64,000 nt of DNA, taken from Pseudooceanicola onchidii. Its GTDB lineage: Bacteria; Pseudomonadota; Alphaproteobacteria; Rhodobacterales; Rhodobacteraceae. Both the position numbers and the translations under genes were made by a program. The stretch covers positions 620,001 through 684,000 of the forward strand of contig NZ_SPUW01000002.1 of the NCBI RefSeq assembly GCF_004959925.1, read 5' to 3'. Shown here piece by piece: positions 1 through 64,000 of this stretch (the stretch's first letter is position 1; each line of letters begins with the position of its first letter). The notes under the pieces are model-generated. The model was not told the origin of the DNA, did not search any database, and worked only from the letters and a program-made list of their open reading frames with translations.

Positions 1-966
1 CTGATCCGACCAGAACCACGGCTCGGGCACATACTCCCGGTCCCCGCCCAGCATGTTCAAGGCGACGCATTCCGCCATGTCGATGGCGTTCGGCACGCTT
101 TCCAGCCGCAGGCGGGCGGACCCGTGCGGGAAACTCGCGCAATCGCCCGCAGCCCAGATCCCTTCGGCCGAGGTGCGGCCGTGAGTATCGGTGGCGATGC
201 CGTTGTCGCAGGCGATCCCGGCGGTCTCGGCCAGCGCGGTGTCAGGCAGGATCCCGGCCCCGACGATGGCAAAATCGATGTCCAGCGTCGTGCCGTCGGA
301 CAGTTCGGCCTGCGCCACTTGGCCGTCGCCGATCAGCCGCGACAGGCCGACGCCTTCCCGGATGTCGACGCCGTGCGCGCTGTGCAGCGCGCGGAAAAAG
401 TCCGAGGTCTCGGGCGCGGCGACCCGTTGCAGGATCCGGTCGGCCAGTTCGACCAGCGTGACCTCCAGCCCCTGTTTGGCCGCGACCGCAGCCGCTTCGA
501 GCCCGATATAGCCGCCGCCGATGATCAGGACCCGACGTCCCGGGCGGACCTGCGGTTCCAGCGCGTCGATGTCTGCCAGCGTCCGCACGGTGAACAGCCC
601 CGCCAGATCGCCGCCGATCGCGGCGGGCAGGCGGCGCGGGACCGACCCGGTGGTCAGCGCCAGCTGGTCGTAGGACAGAACCTCGTCTCCAAACGTCAGG
701 GTCCGGGCTGCGGGGTCGATGCGGGTGACCGGGGTGCCGGTGCGCAGCACGATCCGGCGGTCGGTGTAGAAGCTGTCGGCGCGCAGAAACAGGCGGTCGC
801 GCGGCATCTTGCCCAGCAGGTAGTCCTTGGACAGCGGCGGGCGCTGATAGGGCGGGGCGGTTTCATCCCCGATCAGCGTGATGTCGCCGTCAAAGCCGTC
901 GTCGCGCAGTTTCGCGGCCAGAGAGGATCCGGCCTGCCCGGCCCCGACGATAACGATATGTGACAT
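1..966 (-). CDS. NAD(P)/FAD-dependent oxidoreductase, ferredoxin-reductase type (3' end cut by window)
   Basis: The first 322 residues are present; the C-terminal end, perhaps 80 residues, lies beyond base 1. The protein starts MSHIVIVGAGQAGSS, a classic FAD-binding GxGxxG fold. A second dinucleotide motif (IIGGGYIGLEAA, near residue 145) binds NAD(P)H, and GDCASFPHG near residue 290 is the second FAD contact. The order of motifs matches the rhodocoxin/putidaredoxin reductase family, which passes electrons from NAD(P)H to a small ferredoxin. No ferredoxin or P450 gene is visible here, so the partner is unknown. It is divergent from the peroxiredoxin gene, with 84 bases between the starts. Confidence 0.85.
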   Translation of the reverse strand, partial: MSHIVIVGAGQAGSSLAAKLRDDGFDGDITLIGDETAPPYQRPPLSKDYLLGKMPRDRLFLRADSFYTDRRIVLRTGTPVTRIDPAARTLTFGDEVLSYDQLALTTGSVPRRLPAAIGGDLAGLFTVRTLADIDALEPQVRPGRRVLIIGGGYIGLEAAAVAAKQGLEVTLVELADRILQRVAAPETSDFFRALHSAHGVDIREGVGLSRLIGDGQVAQAELSDGTTLDIDFAIVGAGILPDTALAETAGIACDNGIATDTHGRTSAEGIWAAGDCASFPHGSARLRLESVPNAIDMAECVALNMLGGDREYVPEPWFWSDQ

Positions 967-1050
967 GTGCGCCTCTTCTTTTGCTCTGGCAGCGTCCTGT
1001 CCGGGCGCTATGGTGTCCCCGGAACAAATGGATAGCGAGAGGCTCCTCCA

Positions 1051-1539
1051 ATGGCAATTTCCCAAGGCGACACACTTCCCGACGCGACGCTGGTCGAAAA
1101 CACCGACAAGGGGCCCGCGCAGGTTTCGCTGACCGAACGGCTCAAGGGGCGCAAGGTCGTGATCTTCGCGCTGCCCGGCGCCTTTACCGGTACCTGCACC
1201 ACGGCACATGTGCCCAGCTTTATCCGCACGGCGGACCAGTTCCGCGCCAAGGGTGTGGACGAGGTGATCTGCCTGTCCGTCAACGACCCCTTCGTCATGG
1301 GCGCGTGGGACCAGCAGACCGGCGCAGGCAAGGCGGGCATCACCATGATGGCGGACCCGTCGGCCGAGTTCACCAAGGCCGTGGGCATGGATTTCTCGGC
1401 CCCGCCGGTCGGTCTGATCGACCGCTCCAAGCGCTATGCGATGTGCGTCGAAGACGGCAAGGTCACCGTGATCCAGGCTGAAGAGAACCCCGGTGTCTGC
1501 GACACGTCCGGCGGTGAAGCTCTGCTGGAATCCATCTAA
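1051..1539 (+). CDS. Peroxiredoxin, Prx5-like (AhpC/TSA superfamily)
   Basis: A 162-residue thiol peroxidase that reduces H2O2 and organic peroxides in the cytoplasm. The peroxidatic cysteine is C49 in PGAFTGTC, followed by the conserved VPSF segment. A second cysteine, C150 in NPGVCDTS near the C-terminus, may act in resolution, as in other bacterial Prx5-type enzymes. No fused glutaredoxin domain is present, so the reductant must come from elsewhere. A likely ribosome site (GAGAGG) lies 7-12 bases before the ATG. The gene ends in a strong hairpin and seems to be a single-gene unit. Confidence 0.93.
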   Translation: MAISQGDTLPDATLVENTDKGPAQVSLTERLKGRKVVIFALPGAFTGTCTTAHVPSFIRTADQFRAKGVDEVICLSVNDPFVMGAWDQQTGAGKAGITMMADPSAEFTKAVGMDFSAPPVGLIDRSKRYAMCVEDGKVTVIQAEENPGVCDTSGGEALLESI

Positions 1540-1547
1540 GAACGGAC

Positions 1548-1579
1548 GAGGCCCGCAGCACTTCTGTCCTGCGGGCCTC
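1548..1579 (+). terminator. Hairpin after the peroxiredoxin gene
   Basis: An 11-bp perfect inverted repeat (1548-1558 with 1569-1579, 10-base loop) starts 9 bases after the stop codon. There is no clear T-run, so it could be a weak intrinsic terminator or an mRNA 3'-end stabiliser. A smaller stem (GCGTC/GACGC) follows just downstream. Confidence 0.6.
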
Positions 1580-1702
1580 AAGGTTGCGTCTTGCGACGCC
1601 CGTAAACCCTACAATCCCCCAGCCACGGTTGGCCTTCTGGCCGGTATGCAGCAGGTCCGGTTGATCCGGAGTTGTCGAACGGTAGTACCGTCGGGTTATG
1701 CA

Positions 1703-2299
1703 TTATCTATGTGTGGTGCCGAAATCTACGTCAAGAGTCTGCGAATCATCTTTTAACCGGCGTGAAACCCCTTGTAGCCAAGACATTTGTGACTCGGTTT
1801 CGATGGCCTCGGCGAAATGGCTGCGCACCAGATCTACGGCGTCGGGCAGATCCATCCCGTCATGAAGCAGCACGTTGGCCGCCATCAGCCCCGACCGGCC
1901 GGCGCCGTGTCGACAGGTGAAGGCCACCGTCCCGCCGGTGTTGGGCAGATCTTGGCGCGAGGCCAGAAGATCGTGCCACCGGCCTATCGTGGGGTCGTCG
2001 GGGGTGTGGTAGTCCCGGATCGGCAGGAAGGCGAGATCGAGCCCGCGCGCCGCCGCCTGGCCGCGCAGTTGGTCAAAGCTGCCGTCGGGCAATTCGTGCT
2101 CTTCGGTCAGGACGACCAGAAGCGGGGCACCGTTTGCGACGATGGCATCGAGCGTCGCGCCCATCCGGTCGGGGTCGAGGAATGGCGTGCCATCTGCACC
2201 GGCGGCGAGGCCGGGGAAGCCCGCCATCATACAACGTCCCTGACCCGGGCATTCGATGACGGCGCGCAGGGACGTTTCGGGGGTCTGCGGAACGGACAT
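1703..2299 (-). CDS. Protein-tyrosine-phosphatase-like protein
   Basis: 198 residues from the ATG at 2299. The motif CRHGAGRSG (C129 to R135) is the C-x5-R phosphate-binding loop of cysteine-dependent protein phosphatases. An acidic pair near residue 101 is a candidate general acid. Overall it resembles bacterial dual-specificity or cyclin-dependent-kinase-inhibitor-3-like phosphatases; the substrate is unknown. The open frame extends to 2335, but those 12 extra residues read as untranslated leader. It is divergent from the GntR-type gene. Confidence 0.8.
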   Translation of the reverse strand: MSVPQTPETSLRAVIECPGQGRCMMAGFPGLAAGADGTPFLDPDRMGATLDAIVANGAPLLVVLTEEHELPDGSFDQLRGQAAARGLDLAFLPIRDYHTPDDPTIGRWHDLLASRQDLPNTGGTVAFTCRHGAGRSGLMAANVLLHDGMDLPDAVDLVRSHFAEAIETESQMSWLQGVSRRLKDDSQTLDVDFGTTHR

Positions 2300-2380
2300 G
2301 ATGGGTAAAGCCTTAAAGATGAATGTGAATTGCATATTAACCTTTGACGCCGGGGAAGCGCAGGGCCATATATGCTTTGG

Positions 2381-2397
2381 CTCTCTTCAATTGAGAG
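2381..2397. promoter_or_regulatory. Inverted repeat in the phosphatase/GntR divergent region
   Basis: CTCTC-TTCAATT-GAGAG (5-bp arms, 7-base centre) lies 33 bases before the GntR start. A TATA-rich stretch (CATATATGC) sits just upstream. Position and symmetry fit an autoregulatory GntR operator; this is inference only. Confidence 0.3.
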
Positions 2398-2430
2398 TGA
2401 TGTCCAAACGAACCGGAAAAGTAAACGCGG

Positions 2431-3057
2431 ATGCATCTCAGAGCCGAAAGTTCAACGATCGCATCAGAACTGCGGACCCGGATCTGCATGATGCAGACGA
2501 CCGGTGAGGTGATCACGCTTCACGAAGGCGCCATCGCAGCCGAATTCGGCGTGTCCCGCACGCCGATCCGGCAGATCCTGCAGAAGCTGGCACACGAACG
2601 GCTGGTGGAAACCCGGTCCGGCGTCGGCACGATTGTTGCGCCTTTGAATCCGGCGCATCGTGAACGTGACTTGATCGTGGTGAAGGAACTGCTGAGGGCT
2701 GCATCGATCTGCGTCGGGGATACCCCCGCGGACATGCGGATGCTGGACCGTCTGGCTTCGGCCAAGGTGGTGGCGGACAGGGCCCGGGAAGACGCGCAGG
2801 GTTATCTGAATATCCGGATCGAGATCCTTGAGATCACATCGGATTTCGCCCCGGATCCGATCATCGGCGACGCCATCCGTGCCGCGCAGTGGCGGCATAT
2901 CCGCTGGCGCATGGCGGATCATGGCTGGGCCGAGGGGTGGGTCATCCCGATGCTGCGCGACCTGCTGCGCAATGGCGCCGAGCGGCTTGAAAAAGGCGGA
3001 CCTGCCGCCTTTTACGGGTATCTGGCTGATGTCGAGGCCGGCGGTCAGACCAGCTGA
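2431..3057 (+). CDS. GntR-family transcriptional regulator
   Basis: 208 residues. Residues 10-65 form a GntR-type winged helix: [24 protein letters not shown] contains the recognition helix and start of the wing, and GVGTIVAP closes it. The C-terminal part is helical like an FCD effector domain, but I cannot pick out a convincing set of metal-binding His/Asp residues, so the ligand is open. A GGAAAAG sequence stands about 9 bases before the ATG. Its 3' end overlaps the convergent pterin dehydratase gene by 13 bases. Confidence 0.8.
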
Positions 3058-3338
3058 TCCAGCTTGCGGGCCAGCTTGACATCCAGTGTCGACAGGCCCC
3101 CCAGATCGTGGGTTGTCAACGTGACCTTCACGCGGTTGTAGCTGTTCGACCAATCGGGATGGTGATCCCACTTCTCGGCATAAAGCGCCGCGCGCGTCAT
3201 GAAGGCGAAGGCGGCGGTGAAATCGTCGAAGCGGAAGGACTTGGTCAGCGCATCGGCGTCTTCGGCCATGGCCCAGCCAGTGGACAGCAGGGCGGGCAGC
3301 AGGGTTTCGCGGGCGGTGTCCGACAGTTTCTCGGTCAT
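3045..3338 (-). CDS. phhB: Pterin-4a-carbinolamine dehydratase
   Basis: 97 residues, the normal length for this family. It carries the family signature: the HHPDW segment (near residue 59) and VTLTTHD further on. The enzyme dehydrates 4a-hydroxytetrahydropterin made by aromatic amino acid hydroxylases; in bacteria it often has other pterin or cofactor roles. No phenylalanine hydroxylase is in this window. It overlaps the upstream GNAT-like gene by 4 bases (ATGA), so the two are translationally coupled. Confidence 0.92.
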
Positions 3339-4531
3339 TCCTGATCCTCCATCTTATCGCGGCGGAACGGCCCGTAAGAGGTCAGGATCTCCATCTCCTC
3401 CTCGACCGCGTCGGCCTCGGCGTCAAGGTATTGCCGGATGGCTCGGGTGAAACCCTGATCGGCGAACCAATGCAGGGAATGGGTCGCGGTCGGCAGGTAT
3501 CCGCGGGCCAGCTTGTGTTCGCCCTGCGCGCCGGCCTCGACCCGGGCCAGGCCCCGGGCAATAGCGGCGTCGATGGCCTGATAATAGCACAGTTCGAAAT
3601 GCAGGCAGGGATGATGTTCGGTGCAGCCCCAGTAGCGTCCGTAAAGCGTGTCGCGGCCAATGAAGTTCAGCGCACCCGCGATCGGGAGGCCATCGCGCAG
3701 CGCCAGCACCATCAACACGTCGTCGCGCATGGTCTGGTGCACGCGATCAAAGAAGTCGCGGGTCAGGTAGGGCGTGCCCCACTTGCGACTGCCGGTGTCC
3801 TGGTAGAAGCGCCAGAAGGCATCCCAATGGTCCGGGCGCAGATCGTCACCGGTCAGCGACACGATCTCGCCTCCGAAATCCTGCGCCTGCCGCCGTTCCT
3901 TGCGAATGGTCTTGCGCTTGCGCGAGCTGAGGTCGGCGAGGAAGCCATCGAAGTCGGCGTAGCCGTTGTTGAGCCAGTGGAACTGCTGGCTGGCGCGGGA
4001 CATCAGGCCCATGGCGTCGCCCGCGACGGCTTCGTCTTCGGTGCAAAAGGTCACGTGAAGCCCCGACACGCCGTTGTCCGAGGCAATCCGGACCGCGCTT
4101 TCCACAAGGGCGGCCATGCCATCGGCCTCGTGGCCCGGGCGGGTCAGGAACCGGCGACCCGTGGCGGGCGTGAAGGGCACGGCCATCTGAAGCTTGGGAT
4201 AGTACCGCCCGCCCGCGCTTTCATAGGCATGGGCCCAGTTGTGGTCGAAGATGTATTCGCCCTGGCTGTGCGATTTCACGTAAAGCGGCGCGGCGGCGAT
4301 CATCACCTCGCCCTTGTGGGCGGTCAGGTAATGCGGCTGCCAGCCGGTGCCGCGCCCGACAGATCCGCTGTCTTCCAGGGCCTTCAGGAACCGATAGGTC
4401 GTGAAGGGATCGGTCGGCGCGCCACCCTCGGTGACCTCGGGGCAGGCGCAGGCATCCCAGTCGGCCTGGGCGACAGTGCTCAGGTCGCGATGCGCGCGTA
4501 CTTCGAAAAGGGTCTCGGGATCACCGTCCAT
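3335..4531 (-). CDS. GNAT/FemAB-like protein of the COG3146 family
   Basis: 398 residues of a conserved proteobacterial family with an acyl-CoA N-acyltransferase-like fold. Recognisable stretches are [24 protein letters not shown] and [15 protein letters not shown], all characteristic of COG3146 proteins. The substrate is not known for this family; similarity to peptidoglycan-bridge FemAB enzymes is only in the fold. It sits in a leftward run after RidA and the phosphodiesterase, 30 bases downstream of the latter, and is coupled to the pterin dehydratase. Confidence 0.8.
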
Positions 4532-4561
4532 GGGGCAAGTGTGACGCGCCGCGCGCGGCGA

Positions 4562-5326
4562 TCAAGCCGGGATCGGTGAAAGATAGTTTTCAAAGGTCAC
4601 ATTATCGGCAATTCGGCGCGCCTCGGCCTCGGCCTTTGGCGACCGGATGGTCCAGCACAGCACCGGCAGCCCCCGCGCCTTCAGCTCTGCCACGCGCGGA
4701 TTGGCCAGGTCTTCGCGGTCGTGGCTGATGAACTGCGCGCGCGACGCGGCGATGTCGGGGATCCCGGCCAGCCGTTCACGACGCGCCTTTGGGACCAGCG
4801 GCCAGTCGGCGGCGTTGAAATCGCAGGTCGTCAGGCCGACGGGGACGTCGGGCGCCAGGCCGCCGAAGACCCGGGTCGAATTCGGGTTGAAGGACATCAC
4901 CGCGACATCGCCCCGGTATCCCTTGAGCGCGGTGGCTGCGGCCTGTTCCAACCGCCCGACCGCCGGCCCAAGCGCTCCGTCCTGATCCTTGATCTCGACC
5001 AGCAGGGGCACCTTGCCGTCGACCTCGCTCAGCACCTGCGCGAAGGTCGGGATCATATGGGTGCCGCCTAGCAGCGGGATCTTCACCAGGTCTGCGGCGG
5101 CACGCATCTGGATCGGGCCCTTTTCGCCGGTCAGACGTTCAAGGTCATAGTCGTGAAAGACCATGGCCTCGCCGTCCTGCGACAGTTGCAGGTCGATCTC
5201 GATGCCATAGCCGGCATCGACGGCGGCGCGGATGGCCTCGATCGAGTTTTCGGGGCGGCCTGCCGCCTTGTCATGCAGCGCGCGGTGCGCGATCGGCAGG
5301 CTGAGGAAGGCGGCAGGCAATGTCAT
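4562..5326 (-). CDS. Glycerophosphodiester phosphodiesterase
   Basis: 254 residues from the ATG at 5326, which comes one base after the RidA stop codon, so the two genes are coupled. The N-terminus has the GDPD pattern AHRALHD, RPENS, EIDLQLSQDGE and VFHD, covering the catalytic histidines and metal-binding acids. It hydrolyses deacylated phospholipids such as glycerophosphocholine to glycerol-3-phosphate and alcohol. There is no signal peptide, so a cytoplasmic enzyme is expected. Confidence 0.92.
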   Translation of the reverse strand: MTLPAAFLSLPIAHRALHDKAAGRPENSIEAIRAAVDAGYGIEIDLQLSQDGEAMVFHDYDLERLTGEKGPIQMRAAADLVKIPLLGGTHMIPTFAQVLSEVDGKVPLLVEIKDQDGALGPAVGRLEQAAATALKGYRGDVAVMSFNPNSTRVFGGLAPDVPVGLTTCDFNAADWPLVPKARRERLAGIPDIAASRAQFISHDREDLANPRVAELKARGLPVLCWTIRSPKAEAEARRIADNVTFENYLSPIPA

Positions 5327-5327
5327 G

Positions 5328-5792
5328 TCAGGCGATCTCGAAGATGCCTTCGATCTCGACCGCGACGCCGAAGGGCAGGGCGCCTGCAGAGACGGCAGAA
5401 CGCGAATGGCGGCCTGCGTCGCCCAGCACATCGACCAGCATGTCGGAACAGCCGTTGATGACCTTGGGCTGATCGCCGAAGTCCTTGGTCGAGTTCACGA
5501 AGCCGGTCAGTTTCACGACGCGCTTGAGCTTCGACAGATCGCCGCCGCAGGCCGCCTTGACCTGGGCCAGGAGCGACAGGCCGCAGAGCTTGGCCATTTC
5601 AGCGCCTTCCTCGACCGTCATGGTGTCGCCCAGAACGCCCTTGATGAAGCCGTTTTCATCCATGCAGACCTGACCCGACACGAAGACCAGGTTGCCGCTG
5701 ATCACGTAGGGCACATAGTTGGCCGCCGGGGCGGGGCTGTCGGGAAGGGTCAGGCCCAGTTCGGCCAGGCGGGATTCGATCGCGTTGCTCAT
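5328..5792 (-). CDS. RidA-family enamine/imine deaminase
   Basis: 154 residues from the ATG at 5792, placed behind an AAAGGAG ribosome site. It resembles the longer RidA subgroup (YjgF/YER057c/UK114 family), with FVSGQVCMDENG early and a C-terminal VEIEGIFEIA strand. RidA proteins hydrolyse reactive enamines and imines such as 2-aminoacrylate. This subgroup often lacks the classical arginine of RidA itself, so activity is not certain. First gene of the RidA-GDPD-GNAT-pterin dehydratase run; it starts 61 bases after the HlyD gene ends. Confidence 0.85.
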   Translation of the reverse strand: MSNAIESRLAELGLTLPDSPAPAANYVPYVISGNLVFVSGQVCMDENGFIKGVLGDTMTVEEGAEMAKLCGLSLLAQVKAACGGDLSKLKRVVKLTGFVNSTKDFGDQPKVINGCSDMLVDVLGDAGRHSRSAVSAGALPFGVAVEIEGIFEIA

Positions 5793-5852
5793 GGAAGCTC
5801 CTTTCAATTTGCCGCGACGCTAAACCCCGCCGCGGCAAAGCGAAAGAGCGGA

Positions 5853-7172
5853 TCAGGTTTCCCGGAAGGCCTTGGCGAAGTAATCCGTGAAGGGCTTCAT
5901 GAAATAGGCCATCGGGGTGCGGTCATGGGTCTTGATATAGGCTTCGACCGGCATGCCGGGGATCAGGTTGGACCCTTCGGGCAGCAGTTCGCGCTGACCG
6001 TCATCCAGGATGATTTCGGCGCGGTAGTACGAGATGCCGGAGTTCTGGTCGGTGAAGGCATCGGCCGAGATCTGCGTGACGTGGCCCTTCAGTTCCGGCG
6101 TGGTGCGCTGGTCAAAGGCGGAAAAGCGCAGGTTCACCGACTGGTTCACCGTCAACTGTTCGATGTGGATCGGTTCAATCCGCGCGGCGATGATCAGGGG
6201 CCGGTCCTGCGGCACGACATAAAGCACCGGGTCGGCGGGGCGCAGCACCGAGCGTTCGGCGAAGACCTGAAGCCCGTAGACCACGCCCGAAACAGGTGCG
6301 CGGATTTCAAGCCGGGCCATCTGTTCCAGCAATGCGTTGCGCTGTTCACGCATCTCAAGCTCGCGGTACTGGATGTCGCGCAAGCGGGTGATCGCGTCTT
6401 CGCGGCGCTGCGTCCGCAGGTTCAGGATCTGGATGTCGATTTCCGTGATCCGCCCCTCGGCCTCGGCCAGCTGGGCGGTCAGTTCCCCGCGCGACCCCAT
6501 CAACTGGGCTGCTTCGCGCGACAGCGACGACACGCGCGAGGCCTGGGTCAGGCCGCGTTCCAGCAGCGATCGCTGGTCGGTCAGTTCGGCTTCGATCAGC
6601 TTGATCTGTTCGTCCTGCGCGTTGCGTTGCGCCGTGATGCCTTCGATCTGGCTTACGATCTGGCCCTTGCGCTTGCGCAGCTGCTCGATCTCGTTGGCGA
6701 TGGATTCGCGCCGCGCTTCGGCGAGCCGGGTCTGCCCCTCCATCAGTTCGGCGGCGTCGGGGTTGGTCTGGGCGATATCGACCAGCAGTTTGTCAAAGGT
6801 GACGTCGTCGCGGTTGTCACGCTCTGCCTCAAGACGGCCACGGCGGGCGATGAGTTCGAACAGTTCGCCTTCGGTGATCGCCAGTTGCGACCGCAGCTGG
6901 GTGTCATCGAGGCGGATCAGCAGTTGCCCGACCTCGACCCGGTCACCTTCGCGCACGTCGATCTCGGCGACCACGCCGCCGTCAAGGTGCTGCACGACCT
7001 GGCGGTTTCGGTCGACCTCGAGCTGGCCAGGCGCGATGACGGCGCCCGAGATCTCGGTGAAGATCGACCAGGTGCCGAAGCCGCCGACAAGGGCCAGCAG
7101 GGCGATGAACCCAAGGGTCAGAGGGCCGCGGGCAGACCAGGTCTTGTCGGTGTTGGTGTCAGGTGCGCTCAT
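5853..7172 (-). CDS. HlyD-family type I secretion periplasmic adaptor
   Basis: 439 residues. One transmembrane helix at about 19-40, then a first barrel/lipoyl half ([18 protein letters not shown]), a long alpha-helical hairpin rich in Glu, Arg and Leu (about 130-290), the second lipoyl half ([13 protein letters not shown]) and a C-terminal beta-barrel. This is the PrtE/PrsE type that links the inner-membrane ABC exporter to a TolC-like outer channel. It overlaps the ATPase gene by 4 bases (ATGA). No TolC gene or RTX substrate is visible nearby. Confidence 0.93.
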
Positions 7173-8899
7173 CTCAGGCCTCCCTGGCCGCCGACGCGGA
7201 CCTGGTCATGGTTCTTCAGCACCTGCTGCAGCACTTCGTCGCGCGGGCCATAGGCCACGCGGCTGCCGCCGTCGAGCATCAGGATCATGTCGCATTCCTG
7301 GATGGCGGCGGGGCGGTGCGCCATGATCAGCGCGGATTTCCCGGCCTCTTTCATGATGCGGATCGCCTTGTTCAGCGCCTGGCTGCCTTCGTTGTCGAGA
7401 TTGGAGTTCGGTTCGTCCAGCACCAGGATCATCGGATCGTGATACATGGCGCGGGCCAGGCCGATCCGCTGGATCTGACCGCCCGACAGCCGCCCACCCG
7501 AGGCATCGATGCGGGTATCGTAGCCGTCGGGCATCTTGAGGATCATGTCATGCGCGTCGGCCTTCTTCGCGGCTTCGACAATCGCGGTCGCGTCGGGGTT
7601 CGGTTCAAGCCGGGCGATGTTTTCGGCGATCGTGCCTTCGAACAGCTGCACGCGCTGCGGCAGGTAGCCGATGTAGCGGCCCAGCACCGTCGGATCATAG
7701 TTGTCGAGCGCCGCGCCATCCAGGCGCACCTTGCCGCCGGCCGGGCGCCAGACGCCGGTGATCGCGCGGGCCAGCGTGGACTTGCCGGCGCCCGAGGGTC
7801 CGATGACGCCGACGGCCTGGCCGGGTTCGACCTTGAACGACAGCATCCGGATCGACGCCACGCTTTCGCCCGGGGGCACCACGGTCAGCTGGACGGCATC
7901 AAGACGTGCCTGCGGGGTCGGCAGGGCGGTGCGGTCTGCCTCGGCCGGGGTTTCGCCCAGCAGGACGGCCAGCGAATGCCAGCCGCGCATGGCGCGCTGC
8001 ACCACGGCCCACTGGCCGACGATCATTTCGATCGGCGACAGGGCGCGGCCCATCAGGATCGAGCCGGCGATCATCCCGCCCGGGGTCAGTTCGCCGCGCA
8101 GCACCAGGAAGGCGCCAAGGCCCAGCATGGCGGATTGCAGGAACAGGCGGAAGGTCTTGGTCGTGGTGGAAAACCCGCTGGTCAGGTCCGAGGCGGCGAT
8201 CTGCCGTTTCAGGGTCTGGCCGCGCAGGTTGTTCCAGCGCGAGAACGCGGCCTTGCGCATCCCCATGGCGTTGACCATTTCGCTTTCGGTCCGGATCTGG
8301 TCGGCCAGCTTCTCCGAACTGATCATCGACTGCATCGCGGCAGCCTGGGGATCCTTGGTGATGATCTGATTGAAGATGGTGACAGCGATCAGGACCGCGC
8401 CGCCGCACAGGGCCAGGATGCCCAGCCAGGGGTGGAAGATCGCGATGCTGGCCAGGAACAGCGGGGTCCACGGAATGTCGTAAAGCGCGATCAGCGCGGG
8501 CGAGGACATGAACCGCTGCACGGCTTCCAGATCGCGGACGCCGGTCTGCCCGACCTCGTCCTGCTTGACGGCACTGCGACGGATCACCGCATCGAAGACC
8601 CGCTGGTCCAATTTCGCCTGAAACCGGGCGCCGGCGCGGCTGATGACCCGGGCGCGAACCGCATCGACCAGGCCCATGATGATGAACAGAAAGACGACGA
8701 TGACCGACAGGCCGATCAGCGTTTCCACCGATTTCGATCCCAGCACGCGGTCGTAGACCTGCAGCATGTACAATGGACCGGTCAGCATCAGCAGGTTGGA
8801 AAACATACTGAAAATGCCGACGGCCCAGAAAAGGGATCGGTTTGAGCGACGGGCGGCGCGAAGTTCGCGATAGCCGTTCTGAACTTTGGGACTAATCAT
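7169..8899 (-). CDS. Type I secretion system permease/ATPase (PrtD/HlyB-like)
   Basis: 576 residues. A six-helix ABC exporter membrane domain covers about 20-310. The ATPase domain has Walker A GPSGAGKS (near 367), signature LSGGQIQR (near 470), Walker [13 protein letters not shown] and the H-loop MAHRP. There is no N-terminal peptidase domain, matching the PrtD group that exports C-terminal-signal RTX-like proteins. The ATG at 8899 has no purine-rich site upstream, so its start or translation mode is less certain. Divergent from mlaA. Confidence 0.93.
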
Positions 8900-8999
8900 G
8901 GGAGGAAGCTGCCAAGGCTTAAAATCATTGGGGATTTCCCACCTTCTACTGCGTCGTTTCCAAACTGTACATCATTGTTGCGCCATTCCTTGGCGAGAT

Positions 9000-9017
9000 T
9001 AAACACAACAGTGTTTA
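9000..9017. promoter_or_regulatory. Inverted repeat in the secretion/mlaA divergent region
   Basis: TAAACAC-AACA-GTGTTTA is a perfect 7-bp inverted repeat about midway in the 177-base gap between the exporter ATPase and mlaA starts. It is a candidate operator for either direction; the binding protein cannot be named. Confidence 0.35.
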
Positions 9018-9076
9018 CAACTCTGGAATCGTCAGGCGCTGAATGGTAAGCCGGGACGAATTTCGGAGGTAGGTTA

Positions 9077-9859
9077 TTGTTTGGGTCGCGTCGTTTTGCA
9101 GTCGGATGTCTTCGCCTGGCGGCTCTGGTTGGTCTCGTGGCCCTGTCGGCCTGTGCCCCTGCCGACCCCGCCGTCGGCATCAACGACCCCTGGGAAGCCT
9201 CGAACCGGAACACGCACCGTCTGAACAAGGCCATCGACCGCGCGCTGCTGCGGCCTGCTGGGCGCGGCTATGTCAAGGTGCTGCCGCAACCGGTGGTCAC
9301 GGGCGTGCGGAACGTGTCGAACAATTTTGCCACCCCGGCGATGGTCGTGAACAACACGCTGCAGGGCAATATCGAAGGCGCCGTCGCCTCGACCGCGCGG
9401 TTCGCGCTGAATTCCACGATCGGGCTGGTCGGCCTGATCGACGTGGCCACGGCCATGGGCATCCCCGAACACGACACCGATTTTGGCGAAACCCTGCATG
9501 TCTGGGGCGTGCGCGAAGGCGGCTATGTCGAACTGCCGCTGCTGGGGCCATCGACTCAGCGGGATGCGGCGGGCCGCGTCGTCGATCTGTTCACCAACCC
9601 GCTTGGCCATGTCCTGCCCAAGCCCGAGAAGTATATCGGCACGGCGGCCGGGATCGCCAAGCGCATCGGCGACCGGGGCCGCTATTCGCAAACCGTGGAC
9701 AGCGTCCTATATGACAGTGCGGACAGTTACACCCAGGGTCGCGTGACCTACCTGCAGAACCGCCGGTATGAATTGAACGGCGATGCGGCGGTCGCGGACC
9801 CCTACGATGACCCCTATGCTGCGACAGGTGACCCGTATGACGACCCGTACCTTCAATAA
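9077..9859 (+). CDS. mlaA: MlaA (VacJ)-family outer-membrane lipoprotein
   Basis: 260 residues from a TTG start placed behind a strong GGAGGT site (9065-9070); no ATG fits. The signal peptide ends in lipobox LSAC with the lipidated cysteine at about residue 26. The body matches MlaA: DPWEASNRNTHRLN, then TFG-like segments and PLLGPSTQRDAAGR. MlaA removes misplaced phospholipids from the outer leaflet of the outer membrane and hands them to MlaC. The C-terminus carries an unusual duplicated DPYDDPY motif. The end overlaps mlaC by 23 bases. Confidence 0.92.
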   Translation: MFGSRRFAVGCLRLAALVGLVALSACAPADPAVGINDPWEASNRNTHRLNKAIDRALLRPAGRGYVKVLPQPVVTGVRNVSNNFATPAMVVNNTLQGNIEGAVASTARFALNSTIGLVGLIDVATAMGIPEHDTDFGETLHVWGVREGGYVELPLLGPSTQRDAAGRVVDLFTNPLGHVLPKPEKYIGTAAGIAKRIGDRGRYSQTVDSVLYDSADSYTQGRVTYLQNRRYELNGDAAVADPYDDPYAATGDPYDDPYLQ

Positions 9860-10448
9860 CCTGACCCGCCGTGGCCTGCTGACCTCGGCCGCAGCGATGG
9901 CGATCGTGGCGCCGCTACCGGCGCTGGCGCTGACGGATGCCTCGGCGCGGCGTTTGGTCGACGGGATCGTGGGCGACATCAACCGCATCATCGCCTCGGG
10001 CGGATCGCTGGCGTCGATGATCTCGAGCTTCGAGAAGATCTTCGTGAAATATGCCGACGTGTCGATCATCGCGCAGTCGGTGCTGGGCCCGGATGCCCGC
10101 AGCGCGTCCCCCGCGCAGATGCGCGCCTACATCGCCGCCTTCCAGGGCTATGTCGCGCGCAAGTACGGCAAGCGGTTCCAGGAATTCGTCGGTGGCCGGA
10201 TCGAGGTTCAAAGCACCCGGCAGGTCAAGACCTGGCACGAGGTCATCACCACCGCCTACCTCAAGGGCCAGAGCCCCTTCGAGGTGCGGTTCCTCGTGTC
10301 CGACCGGTCGGGGCGCGAGCTGTTCTTCGACATGGTGATCGAAGGGATTTCGCTGCGCACGTCCGAGCGGGCCGAGATCGGTGCGATGCTGGACCGCAAC
10401 CGTGGCAGCATCGACGGCCTTATCGCAGATCTCAAGAAAGCGGGCTAA
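9837..10448 (+). CDS. mlaC: MlaC-like periplasmic phospholipid-binding protein
   Basis: 203 residues from the ATG at 9837, which lies inside the end of mlaA. The N-terminus has twin arginines (LTRRGLLTSAAAMAIV), suggesting Tat export, with a cleavage site near ALA. The rest follows the MlaC/Ttg2D family (FEKIFVKYADV, YVARKYGKRFQEF, TWHEVITT). It shuttles phospholipid between MlaA and an inner-membrane MlaFEDB complex, which is not in this window. A start further upstream in the same frame is possible but lacks a signal peptide. Confidence 0.88.
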   Translation: MTTRTFNNLTRRGLLTSAAAMAIVAPLPALALTDASARRLVDGIVGDINRIIASGGSLASMISSFEKIFVKYADVSIIAQSVLGPDARSASPAQMRAYIAAFQGYVARKYGKRFQEFVGGRIEVQSTRQVKTWHEVITTAYLKGQSPFEVRFLVSDRSGRELFFDMVIEGISLRTSERAEIGAMLDRNRGSIDGLIADLKKAG

Positions 10449-10460
10449 GCCGCGCTGTCG

Positions 10461-10482
10461 GACGGGGCACTGTCGCCCCGTC
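10461..10482. terminator. Bidirectional hairpin between mlaC and the penicillin-binding protein
   Basis: GACGGGGC-ACTGTC-GCCCCGTC, an 8-bp perfect stem, lies between two convergent genes, 12 bases after the mlaC stop and 10 bases past the stop of the opposite gene. A TTTC stretch follows on the plus strand. Confidence 0.6.
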
Positions 10483-10492
10483 GCTTTCGTCG

Positions 10493-12664
10493 TCAGTTCC
10501 GAATGCCGAATATGTTGCGGATCAGCCGTTCCAGCGGATCCTGACCGCGCTGCTGCGTGCCCTGCGGCGCGCGGTTGCTGTCGGCCACGTTCGGCGCGAC
10601 GGCAGGGGCCTCGGGGTGGGCCATGGGCAGCGGGTTGGCGGGCAGGCCTTCGTGGACGCGCACCATGACCTCGTGCCAGATTTCGGCCGGCAGGCCCGAT
10701 CCGGTCACGCCGGTCAGCGGCGTGTTGTCGTCATATCCCATCCAGACGCCCGCGACGTAATCGGCGCTGAAGCCGATGAACCAGGCATCCCGCGCGGCCG
10801 AGGTCGTGCCGGTCTTGCCCGCGACCTGCCGATCGGTCAGGTTCGCGCGCCCGCCGGTGCCCTGGGTGGTGACGTTGTGCATCATCCAGATCAGCTCGCG
10901 CGCGGCGTCTTCCCGGATCACCCGTTCACCGATCCCGCCCGAGGCATCCATCAGCGGTTCGGACTGACCCTGCAGGCGCAGCTCGACCAGACCGTAGGGG
11001 GTGACCGACGATCCGCCGTTGAGGATGCCCGCGTAGGCCCCGGTCATCTCGACCAGCGTGGATTCCGACGCGCCAAGCGCCAGGGCGGGGCCCTGCGCCA
11101 GATCCGACTGGATGCCGAAGTCGCCCGCGACCTTGCGCACCAGGTCAAGCCCGACCGAATCCGCCACCTTGACGGCGGGAATGTTGAGAGAGCTTTCCAG
11201 CGCCCGCGCCAGCGTCACGGTGCCATGAAAGCGGCGGTCATAGTTTTCCGGGGACCAGGGGCCGGACCCGGGAATGTTGATCGTCAGCGGAGCGTCTTCG
11301 ACCGTGTCGTACCAGTGATAGCCCAGCTCAAGCGCGGTGGCGTAGACGAAGGGCTTGAAGGCCGAACCGGTCTGCCGCAGCGCCTGTGTCGCGCGGTTGA
11401 AGGCGCCTGACACCTTGGTCTTGCGGCCGCCGACCATGCCCCGGACGGCGCCGTCCGCGCTCATCACGATGACGGCGGCCTGCGCCTTGGAGCCTTCCTT
11501 GACCTTGGTCTCGAAGATCTCTTTCAGCCCGTCTTCCGCGGCCTTCTGGATGCGCTGATCCAGTGTCGTGCGGATCACCACGTCCTCGGTTGTCTTGCGG
11601 GTCAGGAACTCGGGCCCCGACGACATGACCCAATCGGCGAAATAGCCGCCGGCGCGGGCCTCGGCGGCCTCGGACAGTTCGGCGGGGTTGGCGCGGGCCG
11701 CGTCGGCGGCATTGGCGGTCAGGTAGCCCTGATCCTCCATCAGGCCGATGATGACGGCGGCGCGGTTCTGCGACCTGGCCAGATCGGCCGTCGGGGCATA
11801 GCGCGTCGGCGCGACCAGAAGTCCGGCAAGCATGGCGGCTTCGGCCGGATTGACCTCGGCCGCGGATTTCCCGAAGTACCGCTGGCTGGCGGCCTCGAAC
11901 CCGCGCGCGCCGGCGCCCAGGAAGGCGCGGTTCATGTAGATGGTGAGGATCTCGTCCTTGGTATAGGCGGCCTCGAGCCCCATGGCATAGATCGCCTCGC
12001 GCACTTTCCGCCACAGCGTGGTCTCGCGGCAGTCGGCTTCATAGGCGGCTTCGCTGTCCCAGATTTCGGGATCATAGGGATCGCCAAGGCACAGAAGTTT
12101 CGCGGTCTGCTGCGTGATCGTCGACCCGCCGTGACCCGACAGCGGCCCGCGCCCTTCGCGCAGGTTGATGCGGATGGCCGAGGCGATGCCGCGCGGGGAC
12201 AGGCCAAAGTGGTTGTAGAACCGCTTGTCCTCGGTCGCGACAATGGCGTTCTTCAGGTGCGGCGACACGGTTTCCGTGGTCACGACCCCGCCGAACTGGT
12301 CCCCGCGCCAGGCAAAGACCTGTCCTTCGTTGTCCAGCATGGTGACGGACCCGCGCGCGCGCCCGTCCAACTGGCTGTCCAGCGGTGGCATGGTCGCGGC
12401 GGAGTAGGCCACCGCAAGCCCGATGAGCGCGACGACGACGAGGCCCAGCCGCCAGGTGAGCCCCCAGACCAGTCGGAACGCCCAGGAGATCAGCGACAGG
12501 ATCCAGCCGACCGGGCCGCGCGGGGTGCGCCGCGCCGGGGCGCGACGGCGCCCGCGTTTCCCGCCCGGGGTCTTGCCCTGGCCCTTGGTCGTGCGCTTGG
12601 CCTTCTGGCTGCCATATCGGCGATCAGCCACCAGCGTCGGTTTGCGTCGTCCTGAATCACTCAT
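10493..12664 (-). CDS. Class A penicillin-binding protein (PBP1A type)
   Basis: 723 residues from the ATG at 12664. A basic cytoplasmic tail rich in Arg, Lys and Gly (1-50) precedes one membrane helix (about 66-90). The glycosyltransferase 51 domain has the catalytic glutamate E145 in EDKRFYNHFG. The transpeptidase has S434-x-x-K437 (GSAFK), S492-L-N494 and K617-T-G. It polymerises and cross-links peptidoglycan at the inner membrane. An in-frame extension to 12775 is unlikely because its composition is unlike a PBP tail. Single-gene unit, divergent from glnK. Confidence 0.95.
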   Translation of the reverse strand: MSDSGRRKPTLVADRRYGSQKAKRTTKGQGKTPGGKRGRRRAPARRTPRGPVGWILSLISWAFRLVWGLTWRLGLVVVALIGLAVAYSAATMPPLDSQLDGRARGSVTMLDNEGQVFAWRGDQFGGVVTTETVSPHLKNAIVATEDKRFYNHFGLSPRGIASAIRINLREGRGPLSGHGGSTITQQTAKLLCLGDPYDPEIWDSEAAYEADCRETTLWRKVREAIYAMGLEAAYTKDEILTIYMNRAFLGAGARGFEAASQRYFGKSAAEVNPAEAAMLAGLLVAPTRYAPTADLARSQNRAAVIIGLMEDQGYLTANAADAARANPAELSEAAEARAGGYFADWVMSSGPEFLTRKTTEDVVIRTTLDQRIQKAAEDGLKEIFETKVKEGSKAQAAVIVMSADGAVRGMVGGRKTKVSGAFNRATQALRQTGSAFKPFVYATALELGYHWYDTVEDAPLTINIPGSGPWSPENYDRRFHGTVTLARALESSLNIPAVKVADSVGLDLVRKVAGDFGIQSDLAQGPALALGASESTLVEMTGAYAGILNGGSSVTPYGLVELRLQGQSEPLMDASGGIGERVIREDAARELIWMMHNVTTQGTGGRANLTDRQVAGKTGTTSAARDAWFIGFSADYVAGVWMGYDDNTPLTGVTGSGLPAEIWHEVMVRVHEGLPANPLPMAHPEAPAVAPNVADSNRAPQGTQQRGQDPLERLIRNIFGIRN

Positions 12665-12768
12665 TGGGTGCTGCCCGGTTCTTTTGCCTGGCCCCGATAT
12701 ACGTGGTTGCGGCCCGGATGTTGAGGAGTTTGGGCGCAAAACGACGTTACAACTCTGCCTAAAAAATA

Positions 12769-12801
12769 TGCACAAAGGATGATGTGGTCAAAAATTGTGC
12801 A
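12769..12801. promoter_or_regulatory. Spaced inverted repeat upstream of glnK
   Basis: TGCACAA (12769-12775) and TTGTGCA (12795-12801) form a perfect 7-bp inverted pair with 19 bases between, in the divergent PBP/glnK region. The half-sites recall NtrC (TGCAC/GTGCA), which would fit control of glnK-amtB, but the spacing is too wide for a standard NtrC dyad. A small CGGGG/CCCCG hairpin (12885-12900) lies just before the glnK ribosome site. Confidence 0.3.
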
Positions 12802-12921
12802 AATGCGAAGGGAATAATCACCTGTTCCGGGTGCCCACGCTTCCGGTGAAGGTGACGTCGAGTCTTAGGTTTTCCTGCCAAAGGCGGGGTTCGCGCCCCG
12901 AGATACGGAAGGGAAAACTCA

Positions 12922-13260
12922 GTGAAACTCATCATTGCGACAATCAAGCCGTTCAAGCTCGAGGAGGTCCGCGAGGCGCTGACCGAAATCGGCGTGCGCG
13001 GCATGATGGTGACGGAAATCAAGGGCTTCGGCTCTCAGTCCGGTCATACCGAAATCTATCGCGGCGCGGAATACGCTGTGAACTTCGTGCCGAAGATCAA
13101 GCTCGAGATCGCTGTGTCGGCAGAAATGGCCGACCAGGTCGTCGAGACGATCACGAACACTGCCAAGACCGGGAAAATCGGCGACGGCAAGATCTTCGTG
13201 CTGGATATCCAGCAGGCGGTTCGCGTGCGGACCGGGGAAACCAACGCGGACGCGCTGTAA
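12922..13260 (+). CDS. glnK: PII nitrogen regulatory protein (GlnK type)
   Basis: 112 residues from a GTG start behind a GGAAGGGA site. The T-loop contains Y51 in YRGAEY, the residue uridylylated by GlnD, and the C-terminal half has the PII signature KTGKIGDGKIFV. PII proteins sense ATP/ADP and 2-oxoglutarate and here should bind and block the ammonium channel encoded 26 bases downstream. That linkage is why the gene is called glnK rather than glnB. The pair is probably induced in nitrogen shortage. Confidence 0.95.
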   Translation: MKLIIATIKPFKLEEVREALTEIGVRGMMVTEIKGFGSQSGHTEIYRGAEYAVNFVPKIKLEIAVSAEMADQVVETITNTAKTGKIGDGKIFVLDIQQAVRVRTGETNADAL

Positions 13261-13286
13261 GCGACGGACTGGGAAAGGAAGTAACA

Positions 13287-14621
13287 ATGAAAACTCTTAC
13301 GAAACTGGGCCTTGCCGCCGCGCTGATCGCAGCGCCGAGCCTTGGCCTGGCGCAGGACGGTCCCGTTGCGGGAACCAACCCGTCCACCGACAGCGTGTTC
13401 ATCCTGAACTCGCTCCTGTTCCTGATCGGCGGTTTCCTCGTCTTCTTCATGGCCTGCGGCTTTGCCATGCTCGAGGCGGGCCTCGTGCGGTCCAAGAACG
13501 TTGCCATGCAGCTGACCAAGAACGTCGCGCTGTTCGGCCTGGCGTCGATCTTCTACTACCTGATCGGCTACAACCTGATGTACCCGCTCGGCACCTGGTC
13601 GATCGAAGGTGTGCTGTCCGGCGTCTGGGGCCCGGGCGTTCTGGAAGCCGTCGGCGTGACCGCCGATGCGGCTGACGATTACGGCTATGCCTCGACCGGT
13701 TCGGACTTCTTCTTCCAGCTGATGTTCTGTGCCGCCACCGCGTCCATCGTGTCCGGTACGCTCGCCGAGCGCATCAAGCTGTGGCCGTTCCTGATCTTCA
13801 CCATCATCCTGACCTCGATCATCTATCCGCTGACCGCATCGTGGAAGTGGGGCGGTGGTTTCCTGGACGGCGCTGGCTTTCTGGACTTCGCAGGGTCGAC
13901 CGTCGTGCACTCCGTGGGTGGCTGGGCCGCTCTGACCGGTGCGCTCATCCTCGGCCCGCGGATCGGCAAGTACAAAGATGGCAAGACCATCCCGATGCCC
14001 GGTTCCAACCTGTCCCTCGCCACCCTGGGTACGTTCATCCTGTGGCTCGGCTGGTTCGGTTTCAATGGCGGCTCGCAGCTGGCCATGGGGTCGGTCGGTG
14101 ACGTGGCCGACGTGTCGCGCATCTTCTCGAACACCAACGCGGCGGCTGCCGGTGGTGCGGTTGCAGCCCTGATCATGACGCAGCTTCTCTACAAGAAGCC
14201 CGACCTGACCATGATCCTGAACGGTGCACTGGCGGGCCTGGTGTCCATCACCGCCGAACCGCTGACCCCGACCCTGGGCGTGGCCACCCTGATCGGCATC
14301 ATCGGCGGTATCATCGTCGTGCTGACCGTGCCGATGCTGGACAAGCTGAAGATCGACGACGTCGTCGGTGCCATCCCGGTCCACCTGATCTGCGGCATCT
14401 GGGGCACCATCGCGGTTGTCTTCACCAACGGTGACGCGTCGCTTGGCACCCAGCTTTACGGGATCATCGTGGTCGGTATCGCCACCGTCGTGATGTCCGC
14501 GGTCGTCTGGTTCATCCTGAAAGCCGTCATGGGCATCCGGGTGTCGGAAGAAGACGAGATCAACGGTCTCGACACCGCGGAACTGGGCATGGAAGCCTAC
14601 CCCGAGTTCGCCAAAGGCTGA
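13287..14621 (+). CDS. amtB: Ammonium transporter AmtB
   Basis: 444 residues from the ATG at 13287, behind GAAAGGAAG. A cleavable signal peptide (about 1-22, LGLAQ) is followed by eleven predicted membrane helices. Family marks include MACGFAMLEAG, the pore histidine in VVHSVGGW and the second in VHLICGIWGT. It conducts NH4+/NH3 across the inner membrane and is gated by GlnK. The transcription unit ends in a strong intrinsic terminator. Confidence 0.96.
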   Translation: MKTLTKLGLAAALIAAPSLGLAQDGPVAGTNPSTDSVFILNSLLFLIGGFLVFFMACGFAMLEAGLVRSKNVAMQLTKNVALFGLASIFYYLIGYNLMYPLGTWSIEGVLSGVWGPGVLEAVGVTADAADDYGYASTGSDFFFQLMFCAATASIVSGTLAERIKLWPFLIFTIILTSIIYPLTASWKWGGGFLDGAGFLDFAGSTVVHSVGGWAALTGALILGPRIGKYKDGKTIPMPGSNLSLATLGTFILWLGWFGFNGGSQLAMGSVGDVADVSRIFSNTNAAAAGGAVAALIMTQLLYKKPDLTMILNGALAGLVSITAEPLTPTLGVATLIGIIGGIIVVLTVPMLDKLKIDDVVGAIPVHLICGIWGTIAVVFTNGDASLGTQLYGIIVVGIATVVMSAVVWFILKAVMGIRVSEEDEINGLDTAELGMEAYPEFAKG

Positions 14622-14651
14622 TACTCCTCCTCCCGTCAGCCTTGACGGTCC

Positions 14652-14683
14652 GGCCCGGGCGTTCGCGCCCGGGCCTTTTCTTT
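14652..14683 (+). terminator. Intrinsic terminator of glnK-amtB
   Basis: A 10-bp perfect GC stem (GGCCCGGGCG with CGCCCGGGCC) closed by a TTCG tetraloop and followed by TTTTCTTT. It begins 30 bases after the amtB stop. Confidence 0.9.
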
Positions 14684-14797
14684 GCGCGGCCCTTTCAATG
14701 CATCCCTGCCTATGTTCAGGGCCGTGCGGTTTGCCAGTGGTGCCCGGGTCGGTGGCCCACTAGTCTTCCGCCAACACGCGTTAGGGAGGCGACGGCG

Positions 14798-15574
14798 ATG
14801 GATCTGGCACTGAAGGGAAAGACCGCCCTGGTCACCGGCGGCACGAAGGGGATTGGCCTGGCCTGCGCCCGGGCGCTGATCGCCGAAGGGGTCCGGGTCG
14901 TGATCGCGGGGCGGTCGCAGGATTCGGTCGATGCCGCGCTGGCGGGGCTGGACGGCGCGCAGGGACTGCACGCGGATCTGCGGTCGGCCGAGGATGCGGC
15001 GCGGATGGTCGAAGATTGCCGGGCCCTGATCGGCGAGATCGACATCCTGATCAGCAGCGCCGGGGCGGCGCAGCGCACCGTGCCGGAAAAGCTGACGCCG
15101 GAGCACTGGCGCGCCGCGATGGACGCCAAGTTCTTTTCCTACATCAACGTGATCGACCCCGTGGTCAAAACCATGGCCGCGCGCGGCGCCGGTCGGATCG
15201 TCAATATCATCGGGGCGGGGGGCAAGCTGGCCTCACCGATCCACCTGCCGGGCGGGTCGGCCAATGCGGCGCTGATGCTGGCGACTGCCGGTCTGGCGCA
15301 GGCCTACGCAGGCGAGGGGATCCGGGTCATCGGGCTGAACCCCGGTGCCACGCGCACCACGCGGCTGACCGAAGGTCTGAAGGCGCAGGCCGAATTCGCG
15401 GGCACGACGTACGAGGAAGCCGAACGCGCGGCGGCCTCGCGCATCCCGCTTGGCCGGATGGCCGAGCCTGAGGAGGTCGCCGACATGGCGGTCTTCCTCG
15501 CGTCGGATCGGGCCAGCTATGTCACGGGCGTGACGATCAACATGGACGGGGCCGTCACCGCGACCGTGGTCTGA
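14798..15574 (+). CDS. SDR-family protein with altered catalytic residues
   Basis: 258 residues from the ATG at 14798, behind an AGGGAGG site. The NAD(P)-binding part is normal (TGGTKGIG at 14-21) and the C-terminal SDR motifs are present (GLNPGATRT, and VTGVTINMDGA). However, the active-site Ser-Tyr-x3-Lys is not recognisable: NIIGAGG replaces the usual NISS, and GGSANAAL stands where YxxSKAAL is expected, giving Gly and Asn for the Tyr and Lys. It may be a non-standard dehydrogenase, or a binding protein. The substrate is unknown. Confidence 0.85.
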   Translation: MDLALKGKTALVTGGTKGIGLACARALIAEGVRVVIAGRSQDSVDAALAGLDGAQGLHADLRSAEDAARMVEDCRALIGEIDILISSAGAAQRTVPEKLTPEHWRAAMDAKFFSYINVIDPVVKTMAARGAGRIVNIIGAGGKLASPIHLPGGSANAALMLATAGLAQAYAGEGIRVIGLNPGATRTTRLTEGLKAQAEFAGTTYEEAERAAASRIPLGRMAEPEEVADMAVFLASDRASYVTGVTINMDGAVTATVV

Positions 15575-15589
15575 TCGCAGCCCTGCGGA

Positions 15590-15904
15590 TCAGCCCTTGT
15601 CGGTGACGTTTTCCTTGAAGGCCGTGTCGAAGGCGGCCTTCTGGTCGGGCGTCGCCTCGGACTGGTTCTGCGCTTTCCAGTCGTCGTAGGGCATCCCATA
15701 GAAGGCCTCGCGGCCTTCCTCCTTGGTCATCTCGATGCCGCGGTCGTTCGCGGCTTCCTGCATCCAGCGGGACAGGCAGTTGCGGCAAAAGCCGGCCAGG
15801 TTCATCAGGTCGATGTTCTGGACGTCGGGGCGGTCTTCCATCAGGTGCTTGCGCAGGGTGCGGAAGGCGGCGGCTTCGATTTCGGTCTGGGTCTGGCGGT
15901 CCAT
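15590..15904 (-). CDS. DUF1244 family protein
   Basis: 104 residues of a small soluble family common in Proteobacteria. The central segment NLAGFCRNCLSRWM and the following GREAFYGMPYDDWK are the family hallmark, including a pair of cysteines three residues apart. No function is established. It is convergent with the SDR gene (15 bases between stops) and divergent from pyruvate kinase. Confidence 0.9.
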   Translation of the reverse strand: MDRQTQTEIEAAAFRTLRKHLMEDRPDVQNIDLMNLAGFCRNCLSRWMQEAANDRGIEMTKEEGREAFYGMPYDDWKAQNQSEATPDQKAAFDTAFKENVTDKG

Positions 15905-15970
15905 CGTGATCCCCTCGGGTCGTTTGGTGGCAGGCTGACAGGCGGAGGGGGGCAGGTCAATCGACCCGGG

Positions 15971-15998
15971 TTGTCACCTTGGCGTCACTTGTTATGGC
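15971..15998 (+). promoter_or_regulatory. Candidate sigma-70 promoter of pyruvate kinase
   Basis: TTGTCA (15971-15976) and TATGGC (15993-15998) are spaced by 16 bases, about 65 bases before the pyk start. The -35 matches well and the -10 only in part. Confidence 0.35.
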
Positions 15999-16063
15999 AA
16001 TCCTGCAGTTACAACGGTAGCGTCGGACAAAAGGGCCGCGCGGTTCAGAAGGCAGGGACGGGC

Positions 16064-17509
16064 ATGAGACGACAACGCAACACAAAGATCGTGGCGACCC
16101 TCGGGCCGTCTTCCTCGGATTACGAGATGATCCGCAAGCTGCACGAGGCCGGCGCGGACGTGTTCCGCCTGAACATGAGCCACGGCAGCCACGAAGAGAT
16201 CCGCGAACGCCACCGCATCATCCGCGAGGTCGAGCGCGACACCGAAAGCGCCATCGGCATCCTTGCGGACCTGCAGGGCCCGAAGCTGCGGGTCGGCGTC
16301 TTTGCCAACGGGTCAGAAGAGCTTGAGGAAGGCGCAAGCTTCCGTCTGGACCTTGACGAGGCCGAGGGCGACGCGACCCGCGTGACCCTGCCGCACCCCG
16401 AGATCTTCGAGGTTCTCGAGGTCGGGGCGAACCTGCTGGTGAACGACGGCAAGATCCGCCTGCGCGTGACCGCCTGTGGCACCGATCATGCCGATTGCGA
16501 GGTCATCGCGGGGGGCACGATTTCCAACCGCAAAGGCGTGAACGTGCCAGACGTCGTGCTGCCGCTGGCGGCGCTGTCGGAAAAGGACCGAGCCGATCTG
16601 GAATTCGTCTGCCAGCTGGGTGTCGACTGGCTGGCACTGAGTTTCGTGCAACGCCCGGCGGACGTGGAAGAGGCGCGGCGGCTGGCCGATGGCCGCGCCG
16701 CGATCCTGTCGAAGATCGAGAAACCCGCCGCCGTGAAGGCCTTCGAGGACATCCTTGCGGTGTCGGACGGGATCATGGTGGCGCGCGGCGATCTTGGGGT
16801 GGAGCTGCCGGTGCAGAACGTGCCGCCGATCCAGAAGCAGCTGGTGCGCCTGTGCCGTATGGCGGCGAAGCCCGTGATCGTGGCGACGCAGATGCTGGAA
16901 TCTATGATCGAGAGCCCGATGCCGACCCGGGCCGAGGTCTCGGACGTCGCCGCCGCGATCTACGAGGGCACCGATGCGGTCATGCTGTCGGCGGAATCCG
17001 CAGCCGGCCAGTACCCGGTCGAGGCGGTCAGCACCATGGATGCCGTCGCCCGCGAGGTCGAGACCGACCCGAACTATCGCGAGGTGATCGAGGCTTCGCG
17101 CCGGGTCGAACGCAGCACGGTCGCCGACGGCATCGTGGCCGCCGCACGCGAAATCGCCGAGACGACGGACATCAAGGCGATCTGCTGCTTCACCGACAGC
17201 GGCAAGACCGCGCTGCTGACCTCGCGCGAACGGCCCCGGGTGCCGATCCTTGGCCTGACGCCGCAGCGGGGCACGGCGCGCAAGCTGACGCTGAGCTGGG
17301 GGGTGAACTGCTATATCAGCCCCGAGCTTGAGCGGTTCAAGCAGGCGGTGGTCAACGCCGCCCGCGCCGCGCGCAGTCATGGGTTCGCCTCCGAGGCCGA
17401 CCAGATCCTCGTCATGGCGGGCGTGCCCTTCAACGTGCCGGGATCGACCAACATCCTGCGCGTCGCCCCCTGCGAGGAACGGCTGATCTTCGCCTCCGAC
17501 CCGGAATAG
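16064..17509 (+). CDS. pyk: Pyruvate kinase
   Basis: 481 residues from the ATG at 16064. The sequence begins RNTKIVATLGPSS, the usual start of the family. The active-site lysine/metal region reads ILSKIEKPAAV, followed by MVARGDLGVELP and VIVATQMLESM, which bind Mg, K+ and phosphoenolpyruvate. The B domain (about 75-165) and C-terminal regulatory domain are complete. It makes pyruvate and ATP in lower glycolysis. A 74-residue membrane protein follows three bases after the stop. Confidence 0.96.
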   Translation: MRRQRNTKIVATLGPSSSDYEMIRKLHEAGADVFRLNMSHGSHEEIRERHRIIREVERDTESAIGILADLQGPKLRVGVFANGSEELEEGASFRLDLDEAEGDATRVTLPHPEIFEVLEVGANLLVNDGKIRLRVTACGTDHADCEVIAGGTISNRKGVNVPDVVLPLAALSEKDRADLEFVCQLGVDWLALSFVQRPADVEEARRLADGRAAILSKIEKPAAVKAFEDILAVSDGIMVARGDLGVELPVQNVPPIQKQLVRLCRMAAKPVIVATQMLESMIESPMPTRAEVSDVAAAIYEGTDAVMLSAESAAGQYPVEAVSTMDAVAREVETDPNYREVIEASRRVERSTVADGIVAAAREIAETTDIKAICCFTDSGKTALLTSRERPRVPILGLTPQRGTARKLTLSWGVNCYISPELERFKQAVVNAARAARSHGFASEADQILVMAGVPFNVPGSTNILRVAPCEERLIFASDPE

Positions 17510-17512
17510 CGG

Positions 17513-17737
17513 ATGGACAGCGACCTCATCATGGTGGCGGGTCTGGGTCTGCTGATCCTGTCGATCCCATCTGCGGTCGCGGCCTTCGCGGATGGACGCC
17601 GCCCCTATGTGGCGCTGTCGGTGGTGCTGGCCGGGGCCGGGGTTCTGGGCTGGGGCTGGGTGCACCACCCCGAGGAGATGACGGTGGCAGAACTGCCGCA
17701 TGTCATCTTCCGGGTGCTGGCGCGGGTCATACCCTGA
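17513..17737 (+). CDS. Small membrane protein, unknown function
   Basis: 74 residues, starting three bases after the pyk stop, so it is probably cotranscribed. Two hydrophobic helices (about 4-24 and 32-50) are joined by a short basic loop (DGRRPY), followed by a short amphipathic tail. I recognise no family. The close spacing suggests translation coupled to pyruvate kinase rather than a shared function. Confidence 0.6.
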   Translation: MDSDLIMVAGLGLLILSIPSAVAAFADGRRPYVALSVVLAGAGVLGWGWVHHPEEMTVAELPHVIFRVLARVIP

Positions 17738-17782
17738 AAGCGCCCACCCGATCCGCTGCCCTGTCAGGGTGCGGATTTCCTC

Positions 17783-17811
17783 TTGCCTTGTTGGGTCATG
17801 GGTCCTATACG
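17783..17811 (+). promoter_or_regulatory. Candidate sigma-70 promoter of rpmI-rplT
   Basis: TTGCCT (17783-17788), 17-base spacer, TATACG (17806-17811). The expected start near 17818 leaves a leader of about 70 bases before rpmI. infC is not adjacent, unlike in many bacteria. Confidence 0.5.
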
Positions 17812-17887
17812 GCCCGCTCATCCGCGCGGCCGGTTCAAGTGGCATACCGAGTCGCGTTTCACCGTTCGAAAGATCAAGGAGACGGAA

Positions 17888-18088
17888 ATGCCCAAGATGA
17901 AGACGAAATCGAGCTGCAAGAAGCGGTTCAAGATTTCTGCAACCGGCAAGGTGATCACCGGCCAGGCGGGCAAGCGCCACGGCATGATCAAACGCCACAA
18001 GAAATTCATTCGTGACGCCCGCGGCACCACCGTGATGTCCGAACCCGACGCACGCATCATCAAGTCGATGATGCCGTACGATCGCTGA
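17888..18088 (+). CDS. rpmI: Ribosomal protein bL35
   Basis: 66 residues, full length. [17 protein letters not shown] and the basic [19 protein letters not shown] block are diagnostic of bL35 of the large subunit. The ATG follows GGAGACGG. It precedes rplT by 16 bases in the conserved rpmI-rplT order. Confidence 0.97.
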
Positions 18089-18104
18089 TAGGGGAGGATA
18101 GAAC

Positions 18105-18467
18105 ATGTCTCGCGTCAAAGGCGGTACCGTCACCCACGCACGTCACAAGAAGGTTCTGAAGGCAGCGAAAGGCTACTACGGCCGCCGCTCCACCACCTTC
18201 AAGGTCGCGACCCAGGCGGTCGACAAGGCCAACCAGTACGCCACCCGTGACCGCAAGAACCGCAAGCGGAACTTCCGCGCGCTGTGGATCCAGCGGATCA
18301 ACGCGGCTGTCCGGTCGCACGACGAAGCGCTGACCTATTCGCGCTTCATCAACGGCCTGTCGCTTGCCGGGATCGAAGTGGACCGCAAGGTTCTGGCCGA
18401 TCTGGCCGTGCACGAGCCCGATGCCTTCGGTGCCATCGTCGACAAGGCGAAAGCTGCACTGGCCTGA
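18105..18467 (+). CDS. rplT: Ribosomal protein bL20
   Basis: 120 residues. The N-terminal basic extension ([16 protein letters not shown], then [11 protein letters not shown]) binds 23S rRNA early in 50S assembly; the globular C-terminal half ([20 protein letters not shown]) is typical. Preceded by a GGGGAGG ribosome site. In other bacteria bL20 represses its own operon; no leader structure for that is evident here. Confidence 0.97.
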
Positions 18468-18490
18468 GCTTAGGCCAGCCGAAAGATCAG

Positions 18491-18520
18491 AAGGCCGTCC
18501 CACGGGGCGGCCTTTTTCTT
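18491..18520 (+). terminator. Intrinsic terminator of rpmI-rplT
   Basis: AAGGCCGTCC pairs with GGGCGGCCTT (18505-18514, one G-U pair) around a CACG loop, followed by TTTCTTT. It starts 24 bases after the rplT stop. Confidence 0.85.
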
Positions 18521-18532
18521 TGCGCGGTCGGG

Positions 18533-19795
18533 TCAGGCAGGGTCCGAGATCACGACGCCTTCCATCCCGATGGCGATATGGCGGCCCTCGGCGATATCGG
18601 GGGCAAAGGCTTCGGCCAGGGTCGGCAGGATGCGGTCCTCGTTCCAGCCGCGCCCCCAGACATCGGGCATCACCGGGCCAAGCGCATGGTGGACCAGATA
18701 GGCGAAGACGCTGCGCAGATCGCGGCGCGCGCGGCGCAGGGCCGTCGACTCCCGCGCATCGGCGCCGTGGGTCTCGCTGCCGACTTCCCACAGGACGCGC
18801 AGGATGGCGTTGCAGGTGACATCCGGGTCGTCACTTTGCTGCATCATGTCGATCAGCCCGTCGCGGAAGCCGTAGATGTCGAGCGTCAGAAGGACCGACG
18901 GATCGGCCTCCATCGCGGACAGGTAGCAGGCGGCATAGCCTGCGGCATCAAGTGTCGTGTGGGTGTCGGACCAGATCTTGTCGGCATAGCCCGCCAGCGC
19001 GTGATCGCTGCCGTACCAGCGCGGCAGCAGGTGCAGACCGTGCACGGCATGAGGGGTCAGGGCGGTCGGGTCGGCGGTGCTCCAGCGCAGGGCGGCTTCG
19101 GTCAGGGCCTCTTCCGTGCTGCCCTCGGCGGCGCGCAGGCGATAGTCAAGCTCGGCATGGAAGGCTGACCCGGCGCTGCGGTCGGAAATCCCGTCAAGAA
19201 TCTGACGCGCCATGGAAATATGACGGCGCGTGGCGGCCAAGGCGTCGTCCGGGGTCAGTTCGGCATGGGTCTCTCCGCGCCGGGCCCAGCTGGTTTCAAG
19301 ATGGATCTGCGCCGCGAAGAGATGGATCGCGGGCGGCGTGTCGGGCCGCGACAGGGCGCGGTCGAGCGGGGCAAAAAGCGTATCCGGCAGATCCTCGTCG
19401 GTGACCCCCTGTCCGCGATCGATGATCTGGCAGGCCCGGGCGCCGACCAGATGGCGAAACAGGGCCTGGCCCAGGGCCGGGGCCATGCGTTCGCCTGACG
19501 GTAGGGCCGTGTGCCGCTGATCGAGCCGCGACAGGCGCTGTCCCAGCCCGGCCCAGTTCTGCGCCTGCCAGTCGCGATAGGCGGGCCGGATATGCTGGGC
19601 CAGGGCGCGGCGGTCGGGGTGGCCGGCAATAACGGTCAGGCTGATCTGGCTGCGCAGGCTCTCCAGCGTCATCGGGTGTGGGTCGTCGGGGCGCGCGGGC
19701 GGTCGCCGCAGGCCACGCGTCAGCCACGACAGCAGCCGCTTCGGATCAACGGTCTTGCGGGCCCCCGGCAGCGGGGCATGTGCGGTATCTCGCAT
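18533..19795 (-). CDS. Hypothetical protein of about 420 residues
   Basis: From the ATG at 19795, chosen because an AGGAA sequence lies 9 bases upstream; the frame stays open to 19858. I recognise no domain. The protein is helical, rich in Ala, Arg, Leu and Asp, with His/Trp-containing stretches such as LHLLPRWYGSDHALAGYADKIW, and no signal peptide or membrane helix. The pattern resembles alpha-solenoid or DUF4034-like proteins, but that is only an impression. It reads toward the rplT terminator and appears to stand alone. Confidence 0.6.
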   Translation of the reverse strand: MRDTAHAPLPGARKTVDPKRLLSWLTRGLRRPPARPDDPHPMTLESLRSQISLTVIAGHPDRRALAQHIRPAYRDWQAQNWAGLGQRLSRLDQRHTALPSGERMAPALGQALFRHLVGARACQIIDRGQGVTDEDLPDTLFAPLDRALSRPDTPPAIHLFAAQIHLETSWARRGETHAELTPDDALAATRRHISMARQILDGISDRSAGSAFHAELDYRLRAAEGSTEEALTEAALRWSTADPTALTPHAVHGLHLLPRWYGSDHALAGYADKIWSDTHTTLDAAGYAACYLSAMEADPSVLLTLDIYGFRDGLIDMMQQSDDPDVTCNAILRVLWEVGSETHGADARESTALRRARRDLRSVFAYLVHHALGPVMPDVWGRGWNEDRILPTLAEAFAPDIAEGRHIAIGMEGVVISDPA

Positions 19796-19913
19796 CGGCA
19801 GCGTTCCTGATGTGATCGACGGATTCGACCCCAGAATGCCGGCCAATTTGCGGCGCATCGGGGGCGGGATGGCCCCAAGTCTTTACAGACCCGGGCGGGC
19901 CATCCGCCTGATG

Positions 19914-20177
19914 TCAGCCGCCCAGAACCGGCGCGCATCCGATATGCGCGTTCGGCTGGCCGATGTGATGGGGGTTGAGGATCAGCACCCATTGCACCGG
20001 ATACCCTGGCGCCTGCGTGCGCGAATAGGAACAGCCGTTCGGTGTGGTGATCCACTGCTGTCCGGTCTGGATCGTGCCCGGCGGTGGCGGCGGGGCCTTG
20101 ACCGTTCCGATTGCCTTGGCCTGGGTGCCGCCGAACGCGGCGGAGGCGACGAGAAGTCCGATCTTGAGAAGCTGCAT
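19914..20177 (-). CDS. Small secreted protein, unknown function
   Basis: 87 residues from the ATG at 20177, behind an AAAGGA site. A signal peptide (MQLLKIGLLVASAAFGG, cleavage probably after AKA) is followed by a Pro-rich patch (APPPPPG) and a short domain with two cysteines (NGCSY and IGCAP) that may form a disulfide in the periplasm. No family is recognised. Confidence 0.6.
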   Translation of the reverse strand: MQLLKIGLLVASAAFGGTQAKAIGTVKAPPPPPGTIQTGQQWITTPNGCSYSRTQAPGYPVQWVLILNPHHIGQPNAHIGCAPVLGG

Positions 20178-20370
20178 GGGCCATCCTTTCGAAGTCACTG
20201 CCCGCTGTCTGACGGTCCCGCGCGCCGTCGCCCGGGCGGGAATGTGGCTGATGGGTGGCGATTGGTTAGGGTTTGAGAAAGCTTTGAACGGGGTTTGAGG
20301 CAGCCTGCCGCCTTGCCTCTCAGCCCCGGCTTGGGTAGCAGGATCGTCGACAAGTACCGGAGGGACCCGG

Positions 20371-21435
20371 ATGGACGATCTGAAAGCCAAATACCTTGCC
20401 GCGATCGGCGACGCCAAAGACGAGGCGACGCTGGAAGAGCTTCGTGTGCAGGCCGTGGGCAAGAAGGGCGAGATCAGCCTGAAGATGCGCGAGCTGGGCC
20501 GCATGACGCCCGAGGAACGGCAGGTGGCCGGACCCGCGCTGAACGCGCTGAAGGATGAAATCAACTCGGCCCTTTCGGCCAAGAAGGTGGCGCTGGTCGA
20601 TGCCGCGCTGGATGAACGGCTGAAGACCGAATGGCTGGACGTGACGCTGCCTGCGCGCGACGCGCGGGTCGGCACGATCCATCCGGTCAGCCAGGTCTGG
20701 GAAGAATGCACGGCGATCTTCGCCGACATGGGCTTTTCGGTCTCCGAAGGGCCGCAGATCGAGGATGACTGGTACAACTTCGACGCGCTGAACATCCCCT
20801 CGCACCACCCCGCGCGGGCCGAGATGGATACCTTCTACATGCACCGGGCCGAGGGCGACAATCGCCCGCCGCACGTGCTGCGCACCCATACCTCGCCGGT
20901 GCAGATCCGGGCGATGCAGGCGCAGGGCGCGCCGATCCGCACGATCTCTCCGGGGCGGGTGTACCGGGCGGATTACGACCAGACCCACACGCCGATGTTC
21001 CACCAGGTTGAAGGCCTGGCGATCGACCGCGATATCTCGATGGCGAACCTCAAGTGGGTGCTGGAAGAGTTCTTCACGGCCTACTTCGGCACGCCGGTAA
21101 AGACCCGCTTCCGCGCGTCGCATTTCCCGTTTACGGAGCCGTCGGCCGAGATCGACATCCAGTGTTCCTGGGAAGGCGGCACGGTGAAGGTCGGCGAAGG
21201 CGACGACTGGCTCGAGGTGCTTGGCTCGGGCATGGTCCACCCCAAGGTGCTGGAAGCGGCGGGCGTCGACCCGGCGGAATGGCAGGGCTTTGCCTTCGGC
21301 ATGGGGATCGACCGGATCGCGATGCTGAAATACGGCATCCCCGATCTGCGCGCCTTCTTCGATTCAGACCTGCGCTGGCTGCGGCACTACGGGTTCAGCG
21401 CCCTGCAGGTGCCGACGATCCGGGGTGGGGTCTAA
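20371..21435 (+). CDS. pheS: Phenylalanyl-tRNA synthetase alpha subunit
   Basis: 354 residues. The N-terminal helical tRNA-binding arm (1-90) leads into the class II catalytic core: motif 1 around HPVSQVWEE, motif 2 near [23 protein letters not shown] and motif 3 [18 protein letters not shown]. It pairs with PheT to charge tRNA-Phe. The ATG follows CCGGAGGGA. Upstream, 20178-20370 holds the pheS leader and the small secreted gene's promoter; I found no attenuator peptide rich in Phe. Confidence 0.97.
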
Positions 21436-21546
21436 GTCGATGCGGCTGACCGGTCCGATCCGCGCCGAACAACGGCCGGGCGCTGGCCGTGCCACGGGCA
21501 CGACCGGTCGGGCGCATAACGGACGCACTGTCCCATGGGGGTCAAA

Positions 21547-21837
21547 ATGACCAACTCCCGCCTCTTTCGCCACGAGAACCGCGAGCGCAGCCATGACACG
21601 CGCCGGGTCTATGCGCTGTTCGAACTGGCCCACACCTGCGTCGATTTCGGCGCGGCCCTGTGCTTCATCATCGGGTCGGTCATGTTCTTCTATGACGATC
21701 TGATGACCGCCGCGACCTGGCTCTTCCTGATCGGATCGGTGCTGTTCGCCGTGAAGCCGACGCTGCGCCTGATCCGCGAGATTAAACTGATATCCATGGG
21801 CGACGCCGAAGACGTCGCCTCCCGCCTGGAGACCTGA
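21547..21837 (+). CDS. YrhK-like small membrane protein
   Basis: 96 residues from the ATG at 21547 (a GGGG run is about 7 bases upstream); a start at 21535 adds four residues. LFRHENRERSH at the N-terminus and two membrane helices (about 27-45 and 55-73) match the YrhK family, whose function is unknown. It sits between pheS and pheT, its stop one base before the pheT ATG, so translation is coupled to the synthetase operon. Confidence 0.75.
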   Translation: MTNSRLFRHENRERSHDTRRVYALFELAHTCVDFGAALCFIIGSVMFFYDDLMTAATWLFLIGSVLFAVKPTLRLIREIKLISMGDAEDVASRLET

Positions 21838-21838
21838 C

Positions 21839-24235
21839 ATGAAATTCACCCTGTCCTGGCTGAAAGAGCATCTTGAGACCGAGGCGAGCCTCGACGAGAT
21901 CCTGGAAACCCTCACCGACCTCGGGCTCGAGGTTGAGGGCGTCGAGGATCCGGCGGCGGCGCTGAAGGGCTTTACCATCGCCAAGGTGACCAGCGCCGAA
22001 CAACATCCCGACGCGGACAAGCTGCGCGTCTGCATGGTGCAGACCGACGAGGGCGAAAAGCAGATCGTCTGCGGCGCGCCGAACGCACGCGAAGGCATCA
22101 CGGTCGTGCTGGCCAAGCCGGGCATGTACATCCCGGGGCTGGATATCACCATTTCGGTCGGCAAGATCCGGGGTGTCGAAAGCCACGGCATGATGGCCTC
22201 GGAACGGGAGATGGGGCTGTCGGACGAACACGACGGCATCATTGAACTGCCCTCGGGCGAGATCGGGCAGGAGTTCGCGGACTGGCTGGCCCGCAACCGG
22301 CCTGCAGCCGTGGACCCGGTGATCGAGATCGCGATCACGCCGAACCGCCCCGATGCGCTTGGCGTGCGCGGTGTGGCGCGCGATTTGGCGGCACGGGGCC
22401 TTGGCACGCTGAAGCCGATGCCGGAGTATGCGCTGGAGGCCCAGGGCGACTGCCCGGTCAAGGTCGAGATCGCCGAGAACGCCACCGATGGCTGCCATGT
22501 CTTTGCCGGGCGCCTGATCCGCGGCGTAAAGAACGCGCCGTCCCCGGCCTGGTTGCAGCAGAAACTGAAAAGCATCGGGTTGCGCCCGATCTCGGCGCTG
22601 GTGGACGTGACGAACCTGTTCACCCATGACCTGAACCGCCCGCTGCACGTCTTCGATGCGGGCAAGGTTTCCGGCACGCTGAAGGTGCATCGCGCCGAGG
22701 GCGGCGAGGCCTTCACAGGGCTGGACGAAAAGGACTACGTGGTGCCCGAGGGCGCGCTGGTCATCTCGGACGACAACGGCGTCGAAAGCGTCGGCGGCAT
22801 CATGGGCGGGCTGTCCACCGGCTGCACGCTTGAGACGACCGATGTCTTCGTCGAAGCGGCCTTCTGGGATTTCGTGTCGATCGCCCATGCGGGGCGCGGG
22901 CTCAAGATCAACTCGGACGCGCGGTACCGGAACGAACGGGGCATCGATCCGGGCTTCAACATGGAAGGGCTGGACCGTGCCTGTGCGCTCATCGTCGAGC
23001 TGTGCGGCGGTGAGGTGACCGACATGGTCGTCGCCGGTGCGGTGCCGGACGTCAGCCGGGCCTACAAGCTGGACACCGCGCGGTGTTCGTCGCTGGTCGG
23101 CATGGACATCCCCGCCGAGGATCAGCGCGCAACGCTGGAACGGCTGGGTTTTGTCATGGAAGGCGACATGGCGCATGTGCCGTCCTGGCGGCCCGACGTG
23201 CTGGGCGAGGCGGACCTGGTCGAGGAAGTGGCGCGCATGGCGTCGCTGACCAAGCTGGAGGCGAAACCGTTGGCGCGGGCGATCCCCGGCGTGCCGAAGC
23301 CGATCCTGACCCCGATGCAAAAGCGCGAACAGGTCGCGCGGCGCACGGCGGCGGCGCTTGGCTACAACGAATGCGTGACCTATTCCTTTGTCGATCAGGC
23401 CGGCGCTGCGCTCTTCGGTGGCGGTACGGATGCGACCATGGTTGCGAACCCGATCAGCCAAGACATGAGCCACATGCGCCCCTCGCTTCTGCCGGGGCTG
23501 CTGCGGGCGGCGGCGCGCAACCAGGCGCGCGGCATGGGCGACATGGCGCTGTTCGAAATCGGCGCGACCTGGCACGGCGGAGAGCCGGAGGATCAGGGCG
23601 TGGCGATTGCCGGGCTGCTGGTCGGCAAGACCGCCCCCAAGGATGTGCACGGCACGTCGCGGTCGGTGGATCTGTTCGATGCCAAGGCCGATGCTGAGGC
23701 CGTGCTGGCGGCCATCGGCGCGCCCGCCAAGGTGCAGATCCTGCGCACGGGTGAAGCCTGGTGGCATCCGGGCCGTCATGGCGTGATCTGCCTTGGCCCC
23801 AAGAAGGTGCTGGGCGTGTTCGGCGAGTTGCATCCCAAGGTGCTGCGCGAGATGGACGTGAAGGGGCCCGCCGTGGCCTTCACGCTGTTCCCGGGCGAAG
23901 TGCCGCTGCCGCGCAATACCGGTGCGTCGCGCGGGGCGCTGCACCTGTCGGACCTGCAGCCGGTCGAACGGGACTTTGCCTTCGTGGTGGACACCGGGGT
24001 CGAGGCGCTGACGCTGGTCAATGCCGCCGCCGGGGCTGACAAGGCGATGATCGCGGATGTGCGTGTCTTCGACGAATTCATCGGCGGGGCGCTTGGCGAG
24101 GGCAAGAAATCCATCGCGGTGACCGTGCGGATCCAGCCGCAGGACAAGACCCTGAAGGACGACGAGATCGAGGCGATTTCGGCCAAGGTCGTCGAGAAGG
24201 TCACCAAGGCCACGGGCGGCGTTCTGCGCGGCTGA
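21839..24235 (+). CDS. pheT: Phenylalanyl-tRNA synthetase beta subunit
   Basis: 798 residues, complete. An N-terminal EMAP-like tRNA-binding domain (about 40-150) is followed by B3/B4 domains (editing of Tyr-tRNA-Phe), B5, the inactive class II-like core and the C-terminal ferredoxin-fold anticodon-binding domain (VERDFAFVVD onward to the end). Starts one base after the yrhK-like gene. Works as the alpha2-beta2 enzyme with PheS. Confidence 0.97.
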   Translation: MKFTLSWLKEHLETEASLDEILETLTDLGLEVEGVEDPAAALKGFTIAKVTSAEQHPDADKLRVCMVQTDEGEKQIVCGAPNAREGITVVLAKPGMYIPGLDITISVGKIRGVESHGMMASEREMGLSDEHDGIIELPSGEIGQEFADWLARNRPAAVDPVIEIAITPNRPDALGVRGVARDLAARGLGTLKPMPEYALEAQGDCPVKVEIAENATDGCHVFAGRLIRGVKNAPSPAWLQQKLKSIGLRPISALVDVTNLFTHDLNRPLHVFDAGKVSGTLKVHRAEGGEAFTGLDEKDYVVPEGALVISDDNGVESVGGIMGGLSTGCTLETTDVFVEAAFWDFVSIAHAGRGLKINSDARYRNERGIDPGFNMEGLDRACALIVELCGGEVTDMVVAGAVPDVSRAYKLDTARCSSLVGMDIPAEDQRATLERLGFVMEGDMAHVPSWRPDVLGEADLVEEVARMASLTKLEAKPLARAIPGVPKPILTPMQKREQVARRTAAALGYNECVTYSFVDQAGAALFGGGTDATMVANPISQDMSHMRPSLLPGLLRAAARNQARGMGDMALFEIGATWHGGEPEDQGVAIAGLLVGKTAPKDVHGTSRSVDLFDAKADAEAVLAAIGAPAKVQILRTGEAWWHPGRHGVICLGPKKVLGVFGELHPKVLREMDVKGPAVAFTLFPGEVPLPRNTGASRGALHLSDLQPVERDFAFVVDTGVEALTLVNAAAGADKAMIADVRVFDEFIGGALGEGKKSIAVTVRIQPQDKTLKDDEIEAISAKVVEKVTKATGGVLRG

Positions 24236-24240
24236 CGGGG

Positions 24241-24280
24241 GAGGGGGCTGTCTGCCCCCTCTTGGTCCGTGCCGGACCAA
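24241..24280 (+). terminator. Two tandem hairpins after pheT
   Basis: GAGGGGGC-TGTCT-GCCCCCTC (24241-24261) is followed at once by TTGGTCCG-TGC-CGGACCAA (24262-24280), both perfect 8-bp stems, five bases after the pheT stop. No T-run follows; a copy of the intergenic repeat begins right after. Confidence 0.6.
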
Positions 24281-24284
24281 TTCA

Positions 24285-24312
24285 CCCCCGAGGATATATT
24301 GACCAGAGGAAG
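24285..24312 (-). repeat. Rhodobacterales-type intergenic repeat, divergent copy
   Basis: The stretch CCCCCGAGGATATATTGACC through CAGAGGAAG is an inverse-oriented, divergent relative of the 33-bp element at 38565, 49922, 52220 and 61299. It sits between the pheT hairpins and the SRP RNA. Confidence 0.45.
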
Positions 24313-24357
24313 CAGGCGGGGGTTGCAAGGGCGGCCCCCGTTTCCTATATGCGCCTT

Positions 24358-24451
24358 GAGAGGTTGGCGCGGGCGAGCGCCTCGCCAACCCGGTCAGGTC
24401 CGGAAGGAAGCAGCCGTAACGAGCCCCGCTTGGGTCGTTGTCCAGCCTCTC
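24358..24451 (+). ncRNA. ffs: Signal recognition particle RNA, small (4.5S-like) bacterial type
   Basis: The apical domain is exact: GGTCAGGTCCGGAAGGAAGC from 24392 continuing into CAGCC contains the GGAA tetraloop and the asymmetric internal loops that bind Ffh. The closing helix pairs GAGAGGTTGG (24358-24367) with CCAGCCTCTC (24442-24451), one G-U pair. Ends are taken from that helix and may be a few bases off. With Ffh it targets membrane proteins to FtsY and the translocon. Confidence 0.93.
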
Positions 24452-24454
24452 ACC

Positions 24455-24832
24455 CTAATCCCCTACTGTTGGTTTGACGGGCATCGTCGGCGTGGCGGGT
24501 GCCGTGACCGGGCGGTCGTCGGTGATGCCGTCGAGCGGCGAGGCGTATTCCGCGTTCAGAATCAGGCCCAGCATGAGGAGCGCGAGAAGGGCTGCGAGCG
24601 CTGCGGGGATCCAGGCGGCGCGACGGGCCCAGCCGGACGCCGGGCGCAGCGGGACAAGGATCAGGGCGGCCAGAGCGGCCGCGATCTGAAATCCGAAGAA
24701 GGTGGTGACCCGGTTCAGCCCGCGCGTGAAGCCGTCGCCGGTTGGTGCCTGAAAGGCCGGAACGACGAGCGATCCGAGCCAGAGCCCGGCCCATAGGATC
24801 AGCACTGCCCGGAACAGGTGTCGGCGCTGCAC
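24455..24832 (-). CDS. Membrane protein, unknown function
   Basis: 125 residues with three hydrophobic helices (about 7-27, 47-62 and 73-93) and a Pro/Thr-rich C-terminal tail (PVTAPATPTMPVKP). No known family is recognised. Its stop lies 3 bases from the convergent SRP RNA 3' end, and it starts 3 bases after the zinc peptidase stop, so it is probably the second gene of that unit. Confidence 0.6.
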   Translation of the reverse strand: MQRRHLFRAVLILWAGLWLGSLVVPAFQAPTGDGFTRGLNRVTTFFGFQIAAALAALILVPLRPASGWARRAAWIPAALAALLALLMLGLILNAEYASPLDGITDDRPVTAPATPTMPVKPTVGD

Positions 24833-24835
24833 GGC

Positions 24836-25675
24836 CTAGAGCTGACGCGCGTTGAACGTGTCGCAGGCGCCCATGTCGCCGGATTTGTACCCGGTGGCAA
24901 ACCAGCGCGCGCGTTGTTCGGACGTGCCATGGGTGAAGGTATGCGGTTGCGGCACCCGGCCCGCGTTGCGTTGCAGCGTGTCGTCGCCGATCTGGCGAGC
25001 GGCATTCAGGGCCTCTTCGACGTCGCCGGGTTCCAGGAGCGTCGTGTTCTTCGAGGCCCAGACACCGGCCAGGCAATCGGCCTGCAGTTCCAGCCGCACG
25101 GTGATGGCGTTGGCCTCGGACTGGCTGGAGGACTGCCGGATCTGGTTCACCTGGCCCAGGATGCCAAGTTCGTTCTGAACGTGATGCGCCACCTCATGTG
25201 CGATGACATAGGCCTGGGCGAAGTCGCCCTTCGCGCCCAGGCGTTGCGCCAGCGTGGCGAAGAACTGCGTGTCGAGATAGGCCTTTTCGTCCAGCGGGCA
25301 GTAGAACGGGCCGGTCGCGCCCGAGGCGCCGCCGCAGGGGCTGGACGTCTGACCCGAGAAAAGCACGAGGGTCGGGGGCTGGTAGGCCTCGCCGACCTGT
25401 TGCGGAAAGATCTCGGCCCAGGTGTCTTCGGTGGTGGCCAGCACCCGTGATGAGAAGGCGGCGGCCTCTTCCTCGGCCGGGGTCAGGTCGCGCGGGGCGC
25501 TTGATTGGCTCGGGCTGCCGGTCAGGATCGGCGATACGTCGATGCCGGTGAAATAGCCGATCGCCAGGACCAGCAGGACGCCGCCGATGCCAAGGCCTCC
25601 GATCGCGCCGCCCCGTCCGCCCATGCGGCGCCGGTCTTCGATATTGGAGCTTCTTCTGACACCTCTGAGCCGCAT
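24836..25675 (-). CDS. Neutral zinc metallopeptidase, YpfJ/COG2321 family
   Basis: 279 residues from the ATG at 25675, behind AAAGGA. One membrane helix (about 27-45) anchors a periplasmic domain. The zinc motif HEVAHH (160-165) gives the two His ligands and catalytic Glu; E196 in ELQADC is the likely third ligand. Four further cysteines, two near residues 114 and 126, could form disulfides. Peptidase activity is predicted for the family, not proven. First gene of a leftward pair. Confidence 0.9.
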   Translation of the reverse strand: MRLRGVRRSSNIEDRRRMGGRGGAIGGLGIGGVLLVLAIGYFTGIDVSPILTGSPSQSSAPRDLTPAEEEAAAFSSRVLATTEDTWAEIFPQQVGEAYQPPTLVLFSGQTSSPCGGASGATGPFYCPLDEKAYLDTQFFATLAQRLGAKGDFAQAYVIAHEVAHHVQNELGILGQVNQIRQSSSQSEANAITVRLELQADCLAGVWASKNTTLLEPGDVEEALNAARQIGDDTLQRNAGRVPQPHTFTHGTSEQRARWFATGYKSGDMGACDTFNARQL

Positions 25676-25795
25676 CGCGATTCCTTTCACCAATACTGGG
25701 TAAAGTCGTACAGCAGGGTTCGGTTCCCTCAAAGGCCGGTGGACGCTGGTTGCCGCAGGTTTTAGGGTCGCGGGACAGAGAATCCCGAGGGGCAG

Positions 25796-27535
25796 ATGAG
25801 CGACGCCAAACCCGCCTACCAGGTGCTGGCCCGGAAATACCGGCCTGAAACCTTTGCCGATCTTGTCGGTCAGGACGCCATGGTGCGCACCCTGAAGAAC
25901 GCGTTCGAGGCGGACCGCATCGCGCAGGCCTTCATCATGACCGGCATCCGGGGCACCGGGAAGACCACCACCGCGCGGATCATCGCCAAGGGCATGAACT
26001 GCATCGGGCCGGATGGCACCGGCGGGCCGACGACAGAACCCTGCGGTGTCTGCGAACATTGCGTCGCGATCATGGAAGGCCGCCATGTCGACGTGATGGA
26101 AATGGACGCGGCCTCGAACACCGGGGTCGGCGATATCCGCGAGATCATCGATTCGGTGCACTATCGCGCGGCCTCGGCCCGCTACAAGATCTACATCATC
26201 GACGAAGTTCACATGCTGTCGGTCAACGCCTTCAACGCGTTGCTGAAAACGCTTGAGGAACCGCCCGAGCACGTGAAGTTCATCTTCGCCACGACCGAGA
26301 TCCGCAAGGTGCCGGTGACGGTTCTGTCGCGCTGTCAGCGGTTCGACCTGCGCCGGATCGAACCCGAGGTGATGATCGGGCTGCTGCGCAAGATCGCGAC
26401 CGCCGAGGGTGCCGAGATTGCCGAGGATGCATTGGCGCTGATCACCCGCGCGGCGGAAGGATCGGCGCGCGACGGCACCTCTCTGCTCGATCAGGCGATC
26501 AGCCACGGCGCGGGCGAGACGACCGTGGACCAGGTGCGCGCCATGCTGGGCCTCGCGGACCGGGGCCGGGTGCTGGACCTGTTCGAGATGGTGATGCGCG
26601 GGGATGCCGCCGCCGCGCTCGAGGAGCTGTCCAGCCAATATGCCGAGGGCGCCGATCCGCTGGCGGTGCTGCGCGATCTGGCCGAGATCACGCACTGGAT
26701 TTCGGTTGTGAAGATCACGCCCGACGCGGCTGAGGATCCGACGATCTCGCCCTCGGAACGGGCGCGGGGCGTCGACCTGTCGGGCCGCCTGCCCATGCGG
26801 GCGCTGACGCGGATGTGGCAGATGCTGCTCAAGGCGCTGGACGAGGTCGCCGCGGCCCCGAACGCGATGATGGCCGCCGAAATGGCGGTGATCCGGATGA
26901 CCCATGTGGCCGAGCTTCCCTCGCCCGAGGAACTGGTGCGCAAGCTGAAGGACGAACCCCGGCCCCCGACGCCGCCGGGTGGCGGCGGATCGGCCGGTGC
27001 CACGACGGGCGGCGCCACGATGGCGCGCGGGGCACCGGCGCCCGGCGGGCGGGTGCATGGCGCGGTGACCGCGCTGGCCGAGGATCTGGACGAGGCGCTG
27101 GCGCGGTATCCGACCTTCGATCACGTGGTCGAACTGATCCGGTCAAACCGCGATGTGAAGCTTCTGGTCGATGTGGAAACCTGCGTTCGCCTTATCTCCT
27201 ACCGTCCCGGGCGGATCGAATTCGCCCCGACCGACACGGCCCCGCGCGATCTGGCGCAGAAGCTGGGCAGCCGTCTGCAGGACTGGACCGGCAACCGTTG
27301 GGCGGTGATCGTATCTGCAGGGGGTGACGCGGAAACCATCGTGGAAAAGCGCGATGCCAAGGACCTCGCGCTGAAAAAGCAGGCCGAGGCGCACGCCATG
27401 TTCCAGGCGATCAAGGCCGCCTTCCCCAAGGCCGCGATCAAGGCGATCCGCACGCCAGAGGAGGTGGCCGCTGAAGCCGCGACCGAAGCCCTGGCCGAGG
27501 TCGAGGACGAATGGGATCCCTTCGAGGAAGACTGA
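25796..27535 (+). CDS. dnaX: DNA polymerase III gamma/tau subunit
   Basis: 579 residues. The AAA+ ATPase has Walker A GIRGTGKTTTA (near residue 45), a zinc cluster with cysteines around 65-85, Walker B YIIDEVHML and sensor SRCQRFDLRRI. Domain III and a Gly/Pro linker (about 385-420) lead to the tau-specific C-terminal region that contacts the polymerase core. It loads the beta clamp at the replication fork. The dnaX-ybaB-recR order is widely conserved in bacteria. Confidence 0.96.
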   Translation: MSDAKPAYQVLARKYRPETFADLVGQDAMVRTLKNAFEADRIAQAFIMTGIRGTGKTTTARIIAKGMNCIGPDGTGGPTTEPCGVCEHCVAIMEGRHVDVMEMDAASNTGVGDIREIIDSVHYRAASARYKIYIIDEVHMLSVNAFNALLKTLEEPPEHVKFIFATTEIRKVPVTVLSRCQRFDLRRIEPEVMIGLLRKIATAEGAEIAEDALALITRAAEGSARDGTSLLDQAISHGAGETTVDQVRAMLGLADRGRVLDLFEMVMRGDAAAALEELSSQYAEGADPLAVLRDLAEITHWISVVKITPDAAEDPTISPSERARGVDLSGRLPMRALTRMWQMLLKALDEVAAAPNAMMAAEMAVIRMTHVAELPSPEELVRKLKDEPRPPTPPGGGGSAGATTGGATMARGAPAPGGRVHGAVTALAEDLDEALARYPTFDHVVELIRSNRDVKLLVDVETCVRLISYRPGRIEFAPTDTAPRDLAQKLGSRLQDWTGNRWAVIVSAGGDAETIVEKRDAKDLALKKQAEAHAMFQAIKAAFPKAAIKAIRTPEEVAAEAATEALAEVEDEWDPFEED

Positions 27536-27619
27536 CCCCCGGGGTTGCACAGCCCGCGCGGGATCGCGATATCGACAGATGACGGCGCCCCCGCGCCACA
27601 ACAGATCAGGAGAGAGACG

Positions 27620-27964
27620 ATGTTCAAGGGCTTGGGCCAGATGGGCGACATGGCGAAGATGCTGAAATCCGCGCAGGAGCTTCAGACCAAGGTCGTGGCG
27701 CTGCAGGAAGAGATGGACCGCATGACCGTCGAGGGCCAGTCGGGTGCGGGCCTGGTCAAGGCCGTCGCGACCTACAAGGGCGAGCTCAAGGGCCTCGACA
27801 TCGATCCGTCGATCTTCAACCCCGAGGAAAAGGAAGTGGTCGAGGACCTGATCCTTGCCGCGATCAAGGATGCGCAGCAGAAGGCGCAGACGGCCAACCA
27901 GGCGGAAATGGCCAAGATCACCGAAGGTCTGGGCCTGCCCGCCGATTTCAAGATGCCGTTCTAA
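27620..27964 (+). CDS. YbaB/EbfC-family nucleoid-associated protein
   Basis: 114 residues from the ATG at 27620, behind CAGGAGAGA. A small dimer-forming DNA-binding protein; MFKGLGQMGDMAKMLKSAQ and the coiled helix around 20-45 are typical, as is the C-terminal GLGLPADFKMPF. It lies between dnaX and recR, six bases before recR, as in most bacteria. Confidence 0.95.
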   Translation: MFKGLGQMGDMAKMLKSAQELQTKVVALQEEMDRMTVEGQSGAGLVKAVATYKGELKGLDIDPSIFNPEEKEVVEDLILAAIKDAQQKAQTANQAEMAKITEGLGLPADFKMPF

Positions 27965-27970
27965 GGGCAG

Positions 27971-28564
27971 ATGGCCGCCAGTCGCGACATCGACGCGCTG
28001 ATCGACATGATGGCGCGGCTTCCGGGGCTAGGTCCTCGGTCGGCGCGGCGTGCGGTGCTGCAGATGATCCGCAAGAAGGAACTCTTGCTGATGCCGCTGG
28101 CGGACCTGATGCACCACGTCGCGGCCTCGGTCCGGGAATGTTCGAACTGCGGCAATATCGGCTCGGAACCGCTCTGCGACATCTGCCAAAGCAACAAGCG
28201 TGCGACCGGAGAGATCTGCATCGTCGAAGACGTGGCGGACCTCTGGGCGATGGAACGCGCGGGCGTCTTCCAGGGGCGCTACCACGTTCTGGGCGGCACG
28301 CTCTCGGCACTGGATGCTGTCGGGCCCGAAGAATTGCGCATCCCCCGGCTGATCGATCGGGTTGGAGAAGAGCACATCACCGAGGTGATCCTTGCGCTCA
28401 ACGCCACGGTCGACGGCCAGACGACCGCGCATTACATCGCCGACCAGCTGGACGGTCGGGTCAAGCTGACCTCGCTGGCGCAGGGCGTGCCGATCGGAGG
28501 CGAGCTTGACTACCTCGACGACGGCACGATCACGGCCGCACTGCGCGCCCGGAAAGAGATCTGA
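27971..28564 (+). CDS. recR: Recombination protein RecR
   Basis: 197 residues, normal length. N-terminal helix-hairpin-helix ([15 protein letters not shown]), zinc finger with CSNCG and CDIC cysteines (about 56-73), Toprim domain beginning [14 protein letters not shown], and a C-terminal Walker B-like part. With RecF/RecO it loads RecA on gapped DNA. No strong ribosome site precedes the ATG; coupling to ybaB is likely. Confidence 0.96.
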
Positions 28565-28597
28565 CGGCAGTCCGAGGGCCTCGCGCGTCGGCCCCGC

Positions 28598-28653
28598 CTT
28601 CCTCTGGTTCCATATCCCGGGGGGAGTCCGCAGGACGGGGGGCAGCGCCCCCC
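28598..28653. repeat. Divergent intergenic repeat plus GC hairpin, recR/RNase T2 junction
   Basis: CTTCCTCTGG at 28598 followed by CCATATCCCGGGGGGAG resembles the other copies of the intergenic repeat. Next to it GGGGGGC-AGC-GCCCCCC (28637-28653) forms a very stable hairpin. Placed between convergent genes, it can act as a bidirectional terminator. Confidence 0.45.
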
Positions 28654-28666
28654 TGCGACGCCAGCC

Positions 28667-29317
28667 CTAGCGCACCGCCTCCAGCAGCGCGTCCTGCATC
28701 CGGCAGTCGCGGATCACGTCGTCGCCGCAGCGGCGCGGCTTCAGTTGCGTGTCCAGGCAGATCCGTGCTTCCTGGATCCGGCCCTGCTTGCAGGTGATGG
28801 TGATCTCTTCGCGCCGCAGTCCGGGGTTCGCCTCCAGGAAGGCCTCCTCGATCACGGTCGCGGGCAGGCGCACGTCCTTGCCAAGCGATCGCAGAACCTC
28901 GGGACGGGTGATCTTGTCATAGGCCAGCCGCATCAGCGCATAGTATTGCGCGGCCTCGAGGCCGGTGCAGCTGCCGTGCTTCTTCCACTGGTGCCAGGCG
29001 ACGCCCGGCGCCCCCATGATGTCGGCCATCTGGGCGGTCATCGCGCGGGATGGCGGGCGTTTCGAGGTCGGGCAATAGGACGGATAGCCGTCCTCGTACT
29101 GCGGCCAAAGCCCGTGCAGCACCCAGCCGAAATCCTTGTCCCCGTCACATTGCGGTGACTGCCGCGCATCGCCGGTCAGCGCACACCAGGTCGGCGACCA
29201 GCTGAGCGACAGCAGCAGGTAATCATAGTCTCCGGGCCGCTCGCCCTCGGCCCGCACCGGGGGGGCGGTCAGCGTGGCAAGGACCAGGCACAGCAGGGCG
29301 GCCAGGTGTCTGGGCAT
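28667..29317 (-). CDS. Ribonuclease T2 family protein
   Basis: 216 residues from the ATG at 29317 (GAAGAGAAG upstream). A signal peptide (about 1-23, VRA cleavage) sends it to the periplasm. Both catalytic T2 motifs are intact: CAS I VLHGLWPQ (near residue 67) and CAS II HQWKKHGSC (near 112). Six or more cysteines fit the family's disulfides. It degrades RNA to 2',3'-cyclic nucleotides; the window also encodes a 2',3'-cyclic-nucleotide phosphodiesterase 10 kb away, a possible later step. Confidence 0.93.
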   Translation of the reverse strand: MPRHLAALLCLVLATLTAPPVRAEGERPGDYDYLLLSLSWSPTWCALTGDARQSPQCDGDKDFGWVLHGLWPQYEDGYPSYCPTSKRPPSRAMTAQMADIMGAPGVAWHQWKKHGSCTGLEAAQYYALMRLAYDKITRPEVLRSLGKDVRLPATVIEEAFLEANPGLRREEITITCKQGRIQEARICLDTQLKPRRCGDDVIRDCRMQDALLEAVR

Positions 29318-29464
29318 CTTCTCTCTTCCCATATGCGGTTTTCGGCACTATATAGCCGCCAAGTTCCCCGACAACGGAAACCCGCACCACACGGTGCCGC
29401 CTGTCCCGGCAGGCCACGGGAAAGACTTGTTCGGATCATGGGTAAACGAGAAGGAGTTGCAGAG

Positions 29465-30214
29465 ATGGGCAAACCGATCATGGCCAAGGCCACCGCCGTC
29501 TGGCTGGTGGACAACACGACCATCACCTTCAAGCAGATCGCGGATTTCACCGGCATGCACGAGTTGGAAGTGCAGGGCATCGCCGACGGCGACGTCGCGG
29601 CGGGCGTGAAGGGGTTCGACCCGATCGCCAACAACCAGCTGACGCAGGACGACATCGACAAGGCCGAGGCCGACCCGCTGCACAAGCTGAAGCTGAAGTT
29701 CAACCCGGCTGCGGTCGGCGAGGAAAAGCGCCGTGGCCCGCGCTATACCCCGCTGTCCAAGCGTCAGGACCGTCCGAACGCGATCCTGTGGCTGGTCAAG
29801 TTCCACCCGGAACTGAGTGACGGCCAGATCTCCAAGCTGGTGGGCACCACCAAGCCGACGATCCAGTCGATTCGCGAACGCACCCACTGGAACATCGCCA
29901 ACATGCAGCCGATCGACCCGGTTGCCCTTGGGCTTTGCAAACAGTCCGAACTGGACACGCAGGTGCAGAAGGCCGCGGCCAAGCGTGCCGCCGAAGGCGA
30001 GGCGATGTCGGACGATGACCGCCGCAAGCTGCTGTCGACCGAACAGTCGCTTGGCATGGAAACCGAACCGCGCATGCCGACGGCGATCGAGGGGCTTGAA
30101 ACCTTTTCCCTCGCCGACGACGACAAGGACGATGAAGACGAGGACAACCTCGTCGATGCGGATAGCTTCTTCAACCTGCCCAACAGCTCGGACGACGAAG
30201 ACGAACAGCCCTGA
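29465..30214 (+). CDS. trcR: Cell-cycle transcriptional regulator TrcR (DUF1013)
   Basis: 249 residues behind a GAGAAGGAG site. The DUF1013 domain covers most of the protein (MAKATAVWLVDNTTITFKQI, NAILWLVKFHPELSDGQIS), including a helix-turn-helix-like stretch ISKLVGTTKPTIQSIRERTHW. The tail is strongly acidic (DDDKDDEDEDN). In Caulobacter and Rhodobacter relatives the family binds RNA polymerase and affects cell-cycle genes. Found only in Alphaproteobacteria. Confidence 0.92.
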   Translation: MGKPIMAKATAVWLVDNTTITFKQIADFTGMHELEVQGIADGDVAAGVKGFDPIANNQLTQDDIDKAEADPLHKLKLKFNPAAVGEEKRRGPRYTPLSKRQDRPNAILWLVKFHPELSDGQISKLVGTTKPTIQSIRERTHWNIANMQPIDPVALGLCKQSELDTQVQKAAAKRAAEGEAMSDDDRRKLLSTEQSLGMETEPRMPTAIEGLETFSLADDDKDDEDEDNLVDADSFFNLPNSSDDEDEQP

Positions 30215-30238
30215 TCGGGCAGGCCCGGACAGGATCGG

Positions 30239-30270
30239 AAGGCGCGGGGGACACCTTCGCGCCTTTTTTC
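30239..30270 (+). terminator. Intrinsic terminator of trcR
   Basis: AAGGCGCG (30239-30246) pairs with CGCGCCTT (30258-30265), followed by a T-run; 24 bases after the trcR stop. Confidence 0.8.
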
Positions 30271-30367
30271 TTGGCAGGGCATCTGCGGTGTATCGGAACG
30301 TGCGGCGGGCCCTTTCCTTCCGTCGGCAGTTGCGCCACCGTCGCCGCGACTGACAGAGGGAACGGGC

Positions 30368-31504
30368 ATGAAATACGCGGTGATCGGGGCAGGGCTGATC
30401 GGATCGGCGGCGGCGCGGCACATGGCGCTGGCCGGGCTGGACGTGACGCTGATCGGGCCGGGCGAACCCGCCGACCTGCGCAGCCACGCCGGCGTCTTCG
30501 GATCGCATTATGACGAGGGCCGGATCACCCGGGGGCTCGACCCGATGCCCTTCTGGTCCCGCGCTTCACGCGCCTCGATCGCGCGGTACGGAGAGATCGA
30601 GGCCGCATCGGGCATCCGGTTCTATTCCGAGGTCGGCTGCCTGATGGCGGGGCCCGAAGGATCGTCCAAGATGGCCGCGATCGACGAGGTTGCGGCGCGC
30701 GATGCGCTGTCTTGCGAATACTTCGACCGGGACGCCTTGGCGCGGCGGTTCCCCTATTTCGCCTTCCCCGACGGCGCGACGGGCCGGTTCGAAGCGGTCG
30801 GGGCCGGGCATATCTCTCCGCGGTCGCTGGTGCGGGCACAGCTGACGGCGGGGGTGGCTGCGGGCGTGCAGCACCTGGCCGAAGAGGTGACGGGCTTTGA
30901 CGACGGACCCGATGGCGTCACGCTGCACTGCGCATCGGGCCCCCGGGTCTTTGACAGGGTCCTGATGGCGACGGGTGGATTTTCGGACGCGCTGATTGGC
31001 TCCGTCCTGCCGATGGAGGTCTACGGGCGCACCGTCGCGCTGTTCGAGCTTGAGGAGGCCGAGGCCGCGCGCCTTGCCTCCATGCCGTCGCTGATCTGGC
31101 AGGACCCGGATCGCGACAATCCCTACCTGCTGCCGCCGATCCGCTATCCCGATGGCAAGGTCTACGTGAAACTGGGGTATGATCCCGAAGACATCCTTCT
31201 GCGTGACACTGCGGACGTGAAGGCCTGGTTTAGGTCCGAGGGGACGCCGGGTGTCGCCGACCAGATCGAGGCCATGATTCGCGACAGGATGCCCGATCTG
31301 GCGATCGCCGGGCGGCGGGTCGTGACCTGCGTGACCAGCTACACGCCCAACCAGTTGCCGCATCTCAAGGCGCTGTCGGATCGTGTGTTCACGGCGATCG
31401 GCGGCTGTGGCCGGGCGGCCAAGAACTCGGACGAACTGGGGCGGCTTGGCGCGGTGATCGTCAGCGGCGGGGCCCTGCCTGACTGGGCGGTCGAGGCGGG
31501 GTAG
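30368..31504 (+). CDS. FAD-dependent amine/amino-acid oxidoreductase (DAO family)
   Basis: 378 residues behind GAGGGAACGGGC. The N-terminal FAD fold is YAVIGAGLIGSAAARHMA; GPRVFDRVLMATGGFSD and the C-terminal TCVTSYTPNQLPHL fit the sarcosine oxidase/D-amino-acid oxidase group. The residue that would carry covalent flavin in monomeric sarcosine oxidase cannot be identified with confidence. The substrate is unknown. Its 3' end overlaps the convergent membrane protein by 44 bases. Confidence 0.85.
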   Translation: MKYAVIGAGLIGSAAARHMALAGLDVTLIGPGEPADLRSHAGVFGSHYDEGRITRGLDPMPFWSRASRASIARYGEIEAASGIRFYSEVGCLMAGPEGSSKMAAIDEVAARDALSCEYFDRDALARRFPYFAFPDGATGRFEAVGAGHISPRSLVRAQLTAGVAAGVQHLAEEVTGFDDGPDGVTLHCASGPRVFDRVLMATGGFSDALIGSVLPMEVYGRTVALFELEEAEAARLASMPSLIWQDPDRDNPYLLPPIRYPDGKVYVKLGYDPEDILLRDTADVKAWFRSEGTPGVADQIEAMIRDRMPDLAIAGRRVVTCVTSYTPNQLPHLKALSDRVFTAIGGCGRAAKNSDELGRLGAVIVSGGALPDWAVEAG

Positions 31505-31886
31505 GCCCGCGTGGGCCGCGGCGTTGTGCCCGGATCGACAGGTAGAGGGCTGACAGCGCCAGGGCGCCGCCAAACATCGCGACGTAACCCGGTGTGGTCT
31601 CGGCAAAGCCAGGGAAGGTCAGGGCGGCGATCAGGCCGCTTGCCATCAGGATCAGTCCAAACGACCGCACGAAACCCAGCCGCGATGGCAGGGCAAGGGT
31701 GACTGCACCCAGACAGCACAGCATCAGATAGGTATACCAGAGGGTCACGCCATGGCCGACGCCGCGGGGCGGGGGCGGGGACAGCCATAGCGCAATTTCG
31801 GCCACAACGGCGACCGTGCCGACGTAGACGATCAGGGCGGCCGCCGACCAAAGCAGCCGCCGGACCGTTTCGCCCCGGCGTTCCAT
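31461..31886 (-). CDS. Membrane protein, unknown function
   Basis: 141 residues with four hydrophobic helices (about 10-30, 48-66, 73-90, 98-117) and an Arg/Pro-rich tail. The last 14 codons are encoded within the 3' end of the opposing oxidoreductase gene. It starts 15 bases after the quinone oxidoreductase gene and probably shares its transcript. Confidence 0.6.
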   Translation of the reverse strand: MERRGETVRRLLWSAAALIVYVGTVAVVAEIALWLSPPPPRGVGHGVTLWYTYLMLCCLGAVTLALPSRLGFVRSFGLILMASGLIAALTFPGFAETTPGYVAMFGGALALSALYLSIRAQRRGPRGPTPPRPPSQAGPRR

Positions 31887-31901
31887 CCGGGCGGGCAGGG
31901 G

Positions 31902-32882
31902 TCAGCCGACCTTCAGGACGATCTTGCCGATGTGTTCCGAGGTCTCCATCCGGGCATGGGCCTTGGCGGCGTCCTCGAAGGCGAACTCGCTGTCCATGAC
32001 CGGTGCGATGCGCCCTTCATCCAGCAGCGGCCAGACGTGTTTGCGCAGACCCTCGGCGATCTCGGCCTTGGCGGCGTCGGACTGCGGGCGCAGCGTCGAT
32101 CCGGTGATGGTCAGGCGCTTCACCATGACCTGGGCAAAGTTCAGATCGGCCTTGGGCCCGCCGAGGAAGGCAATGAAGACCAGCCGTCCTTCAAGCGCCA
32201 GGCAGGACACATCGCGCGGGATGTAATCGCCGCCCACCATGTCGAGGATCAGGTTCGCGCCGCCTTCGTCCTTCAGGATCTTGGCAAAGTCTTCCTCGCG
32301 GTAGTTGATCGCCCGCTCGGCGCCCAGTTCGACGCATTTCGCGCATTTCTCGGCATTGCCGGCCGTTGCGAAGACGCGGGCGCCAAAAGCGTTGGCCAGC
32401 TGGATCGCCGTCGTGCCGATGCCCGAGGACCCGCCATGGATCAGGAACCGTTCACCGGCCTTCAACCCGCCCCGCATGAAGACATTGGTCCAGACGGTGA
32501 AATAGGTTTCGGGCAGGCATGCGGCTTCTTTCAGGCCCATGCCCTTGGGGATGGGCAGGCAGTGCGCGGCGGGGGTGGCGACGTATTCGGCATAGCCGCC
32601 GCCGGGCAGCAGTGCACAGACCTGATCGCCGACCTTGGGCCAGCCGACACCATCGCCAACCGCCACGACCTCGCCCGAGGCCTCGAGACCCGGCAGGTCC
32701 GAGGCATCGGGCGGCGGCGCATAATTGCCCGCGCGTTGCAGCGCATCGGGGCGGTTCACCCCGGCATAGGCCACCTTGATGACAACCTGGCCTGCCTGCG
32801 GTTCGGGCCGGGGCCGGGTTGTCGGCTTCAGCACCTCCGGTCCGCCGGGGGTGGTGATTTCGATCGCGCGCATGTCGGTCAT
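31902..32882 (-). CDS. NAD(P)H-quinone oxidoreductase, zeta-crystallin/PIG3 type
   Basis: 326 residues, behind CAGGAGGACACC. A medium-chain dehydrogenase without zinc ligands. The N-terminal half has AYAGVNRPDALQRAGNY; the NADPH-binding fold has HGGSSGIGTTAIQLA and FATAGNAEKCAKC. Family members reduce quinones or enones with NADPH. A second ATG three codons in is possible. Confidence 0.92.
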   Translation of the reverse strand: MTDMRAIEITTPGGPEVLKPTTRPRPEPQAGQVVIKVAYAGVNRPDALQRAGNYAPPPDASDLPGLEASGEVVAVGDGVGWPKVGDQVCALLPGGGYAEYVATPAAHCLPIPKGMGLKEAACLPETYFTVWTNVFMRGGLKAGERFLIHGGSSGIGTTAIQLANAFGARVFATAGNAEKCAKCVELGAERAINYREEDFAKILKDEGGANLILDMVGGDYIPRDVSCLALEGRLVFIAFLGGPKADLNFAQVMVKRLTITGSTLRPQSDAAKAEIAEGLRKHVWPLLDEGRIAPVMDSEFAFEDAAKAHARMETSEHIGKIVLKVG

Positions 32883-32975
32883 GGTGTCCTCCTGATGTTG
32901 GGGGGACTATCCGGCGCGGCGGGGGGAATGTCTACCGGGGGTGAGGGAGGGGCGCCCTTGCAGAAGGATCGCGCC

Positions 32976-33641
32976 TCAGCCCTGCCGCCCGGGCAGGTCG
33001 TCGCGGCGTTGCGGGGCGCGGATCATGTTCAGAAGCGATCCCGGCGCGGTCAGCACGCGGCCAAGCGGGCCGCTGGTGACCTTGCCCTTCACCTTTTCGA
33101 ACTGCATCACGTTGTCGATCCGGCGGTCAAGGAAATCCCAGGTCGCCTGCCCGTCATAGCTGTCGTCACCCAGCCAGAACAGCAGGGTCGATCCGATCAC
33201 GCCCGACAGGGTCATCCGCTTGGTGTACCAGTTGTAATCGTCCGAGGTGTCGCCCAGTACGGTCCACACCCGGTCGGCGGTTTGCCACAGCATCTTGGCC
33301 CCGTCGGGCGCGTTCAGCGGCAGGATGTTCTGGGTCATGGCGCGGCGCAGCGCCTCCTTGTCCTCGATGGCCTCGATCCGCAGGCGGACCGCATGGGCGA
33401 CCTTTTCGGAATAGCGCATCTCGGTCAGGTCGGCGGCCTCCATCGCGGCGACCATGCGGGCGTCGCCCCGGTCGTGCCAGGCGCGGGCCAGGTCACGGGC
33501 ACCGCGAGGATAGAGAGCCCGTGCCACCGCCGGATCCGTGCCCGTATCCGCGACGGCGGCGCGGAACGACTCGTCCGACCAGCCGTCAAAAGCGACATGC
33601 GTGAGGATCGCGTCGATCAGCTTGTCCTGCAGTTCGGTCAT
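32976..33641 (-). CDS. COQ9-family ubiquinone biosynthesis protein
   Basis: 221 residues from the ATG at 33641, behind GGAGGC. The N-terminus looks like a TetR-type helix bundle (LIDAILTHVAFDGWSDESFRAA), which is the COQ9 fold; the C-terminal WYTKRMTLSGVIGSTLLFWLGD and WDFLDRRIDNVMQFEK are diagnostic. COQ9 binds lipids and presents ubiquinone intermediates to hydroxylases such as Coq7/UbiF. Typical of Alphaproteobacteria and mitochondria. Confidence 0.93.
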   Translation of the reverse strand: MTELQDKLIDAILTHVAFDGWSDESFRAAVADTGTDPAVARALYPRGARDLARAWHDRGDARMVAAMEAADLTEMRYSEKVAHAVRLRIEAIEDKEALRRAMTQNILPLNAPDGAKMLWQTADRVWTVLGDTSDDYNWYTKRMTLSGVIGSTLLFWLGDDSYDGQATWDFLDRRIDNVMQFEKVKGKVTSGPLGRVLTAPGSLLNMIRAPQRRDDLPGRQG

Positions 33642-33665
33642 CAAAGCCTCCGGTTCGGTGTCCTA

Positions 33666-33736
33666 CTGGACAGATAGGGCATTTGCGGCTATACGGCCAC
33701 CTCCTGCAACTTTTGCAACTCAAACTAGGAAGGTGG
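33666..33736 (+). promoter_or_regulatory. rpsU promoter and leader with anti-Shine-Dalgarno-like element
   Basis: CTGGAC (33666-33671) and TATACG (33690-33695), 18-base spacer, form a candidate promoter. CCACCTCCT (33697-33705), like the 16S rRNA 3' end, can pair with the strong ribosome site AGGAAGGTGG (33727-33736) except for one bulged A. The loop holds a TGCAACT direct repeat. If transcription starts near 33702 the pairing would be truncated, so the two readings partly compete. Confidence 0.4.
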
Positions 33737-33746
33737 TGACAACCAC

Positions 33747-33953
33747 ATGCAGGTTAGTGTTCGCGACAACAATGTCGATCAGGCGCTCCGTGCCCTGAAG
33801 AAAAAGCTCCAGCGCGAAGGCGTGTTCCGTGAAATGAAGCTCAAGCAACATTTCGAGAAACCGTCGGTCAAGAAAGCGCGCGAGAAAGCCGAAGCTGTCC
33901 GCCGTGCCCGTAAGCTGGCACGCAAAAAAGCGCAGCGTGAAGGTTTGCTCTAA
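33747..33953 (+). CDS. rpsU: Ribosomal protein bS21
   Basis: 68 residues. [25 protein letters not shown] and the highly basic tail ending [14 protein letters not shown] are the bS21 pattern. It binds the small subunit near the 16S anti-Shine-Dalgarno region and takes part in mRNA selection. Single-gene unit with a very strong ribosome site and its own terminator. Confidence 0.97.
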
Positions 33954-33982
33954 GAGCCTTTCGACGAACGCAAGTTCAAGCG

Positions 33983-34015
33983 ACCCCCGTGGCCTGGCCC
34001 CGGGGGTTTGTTTTT
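33983..34015 (+). terminator. Intrinsic terminator of rpsU
   Basis: ACCCCCG (33983-33989) pairs with CGGGGGT (34001-34007), with an inner GGCC/GGCC, followed by TTGTTTTT. Confidence 0.85.
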
Positions 34016-34126
34016 GCGTTTGGACAGGGTGGCCAGATATCACCGCGTTTGTCGCGCAGGCGAAAGACCGGAGCGGGGACAGTCGCTCCGGTCGCTGCTC
34101 GGCCCTTTCGGGCGGCCTCGGGGATG

Positions 34127-34609
34127 TCAGTAGCCGTAGACGATCACCTTCCTGTATCCGTGGGTGTGCACCGGCTTGGCGTGGTATTGCGGCGTCGCGG
34201 CGGGTTTGTAGCCGGACAGGTGGCCGTGGGGCTTGGGCTTGTGCAGGCTGACCTGTTCCACATAGGCGCGGCCCGAGGTCAGAAAGCTGTCGTGGGGGAT
34301 CTTGCCCCAGTGCTTGAGCTCTTTGACGACATGTTCCGATCCATGGGGCACCTTTCCGGCGACCACGGCGTAATACCCATTCGAGGCGCGGAAGATGGCG
34401 GCGTCGCCGAACCCGGCCTTCTTCATGTGCCAGGCCTTGGCACGGGCCTCGCCGACATGGGACATCGAATAGACCTGCAGGAACTTTGATCCGTGCCAGT
34501 TGGTCGCCTGCGCGGCCTGTCCAAACAGCGTGGCGGTCAGTGTGATCGCGGCGGCCAGCGCGGCGATGGAGCGGCGAAGGGTCAGGCGGGTCAGGGTAAA
34601 ACGTGTCAT
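34127..34609 (-). CDS. Secreted protein with SPOR-like module, His/Lys-rich tail
   Basis: 160 residues. Signal peptide about 1-35 (FGQAAQA). Residues 36-115 contain NGYYAVVAGKVPHGSEHVVKE and GKIPHDSFLTSGRAYVEQV, which resemble the short SPOR-like repeat seen at the end of several Rhodobacterales secreted proteins; the match is by eye. The tail (about 120-160) is rich in His, Lys, Pro and Tyr (HKPKPHGHLSGYKP), which suggests metal or surface binding. Alone, 170 bases from its next neighbour. Confidence 0.6.
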   Translation of the reverse strand: MTRFTLTRLTLRRSIAALAAAITLTATLFGQAAQATNWHGSKFLQVYSMSHVGEARAKAWHMKKAGFGDAAIFRASNGYYAVVAGKVPHGSEHVVKELKHWGKIPHDSFLTSGRAYVEQVSLHKPKPHGHLSGYKPAATPQYHAKPVHTHGYRKVIVYGY

Positions 34610-34779
34610 GGGAAAATCCTTTACTGACTAAGGCCGGGAAACCGGCAATCCGGGGGTGGTCGGTGCCGCATGGGCGGCTCCGGTCTGGGGATCGAGCTGA
34701 GTTGAAGTACTGGAAATGACTTTAGCCGCCGGGGCGGCGCAATTCACATGAACTATGCTGTCATGAAGGCCGTGAGGGG

Positions 34780-35331
34780 TCAGGTATTCCCGACCTGCAG
34801 GCGTTTGACGAGCCCCGCGACCCGTTCACCGAACAGCTTGGCCGAGGCCTTGCAGCCCTCGGTCAGGCCCTTGGTATTTGCGTTCACCGCGAGGCCAAGG
34901 AAAGTGCCCGAGAGGTTCAACCCGTCGTTTTCCTTGAAGACCGGGGCGCCGATGATGTCCTGCCCGACCCAGATCATCCCGTGCTGCATGGCAAAGACAT
35001 TGAGGGCCTGAAGCGTGGCAAGCTTGTCGCCGCCCGTATTGACGCCTGCGGTAAAGCCGCCCGCGATCTTGTCGCGCCATTTGCGGTCAAGCCAGATGTC
35101 GTCGCCGGTGGCGTCCATGAAGGCTTTGAACCCGGCCGCCGGGCCGCCCATGTAGGTCGGCGTGCCAAAGAGGATCGCGTCGGCAGCCGCCAGCGTGGCC
35201 CAGTCGGCGTCGGTCAGCGTGGCGACATCGATCAATCGCGTCTCAACGCCCGCCGCGCGGGCGGCTTCGCCGATCAGCTCTGCGCTGTGGGATATCGCGC
35301 CCGAGCCCGAGAAATAGGCGATGGCGATCAT
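34780..35331 (-). CDS. Flavodoxin-family NAD(P)H:quinone oxidoreductase-like protein
   Basis: 183 residues. The FMN phosphate loop is AYFSGSGAISHSAEL near the N-terminus; FGTPTYMGGPAAGFKAFMD is the second FMN contact, as in WrbA and flavodoxin-like reductases. The start overlaps the GMC oxidoreductase stop by 4 bases (ATGA), so the pair is coupled and may cooperate in electron transfer. Confidence 0.88.
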   Translation of the reverse strand: MIAIAYFSGSGAISHSAELIGEAARAAGVETRLIDVATLTDADWATLAAADAILFGTPTYMGGPAAGFKAFMDATGDDIWLDRKWRDKIAGGFTAGVNTGGDKLATLQALNVFAMQHGMIWVGQDIIGAPVFKENDGLNLSGTFLGLAVNANTKGLTEGCKASAKLFGERVAGLVKRLQVGNT

Positions 35332-36917
35332 GCGCGCGCGTCCTTCAGGATCATGTCAGAGGCCTTTTCCGCAATCATGATGGTCGGGGCATTGGTGTTG
35401 CCGCTGGTGATGCGCGGCATGACCGATGCATCGACCACGCGCAAGCCACCGATCCCGCGCATTTTCAGCGTCTCGTCCAGCGGCGCGGCGTCGTCGGACC
35501 CCATGCGCACGGTGCTGGTTGGGTGGAAGATGGTGGTGCCGACCTGACCCGCGGCCTCGGCGACTTCGGCGTCGGTCTGGGCGGCGGCGCCCGGCTTCAG
35601 CTCGTCAGGGGCATAGCGGGACATGGCGGGCTGTTCCATGATGCGCCGCACCTGCCGGATGGCGTCGATGGCGGTGCGCCGGTCGCCTTCGGTCGATAGG
35701 TAATTCGGCGCGATCCGGGGGGCGGCCATGGGGTCGTTGGTCGTGATCTCGATCCGGCCCCGGCTTTCGGGGCGCAGGTTGCAGACCGAGGCCGTGATGG
35801 CCGGAAAGTTGTGCAGCGGTTGCCCGAAAGCGTCCAGCGACAGCGGCTGCACATGGTATTCCAGATCCGGCGTCGCGACATCGGGGCGGGACTTGGTAAA
35901 GGCACCCAGCTGCGAGGGGGCCATCGACATCGGCCCACGCCGCCGGAAGGTGTAGTCCATCCCGATCATCATCTTGCCGAACAGGGAATTGGCCAGGGTG
36001 TTCAGCGTCTTGGCCCCGGTCAACCGCCACGAACAGCGCAGTTGCAGGTGATCTTGCAGGTTGGCCCCGACCTCGGCGCTGTCCTGCACGACCTCGATCC
36101 CGTGCTGCCGCAGCAGATCCGCCGGGCCGATCCCCGAGAGTTGCAGGATCGCCGGAGAGTTTACGGCCCCGGCCGACAGGATGACTTCGCGCCGGGCCTT
36201 CACCTGATGCAGCTGGCCATTGCGCCGGTATTCCACGCCGGTCACCCGGCGGCCGTCCATCAGCAGGCGGGTGGTGTGGGCGTGCGTCTCGACCCGCAGG
36301 TTCGGGCCAGACGTCGTGCGGATAAAGGCCTTGGCCGTGTTCATCCGCCAGCCGTTGCGCTGGTTCACGCGGAAATATCCGACACCTTCGTTGTCGCCGG
36401 TGTTGAAATCGCTGGTGCGGGGGAAACCCGCTTCTTCGGCCGCGGTGATCCAGTCGTCCAGCAGATCCCAGTGCAGCCGCTGGTTTTCCACCCGCCATTC
36501 GCCGCCTGCGCCATGCGCGTCCGACGCGCCGTCGACGTAATCCTCCGACTTCTTGAAGTAGGGCAGCACATCGTCCCAGCCCCAGCCGGGCAGGCCCATC
36601 TGCCGCCAGTCGTCGTAATCCGCGGACTGGCCGCGCAGGTAGAGCATGCCGTTGATCGACGAACATCCCCCCAGCACCTTGCCGCGCGGATAAAGGATCG
36701 ACCGTCCGCCCAGCCCCGGTTCTTCGGCCGTCTTGTACATCCAGTCGGTGCGTGGATTGCCGATGCAATAGAGATACCCCATGGGGATATGCACCCAGTG
36801 GTAATTGTCCTGCCCGCCGGCTTCGAGGATCAGCGTCTTGTGCCCGCCTTCGGCCAGACGCTTGGCCAGCACGCCCCCGGCGCTGCCCGCGCCCACGATG
36901 ATGTAATCCCAGTCCAT
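35328..36917 (-). CDS. GMC-family FAD oxidoreductase (choline dehydrogenase-like)
   Basis: 529 residues behind GGGGGAGGACC. N-terminal FAD motif YIIVGAGSAGGVLAKRL, GMC signature 1 around GKVLGGCSSINGMLYLRG and signature 2 SAGAVNSPAILQLSGIGP. The C-terminal catalytic part reads FHPTSTVRMG with the conserved His, and NTNAPTIMIAEKASDMI. Such enzymes oxidise alcohols; the subgroup includes alcohol, choline and polyethylene glycol dehydrogenases, and the substrate here is open. Confidence 0.93.
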   Translation of the reverse strand: MDWDYIIVGAGSAGGVLAKRLAEGGHKTLILEAGGQDNYHWVHIPMGYLYCIGNPRTDWMYKTAEEPGLGGRSILYPRGKVLGGCSSINGMLYLRGQSADYDDWRQMGLPGWGWDDVLPYFKKSEDYVDGASDAHGAGGEWRVENQRLHWDLLDDWITAAEEAGFPRTSDFNTGDNEGVGYFRVNQRNGWRMNTAKAFIRTTSGPNLRVETHAHTTRLLMDGRRVTGVEYRRNGQLHQVKARREVILSAGAVNSPAILQLSGIGPADLLRQHGIEVVQDSAEVGANLQDHLQLRCSWRLTGAKTLNTLANSLFGKMMIGMDYTFRRRGPMSMAPSQLGAFTKSRPDVATPDLEYHVQPLSLDAFGQPLHNFPAITASVCNLRPESRGRIEITTNDPMAAPRIAPNYLSTEGDRRTAIDAIRQVRRIMEQPAMSRYAPDELKPGAAAQTDAEVAEAAGQVGTTIFHPTSTVRMGSDDAAPLDETLKMRGIGGLRVVDASVMPRITSGNTNAPTIMIAEKASDMILKDARA

Positions 36918-36956
36918 GATGGTCCTCCCCCGAAATTCCCAGCCCTGCGGCCCAGC

Positions 36957-37415
36957 CTAGACCGGAAGCGCCGTGGTCTTGAAGACCGTGCGAAGCGCAA
37001 AGCTCGACTGCATCTGCTGCACGCCGGGCAGGCGGGACAGGTGCTGGCGATGGATGCGGGCAAAATCCTCGGTGCTGTCGGCGACGACCTTGAGGATATA
37101 GTCGGCGGTCCCGGCCATCAGGTGGCATTCCAGGATCTCGGGCACGCGCTTCACCTCGGCCTCGAAGGCATCGAGGATCTCGTCCGCCTGGCCCTGCAAC
37201 TTGATCTCGACGAAGATGGTCGACGGTAGGCCGATCCGCCGGGCGTCCAGCAGCGCGACATAATCCTTCACGATCCCTTCGGCTTCCAGCCGCTGCACCC
37301 GCCTGTGGCAGGCCGACGGCGACAGGTTCACCTTCTCGGACAGGTCGGCGTTGGAAATGCGGCCCTGCTTCTGGATCACGCGCAGGATCTTGCGGTCGAT
37401 GTCATCAAGGGTCAT
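36957..37415 (-). CDS. Lrp/AsnC-family transcriptional regulator
   Basis: 152 residues behind CCGGAAGGA. N-terminal helix-turn-helix (DIDRKILRVIQKQGRISNADL, then LSPSACHRRVQRLEAEG) and the C-terminal RAM effector domain (LECHLMAGTADYILKV). It is the last-transcribed neighbour upstream of the GMC-flavodoxin pair on the same strand (39-base gap), so it may control them or an amino-acid pathway elsewhere. Confidence 0.9.
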   Translation of the reverse strand: MTLDDIDRKILRVIQKQGRISNADLSEKVNLSPSACHRRVQRLEAEGIVKDYVALLDARRIGLPSTIFVEIKLQGQADEILDAFEAEVKRVPEILECHLMAGTADYILKVVADSTEDFARIHRQHLSRLPGVQQMQSSFALRTVFKTTALPV

Positions 37416-37498
37416 GGGGGTCCTTCCGGCCGGTCACTGGCCGGAAGGGTATTCGATAATCCGCTGGATTGGCGAGAGGATCTGCGCCGAAATCGCTC

Positions 37499-37936
37499 TC
37501 AGGCGCCGGATTTCAGCGAATCTCGGATTTCCAGCAGGACGTCCAGCTCGGTCGGGCCGGCCTTCTTCTCTTCGGCGGGCAGGGCCTCTTCCTTCTTCAT
37601 CACGCTGTCCTTTGCGCGGTTCACCATCTTGACCAGCATGAAGACCACGAAGGCGATGATCAGGAAGTTGAAAACCGCCATGAGGAAGGCCCCGTAGGCA
37701 AAGACGGCCGCCCCGGCTTCGCGGGCGGCTTCCAGGCTGGCATAATCGCCGCCACCGGACAGCACGACGAAGTTGTTGGTGAAATCCACGCCGCCGGTGA
37801 AAAGACCGATGATCGGGTTGATCAGATCGTCGACCATCGACTTCACGATGGCGGTGAACGCCGCGCCGATGATGATCCCGACGGCCATGTCCATGACGTT
37901 GCCTTTGGCAATGAATGCCTTGAATTCTTCGAGCAT
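37499..37936 (-). CDS. mscL: Large-conductance mechanosensitive channel
   Basis: 145 residues from the ATG at 37936, behind CTGGAGATC. N-terminal amphipathic helix [22 protein letters not shown]1 with the pore-lining VGIIIGAAF, a periplasmic loop and TM2 ([20 protein letters not shown]), then a charged cytoplasmic bundle. It opens on membrane tension in osmotic downshock. Confidence 0.96.
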
Positions 37937-38075
37937 GATGATCTCCAGTAGGTGCCCCGGACCGAACCTGTGCCCGGGTTTGACCCCGCGCGCAGACACT
38001 ATCCGTTTCCAGATTACGGACAAACGGAACGCCTGGCTACATGGCGCGGCCCGTGCGTCGGAAAGATCGAAAGGC

Positions 38076-38519
38076 TCAGCCCGGCAGTTGCCCGGTCAGC
38101 ACATAGCGCAGGATGTCGGCCACCTGCTGCGGCGTCTCGGTCACCGCCAGAGCCGCGGCATCGACCTCTTTCAGTGCATGCTGGTGATCAGCGCCGTGCA
38201 TGATGATCAATGACTTGCCAAGTGCCGACGCATAGCCGGCGTCGAAGGCCGCGTTCCACTGCTTGTATTTCTCGCCAAAGCGCACGACGACCACGTCTGC
38301 CGCTTCAATCGCGTTGCGGGTGCGGATCGCATTGACCTTGGCGCCCTTGTGGTCGTGCCAGAACTTTGACGGCTCCCCACCCAGGATCGCCACCCCGCAG
38401 TCGTCGCTGGCCGCGTGATCGGTGACGGGGGCATCGAACACCACGTCCAGCCCGTCGCAGGCCGCCTCGACCTCCGCGCGCCAGTCGGTGTGAATTTCGC
38501 CGGACAGATAGACCCGCAT
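38076..38519 (-). CDS. YtoQ-family protein
   Basis: 147 residues behind GAAGGAGGAATGCG. The family pattern is clear: [14 protein letters not shown], then [13 protein letters not shown] and [21 protein letters not shown]. The fold resembles nucleoside 2-deoxyribosyltransferase-like proteins, but no function is established for YtoQ. Confidence 0.88.
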
Positions 38520-38564
38520 CGCATTCCTCCTTCAAAAACGACAGGGGACGACGCGCGCCCCCTG

Positions 38565-38597
38565 CTTCATCTTGCCATAAATACTCCCGCCGGAGGC
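38565..38597 (-). repeat. 33-bp Rhodobacterales-type intergenic repeat, copy 1
   Basis: The plus strand reads CTTCATCTTGCC at the left end and CTCCCGCCGGAGGC at the right, with a small CTCC/GGAG hairpin. Aligned base for base with the copies at 49922 and 61299. Here it lies between the phosphodiesterase and ytoQ, both on the minus strand. Confidence 0.75.
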
Positions 38598-38620
38598 GCA
38601 GGCAACCGCCCGCGCAACCG

Positions 38621-40594
38621 TCAAAGGGTGATGCGATAGAGCGCAAAGCCCCCTTCGCCGTCGCCGGCCGGTTCGATCTTCACGCCCGGTACGCTGTCCG
38701 CGTATTGCTTGCCGCCCGGTCCGGTCTCGAACAGCACGGTGGTTCCGTCCATCGGCGCGAAGGTCCAGTTGCCATCGGCGGCGGGGCTGATCGTGCCCTT
38801 TTCGACGATATAGCGAACGATGATGTCGCGGTTGGTGTCCGGCCCCTCGAAGATCACCGTGTCGCCCATGGCGCCGGGGAAGGCGCCGCCACCGCTGGCG
38901 CGGTAGTTGTTGGTGGCCACGACGAACTCCATGTCGTCCGTCACCGGCTGGCCGTCGAACATCAGGTCGACGATCCGGCTTTCCTCGCCGATCTTCTCAC
39001 CATCGCGGTTGAACATCATTGGCTTGGACAGGTCGATCTTATAGCTCACCCCGTCCATCACGTCGAAGTTGTAGGACGGGAAATCGGGGTTCAGCAGGAC
39101 GGCATCGGTCGCGCCGGGCTCCACCTGGTTGAACATGCCCGCCGACCGATCCAGCCAGCCGCGCAGCTGCGCGCCCGTGATCTTCACCGCGCGGATCGTG
39201 TTGGGATAGAGGTAGAGGTCGGCGACGTTCTTGATCGCCACATCGCCCACGGGCACCTCGGTATAATATTCCGGTCCACCCCGGCCGCCGGCCTTGAAGG
39301 GCGCACCGGCCGACAGGATCGGCAGGGCCTCCCATTCGGTGCCCTTCATCATCTCTTCGATGTACCACTTCTGCGCATTGGTCACGACCTGGACCGAGGG
39401 ATCGTCGGCCACCAGCGCGAAATAGGAATGCAGCGGCGTGTCGGTCTTGCCGACGGCGGTGCGGACGTAATTCAGCGTCTCGTCATGCTCTTTCTGCACG
39501 GCGGCCAGCACGGTCGGCACGCTTTCGACCAGCGCGGTGATCGACCGGTCTTCGTTGCGCTTGGAGATCGGGCGGGTGGCGGCTTCGTGCATCAGCACGC
39601 GCCATTCCGATCCGTCCTTTTCCAGCATCAGGTCGATCACGCCCAGGTGCGACCCCCAGAAGCCGCCCATGACCGCCGGCTTGCCGTGGATCGTGCCCTT
39701 GTCGGCATCGACACCCGCGAAATCGGCGTATTTGGCGGACGGGAAGACAAGATGCGAATGGCCGGTCATCAGCGCGTCGATACCCTCGACCTCGGCCAGC
39801 GGGACGCTTGCGTTTTCCATCCCGTCCTCGTGCTGCGCCGACCCGATGCCGGAGTGCGACAGCGCGATGATGACGTCCGCGCCCGCTTCCTTCATCTGCG
39901 GCACCCAGGCGCGGGCGGTCTCGACGATATCGCGGGCCTCGACGTTGCCTTCCAGGTGCTTGCGGTCCCAGTTCATGACCTGCGGTGGCACGAAGCCGAT
40001 GATCCCGACCTTGATCTGATGTTCCACGCCATTGCCGTCGACGACCACGCGGTCGAGAAGCACATAGGGCTTGAGCAGCGTTTCGTCCTTGGTCGGATCG
40101 GCACCCTTCTTTTTGGCAATGTTGGCCGACACGACGGGGAAGTTCGCGCCCGCCAGTGATTTTTCCAGAAAGCTCAGGCCATAGTTGAATTCGTGGTTGC
40201 CCAGGGTCGAGGCATCGAAACCAAGCGTGTTCATCGCCTGGATGACGGGGTGCATGTCGCCGTCCTTCATGCCCCGTTCATAGGCGATATAGTCGCCCAT
40301 GGGGTTGCCCTGAAGAAAGTCGCCGTTGTCGATCAGCATCGAATTTGACGCCTCGGCGCGGATGTCGGCGATATGTGCCGCGGTGCGGGCCAGGCCGACG
40401 GTGTCGTCTTCCTTGTCGGCGTAATAATTGTAGGGGAAGACATGCACGTGCAGGTCGGTGGTTTCCATGATCCGCAGGTGCACCTGGCTTGCGGCGGCGC
40501 GGGCCGAAAAGGGGTGCAGGGCAATCAGCGACGCGCCGGCCGTGGTGGCCAGGAAGTGGCGGCGCGAAAGGGTCGTGTGTGGGGTACGGGTCAT
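38621..40594 (-). CDS. cpdB: 2',3'-cyclic-nucleotide 2'-phosphodiesterase/3'-nucleotidase
   Basis: 657 residues from the ATG at 40594, behind CAGGAGAGA. A twin-arginine signal ([19 protein letters not shown]) predicts Tat export. The metallophosphatase domain begins [17 protein letters not shown] with the metal-binding Asp and His, then [12 protein letters not shown] and LGNHEFNYG. The C-terminal substrate domain follows (about 350-620). It hydrolyses 2',3'-cyclic nucleotides in the periplasm and can follow RNase T2 or RNase I in RNA scavenging. Confidence 0.94.
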
Positions 40595-40814
40595 GGCTCT
40601 CTCCTGATTCCATCGCGGGGACGGTGTCACCCTAGCATGACAGCTGCGCTACGGTCGGGCACGGTCGTGGGGGTATACTGCGCGTGACTTCGGGGCAGGG
40701 GAACAGAATTCTCGGAACGGGCCGTTCAATTCTGTCACCCGCCGCCTGGCCATTGCGCAATCCCTGATCCCGTTGCAGGGTCCGGCACAGGATTTCAGGC
40801 GCGAGGGACAGGAC

Positions 40815-41780
40815 ATGCGGCACGCGGAAGACGTGACATTCGGCGGATCGGGACTGGATCGGGCGGCCGAGCTGCGCGGACAGGACGAGGTCCTGCAGGC
40901 GGCGCGGCGCGATCCGGGGTCGGAATGCCTTCTGCTGTGGCGCGGGTTTCTTCTGATGGCCGGTGAATCTGCGCTGGCGCGGCTGCCGATGGATCACCCG
41001 GTGCTTCAGGGCCGGGACAAGACACCGATCTTCCTGGGCCGCGAAGATCACGGGATGACCTTTGCGCAGGACATCTCGGAATGGTCGCCGCCCGATGCGC
41101 CGATGGATGCAGGCCCCGGTCGGCCGCAACAGGCGCCGCTGCCCCGGCACCCCGAGGTCGAGGATGCCCTTCACTTCGGGGACCTCCGCGGTGTGATGGG
41201 GCGGCTGAACCGGCGGGATGCCGAATTGGCCGCGACGGCGCGGGCGCTTTACAGCTGGCATTCCACCCACGAATTCTGTTCGCGCTGCGGGCGGGCCAGC
41301 CGCATGGCCATGGCCGGGTGGCAGCGCAGTTGCGACAGTTGCGGCGGTCAGCATTTTCCGCGCACCGATCCCGTGGTGATCATGCTGATCACCCATGGCA
41401 ACGACGTTCTGCTGGGCCGGTCGCCCGGCTGGCCGGACAACATGTGGTCGCTGCTGGCCGGGTTTGTCGAGCCGGGCGAGACGCTGGAAGCCGCCGTGCG
41501 GCGCGAGGTGATGGAGGAAGCCCGGGTGCCCGTCGGGCGGGTGGACTACCTGTCAAGCCAGCCCTGGGCCTTCCCCAATTCGCTGATGTTCGGCTGTATC
41601 GGCGAAGCGACGGGCCGCGAGATCGAGATCGACCCGGTCGAACTGGAAGGCGCGCGTTGGGTGTCACGCGAAGACATGGTCGACGTGCTGGCGGGCAACC
41701 ACCCCGACATCCGGCCCCTGCGCCAAGGCGCCATCGCCGAGTTTCTGATCCGGAACTGGGTTGCGGATACACTCGCTTAA
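40815..41780 (+). CDS. nudC: NAD+ diphosphatase / NAD-cap hydrolase NudC
   Basis: 321 residues from the ATG at 40815, behind GAGGGACAGG; the frame is open to a TTG at 40773. A zinc ribbon (C-x2-C at EFCSRCG and C-x2-C at CDSCGG) precedes the Nudix box GFVEPGETLEAAVRREVMEE. The SQPWAFPNSLM motif just after is specific to NudC. It cleaves NADH/NAD+ to NMN and AMP and removes NAD caps from RNA. Confidence 0.95.
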   Translation: MRHAEDVTFGGSGLDRAAELRGQDEVLQAARRDPGSECLLLWRGFLLMAGESALARLPMDHPVLQGRDKTPIFLGREDHGMTFAQDISEWSPPDAPMDAGPGRPQQAPLPRHPEVEDALHFGDLRGVMGRLNRRDAELAATARALYSWHSTHEFCSRCGRASRMAMAGWQRSCDSCGGQHFPRTDPVVIMLITHGNDVLLGRSPGWPDNMWSLLAGFVEPGETLEAAVRREVMEEARVPVGRVDYLSSQPWAFPNSLMFGCIGEATGREIEIDPVELEGARWVSREDMVDVLAGNHPDIRPLRQGAIAEFLIRNWVADTLA

Positions 41781-41853
41781 AATTTATTAGTAAATCGAGG
41801 TTAAGACCCCTTTCGGTCAGGGGCGGCGACACATCAGGACAAGGGCAGCCAGC

Positions 41854-42321
41854 ATGAAGTTTTCGACCCGCACGGATATCGAGGCACCGATCGAGCATGT
41901 CTTCGCCGAGGTGTCCGATTTTTCGACCTTCGAACGGTCTGCCATGCGGCGCGGCGCCAAGGTGCAGCGGGTGGACAGCCAGGATGTGCGCGGCCCCGGC
42001 ATGGCCTGGCAGACCGAATTCACCTTTCGCGGCAAGACCCGCGAGGTGCGGATCGACCTAGAGGATTACGAAGAACCGGTGATGCTGGGCTTTGCAGGCA
42101 AAAGCGCCGGGCTGACCGGGTTCTGCGAGATCGAACTGATCGCCCTGTCGCCCAAGAAGACCCGGATGCGGGTGTCGCTGGATCTCAAGCCGCACACGCT
42201 GTCGGCGCGGCTCCTGATCCAGTCGATCAAGCTGGCCAAGGGCACCGTCGACAAGAAGTTCGAGGCGCGCGTGGCCGACTATGCCCGTGACATCGCAGCG
42301 CGCCAGGACAGGATGGCCTGA
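41854..42321 (+). CDS. SRPBCC-family protein
   Basis: 155 residues behind AAGGGCAGCC. START-like helix-grip fold: MKFSTRTDIEAPIEHVFAEVSDFSTFE at the start and a long C-terminal helix. These proteins bind small hydrophobic ligands; no ligand or partner can be deduced. The AT-rich stretch 41781-41810 upstream (TTAAAATTTATTAGTAAATC) may carry its promoter. Confidence 0.8.
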   Translation: MKFSTRTDIEAPIEHVFAEVSDFSTFERSAMRRGAKVQRVDSQDVRGPGMAWQTEFTFRGKTREVRIDLEDYEEPVMLGFAGKSAGLTGFCEIELIALSPKKTRMRVSLDLKPHTLSARLLIQSIKLAKGTVDKKFEARVADYARDIAARQDRMA

Positions 42322-42332
42322 GCGCGCGGGCG

Positions 42333-43169
42333 TCAGTGACGTTGTGACGCGGCCGGGTAGACGCCCAGGATTTCGAACATCGAGGTGAAGAACCGCAGTT
42401 CCTCGAACGCCAGCTTGACGTTCGGGTCGTCGGGGTGGCCTTCGATATCCGCATAGAACTGTGTCGCGGTGAAGCTGCCGCCGACCATGTAGCTTTCCAG
42501 CTTGGTCATGTTGACGCCGTTGGTCGCAAAGCCGCCCATGGCCTTGTAAAGCGCCGCCGGGATGTTGCGGACCTCGAAGACGAAGGTGGTGATCATGCCC
42601 AGATCACCGCGCCTGTGGTGGTCGGGCTGGCGCGACATGACCAGGAAACGCGTGGTGTTGTGGCCGTGGTCTTCGATGTCGCGGGCCAGCACGTCCAGAC
42701 CGTGGATCTCGGCTGCGATGTCGCTGGCCAGGACGCCCTCGGTGCGGCGGCCCGAGGCGGCAAGCTCCATCGCCGCGCCGGCGCTGTCTGCCGCCGTTTC
42801 CGCCTTGATCCCATGCTTTTTAAGGAAATTCCGCGCCTGCGGCAGAAGGACGAGGTGGGCCCGCACCTTGGTGATGTCGGACAGCGGGACATTCGGCAGG
42901 GCCATCAGGCTGATCCGCACGCGCACGAAGGCCTCGTCCACGATGTGCAGGCCGCTTTTGGGCAGCAGCGAATGGATGTCGGCAACCCGGCCGTAGGTCG
43001 AATTTTCAACGGGAAGCATGGCCAGATCCGCCGTGCCGTCCAGGACCGCGTCGATGCATTCCTCGAAGGTGCGGCAGGGCAGCGGATCGTGATCCGGGCG
43101 GGCCTCGCGGCAGGCTTCGTGGGAATAGGCGCCAAGTTCGCCCTGGAATGCGATCAGCGGTTTCGACAT
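42333..43169 (-). CDS. pheA: Prephenate dehydratase
   Basis: 278 residues behind GGAAGGAAAG. The catalytic domain starts IAFQGELGAYSHEACRE and contains LPVENSTYGRVADIHSLL and the TTRFLVMSRQ motif with the catalytic threonine. A C-terminal ACT domain (ESYMVGGSFTATQFYADIEG) binds Phe for feedback inhibition. No chorismate mutase domain is fused. It makes phenylpyruvate for Phe synthesis. Divergent from the cytochrome gene. Confidence 0.95.
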   Translation of the reverse strand: MSKPLIAFQGELGAYSHEACREARPDHDPLPCRTFEECIDAVLDGTADLAMLPVENSTYGRVADIHSLLPKSGLHIVDEAFVRVRISLMALPNVPLSDITKVRAHLVLLPQARNFLKKHGIKAETAADSAGAAMELAASGRRTEGVLASDIAAEIHGLDVLARDIEDHGHNTTRFLVMSRQPDHHRRGDLGMITTFVFEVRNIPAALYKAMGGFATNGVNMTKLESYMVGGSFTATQFYADIEGHPDDPNVKLAFEELRFFTSMFEILGVYPAASQRH

Positions 43170-43293
43170 GCACTTTCCTTCCGTGCCCGGGGGATCGGGC
43201 GAATGGTCGCGGTAACTACACCTTGCGCAGGGGGAGGGGAAGCATATAGATACGCGCCGAACAAGTGACGAAACATCGAGGACTCGGCATCAT

Positions 43294-43812
43294 ATGTTCG
43301 ACACCATGACCATTACCAAGGTTGGCGGCGCTTTCTGTGGCGCACTGCTGGTCTTTCTGCTTGGCAACTGGGCGGCGGAACTTCTCTACTCCACCGAATC
43401 CGGCGGCCACGGGGACGAATATACCCAGGCATATGTGATCGAAACCGGCGAAGAAGAAGGCGGCGCGGCTGAAGAAGAAGGCCCCGACTTTGCAACGCTT
43501 CTGGCCAGCGCGGATGTCGCGTCCGGCTCCAAGGTTTTCGGCAAGTGCAAGGCCTGCCACAAGATCGACGGCACCAATGCCACCGGCCCGCACCTGGATG
43601 GTGTGGTCGGCCGTGCGGTTGATGCGGTTGACGGCTATGCCTACTCCGGCGCTCTCGAGGCTGTCTTCGACACCTGGACGCCCGAGCACCTGAACACCTT
43701 CCTCGAGAACCCCAAGGGTGCGGCCCCCGGCACGAAGATGTCCTTCGCCGGTCTGCGTAAGGCCGAAGATCGCGCTGACCTGATTGCCTATCTGCAGTCG
43801 ATCGGCGGCTGA
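43294..43812 (+). CDS. Membrane-anchored cytochrome c552-type protein (CycM-like)
   Basis: 172 residues. An uncleaved N-terminal helix (about 10-30) anchors the protein; an acidic linker ([15 protein letters not shown] type, about 48-63) leads to a class I cytochrome c domain with CKACH haem attachment (near residue 86) and a Met ligand in GTKMSFAGL. In Paracoccus and relatives such cytochromes carry electrons from bc1 to the aa3 oxidase. Its end is marked by a strong terminator. Confidence 0.93.
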
Positions 43813-43831
43813 TCCAGCCTGATCTCAATAC

Positions 43832-43867
43832 AAAAAGGGCCGCGATCACGGGATCGCGGCCCTTTTT
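43832..43867 (+). terminator. Strong terminator after the cytochrome c552 gene
   Basis: A perfect 16-bp stem (43832-43847 with 43852-43867) with an ACGG loop, A-run on the left arm and T-run on the right, so it can work in both directions. Confidence 0.93.
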
Positions 43868-43984
43868 GTTTGGCGGGCGGGTCTGCTCACGCTGGTTTGA
43901 CGCAATCTCAACTTGAATGTCGCCTTTGCGGCCAAGTAGCCTAATTCGACAGGTAGAGCATTGCCCAGAGATCAGGAGCCCACC

Positions 43985-45946
43985 ATGCGATCAGCCCCGA
44001 CCCGCAGCCAGACGCGCGCGAAGGTAGATACCGGTCTGTCGCAGTGGGGCCTGTCGCGGCCGGCAATGGCGGTTGCCCTTGGTGGCCTGGCTCTTTTTCT
44101 CGGTGCTTCGATGGCGCTGGCGGAAAGCCATGCCGAGATGACCAAGGGCGACGCGGTGATCCAGTCGCACGGCTACAACTATTACGGCGATCTGGCCTAT
44201 CCGGCCGGGTTCCCGCAGATGAACTACGTCAATCCCGATGCGCCCAAGGGCGGCACCTTCGCCATCGACGCCTCGGGCACCTTCGACAGCATGAACCCCT
44301 ACAGCCGCAAGGGGCGGCCCGGGGCCATGTCGTCGATGATGTACGAATCCCTGCTCGATCCCTCGGCGCCGGCGGATGAATACGGGTCGGAATACTGCCT
44401 GCTGTGCGAAAGCCTGGAATACGACGAGGGCAAGACCTGGGTCATCTTCCACATGCGCAAGGACGCCAAGTTTTCCGACGGCACGCCGGTGACGGCCCAT
44501 GACGTCGTCTTCTCGCACGAACTGCTGCTGGAACAGGGCCTGCCGTCCTATGCCCGCGCGGTCAGCCAGCGGATCACCGGGGCCGAGGCGCTGGACGACT
44601 ACACGGTCAAGTTCACCTTTGCGACGGACATCCCGCGCCGGTCCCTGATCGATCAGGCCGGTGGCGTTTCCGTCTGGTCGAAGAAGTGGTTCGAGGAAAC
44701 CGGCGCCCGGCTGGACGAGCCGCGGATGGAAACCTCGCCGGGGTCGGGCCCCTACATGCTGGACAGCTACGACATCAACCGGCGCATCACCTACAAGCGC
44801 AACCCGGACTACTGGGGCAAGGACCTGCCGATCAACAAGGGTCGGCACAACTACGACGAGATCCGGGTCGAATACTTTTCCGATGAAACGGCGGCATTCG
44901 AGGCCTTCAAGGCCGGCGAATATACCTTCCGGGAAGAAACGAACTCAAAGCAGTGGGCGACCGGGTACAACTTTCCTGCGGTCGACAAGGGCTATGTGAA
45001 GCTTGAGAGCATTCCCGACGGCAACCCGCCCACCAACGTCGGGTTCGTCTTCAACCTGGGCCGCGAAGTGCTGAAGGACAAGCGTGTGCGCGAGGCGCTG
45101 GCGCTTGGCTACAACTTCGAATGGACGAACGAGAGCCTGCAGTTCGGCCTTTTCGAACAGCGCAACTCCTTCTTCCAGGGCACCGTGCAGGAAGCCACCG
45201 GCGTGCCCGAGGGCAAGGAGCGCGAGATCCTGGAATCGCTCGGCGATCTGGTCCCTGCCGAGGTGCTGAGCGAACCGGTGCGGATGGCCCATACCAGCAG
45301 CCCCACCCGCGTTCTGGACCGCAAGAACCTGCGCCGCGCCATGAGTCTTCTGGACGAGGCCGGCTGGTCGGTCGGCGGTGACGGGATGCGCCGGAACGAC
45401 GCCGGGCAGACGCTGGACATCGTGATCCCGATCAACTCGTCCGGGTCACCGACGCTGGAAAGCATGGTGCAGACCTACGTGCAGAACCTGCAGCAAATGG
45501 GTGTGAACGCCCAGATGCAGAAGGTCGACCCCAGCCAGTACACGCTGCGTCAGCGCGAACGAGACTATGACGTGATCTTCGCGGGCTATCGCACCTTCGT
45601 CGGTGCGGGCACGGGGCTGTTCCAGCTGTATGGGTCCGAAAACGCCGATGTGAGCCTTTTCAACCCTGCGGGTGTCGCCAGCCCCCTGATCGACGCGCTG
45701 ATCCAGACCGCGCTCGAGGCCGAGGAGACCGAGACGGAAACCGCTGCCCTGACCGCGCTCGACCGGGTTCTGCGGCACGAGTTCTTCATGGTTCCCGCCT
45801 ATTTCAAGGCCGACAACTGGCTGGCCTACTTCAACATGTACGACCACCCCGAGGACATGCCACCCTTTGCCGTCGGCCAGATGGATTTCTGGTGGGCCGA
45901 CGCCGAGAAGGAAGAGGCGTTGAAAGCCGCCGGGGCCTTGAGGTAA
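43985..45946 (+). CDS. yejA: Peptide ABC transporter substrate-binding protein, YejA-like
   Basis: 653 residues behind ATCAGGAGCC. A long N-region signal peptide ends near ASMALAE. The solute-binding protein family 5 body starts HGYNYYGDLAYPAGFPQMNYVNPDAPKGG (in part) and carries SGPYMLDSYD. Length, the KGG...MNPYSRKG region and the order of the next genes match YejA of the microcin C/peptide importer. It binds oligopeptide-like ligands in the periplasm. Confidence 0.92.
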   Translation: MRSAPTRSQTRAKVDTGLSQWGLSRPAMAVALGGLALFLGASMALAESHAEMTKGDAVIQSHGYNYYGDLAYPAGFPQMNYVNPDAPKGGTFAIDASGTFDSMNPYSRKGRPGAMSSMMYESLLDPSAPADEYGSEYCLLCESLEYDEGKTWVIFHMRKDAKFSDGTPVTAHDVVFSHELLLEQGLPSYARAVSQRITGAEALDDYTVKFTFATDIPRRSLIDQAGGVSVWSKKWFEETGARLDEPRMETSPGSGPYMLDSYDINRRITYKRNPDYWGKDLPINKGRHNYDEIRVEYFSDETAAFEAFKAGEYTFREETNSKQWATGYNFPAVDKGYVKLESIPDGNPPTNVGFVFNLGREVLKDKRVREALALGYNFEWTNESLQFGLFEQRNSFFQGTVQEATGVPEGKEREILESLGDLVPAEVLSEPVRMAHTSSPTRVLDRKNLRRAMSLLDEAGWSVGGDGMRRNDAGQTLDIVIPINSSGSPTLESMVQTYVQNLQQMGVNAQMQKVDPSQYTLRQRERDYDVIFAGYRTFVGAGTGLFQLYGSENADVSLFNPAGVASPLIDALIQTALEAEETETETAALTALDRVLRHEFFMVPAYFKADNWLAYFNMYDHPEDMPPFAVGQMDFWWADAEKEEALKAAGALR

Positions 45947-45955
45947 GCCGCCCCC

Positions 45956-47050
45956 ATGGGAGCCTATATTCTTCGTCGACTGCTGCTGGTGATCCCGACC
46001 CTTCTGGGGATCATGGTGATCAACTTTGCACTGGTGCAATTCGTGCCGGGCGGACCGATCGAACAGATCATCGCGCAGCAGCAGGGGCAGGGGGACGTGT
46101 TCGGATCCTTCGCCGGGTCGGGCAGCGACATGGGGCTGGAGTCGAACTCTGGCGCGGTCGCCAACGAAACCTATGCCGGCGCGCGCGGCTTGCCGCCTGA
46201 ATTCATCGAACAGCTGGAAAAGGAGTTCGGCTTCGACAAGCCGCCGGTGGAACGGTTCCTTGTCATGATGGGCAACTACCTGCGGCTCGATTTCGGTGAA
46301 AGCTACTTCCGCAAGGCCGACGTGATCGACCTGGTGATCGAACGCCTGCCGGTCTCGATCTCGCTTGGCCTCTGGTCGACGCTGATCGCCTATCTCATCT
46401 CGATCCCGCTTGGCATCCGCAAGGCCGTGCGCGACGGGTCGCGGTTCGACACCTGGACGAGCGGGTTGATCATCGCGGCCTATGCGATCCCGGGCTTTTT
46501 GTTCGCGATCCTGCTGCTGGTGCTGTTTGCCGGCGGGTCCTACTGGCGGATCTTCCCGCTGCGCGGCCTGACCTCGGACAACTTCGACCAGCTGAGCCTG
46601 TTCGGGCAGATCAAGGATTACATCTGGCACATCACGCTGCCGGTGCTGGCCTCGACCATTTCGTCCTTCGCGACGCTGACCCTGCTGACCAAGAACTCGT
46701 TCCTGGACGAGATCAAGAAACACTACGTGATGACCGCGCGGGCCAAGGGCCTGTCGGAACGGAAGGTGCTTTATGGCCACGTCTTCCGCAACGCGATGCT
46801 GATCGTGATCGCGGGCTTCCCGGCGGTCTTCATCGGCGTCTTCTTCGGCGGGTCGATCATCATCGAGACGCTCTTCAGCCTCGAAGGGCTGGGGCGGCTT
46901 GGCTACGAGGCCGCAGTGGCGCGGGATTACCCGATCATCTTCGGATCGCTCTTCGTCTTCGGTCTGATCGGGCTGGTCGTCGGGATCCTGTCGGACCTGA
47001 TGTATGTCTTCGTCGATCCCCGCATCGATTTCGAACGGCGGGAGGGCTGA
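45956..47050 (+). CDS. yejB: Peptide ABC transporter permease, YejB-like
   Basis: 364 residues, nine bases after yejA. Inner-membrane permease: first helix [20 protein letters not shown], a periplasmic loop larger than in DppB, and five later helices with the EAA-type loop [20 protein letters not shown]. Forms the channel with the YejE-like permease. No strong ribosome site, so coupling is likely. Confidence 0.93.
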
Positions 47051-47053
47051 GCC

Positions 47054-48309
47054 ATGGTCCATTCCGCCACCGATCCGCTGCCCGGCCGTGAACCCGGCCA
47101 GATGGCCCCGGCCCCCGTGCCCCCCGCGAAACAGGGACGTTTCGCGCTGTCGCCTCTCAACAAGCGCCGCTGGCGCAACTTCCGTCGCAATGGCCGCGCC
47201 TACTGGTCGCTGGTGATCTTTTCCGTGCTCTTCGGGCTGTCGCTGTTCGCCGAATTCATCGCCAACGACAAGCCGATGCTGGTGAAGTACCAGGGCGAAT
47301 ATTACTTCCCCGTCTTCAAGTTCTATCCCGAAACCGCCTTTGGCGGCGACTTCCGGACCGAGGCGATCTATCGCGACCCCGAGGTCAAATGCCTGATCGA
47401 AACCGGCGGTCTGGACCTGTGCTTCGACGACCCCGAAGCCTATTTCGAAGACGCGCAGGACGGCGTGATCGAGGGCGAGCCGATCAACAAGGGCTGGGCC
47501 ATCTGGCCGATCATCCCCTATTCCTACGACACGCCGGTCGAACTGCCCGGCGCCGCGCCCTTGGCCCCGAACGTGATCGGATCCTACACGGACGACGCGG
47601 GCGAAGATCACTGGGGCCTTCTGCCTGCCGATCAGCGCGGCGCGAACCTGCTGGGCACCGACGACACCAAGCGTGACGTGCTGGCGCGGGCGATCTATGG
47701 CTTCCGGCTGTCGATCCTCTTCACCCTGATCGTGACGACCTGCGCCTCGCTCATCGGGATCTTCGCGGGGGCCATCCAAGGCTTTTTCGGCGGGCGGCTG
47801 GACCTCGTGTTCCAGCGGGTGATCGAGATCTGGCAGGGCGTGCCGCAGCTTTACGTCATCATCATCCTCTTCGCGATCCTGGGCCGGGGCTTCTGGCTTC
47901 TGGTCTTCCTCATGATCGCCTTCGGTTGGACCGCGCTGGTCGGCGTGGTGCGGGCCGAATTCCTGCGCGCACGCAACCTGGAATACGTCCGCGCCGCCCG
48001 GGCGCTTGGCGTGTCGAACCTGACCATCATGTTCCGCCATATGCTGCCTAATGCCATGGTCGCCACGCTGACCATGCTGCCCTTCATCGTGACCGGCACG
48101 ATCGGCTCGCTCGCCTCGCTCGACTTCCTGGGCTACGGCCTGCCGTCCTCGGCCCCGTCCCTGGGCGAGATGACGTTGCAGGCGAAACAGAACCTTCAGG
48201 CGCCCTGGCTGGGCTTCACCGCCTTCTTCGTCTTTGCGCTGATGCTGTCGCTTCTGGTGTTCATCTTCGAAGGGGTGCGCGACGCCTTTGACCCGAGAAA
48301 GACGTTCGA

Positions 48310-48313
<4 letters not shown>
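47054..48313 (+). CDS. yejE: Peptide ABC transporter permease, YejE-like
   Basis: 419 residues, starting three bases after yejB. The long N-terminal part (1-190), with one helix (about 55-75) and a large periplasmic insertion containing PETAFGGDFRTEA and LLGTDDTKRDVLAR, is typical of YejE. The EAA loop reads RAARALGVSNLTIMFRHMLPN. It overlaps the ATPase gene by 4 bases. Confidence 0.93.
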
Positions 48314-49893
<1,580 letters not shown>

Positions 49894-49899
49894 ATGACA

Positions 49900-49921
49900 A
49901 AGGGGCCCCGAAAGGCCCCTT
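49900..49921 (+). terminator. Terminator hairpin of the yej operon
   Basis: AAGGGGCC-CCGAAA-GGCCCCTT, 8-bp perfect stem, seven bases after the yejF stop. It runs directly into a copy of the 33-bp repeat. Confidence 0.75.
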
Positions 49922-49954
49922 CTTCATCTTGCCCGAAATACTCCTGCCGGAGGC
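49922..49954 (-). repeat. 33-bp Rhodobacterales-type intergenic repeat, copy 2
   Basis: Same length and layout as the copies at 38565 and 61299, with few substitutions (GCCCGAAATACTCCTGCC in the middle). Lies between the convergent yejF and gcdH genes. Confidence 0.75.
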
Positions 49955-49983
49955 GGCGGGACAGGCCCGCCTGGCACCCGGTA

Positions 49984-51210
49984 TCAGAAGAACGCCTGCA
50001 GCCCGGTCTGGGCACGGCCCAGGATCAGCGCGTGCACGTCATGCGTCCCCTCGTAGGTATTCACCGTCTCAAGGTTCGCGGCGTGGCGCATGACCTTGTA
50101 TTCGATCTGGATGCCGTTGCCGCCGTGCATGTCGCGGGCCATCCGCGCGATGTCCAGTGCCTTGCCACAGTTGTTGCGCTTGATGATCGACACCATCTCG
50201 GGCGCGGCCTTGGCCAGGTCGAACAGGCGCCCCACCCGCAGCGCGGCCTGAAGGCCAAGCGTGATCTCGGTCTGCATGTCGGCCAGTTTCTTCTGGTACA
50301 GCTGCGTGCCGGCCAGCGGCTTGTTGAACTGCTTGCGATCCAGGCCGTAGGTGCGGGCCTGGAACCAGCAGTCCTCGGCCGCGCCCATCACGCCCCAGGC
50401 GATGCCATAGCGTGCGCGGTTCAGACAGCCGAACGGCCCCTTCAGGCCCGACACATGCGGCAGCAGCGCGTCTTCGCCGACCTCGACGTCCTCCAGCACG
50501 ATTTCCCCGGTGATCGAGGCGCGCAGCGACAGCTTGCCGCCGATCTTCGGCGCGCTCAGGCCCTTGGTGCCCTTGTCCAGAACGAAGCCGCGGATCGCCC
50601 CGTCATGCGCGTCGGACTTGGCCCAGACGACAAAGACATCGGCGATCGGCGCGTTCGAGATCCACATCTTCGCGCCGTTCAGCACATAGCCGCCCTCGAC
50701 CTTCTTCGCGCGGGTCTTCATGCCCGCCGGGTCGGACCCCGCATCGGGTTCGGTCAGGCCAAAGCAGCCGATCCATTCGCCCGAGGCCAGTTTCGGCAGG
50801 TACTTCATCCGTTGCTCTTCCGAGCCGTAGGCATAGATCGGGTACATCACCAGCGAGGACTGAACCGAACACATCGACCGGAACCCGCTGTCGATCCGTT
50901 CCACTTCCCGCGCAACCAGCCCGTAGGACACATAGCCGGACCCCAGCCCGCCGTATTGCTCCGGAACCGTCACGCCCAGCATGCCCACTTCGCCCATCTC
51001 GGCAAAGATCTCGGGGTCGACGCCTTCCTCCAGGTACATTTTCTCGACCCGCGGCGCGAGGCGCTCTTCACAGAAGGTGCGGGCGGATTCACCGATCATC
51101 CGCTCTTCTTCTTCCAGCTGGTCGTTCAGCAGGAAGGGGTCTTCCCAGTTGAAGGACGCCATGTTGGGGCGGTCCTTGTCCTTGATGATCGGGCGGTTTT
51201 CAGCGTCCAT
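49984..51210 (-). CDS. gcdH: Glutaryl-CoA dehydrogenase
   Basis: 408 residues behind AGGGAGACC. Acyl-CoA dehydrogenase fold with [16 protein letters not shown] and [18 protein letters not shown]. The C-terminal [20 protein letters not shown], holding the catalytic Glu, together with [19 protein letters not shown], is specific to glutaryl-CoA dehydrogenase. It converts glutaryl-CoA to crotonyl-CoA in lysine and tryptophan breakdown. Divergent from a LysR gene that probably controls it. Confidence 0.94.
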
Positions 51211-51273
51211 GTCGGTCTCCCTGCGCGTGGCTCTATGAGTTTGATGTGGCGTATACCCGGTTGTGGTGGTATC

Positions 51274-51287
51274 TCATAACGAGTTAT
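51274..51287. promoter_or_regulatory. Candidate LysR operator between gcdH and the LysR gene
   Basis: ATAAC-GA-GTTAT (51276-51287) is a perfect 5-bp inverted repeat, and T51274 to A51286 gives the T-N11-A spacing of LysR boxes. It lies about midway in the 114-base divergent region. A second small dyad, TTGA-TGAG-TCAA, follows. Confidence 0.4.
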
Positions 51288-51324
51288 CCTGCCGACTTGA
51301 TGAGTCAAACGCATAGGTTGCGCG

Positions 51325-52218
51325 ATGCGTCACGCCTACACGCCCTCGGTCCCGGAACTCGAGGCCTTCTGTGCCTGCGCCCGCGCCGGCACGACGATCC
51401 AGGCGGCGCAGCAATTGGGCCGCACGCAAAGCGCTGTCAGCCGGTCCATCGCGGGGCTCGAGGCCAAGCTGGGCGTCGCGCTTTTCATCCGGGCCCGCCA
51501 GCGGCTCAGCCTGTCGGACGCGGGCCGGGCGCTTCTGCGCGAGGCCGGGCCGCTGCTGGACCGGCTTGACGATGCGGCGATGACGGTGATGGCCTTCGGC
51601 GGGCAGGCGCGGGTGCTCAGGATCGCGGTACTGCCGACCTTCGGGCGGCTCTGGCTGATCCCGCGGCTGCGCGGGTTCCAGGCGACGATGCCGGACCTCT
51701 CGATCGATATGGCCGCGCGCCTTGCCCCGGTGGATTTCGAAACCGACCCCTTCGATCTGGCCATCCAGCGCACGCGCCACCGCACCCCGGGCCATCGCCA
51801 CATCCACCTGCTGGACGAGGAACTGACCGTCGTCGCCGCGCCGTCGCTGGTGCGCACGCCGCTCGGGACGGACGACATCCTGCGCCTGCCGCTGCTGCAG
51901 CAATCGACCCGCCCGACCCTCTGGCCCGACTGGTGCCGCGCCATGGGGCTGGACCCGCGCCACGCGCTGCGCGGCGCGCGCTTCGATCACTTCGACATGG
52001 TGCTGGATGCCGCCACCGCCGGGCTGGGTGTCGCACTGGTGCCCGAAATCCTTGCCCGTGCCGCGATTGCCCGGGGCGATCTGATCCGCGCGCTGCCCGG
52101 CGATCTGGCCACGGGCGAGGCCTATACGCTGATCTACCCCGACCACAGCGAGGCCCTGCCGCATTTCGCGCGCTTCCGCGACTGGCTGCGCGCCGAGATC
52201 GAGGACATCTGGGCCTGA
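51325..52218 (+). CDS. LysR-family transcriptional regulator
   Basis: 297 residues. N-terminal winged helix (PELEAFCACARAGTTIQAAQQ, then RTQSAVSRSIAGLEAKLGVALF) and the LysR effector-binding domain, ending in WLRAEIEDIW. The effector half has the GcvA-like FDLAIQRTRH segment. The divergent glutaryl-CoA dehydrogenase makes it a likely GcdR-type activator. No purine-rich ribosome site is visible before the ATG. Confidence 0.88.
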   Translation: MRHAYTPSVPELEAFCACARAGTTIQAAQQLGRTQSAVSRSIAGLEAKLGVALFIRARQRLSLSDAGRALLREAGPLLDRLDDAAMTVMAFGGQARVLRIAVLPTFGRLWLIPRLRGFQATMPDLSIDMAARLAPVDFETDPFDLAIQRTRHRTPGHRHIHLLDEELTVVAAPSLVRTPLGTDDILRLPLLQQSTRPTLWPDWCRAMGLDPRHALRGARFDHFDMVLDAATAGLGVALVPEILARAAIARGDLIRALPGDLATGEAYTLIYPDHSEALPHFARFRDWLRAEIEDIWA

Positions 52219-52219
52219 T

Positions 52220-52249
52220 CTTCATCTTGCCGAAAATACTCCGGGGTGG
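52220..52249 (-). repeat. 33-bp-type intergenic repeat, copy 3 (truncated right end)
   Basis: CTTCATCTTGCCGAAAATAC followed by TCC matches the left 23 bases of the other copies; the right end reads GGGGTGGC instead. A GGGGC-AGA-GCCCC hairpin follows at about 52269, the same pairing of repeat and GC hairpin as at 28598. Confidence 0.65.
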
Positions 52250-52338
52250 CGACAAGGCCTGCCTTGTCGCAGGGGCAGAGCCCCCTTGAGTTCCCGGCCC
52301 CCGACGGGCAAGCCTTTCGCCAAAGCAAAGGAGCCGCC

Positions 52339-52821
52339 ATGACCCCCGAAGAGATCGCCCAACTGCCCTATCGCCCCTGCGTCGGCGTCATGCTGGCCAA
52401 TCGCGATGGCCATGTCTTCGTCGGTCAGCGCATCGACAACCCCGGGCCCGCCTGGCAGATGCCGCAGGGCGGTGTCGACAAGGGCGAGGATCCGCGCGAT
52501 GCGGCCCTGCGCGAGCTGTGGGAAGAAACCGGCGTGACGGCCGACAAGGTCGAGGTCATCGCCGAGACCTCGGGTTGGGTACCCTATGACCTGCCGCATG
52601 ACCTGGTGCCGAAACTGTGGAAGGGGCGGTTTCGCGGGCAGGAACAGAAGTGGTTCCTGATGCGTTTCCTCGGGGACGACGCGGATGTGAACATCGACAC
52701 CGATCACCCCGAGTTTTCCCGCTGGCGCTGGCTGCCGACCGGGGATCTGGTCGACAACATCGTCCCGTTCAAGCGCGCCGTCTACGAGGCCGTTTTGGAT
52801 GAACTGAAGGACAAGATATGA
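52339..52821 (+). CDS. rppH: RNA pyrophosphohydrolase RppH
   Basis: 160 residues from the ATG at 52339, behind [31 protein letters not shown] at the start (in part) and the Nudix box [23 protein letters not shown] (catalytic Glu residues inside) are the RppH/NudH pattern, as is [17 protein letters not shown]. It removes pyrophosphate from mRNA 5' ends to start RNase E decay. Overlaps the next gene by 4 bases. Confidence 0.95.
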
Positions 52822-53291
52822 AATCCCTCCTCCCCGTTCTGGTGCTGTCACTGTCGGCCGGTCCCGCGCTGGCCCTGTCCTGCATGCGTCCGGACCCGGT
52901 GCGCAGCTATCAGCAGGCCGCCGAGGCGGAGGAGGCCTATCTGGTCGTCACAGGCACGCTTAGCCATGATCCGACGTCCGTTCCCGACCGGCATTCGCCC
53001 GAACAGCCCGTCAGCTTCCCCGCCACCCTGACCGGGGCGTTCCTGAAGGACGACCGGTTTCACGGCGCCTTTGCCGCGCCGGTCACCGTGAACGTGGACT
53101 GCGTGATGATGACCTGCGGCCAGATGCCCGAGCCCTCGCAGGAGGTGCTGGTCTACCTGCAGGAATCACCCGACGGCTATCAGCTGAACGTCGGACCCTG
53201 CGGCGGCTGGATGTTCACCGATCCAAGCGACGAGGACATTGACCGGGTCGCCCGCTGCCATGCCTCGGGCGACTGCCAGATCGTAGATTAA
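52818..53291 (+). CDS. Secreted Cys-rich protein, unknown function
   Basis: 157 residues. Signal peptide about 1-20 (PALALS cleavage region). The mature part contains six or more cysteines ([26 protein letters not shown]), implying several disulfides in the periplasm. No family is recognised. Its start overlaps the rppH stop (ATGA), and its stop overlaps that of the convergent hemC in the 4-base palindrome TTAA. Confidence 0.65.
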
Positions 53292-54235
53292 GTCCGGAAA
53301 TCGAAGAACCCGTCGCCCGCGCGCGCCAGCAGGCCGGTGGCCATGGTCCGGCCCAGTTCGGCCGCGTCCTCGATCGGGGCGGTCTGGTCGTCGGTCAGGC
53401 ATTCGCTGCCGTCGGGGCGCAAGATTTCCCCGCGCAGACGCAGGGTGCTGCCGTCCAGGTCAGCCAGCCCGGCGATCGGGGTTTCACAAGACCCGTCCAG
53501 CGCCGCCAGGAAGGCGCGTTCGGCGGCCAGGCGCTGTGCCGTGGGCGTGTCGTGGATTGCCGCCAGCATGTCGGCGGTGCGCGTGTCGTCCAGCCGCCGT
53601 TCGATGCCGATTGCGCCCTGGGCCACGGCGGGCAGCATCTCTTCGGGGGCGAGCGCGGATTGCGCGACCTCGGGGCGGCCCAGACGGTTCAGGCCCGCCA
53701 TGGCCAGGAAGGTCGCCTCGGCCACGCCTTCGGTCAGCTTGCGCAGGCGCGTCTGCACGTTGCCGCGGAATTCAACGACCTTCAGATCGGGGCGCTTCAC
53801 CAGAAGCTGCGCGCGGCGGCGCAGCGACGAGGTGCCCATGGTCGCGCCTTCGGGCACATCCGCCAGCCGCTTGTGAGCGTTGGACACGAAGGCATCGCGC
53901 ACGTCTTCGCGCGGCAGGTAGCAGTCCAGTACCAGCCCCTCGGGCTGAAGCACCGGCATGTCCTTCATCGAATGCACGGCGATGTCGATCTCTCCGACCA
54001 GCATGGCCTGTTCGATCTCGCGGGTGAACAGGCCCTTGCCGCCGATTTCGCGCAGGGCACGGTCCTGCACCCGGTCGCCGGTGGTCTGGATCACGCAGAC
54101 CTCGAACGCCTCGGGCGGCAGGTCGAAGGCCTTGGCCAGACGATCGGCGGTCTCATGCGCCTGGGCCAGCGCCAGGGGCGAGCCACGGGTGCCGATTTTC
54201 AGCGGGCGGGCGGGGGAGGGCAGATCCTTCGTCAT
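53288..54235 (-). CDS. hemC: Porphobilinogen deaminase (hydroxymethylbilane synthase)
   Basis: 315 residues. IGTRGSPLALAQAHE at the start, then GDRVQDRALREIGGKGLFT, DIAVHSMKDMP and GTSSLRRRAQLL, which bind substrate. The cofactor-binding cysteine is in LDGSCETPIAGL. It joins four porphobilinogens to hydroxymethylbilane in haem synthesis. Divergent from hemE with 94 bases between starts. Confidence 0.96.
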   Translation of the reverse strand: MTKDLPSPARPLKIGTRGSPLALAQAHETADRLAKAFDLPPEAFEVCVIQTTGDRVQDRALREIGGKGLFTREIEQAMLVGEIDIAVHSMKDMPVLQPEGLVLDCYLPREDVRDAFVSNAHKRLADVPEGATMGTSSLRRRAQLLVKRPDLKVVEFRGNVQTRLRKLTEGVAEATFLAMAGLNRLGRPEVAQSALAPEEMLPAVAQGAIGIERRLDDTRTADMLAAIHDTPTAQRLAAERAFLAALDGSCETPIAGLADLDGSTLRLRGEILRPDGSECLTDDQTAPIEDAAELGRTMATGLLARAGDGFFDFRT

Positions 54236-54329
54236 GGCGATGGTCTAGACGCGGCATAGGGTCCCTGCAAGTGGGGTCTGCTTGACTTCCCGGACGCGCG
54301 CGGCGACGACAGGCCGGACGGAGGATGCC

Positions 54330-55373
54330 ATGCCCACAGCCAAGACCGACAAGACGATCCTGAAAGCCCTGCGCGGAGAAGAGCAGGACGTGCCGCCGAT
54401 CTGGATGATGCGGCAGGCCGGGCGCTATCTGCCGGAATACCGCGCCACCCGCGCGCAGGCCGGGGATTTCCTGTCGCTGTGCTACAACCCCGAACTGGCC
54501 GCCGAGGTCACGCTGCAGCCGATCCGGCGGTATGGCTTCGATGCGGCGATCCTGTTTGCCGATATTCTGCTGCTCCCCCAGGCGCTTGGCGCGGATCTGT
54601 GGTTCGTGACGGGCGAAGGGCCGCGGCTGTCGACGATCACGTCGCAGGCGGATTTCGACGCGCTGAAACCCGCGTCGGACGTGCACGAGGTGCTGTCGCC
54701 GATCTATGACACCGTGTCGATACTGTCGCGTGAACTGCCCGAGGACACCACGCTGATCGGCTTTGCCGGGGCGCCCTGGACCGTCGCGACCTACATGGTC
54801 GCGGGGCGGGGCACGCCGGATCAGGGGCCGGCCCATGCGCTGAAGGACGAGAACCGCGCACTTTTTGCCGCACTGATCGATCTGCTGACCGAAGGGACGA
54901 TTGAGTACCTCAGCCGTCAGATCGACGCCGGGGCCGAGGTGGTGAAGCTGTTCGACAGCTGGGCCGGATCGCTCAAGGGGCAGGATTTCGATGACTTCGC
55001 GCTGGACCCCGCGAAACGCATCATCTCAGAGCTGAAGGCGCGTCACCCTGGCATCCCGGTCATCGCCTTCCCGCGTGAGGCGGGCGATCGCTATGTCGGG
55101 TTTGCCAAGGCGACCGGCGCGGATTGTGTCGCGCTGGACAATTCGGTGTCGGCGCATTGGGCGGCCGACCATGTCCAGGTCGACGGATGCGTGCAAGGCA
55201 ACCTTGCCTCGTCGCACATGGTCACCGGGGGGCAGGCCTTGGTAGATGAAACGCGCGAGATCGTGCAGGCGCTGTCGAAGGGGCCACATATCTTCAACCT
55301 CGGCCATGGCATCACGCCGGACGCGGATCCCGAGAACGTGCAGCTGATGATCGATACGGTGCGCGGCCGCTAG
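54330..55373 (+). CDS. hemE: Uroporphyrinogen decarboxylase
   Basis: 347 residues from the ATG at 54330, behind ACGGAGGA. The family signature [20 protein letters not shown] is at the N-terminus; [17 protein letters not shown] and [18 protein letters not shown] follow. It decarboxylates uroporphyrinogen III to coproporphyrinogen III, the substrate of HemF encoded 5 kb away. Its stop overlaps the convergent gene's stop in CTAG. Confidence 0.96.
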
Positions 55374-56227
55374 GTGGCCTCGGCCACTCCGTCCACGGCT
55401 TTCAACAGGCTTCGGCGGGCACCGAGGTGCAGGTTCACCTCTGCCCCGAGGAGGATCAGGAAGGCGCTGATGTACAGCCAGATCAACATGGCGATGGCGG
55501 CCCCGATCGATCCGTAAACCTCGTTGTAGTTGGCGAAATTCGTCAGGTAGAGCGAGAAGCCGTAGGACGCGACGGCCCAGAGGACCACGGCCAGGATCGC
55601 GCCTGGCGTGATCCATTTCAGCCGCTCGCCCTTGTTGTTCGGCCCGAAGCGATAGATCACCGCCAGCGCGGCCAGCAGGACGAAGACGGCGGCGAACCAC
55701 CGGAAGCCCTCGACCATCATGGCGGTGACCGGGCCGAGCGGGATGATCGAGAAGACGACGGGAACGACGACCACGGCCGACAGGGTGACGATCGACACGC
55801 CCAGCAGGGCCAGCGTCAGCACCAGAGAGATCAGGTAATGGCGCAGCGACCCGCGATTGATCCGGCCGTGAATGGTGTTGAGCCCGAGCATCAGCGCCGC
55901 CACGCCCGACCGTGCGGACCAGATGGCGAAAAGCGTCGACAGAAGACCCGCCCAGCCCAGCTGGTCGCCGCTGGCGTTGGTCAGGGCGTTGATCTGGGTG
56001 GCAACAAGATTGACGACATCGGGGGGCAGGATCGTCCGGATCGCATCAAGCTGATCGATCAGGACATGGGGGTCGGACAGCAACCCCCACAGCGCGATGA
56101 GCGCGGCGATCCCCGGAAAAATGGCCAGCATCGCATAGAAGGCGACGCCGGCGGCAATCAGGCTTAGGTTCTTGTCACCGACATCCGTGACGATGCCGAT
56201 GACAACTTGTCGGATCCCCCGAACCAT
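55370..56227 (-). CDS. YihY/BrkB-family inner-membrane protein
   Basis: 285 residues behind ACAGGAGAGAC. Six hydrophobic helices; [21 protein letters not shown], the [15 protein letters not shown] segment and [16 protein letters not shown] are family marks. Once called ribonuclease BN, the family is now considered an uncharacterised membrane protein group. Near the stress locus, but the start region shows no EcfG promoter. Confidence 0.92.
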
Positions 56228-56290
56228 GCGGTGTCTCTCCTGTCTGGTTCTTTCACCCTAAGGTGCGGGGACGGGCGGGCAAACCCCGGA

Positions 56291-56482
56291 TCATGCCATT
56301 CCGGTACGGCTGCGCGGCCCGGCAACCAGCCAGATGATGAAGCCGAGAACCGGAAGGATCAGGACCAGCAGCGTCCAGAGAACTTTCTTCCCCGTCGATG
56401 CGCCGGATCCGATGATCGACACGATGGCCCATATGTCGAGGGCGAGGATGATGAGGCCGCCAATTCCAGATACTTCCAACAT
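56291..56482 (-). CDS. PLDc_N-type small membrane protein
   Basis: 63 residues: two hydrophobic helices (about 7-24 and 33-53), a GKKVLWTLLVLILPVLGFIIWL core typical of the phospholipase D N-terminal (PLDc_N) domain found alone in many bacteria, and a short basic tail. No enzyme domain is attached. An EcfG-type promoter on the same strand, 141-165 bases upstream, suggests general stress control. Confidence 0.8.
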   Translation of the reverse strand: MLEVSGIGGLIILALDIWAIVSIIGSGASTGKKVLWTLLVLILPVLGFIIWLVAGPRSRTGMA

Positions 56483-56544
56483 GATAGATGTCCTTGGTTC
56501 AATTCAGGGAAAGCGCGTCCCGGCCCCGAACAGGGGAGGGGTTG

Positions 56545-56615
56545 AGACTGGCGGGGAGAGGTAGGTCGGGGAGTCCCCGCCAGTCTTCGAGGGACAGACG
56601 CTTGGGGTGCGTCTG
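56545..56615 (-). repeat. Two tandem hairpins in the leader of the PLDc_N-type gene
   Basis: Arms 56545-56557 and 56574-56586 are a perfect 13-bp inverted repeat (16-base loop). Next, CAGACGC (56595-56601) pairs with GCGTCTG (56609-56615). If transcription starts from the promoter at 56623-56647, both fall in the 5' leader; a role in termination or mRNA stability is possible. Confidence 0.55.
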
Positions 56616-56622
56616 CAGTGTT

Positions 56623-56647
56623 AACGCGCGCGGAACGCCCGGGTTCC
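56623..56647 (-). promoter_or_regulatory. Candidate EcfG promoter toward the PLDc_N-type gene
   Basis: On the minus strand GGAAC (56647-56643), 16-base spacer, CGTT (56626-56623). This matches the alphaproteobacterial EcfG consensus GGAAC-N16/17-CGTT. Confidence 0.6.
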
Positions 56648-56693
56648 ACCGGTTTCAGATTTTTCTGCAAAAATTTTTCAGCGGCAGATTTCG

Positions 56694-56719
56694 GGAACCG
56701 GCGGGGCTGATCTGGCGTT
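56694..56719 (+). promoter_or_regulatory. Candidate EcfG promoter of the DUF1328 gene
   Basis: GGAAC (56694-56698), 17-base spacer, CGTT (56716-56719), with transcription expected near 56726 and a leader of about 47 bases. Exact match to the EcfG consensus. Confidence 0.75.
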
Positions 56720-56772
56720 TCATTCCCAGACTGCAAGATATGCACGGAAAACCATACTGAAAGGAAAATACC

Positions 56773-56943
56773 ATGCTTTCCTGGGCACTTACCTTCCTTG
56801 TCATCGCCCTTATCGCGGCTGTTTTCGGCTTTGGCGGCATCGCCAGCGCATCGGCCGGTATCGCACAGATCCTGTTCGTGATCTTCCTGGTCCTGTTTGT
56901 CGTCGCCATGGTGGCACGGGCCGTTCGCGGCCAGACGCCGTAA
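56773..56943 (+). CDS. DUF1328 (YtjA-like) small membrane protein
   Basis: 56 residues behind GAAAGGAAAATACC. Two hydrophobic helices: [20 protein letters not shown] then the Gly/Ala-rich [12 protein letters not shown] turn and the second helix ending MVARAVRG. This is the DUF1328 family, found widely and often stress-induced; function unknown. It has its own EcfG-type promoter and terminator, and lies next to phyR. Confidence 0.9.
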
Positions 56944-56957
56944 CGGTGACAGATGAC

Positions 56958-56986
56958 AAAAGGGGCGGCCACTGGCCGCCCCTTTT
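56958..56986. terminator. Bidirectional terminator between DUF1328 gene and phyR
   Basis: A perfect 13-bp stem (56958-56970 with 56974-56986), ACT loop, A-run and T-run on opposite sides, between two convergent genes. Confidence 0.9.
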
Positions 56987-57009
56987 CAATTCGACTGACC
57001 GGATGACGA

Positions 57010-57822
57010 TCAGTGCCGAAGCGTTTCGGTCGAGGAGAAGAACATCGCCTGGCTCGCGGCCAGCCGCACCTGTTCCTCGGAATATGGCTTGGTGATCAGG
57101 AAGGCCGGTTCGGCCTTTTCGCCGGTCAGCAGGCGTTCTGGGTAGGCGGTGATGAAGATCACCGGAACATCGCCGAGGATTTCCAGAAGATCGTTCACGG
57201 CGTCGATACCAGACGAATTGTCCGCCAGCTGGATGTCCGCGAAGATAAGGTCGGGACGCTCGGCCTTGCCAAGGGCGACCGCTTCGTCGCGGGTCCGCGC
57301 AACACCGGTGACGGCATGGCCCATTTCGCTCACGATGCTTTGCAGGTCCATGGCGATGATCGCCTCGTCCTCGATGATCATGACGCGGCCGGTGACGCTT
57401 TCGGCCAGTTCGCGCTGCGCGATCCGGACGAATTCTTCGGCTTCGGCTGTGCCGATCTTCATGATTTCGCCGATCTGCTCGAACGAGAATTCCTCGATCG
57501 TGGACAGAAGAAGCGCCTCGCGGGTGTTCGGGGTCAGGCGGCTAAGGTGTGCCTGCGCCCTTGCTTCGATCCCGGCCTCTTCGGCAGCGACCGGCGCGCC
57601 CGAGCTGTTCCAGATGGCGTGGAAGACGCCGAACAGGGTGACGCGGGTGGATTTGCCGGACTTGGCCAGCATCGGATCTTCGAGGATCGCTTCAAGCGTC
57701 GCCACGGCGTAATTGTCGCCGGAGGTCTGGCTGCCCGTAAGGGCGCGCGCGTATCGACGGAGGTATGGCAGCTCTGTCGCGACGTTCATGGCAAAATCTT
57801 CGGACCCCACCGTCTGGTTCAT
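57010..57822 (-). CDS. phyR: General stress response anti-anti-sigma regulator PhyR
   Basis: 270 residues from the ATG at 57822; the frame is open to 57906, but that longer start lies upstream of the predicted promoter start point. Residues 1-135 are a sigma-factor-like (EcfG-mimic) domain; 145-262 a receiver with E151/D152, phosphoacceptor D196, T225 (FITAYPE) and K245. When phosphorylated, PhyR binds NepR and frees EcfG. Transcribed away from nepR-ecfG from a shared symmetric promoter region. Confidence 0.96.
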   Translation of the reverse strand: MNQTVGSEDFAMNVATELPYLRRYARALTGSQTSGDNYAVATLEAILEDPMLAKSGKSTRVTLFGVFHAIWNSSGAPVAAEEAGIEARAQAHLSRLTPNTREALLLSTIEEFSFEQIGEIMKIGTAEAEEFVRIAQRELAESVTGRVMIIEDEAIIAMDLQSIVSEMGHAVTGVARTRDEAVALGKAERPDLIFADIQLADNSSGIDAVNDLLEILGDVPVIFITAYPERLLTGEKAEPAFLITKPYSEEQVRLAASQAMFFSSTETLRH

Positions 57823-57851
57823 TTTTTTCGTACCTTTTTTTTCGGTTTTCG

Positions 57852-57884
57852 GGAACCCAACGCGGGTAAACTGCGTTAGGTTCC
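57852..57884. promoter_or_regulatory. Symmetric bidirectional EcfG promoter (phyR / nepR-ecfG)
   Basis: Plus strand: GGAAC 57852-57856, N17, CGTT 57874-57877. Minus strand: GGAAC 57884-57880, N17, CGTT 57862-57859. The two promoters interlock so that each -10 lies within the other's spacer. Predicted starts leave leaders of about 30 bases for phyR and 35-40 for nepR. Confidence 0.85.
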
Positions 57885-57920
57885 GAGAAAAGTAGGAATG
57901 ACCCAAGAAAAAGTAGGGCT

Positions 57921-58076
57921 ATGGCGCACGACAACGAAAATCAACACGTGCTGAGACAGATCGACGAAAACTTGAAACGGGTTTACCAGGAAAAGCTCGA
58001 AGAGGATCTTCCGGACCGCTTCAAGTCGCTCCTCGATCAGTTGAAGAAGACGCAGGGTGAAGGGGACAACGTCTAA
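57921..58076 (+). CDS. nepR: Anti-sigma factor NepR
   Basis: 51 residues. Starts MAHDNENQHVLRQIDENLKR; the core VYQEKLEEDLPDRFKSLLDQL is the two-helix NepR motif that wraps EcfG sigma domains 2 and 4 or the PhyR mimic domain. It overlaps ecfG by one base (TAATG), so the anti-sigma and sigma are coupled. Ribosome site AGTAGGG is 4-10 bases upstream. Small even for this family. Confidence 0.93.
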   Translation: MAHDNENQHVLRQIDENLKRVYQEKLEEDLPDRFKSLLDQLKKTQGEGDNV

Positions 58077-58630
58077 TGTCGTCCGATCCTCGCGAAGAGC
58101 TCGTCGAGCATCTTCCCTCCCTGCGCGCATTCGCCATGAGCCTTTGCCGCAATTCCGCCCAGGCCGACGACCTTGTTCAGGACACCATCGTCAAGGCGTG
58201 GACCAACATCGAAAAATTCAAGGTCGGGACGAACCTGCGGGCGTGGCTTTTCACCATCCTGCGCAACACCTTCTACTCCGCCCGCCGCAAGTCCGGCCGT
58301 GAAGTTGCCGATGTGGATGGCGTGTTCTCGGCCAACCTCGCCACCAAGCCCGATCACGACGGCCGCCTGGCCATGAAGGATTTCGAAAAGGCCTTTGCGC
58401 AGCTGCCCGACGAACAGCGCGAAGCCCTGATCCTTGTCGGCGCCTCGGGGTTTTCCTACGAAGAAGCGGCAGACATGTGCGACTGCGCCGTCGGCACGAT
58501 CAAAAGTCGCGCGAACCGCGGCCGGGCCAAGCTTGCCGAGCTTATGAATCTGGACGATGATGAGTCGATGGAGCTAACAGATCAGTCGACCATGGCCGTG
58601 ATGTCGGCTGCCAAGATGAAATCCATGTAA
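58076..58630 (+). CDS. ecfG: ECF sigma factor EcfG (general stress response)
   Basis: 184 residues. Sigma region 2 (about 10-75) has FAMSLCRNSAQADDLVQDTIVKAW and LRAWLFTILRN; region 4 (about 105-160) has LPDEQREALILVGASGFSYEE and the helix GTIKSRANRGRAKL. An acidic, Met-rich tail of about 20 residues follows. It directs RNA polymerase to GGAAC-N16/17-CGTT promoters, several of which lie in this region, including its own. Confidence 0.95.
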   Translation: MSSDPREELVEHLPSLRAFAMSLCRNSAQADDLVQDTIVKAWTNIEKFKVGTNLRAWLFTILRNTFYSARRKSGREVADVDGVFSANLATKPDHDGRLAMKDFEKAFAQLPDEQREALILVGASGFSYEEAADMCDCAVGTIKSRANRGRAKLAELMNLDDDESMELTDQSTMAVMSAAKMKSM

Positions 58631-58640
58631 AGGGTACCCG

Positions 58641-60353
58641 GTGGGTCTTCGTTTCACTGACCGGCTTGGGGTGCGGGTTGTCGCGCTCCTGTCGATTGCG
58701 CTTCTGCCGATCGGGCTGATCTCTCTCTACCAGACCAGTTCCGTGGTCGAGAAGGCGGACGCTCTTACGCGGGCCGCCTATCTTGGTCAGACGGTCGCCG
58801 CCACCGAACGGCAAAGCGACCTGATCCACGAAGGCTTCGCCTCGGCTCGGGTTCTGGGTGGCGCGCTGATGGAAATGCGTGACGATCCTGCGGCCTGCAC
58901 GTCCCTCATGGAGGGGTTCATCCGGTCCCATCCGGCCTTCATCCTCGCGCTTTTCGTCGAACCCAGTGGCGTGACCCGCTGCAATTCGCGCGGTGCGCCT
59001 GCGGATGTGCGGTCGACCTCGACATTCCAGTCCATGCTGGCCGATCCACGGCCGCTGATGAAGGCGACCGACAGCGGCAAGATCACCAAGCAAGAGGTCA
59101 TGGTCATTGCGCAGCCGGTCTTCGAAGAAGGCCGGTTCATGGGGTTCGTGTCCCTGTCGCTGCCGCGCGCCAACGCCCGTTTCCAGCCTGATTTCGTTGG
59201 CCCGGCCGAACCGGACGACCTGATCACCATCAATGTCGATGGCGATGTGCTGCTGTCCATGGGTGACATCAATACCGCCGCCAACCGCCTGCCGGCCTTC
59301 CGCGACCTGAATTCGCAACTCTACCGCCATCTCAACCCGTTCCGCGCGCAGGACCAGGATGGCGTGATGCGGGTCTATTCCATCGCGCCGATCGTGCCCG
59401 GCATCGTCGTGGCCATATCGGTCTGGCCGGCCGAGGCCGCGCGCAACGAGGTCGGGCTGATCAGCCGGTCCGCCGTGGCCTTCCCGATCCTCATGTGGAT
59501 CGTGTCGCTTGTCGTGGCCTATTTCGCCGTGCACCGGCTGGTGATCCGCCACATCCGCAGCCTGCGGGTCAAGATGCGGCGTTTCGGTGCGACCTACAGC
59601 TACCAGGAACCCGGCATCCTGATCGCAAGCCGCGCCCCGACCGAGCTGATCCAGATCGAGGAAACCTTCGACAACATGGTCGAACGGATCACCCGCGACA
59701 CGGCCGAGTTGGAAAACAACCTGCATGAAAAGAACGTCCTGCTGAAAGAGGTGCACCACCGGGTGAAGAACAACCTCCAGCTGATCGCGTCGATCATCAA
59801 CATGGAGGTCCGCAAGGCCGGCAACACCGAAACCAAGTCGACCCTGCGCCGTATCCAGGACCGGGTGCTTGGCCTCGCGACCGTGCATTCGAACCTGTAT
59901 CACACCGCCCGCCTGGCGAATTTGCGGGCGGACGGGCTGCTTGAGGATATCCTCGACCAGGTGGTGAAAAGTGCCCTGCCGCAGGATGGCGAGGCCGATG
60001 TCCTGATCGAGGTCGAAGAGGTCATCCTGTCGCCTGACCGCGCGGTGCCCTTGTCGCTGCTGGCGACAGAGACCGTGACCAATGCGATCAAGTACTTCGG
60101 CCGACCGGCGGATGGCAGCAAGCCCTGGATCAAGATCTCGCTGATCAAGACCGGCGACGACGGCTGCCGGTTCAGCGTGGCGAACTCGAAGGGGGCGCAA
60201 CGCGACGATGTCGAAGACGGCGGATCAAGCAGCGGCCTGGGCAAGCAGCTGATCACCGCCTTCGCGGCGCAGCTGGGATCGCGGGCCGAGGTCGAGGAAA
60301 CCGCCGACAGCTACACACTCAACGTCGACATCGATCTGAGCAAACCGGGCTGA
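58641..60353 (+). CDS. Membrane sensor histidine kinase, HisKA_2/HWE-type (PhyK-like)
   Basis: 570 residues from a GTG start, 10 bases after ecfG. TM1 (about 11-30), a periplasmic sensor region (31-276), TM2 (277-299), a HAMP-like linker and coiled coil, then HisKA_2 with phosphoacceptor H373 in EVHHRVKNNLQ. ATP-binding residues: N481 in TETVTNAIKYFG and the G-box SGLGKQL (531-537). Position and type make it the likely PhyR kinase; the signal is unknown. Confidence 0.92.
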   Translation: MGLRFTDRLGVRVVALLSIALLPIGLISLYQTSSVVEKADALTRAAYLGQTVAATERQSDLIHEGFASARVLGGALMEMRDDPAACTSLMEGFIRSHPAFILALFVEPSGVTRCNSRGAPADVRSTSTFQSMLADPRPLMKATDSGKITKQEVMVIAQPVFEEGRFMGFVSLSLPRANARFQPDFVGPAEPDDLITINVDGDVLLSMGDINTAANRLPAFRDLNSQLYRHLNPFRAQDQDGVMRVYSIAPIVPGIVVAISVWPAEAARNEVGLISRSAVAFPILMWIVSLVVAYFAVHRLVIRHIRSLRVKMRRFGATYSYQEPGILIASRAPTELIQIEETFDNMVERITRDTAELENNLHEKNVLLKEVHHRVKNNLQLIASIINMEVRKAGNTETKSTLRRIQDRVLGLATVHSNLYHTARLANLRADGLLEDILDQVVKSALPQDGEADVLIEVEEVILSPDRAVPLSLLATETVTNAIKYFGRPADGSKPWIKISLIKTGDDGCRFSVANSKGAQRDDVEDGGSSSGLGKQLITAFAAQLGSRAEVEETADSYTLNVDIDLSKPG

Positions 60354-60396
60354 TCAAACCGGGCCGAGGCGGAAGCCCCTCGGACCCGCTTGGACC

Positions 60397-61290
60397 TCAG
60401 ACCCACTTGGCCATGGGCGGCAGGCTCATCAGAACCGCATTGGCATCATGGCCCGTGGCCAGGCCGAACTTGGTGCCCCGGTCGTAGACAAGGTTGTATT
60501 CCGCATAAAGCCCGCGATGGACCAGTTGCGCGTCCTTGTCGGCGTCGCTCCATTCCGTACCGCGCCGTTTCTCGATCAGCGGCAGGTAGGCAGGCAGGAA
60601 GGCGCGGCCGATGTCCTGGATGAAGGCAAAGTCCGCCACCCAGTCGCCGGTGCAGTGATCGTCAAGGAATATCCCGCCCACGCCGCGCGCGCGGCCCCGG
60701 TGCGGGATATAGAAATACTCGTCCGCCCAGGCCTTCAACCGGTCATATTCGCCCGCGCCATGCGGATCGCAATGGGCCTTCTGGACGGAATGGAAGTGCC
60801 GTGTGTCCTCGTCATACTCGAGACAGGGGTTCAGATCCGATCCGCCGCCGAACCACCAGCCGTGCGGTGTCCAGAACATGCGGGTGTTCATATGAACGGC
60901 CGGGCAGTGCGGGTTCTGCATATGGGCGACCAGCGAAATTCCCGAGGCCCAGAATCGTGGATCCTCGGTCATGCCGGGCAGACCCTTGCGGGCGGCCATG
61001 GCGACCTGGGCCTCCGGCCCCAGCTCTCCGTAAACGGTCGAGATGTTGACGCCGACCTTTTCGAACACCCGGCCTCCGCGCATCACGCTCATCAACCCGC
61101 CGCCCGCATCGCCACCGTCCGGTGCGGCGCGGCGCGTCTCGGTTACCTCGAACCGGCCCGGGGCCATGTCCGACAGCGGTCCGTCGGTCTGCGCATCCTC
61201 CAGCGCCTCGAAGGCCGCGACGATCTGGTCGCGCAACTGCCGGAACCATGCCGCGGCCTGCGCCTTCTCGGTCTCCATCAGATCGGCCAT
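60397..61290 (-). CDS. hemF: Coproporphyrinogen III oxidase, oxygen-dependent
   Basis: 297 residues from the ATG at 61290, whose ribosome site AAGGGG overlaps the end of an intergenic repeat. Family marks: GGGLMSVMRGGRVFEKVGVN, SLVAHMQNPHCPAVHMNTR and WWFGGGSDLNPC, which hold the catalytic His/Asp residues. It makes protoporphyrinogen IX from coproporphyrinogen III using O2. Follows HemC and HemE in the haem pathway. Confidence 0.96.
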   Translation of the reverse strand: MADLMETEKAQAAAWFRQLRDQIVAAFEALEDAQTDGPLSDMAPGRFEVTETRRAAPDGGDAGGGLMSVMRGGRVFEKVGVNISTVYGELGPEAQVAMAARKGLPGMTEDPRFWASGISLVAHMQNPHCPAVHMNTRMFWTPHGWWFGGGSDLNPCLEYDEDTRHFHSVQKAHCDPHGAGEYDRLKAWADEYFYIPHRGRARGVGGIFLDDHCTGDWVADFAFIQDIGRAFLPAYLPLIEKRRGTEWSDADKDAQLVHRGLYAEYNLVYDRGTKFGLATGHDANAVLMSLPPMAKWV

Positions 61291-61298
61291 GGGATCCC

Positions 61299-61331
61299 CT
61301 TCATCTTGCCAGAAATACTCCCGCCGGAGGC
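61299..61331 (-). repeat. 33-bp Rhodobacterales-type intergenic repeat, copy 4
   Basis: Same 33 bases in layout as copy 1, differing at few positions (GCCAGAAATACTCCCGCC in the middle). It sits between the SDR and hemF genes, just before hemF translation starts. Confidence 0.75.
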
Positions 61332-61360
61332 ATCCCCGGCCTGCCGCCTTCGTGCGTCCG

Positions 61361-62161
61361 CTAGTGCGCCGGCGTGTTGACCGGATCCAGAAGCGTGCGT
61401 CCGCCGTCGACGGTCAGGACCTGCCCGGTCATGAAGCCCGAGGCATCGCAGGCCAGGTATTGCGCGGCCTCGGCCAGTTCGCCCGGCGCGGCAATGCGGT
61501 TCAGCGGCGTATGGTCCTCGATGTCCGAACGCATGTCGTCGTCGTCCTTCAGCGCGGACTGCAGGCTGGCGCTCATCACCGACCCGAAGGCCAGCGCGTT
61601 CACCCGGATACCATGCGGGGCCAGGGCGACGGCCAGCGACCGGGTCATCTGGTCCAGCGCGGCGCAGGACACCGAATAGGCCAGCAGTTCGGGATGGGTG
61701 CGGCGGGCGGCGATGGACGACAGGTTGACGATCGACCCGGTCGGCCCGTCGGTGTTGCCGTCGGCCTGCTTGATCATGCGCTTGGCAATCGTCTGGGTGA
61801 CGCGCAGAGCAGTCATCAGGTTCGTTTCCAGCAGCGTTTCCATCGCGTCGTCATCCGGGTTCAGCGGATCCGAGGCCATGATCTGACGGGCCGCGTTGAC
61901 CAGGATGTCGACCCGGTCGAAGGCGTCGATGGTGGCCGACAACAGGTTGGCGATGGTCAGCTTTTCGCGCAGGTCCCCGGCAAAGTGCCGGATGTTGTCT
62001 TCTTCGGGCGTGGCGCCAAGTTCGCGGACCAGCGCGTCTTCGTCGATGTCGGTGAACATCACATTGGCCCCGCGCGAGGCAAAGTGGCGCCCGATCGCAA
62101 GGCCGATGCCGTTGCCACCTCCGGTCACGATGGCGGTCTTGCCGGCGAGGGAAAAGGACAT
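61361..62161 (-). CDS. SDR-family oxidoreductase-like protein with Lys-to-Cys change
   Basis: 266 residues behind AAGGAGCTC. Glycine motif TGGGNGIG (14-21), VDILVNAAR (SDR motif, Ala for Gly), Ser148/149 and Tyr162 are conserved, but the catalytic Lys four after Tyr is Cys166 (YSVSC). C-terminal GRIA-type region and [11 protein letters not shown] are normal. Such a change usually lowers or abolishes SDR catalysis, so a specialised or regulatory role is possible. Substrate unknown. Confidence 0.88.
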
Positions 62162-62189
62162 GAGAGCTCCTTGGGAATGGGCCGTCGGA

Positions 62190-63203
62190 TCAGCCTAGCC
62201 GATCCCGCCGGATCAGGCGAGGCGACTTGGCGACCCGGGGGCCTGTGGCACGCAGCACCTTGAACCGTCCGGTTCCAGCGACTTCTTCGTGCGTGGCAAA
62301 GCAATCTTCGATCTGCGCCTCGTAGGGCAGGTGTCGGTTGGCCACCATCCACAGGGTGCCCTTCGGCTTCAGGCAGGCGGCGGCCGTGCGGATGAAGGCG
62401 CGGCCCAGGTCGGGCTGCGGCTTGCGGCCGGTGTGGAAGGGCGGGTTCATCACCACCGCGTCGGCCCGCACCTCGGGCGTCCAGGCGGTGGCATCGGCCC
62501 AGTGGAACAGGGCGCGCGGATCGGTCACGTTCTGGCGGGCGCAGTCCAGCGCGGCATGGTCCGCTTCGATCATGTCGAGCCGGGTGACATCCGTCCGCTC
62601 GAGGACCTGCGCGCCAAGGTACCCCCAGCCCGCGCCCAGGTCGACGACATGGGCCCCAAGGCTGCGCGGCAGCGCCTCGGCCAGCAGGGCCGAGGCCGGG
62701 TCGATCCCGTCGGCGGAAAACACGCCCGGCGCGGTCACGAAGCCGTCCAGCCCGGCTGCGGGCCGTGCCAGCCATTCGGTGAAATCCCCGCCCTCGAACC
62801 AGAAGAGCTTGCCATGCGCCTTGTTCACCGGGCCCGAAACCTGCGTGCGCTTGCGGCAGTCCTTCAGCACGCCCTCGATGCCGTCTTCCTTGCCGCCGTC
62901 CACGATGACGGGGCCAGATGTCGCGGCGCGGGCACGGGCGATCCAGTCGCGGGCCAGCGCCTTGGCGCGGGGCAGAAAGACCACGGCGGCGGCATAGGTG
63001 CCATCGGGCGCCAGTCGGCAGGCGTACCCCTGACGATCGAACCAGGCGTGATCGGGGAACAGCGTGGTGATGACCTCGACCCGGTCTTTCGGCAACGGGT
63101 CAAGCGATGTGCCTTCGCGGGGGCCAAACACGGCGATCCGGCCCTCGGGCAGGGTCAGCCCGCCGGGGGCGAGCGCCAGGTCAAGTCGCGGATGCCCGGT
63201 CAA
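62190..63203 (-). CDS. RsmC/RlmG-like class I methyltransferase
   Basis: About 337 residues from a TTG at 63203 (AAGGA upstream, spacing 11). No ATG gives a better start. A degenerate N-terminal half is followed by the SAM fold: [29 protein letters not shown] and the catalytic NPPFHTG, which marks N2-guanine rRNA methyltransferases. The 16S G1207 (RsmC) or 23S (RlmG) target cannot be told apart. It starts 7 bases after clpS on the same strand. Confidence 0.85.
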
Positions 63204-63210
63204 GGCGCGA

Positions 63211-63525
63211 CTATTCCTTTTCCATCGTGCATTGCAGCGGATGCTGATGCTGGCGGGCAAAGTCCATGACCTGTGCCACCTTGGTTTCCGCGATCTCGTG
63301 GCTGAAGACGCCAACGACCGCGACACCTTTCTTGTGCACGGTCAGCATGATCTCGAACGCCTGAGCGTGGTTCATGCCGAAGAAGCGCTCCAGAACGGCC
63401 ACGACGAACTCCATCGGGGTGTAGTCGTCGTTCAGCAGAAGCACCTTGTACAGCGGCGGCCGCTTGGTCCGCGCCTTGGTTTCCACCACCACGCCCGCAT
63501 CGCCGTCATCCCCGTCCGAAGACAT
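63211..63525 (-). CDS. clpS: ATP-dependent Clp protease adaptor ClpS
   Basis: 104 residues from the ATG at 63525; an ATG at 63573 is also possible and neither has a clear ribosome site. [40 protein letters not shown] and SHEIAETKV are the ClpS signature, including residues that bind N-degron side chains. It delivers N-end-rule substrates to ClpA, which is not in the window. TTATATAC (minus strand, about 63617-63625) could be its -10 element. Confidence 0.95.
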
Positions 63526-63685
63526 CAGGATGGCGGGGGCAAGGCCAGGGATATGGTCCGGTGTCAGCTTCATCAGATATGCAAGACCGTCGCGTGGGGT
63601 TTCGGCGATAGGCCCTTGTATATAACGTGGCGGTCGAAAGTTGGAAGGGGTCGGATCGGGCCCCGTGGCGAAAAGCTGGGGGAAA

Positions 63686-64000
63686 ATGACGAAAAACCTT
63701 ACCACGATCGGCTTCGATGCGGATGATACGCTGTGGCAAAATGAACGGTTTTTCCAGCTGACGCAGGACCGTTTCGCCGAATTGCTGGCCGATCATGCCG
63801 AAAAGGACCACCTGGCCGACCGGCTTCTGGCGGCGGAACGTCGCAACATCGGCCACTATGGATTCGGCATCAAGGGGTTCGTCCTGTCGATGATCGAAAC
63901 CGCGCTTGAAGTGACCGACAACCGCGTCCCGGGAGAGGTGATCGCCCAGCTGATCGCGGCCGGGCAAGAGATGCTGTCGCACCCGATCGAACTTCTGCCC
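63686..64000 (+). CDS. HAD-family hydrolase (5' part, cut by window)
   Basis: The first 105 residues are present. The N-terminal motif I is [12 protein letters not shown]: the nucleophile Asp and second Asp of a phosphatase-type haloacid dehalogenase. The following helical cap ([12 protein letters not shown] onward) fits the C1-cap YjjG-like group. The rest lies beyond base 64000. GGGGGAAA precedes the ATG; divergent from clpS. Confidence 0.88.

Follow-up and report, generated by a model that had tools for sequence, protein, structure and literature searches.

Can a near-palindrome of 33 base pairs serve as the promoter of two divergent transcription units at once, and would the sharing itself have consequences for the circuit that these units encode? 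The question arises in the gap between phyR, on the left, and nepR-ecfG, on the right, in the 64-kb stretch of DNA that was analysed here as a whole, hereafter the window. The gene identities proposed in an earlier note on this DNA were confirmed by matches to Pfam domains (Table 1), and the locus has the organization of an alphaproteobacterial general stress response locus: phyR is divergent from nepR-ecfG, and an HWE-type kinase gene is found nearby. The stop codon of nepR overlaps the start codon of ecfG (TAATG), and the kinase gene, which begins 10 bp past ecfG, is probably in one operon with it.

Table 1. Features of the locus and of its surroundings, in coordinates of the window
Feature	Position	Strand	Remarks
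PLDc_N small membrane protein gene	56291-56482	-	flanks the second EcfG-type pair
DUF1328 gene	56773-56943	+	flanks the second EcfG-type pair
phyR (anti-anti-sigma response regulator)	57010-57822	-	ATG at 57822; Pfam PhyR_sigma2 (6.9e-25), Response_reg, PhyR_sigma-like
Interlocked, very probably bidirectional EcfG promoter (near-palindrome)	57852-57884	.	33 bp; sequence, and conservation in 80/81 and 30/30 loci
EcfG-type promoter, predicted, towards nepR-ecfG	57852-57877	+	-35 GGAAC 57852-57856, N17, -10 CGTT 57874-57877
EcfG-type promoter, predicted, towards phyR	57859-57884	-	-35 GGAAC 57884-57880, N17, -10 CGTT 57862-57859
nepR (anti-sigma factor, 51 aa)	57921-58076	+	Pfam NepR (4.1e-15)
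ecfG (ECF15-type sigma factor)	58076-58630	+	Pfam Sigma70_r2, Sigma70_r4_2, PhyR_sigma2
HWE/HisKA_2 histidine kinase gene	58641-60353	+	GTG start; Pfam HisKA_2 (1.3e-19), HWE_HK

Excerpts of two papers give the EcfG consensus as GGAAC-N16,17-C/GGTT (PMC4814048, PMC12148442). The element, GGAACCCAACGCGGGTAAACTGCGTTAGGTTCC, matches it exactly in both directions: each strand carries GGAAC, a spacer of exactly 17 and CGTT, and the -10 box of each promoter lies inside the spacer of the opposite promoter, just as the earlier note had described. The same note counted 33 bp as shared, a figure that holds for the union of the two 26-bp promoters; their overlap is 19 bp (57859-57877), and the two -10 boxes are distinct. 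The genome encodes an EcfG sigma factor together with its PhyR and NepR partners. The nepR-ecfG transcript is predicted to start at about 57883-57885 and the phyR transcript at about 57853-57851, that is, about 31-33 bp apart, with predicted leaders of about 30 and 37 nt, which are ordinary. A hidden sigma70 promoter in the gap was also considered, and a simple scan of positions 57500-58700 gave no sigma70-like promoter.

The same gap was then aligned in other Rhodobacterales, a check suggested by the earlier note, and the outcome is strongly positive. One genome scan with the EcfG protein yielded 80 named loci, or 81 when the window is included, mainly from Pseudooceanicola, Sulfitobacter, Roseobacter, Jannaschia, Roseicyclus, Limimaricola, Loktanella and others; phyR and nepR are present in all 80. 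Among these loci, which share descent, and with the inverted -35 boxes alone as anchor, an inverted GGAAC/GTTCC pair is found in the phyR/nepR gap of 80 out of 81. The length of the pair is 31 bp in one locus, 32/33 bp in 73 and 27/28 bp in six, with none at 29, 30 or 34-44. A second draw, of 30 loci retrieved through the NepR family, contains the pair in every case (32 bp in 17 loci, 33 bp in the other 13). When the best forward and the best reverse sites are chosen independently, the reverse -10 lies exactly 7 bases past the start of the forward -35 in 69 of the 81 loci. The invariance of the -35 boxes follows from the choice of the anchor, of which the GTT of the -10 is not part: this GTT is kept in 71-72 of 73 loci in the phyR direction, and in 61-67 of 73 in the nepR direction. 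The first base of the -10 is freer, positions 13-15 carry almost no information, and the core is unconserved. In about half of the relatives, one -10 departs from the consensus at its first base, so that one direction may be weak in some of them.

The lengths of the pair obey a joint constraint. On a tree of PhyR and EcfG, built by a quick method, the length switched between 32 and 33 bp at least 12 times, and never outside the range of 16/17 spacers. Spacers of 16 and 17 give precisely these two lengths, so that a single indel in the shared core changes the spacing of both promoters jointly. The 27/28 form arose once on the same tree, in the clade formed by L038, L044, L049, L051, L060 and L068. 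In this clade, the separate CGTT boxes are lost, and a GGTT or AGTT inside the opposite -35 serves as -10, with the spacer kept at 16/17; GGTT is within the EcfG consensus as excerpted from PMC4814048.

Such an arrangement is not due to chance. The motif GGAAC-N17-CGTT occurs 4 times in the window, for 0.57 expected, and no shuffle got to 4; the comparative evidence, with 80 of 81 and 30 of 30 loci, is stronger than these window statistics. The pattern GGAACNNAACN-N10..13-GTTNNGTTCC matched in 83 of the 246 genomes of the order, representing 43 of 101 genera, and its reverse, used as a control, had no match in the 246 genomes; a companion search gave NepR matches in 167 of them. The pattern is stricter than the motif, missing for example the own locus of genome G255, in which one -10 is CATT, and 83 is thus an undercount. 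Among the matches listed, 69 of 75 interlocked sites are within 350 bp of a nepR match. The remaining listed sites include one in a paralogous GSR locus, those of G214 and G225, whose nepR neighbour is probably outside the matches listed, and three elsewhere (G255 C7, G298 C4 and G326 C14). We rejected the possibility that interlocked sites are a general feature of EcfG promoters, because nearly all of them are at phyR|nepR. Class-wide, the identical geometry was found in only 3 of 192 genomes, two of which belong to the window's own family.

Several other sites were encountered along the way. Genome G326 has two paralogous phyR/nepR/ecfG/kinase loci (L142 and L143), each with its own interlocked palindrome, and the two lengths differ. 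Outside any GSR locus, an interlocked EcfG-like pair lies between a glyceraldehyde-3-phosphate dehydrogenase gene and a DUF808 gene (L141:2034-2066). In a distant family, a single receiver-domain response regulator gene has an exact interlocked pair at its start (L119:3087-3118), and the opposite direction of the pair heads into a coding gene. The window itself contains a second divergent exact EcfG-type pair, back to back and non-overlapping, at 56623-56647 (-) and 56694-56719 (+); the PLDc_N and DUF1328 genes around it are probably further stress-response genes beside the control locus. Another EcfG-type site, at 52641-52666, is inside a coding frame and was discarded as probably due to chance. 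Outside the gap, loci L009-L088 contain 98 exact EcfG sites in 517 kb, where uniform chance would give about 8; these extra sites are mostly downstream of phyR, 1-2.8 kb beyond it.

Most other alphaproteobacterial families with paired sites solve the same problem differently. We compared loci of other families in which phyR and nepR are divergent and both sites are present: whereas the window's promoters are interlocked, those of most other families are back to back. The -35 boxes are separated by 8 bp in four families and by 6 bp in another, and one family has a gap of 40 bp. The order of G034 is interlocked, with an offset of 6, in 4 of 4 genomes. The 8-bp back-to-back pattern matched at phyR|nepR in five genomes, and at another place in one. 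Loci L089, L095, L096, L099, L105, L127 and L128 show the back-to-back form with a distance of exactly 8 bp from one -35 box to the other, and A/T runs are often adjacent. Consequently, at least two promoter layouts evolved for the phyR/nepR-ecfG circuit, and interlocking is not required.

Is the palindrome a pair of promoters at all? It might be the operator of a dimeric transcription factor, or a cruciform or hairpin, its likeness to promoters being secondary: the dyad symmetry is strong, a single strand folds at -14.2 kcal/mol (z -4.28), and symmetry at position 7 of the half is commoner than shuffles would give (p 0.001, not corrected for kinship). However, the half-site distance has switched freely from 32 to 33 and back, and in a single event to 27/28, with the promoter spacer at 16/17 throughout; a dimer operator would not behave in this way. 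The arms show no symmetry at positions 13-16 and, beyond the promoter letters, none except at position 7. Where the arms are symmetric, their letters belong to the EcfG boxes; as for the additional C that follows GGAAC and G that precedes CGTT, neighbouring single EcfG-like sites most often have these letters too. Given the predicted starts, neither mRNA would include both arms. Because the arm spacing obeys the promoter spacer rule and the symmetry ends at the promoter letters, we rejected operator and hairpin or cruciform as the main explanation, and consider them very improbable. It is also quite improbable that one direction alone is a working promoter, the opposite match being a by-product or a relic. 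The -10 on the nepR side is indeed less conserved, and one -10 is AGTT, TGTT or GGTT in many relatives, but both sites are exact in the window, both GTT cores are kept in most loci, and in other alphaproteobacterial families the gap retains two separate EcfG promoters; in other orders, both genes are EcfG-controlled according to excerpts of three papers (PMC4814048, PMC8103513, PMC3616915).

A third alternative accepts both promoters, and holds that the interlock is the compact end point of a short gap, without regulatory effect through exclusion. It is compatible with a bidirectional promoter, since it concerns the consequence of the overlap and not the promoters, and we find it as easy to believe as to doubt. 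The sigma70 bidirectional promoters of E. coli are too weakly active at the basal level to compete, and competition occurs only on strong activation (PMC12825309), so that exclusion may have no regulatory effect. A simple occupancy model agrees: the ratios of exclusive and of independent promoters are nearly equal at low occupancy and differ only at high occupancy. Back-to-back forms do occur elsewhere. Against this, the interlock survives in gaps of about 91 to 165 bp and through repeated indels, which suggests selection for the overlap itself, although separation is also mutationally hard when boxes are shared.

We thus retain, as very probable, that the 33-bp element is a bidirectional EcfG promoter to which one polymerase binds at a time. 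The EcfG holoenzyme would bind it in either of two orientations; in each, the GGAAC of one strand would serve as -35, and the CGTT that adjoins the GGAAC of the opposite strand as -10. One orientation would yield the nepR-ecfG(-kinase) mRNA, and the other the phyR mRNA. Under stress, phosphorylated PhyR would remove NepR, and the freed EcfG would amplify, from a single site, both the sigma/anti-sigma pair and the anti-anti-sigma factor. Both bound states would need the same base pairs, leaving room for a single polymerase on the site; from this geometry, it can safely be inferred that two holoenzymes would be mutually exclusive at the overlapping boxes.

Part of this is already textbook. In PMC4814048 and PMC8103513, it is a stated rule that EcfG controls phyR as well as nepR-ecfG, and an excerpt of PMC3616915 reports mapped starts and rpoE2-dependence of both units for the S. 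meliloti orthologues rsiA1 and rsiB1. As excerpted, these systems resemble the window in genes, divergent layout, sigma factor, consensus and positive feedback on both units, but their promoters are given as two, and the excerpts make no mention of overlap, shared boxes or a conserved interlock (PMC4814048, PMC8103513, PMC3616915). What is added here is both promoters as one conserved interlocked element; in the open-licence papers searched, we found neither an overlap nor a palindrome described at phyR/nepR, although an earlier description may exist. Judged by its sequence, the element would work like the bidirectional promoters of E. coli and other prokaryotes (PMC12825309), with a different layout. 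Both have pseudo-symmetric DNA with overlapping elements on opposite strands (19 bp shared in the window), and the window is predicted to share with them the binding of one polymerase at a time and the divergent mRNAs of linked genes. In contrast, the promoters of that study use sigma70, their -10 elements are shared or overlap, and their starts are at distances of 10, 18 or 23 bp, whereas in the window each -10 adjoins the opposite -35, the distance predicted between the starts is about 31-33 bp, the sigma factor is of the ECF type, and one product is the very sigma factor used.

The earlier note went further, and proposed that exclusion sets the PhyR:NepR:EcfG ratio, a claim that is unproven. 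In the occupancy model, the ratio of exclusive promoters stays constant whatever the sigma level, and independent ones converge near saturation. One may speculate that, owing to exclusion, the phyR:nepR initiation ratio does not vary with the EcfG level, which would be relevant only near saturation; high occupancy may hold during stress, since both boxes are consensus. Going from there to a family-wide lock on one shared exclusive ECF promoter, with selection for exclusion fixing the ratio of anti-anti-sigma to sigma/anti-sigma initiation whatever the free EcfG, is a step that we regard as rather unlikely to be right. If it were, these bacteria would have a built-in ratio control, absent from families with back-to-back promoters, and partner-switch circuits depend on the ratio of their parts. 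The element offers in any case a clean ECF-sigma case of a bidirectional promoter, in a layout conserved over dozens of genera. It also completes a natural comparison of one circuit in three layouts: interlocked in the window's family and one other order, a 27/28-bp palindrome in one clade, and back to back in other families. With these, the effect of promoter overlap on the ratio and noise of a stress switch becomes testable.
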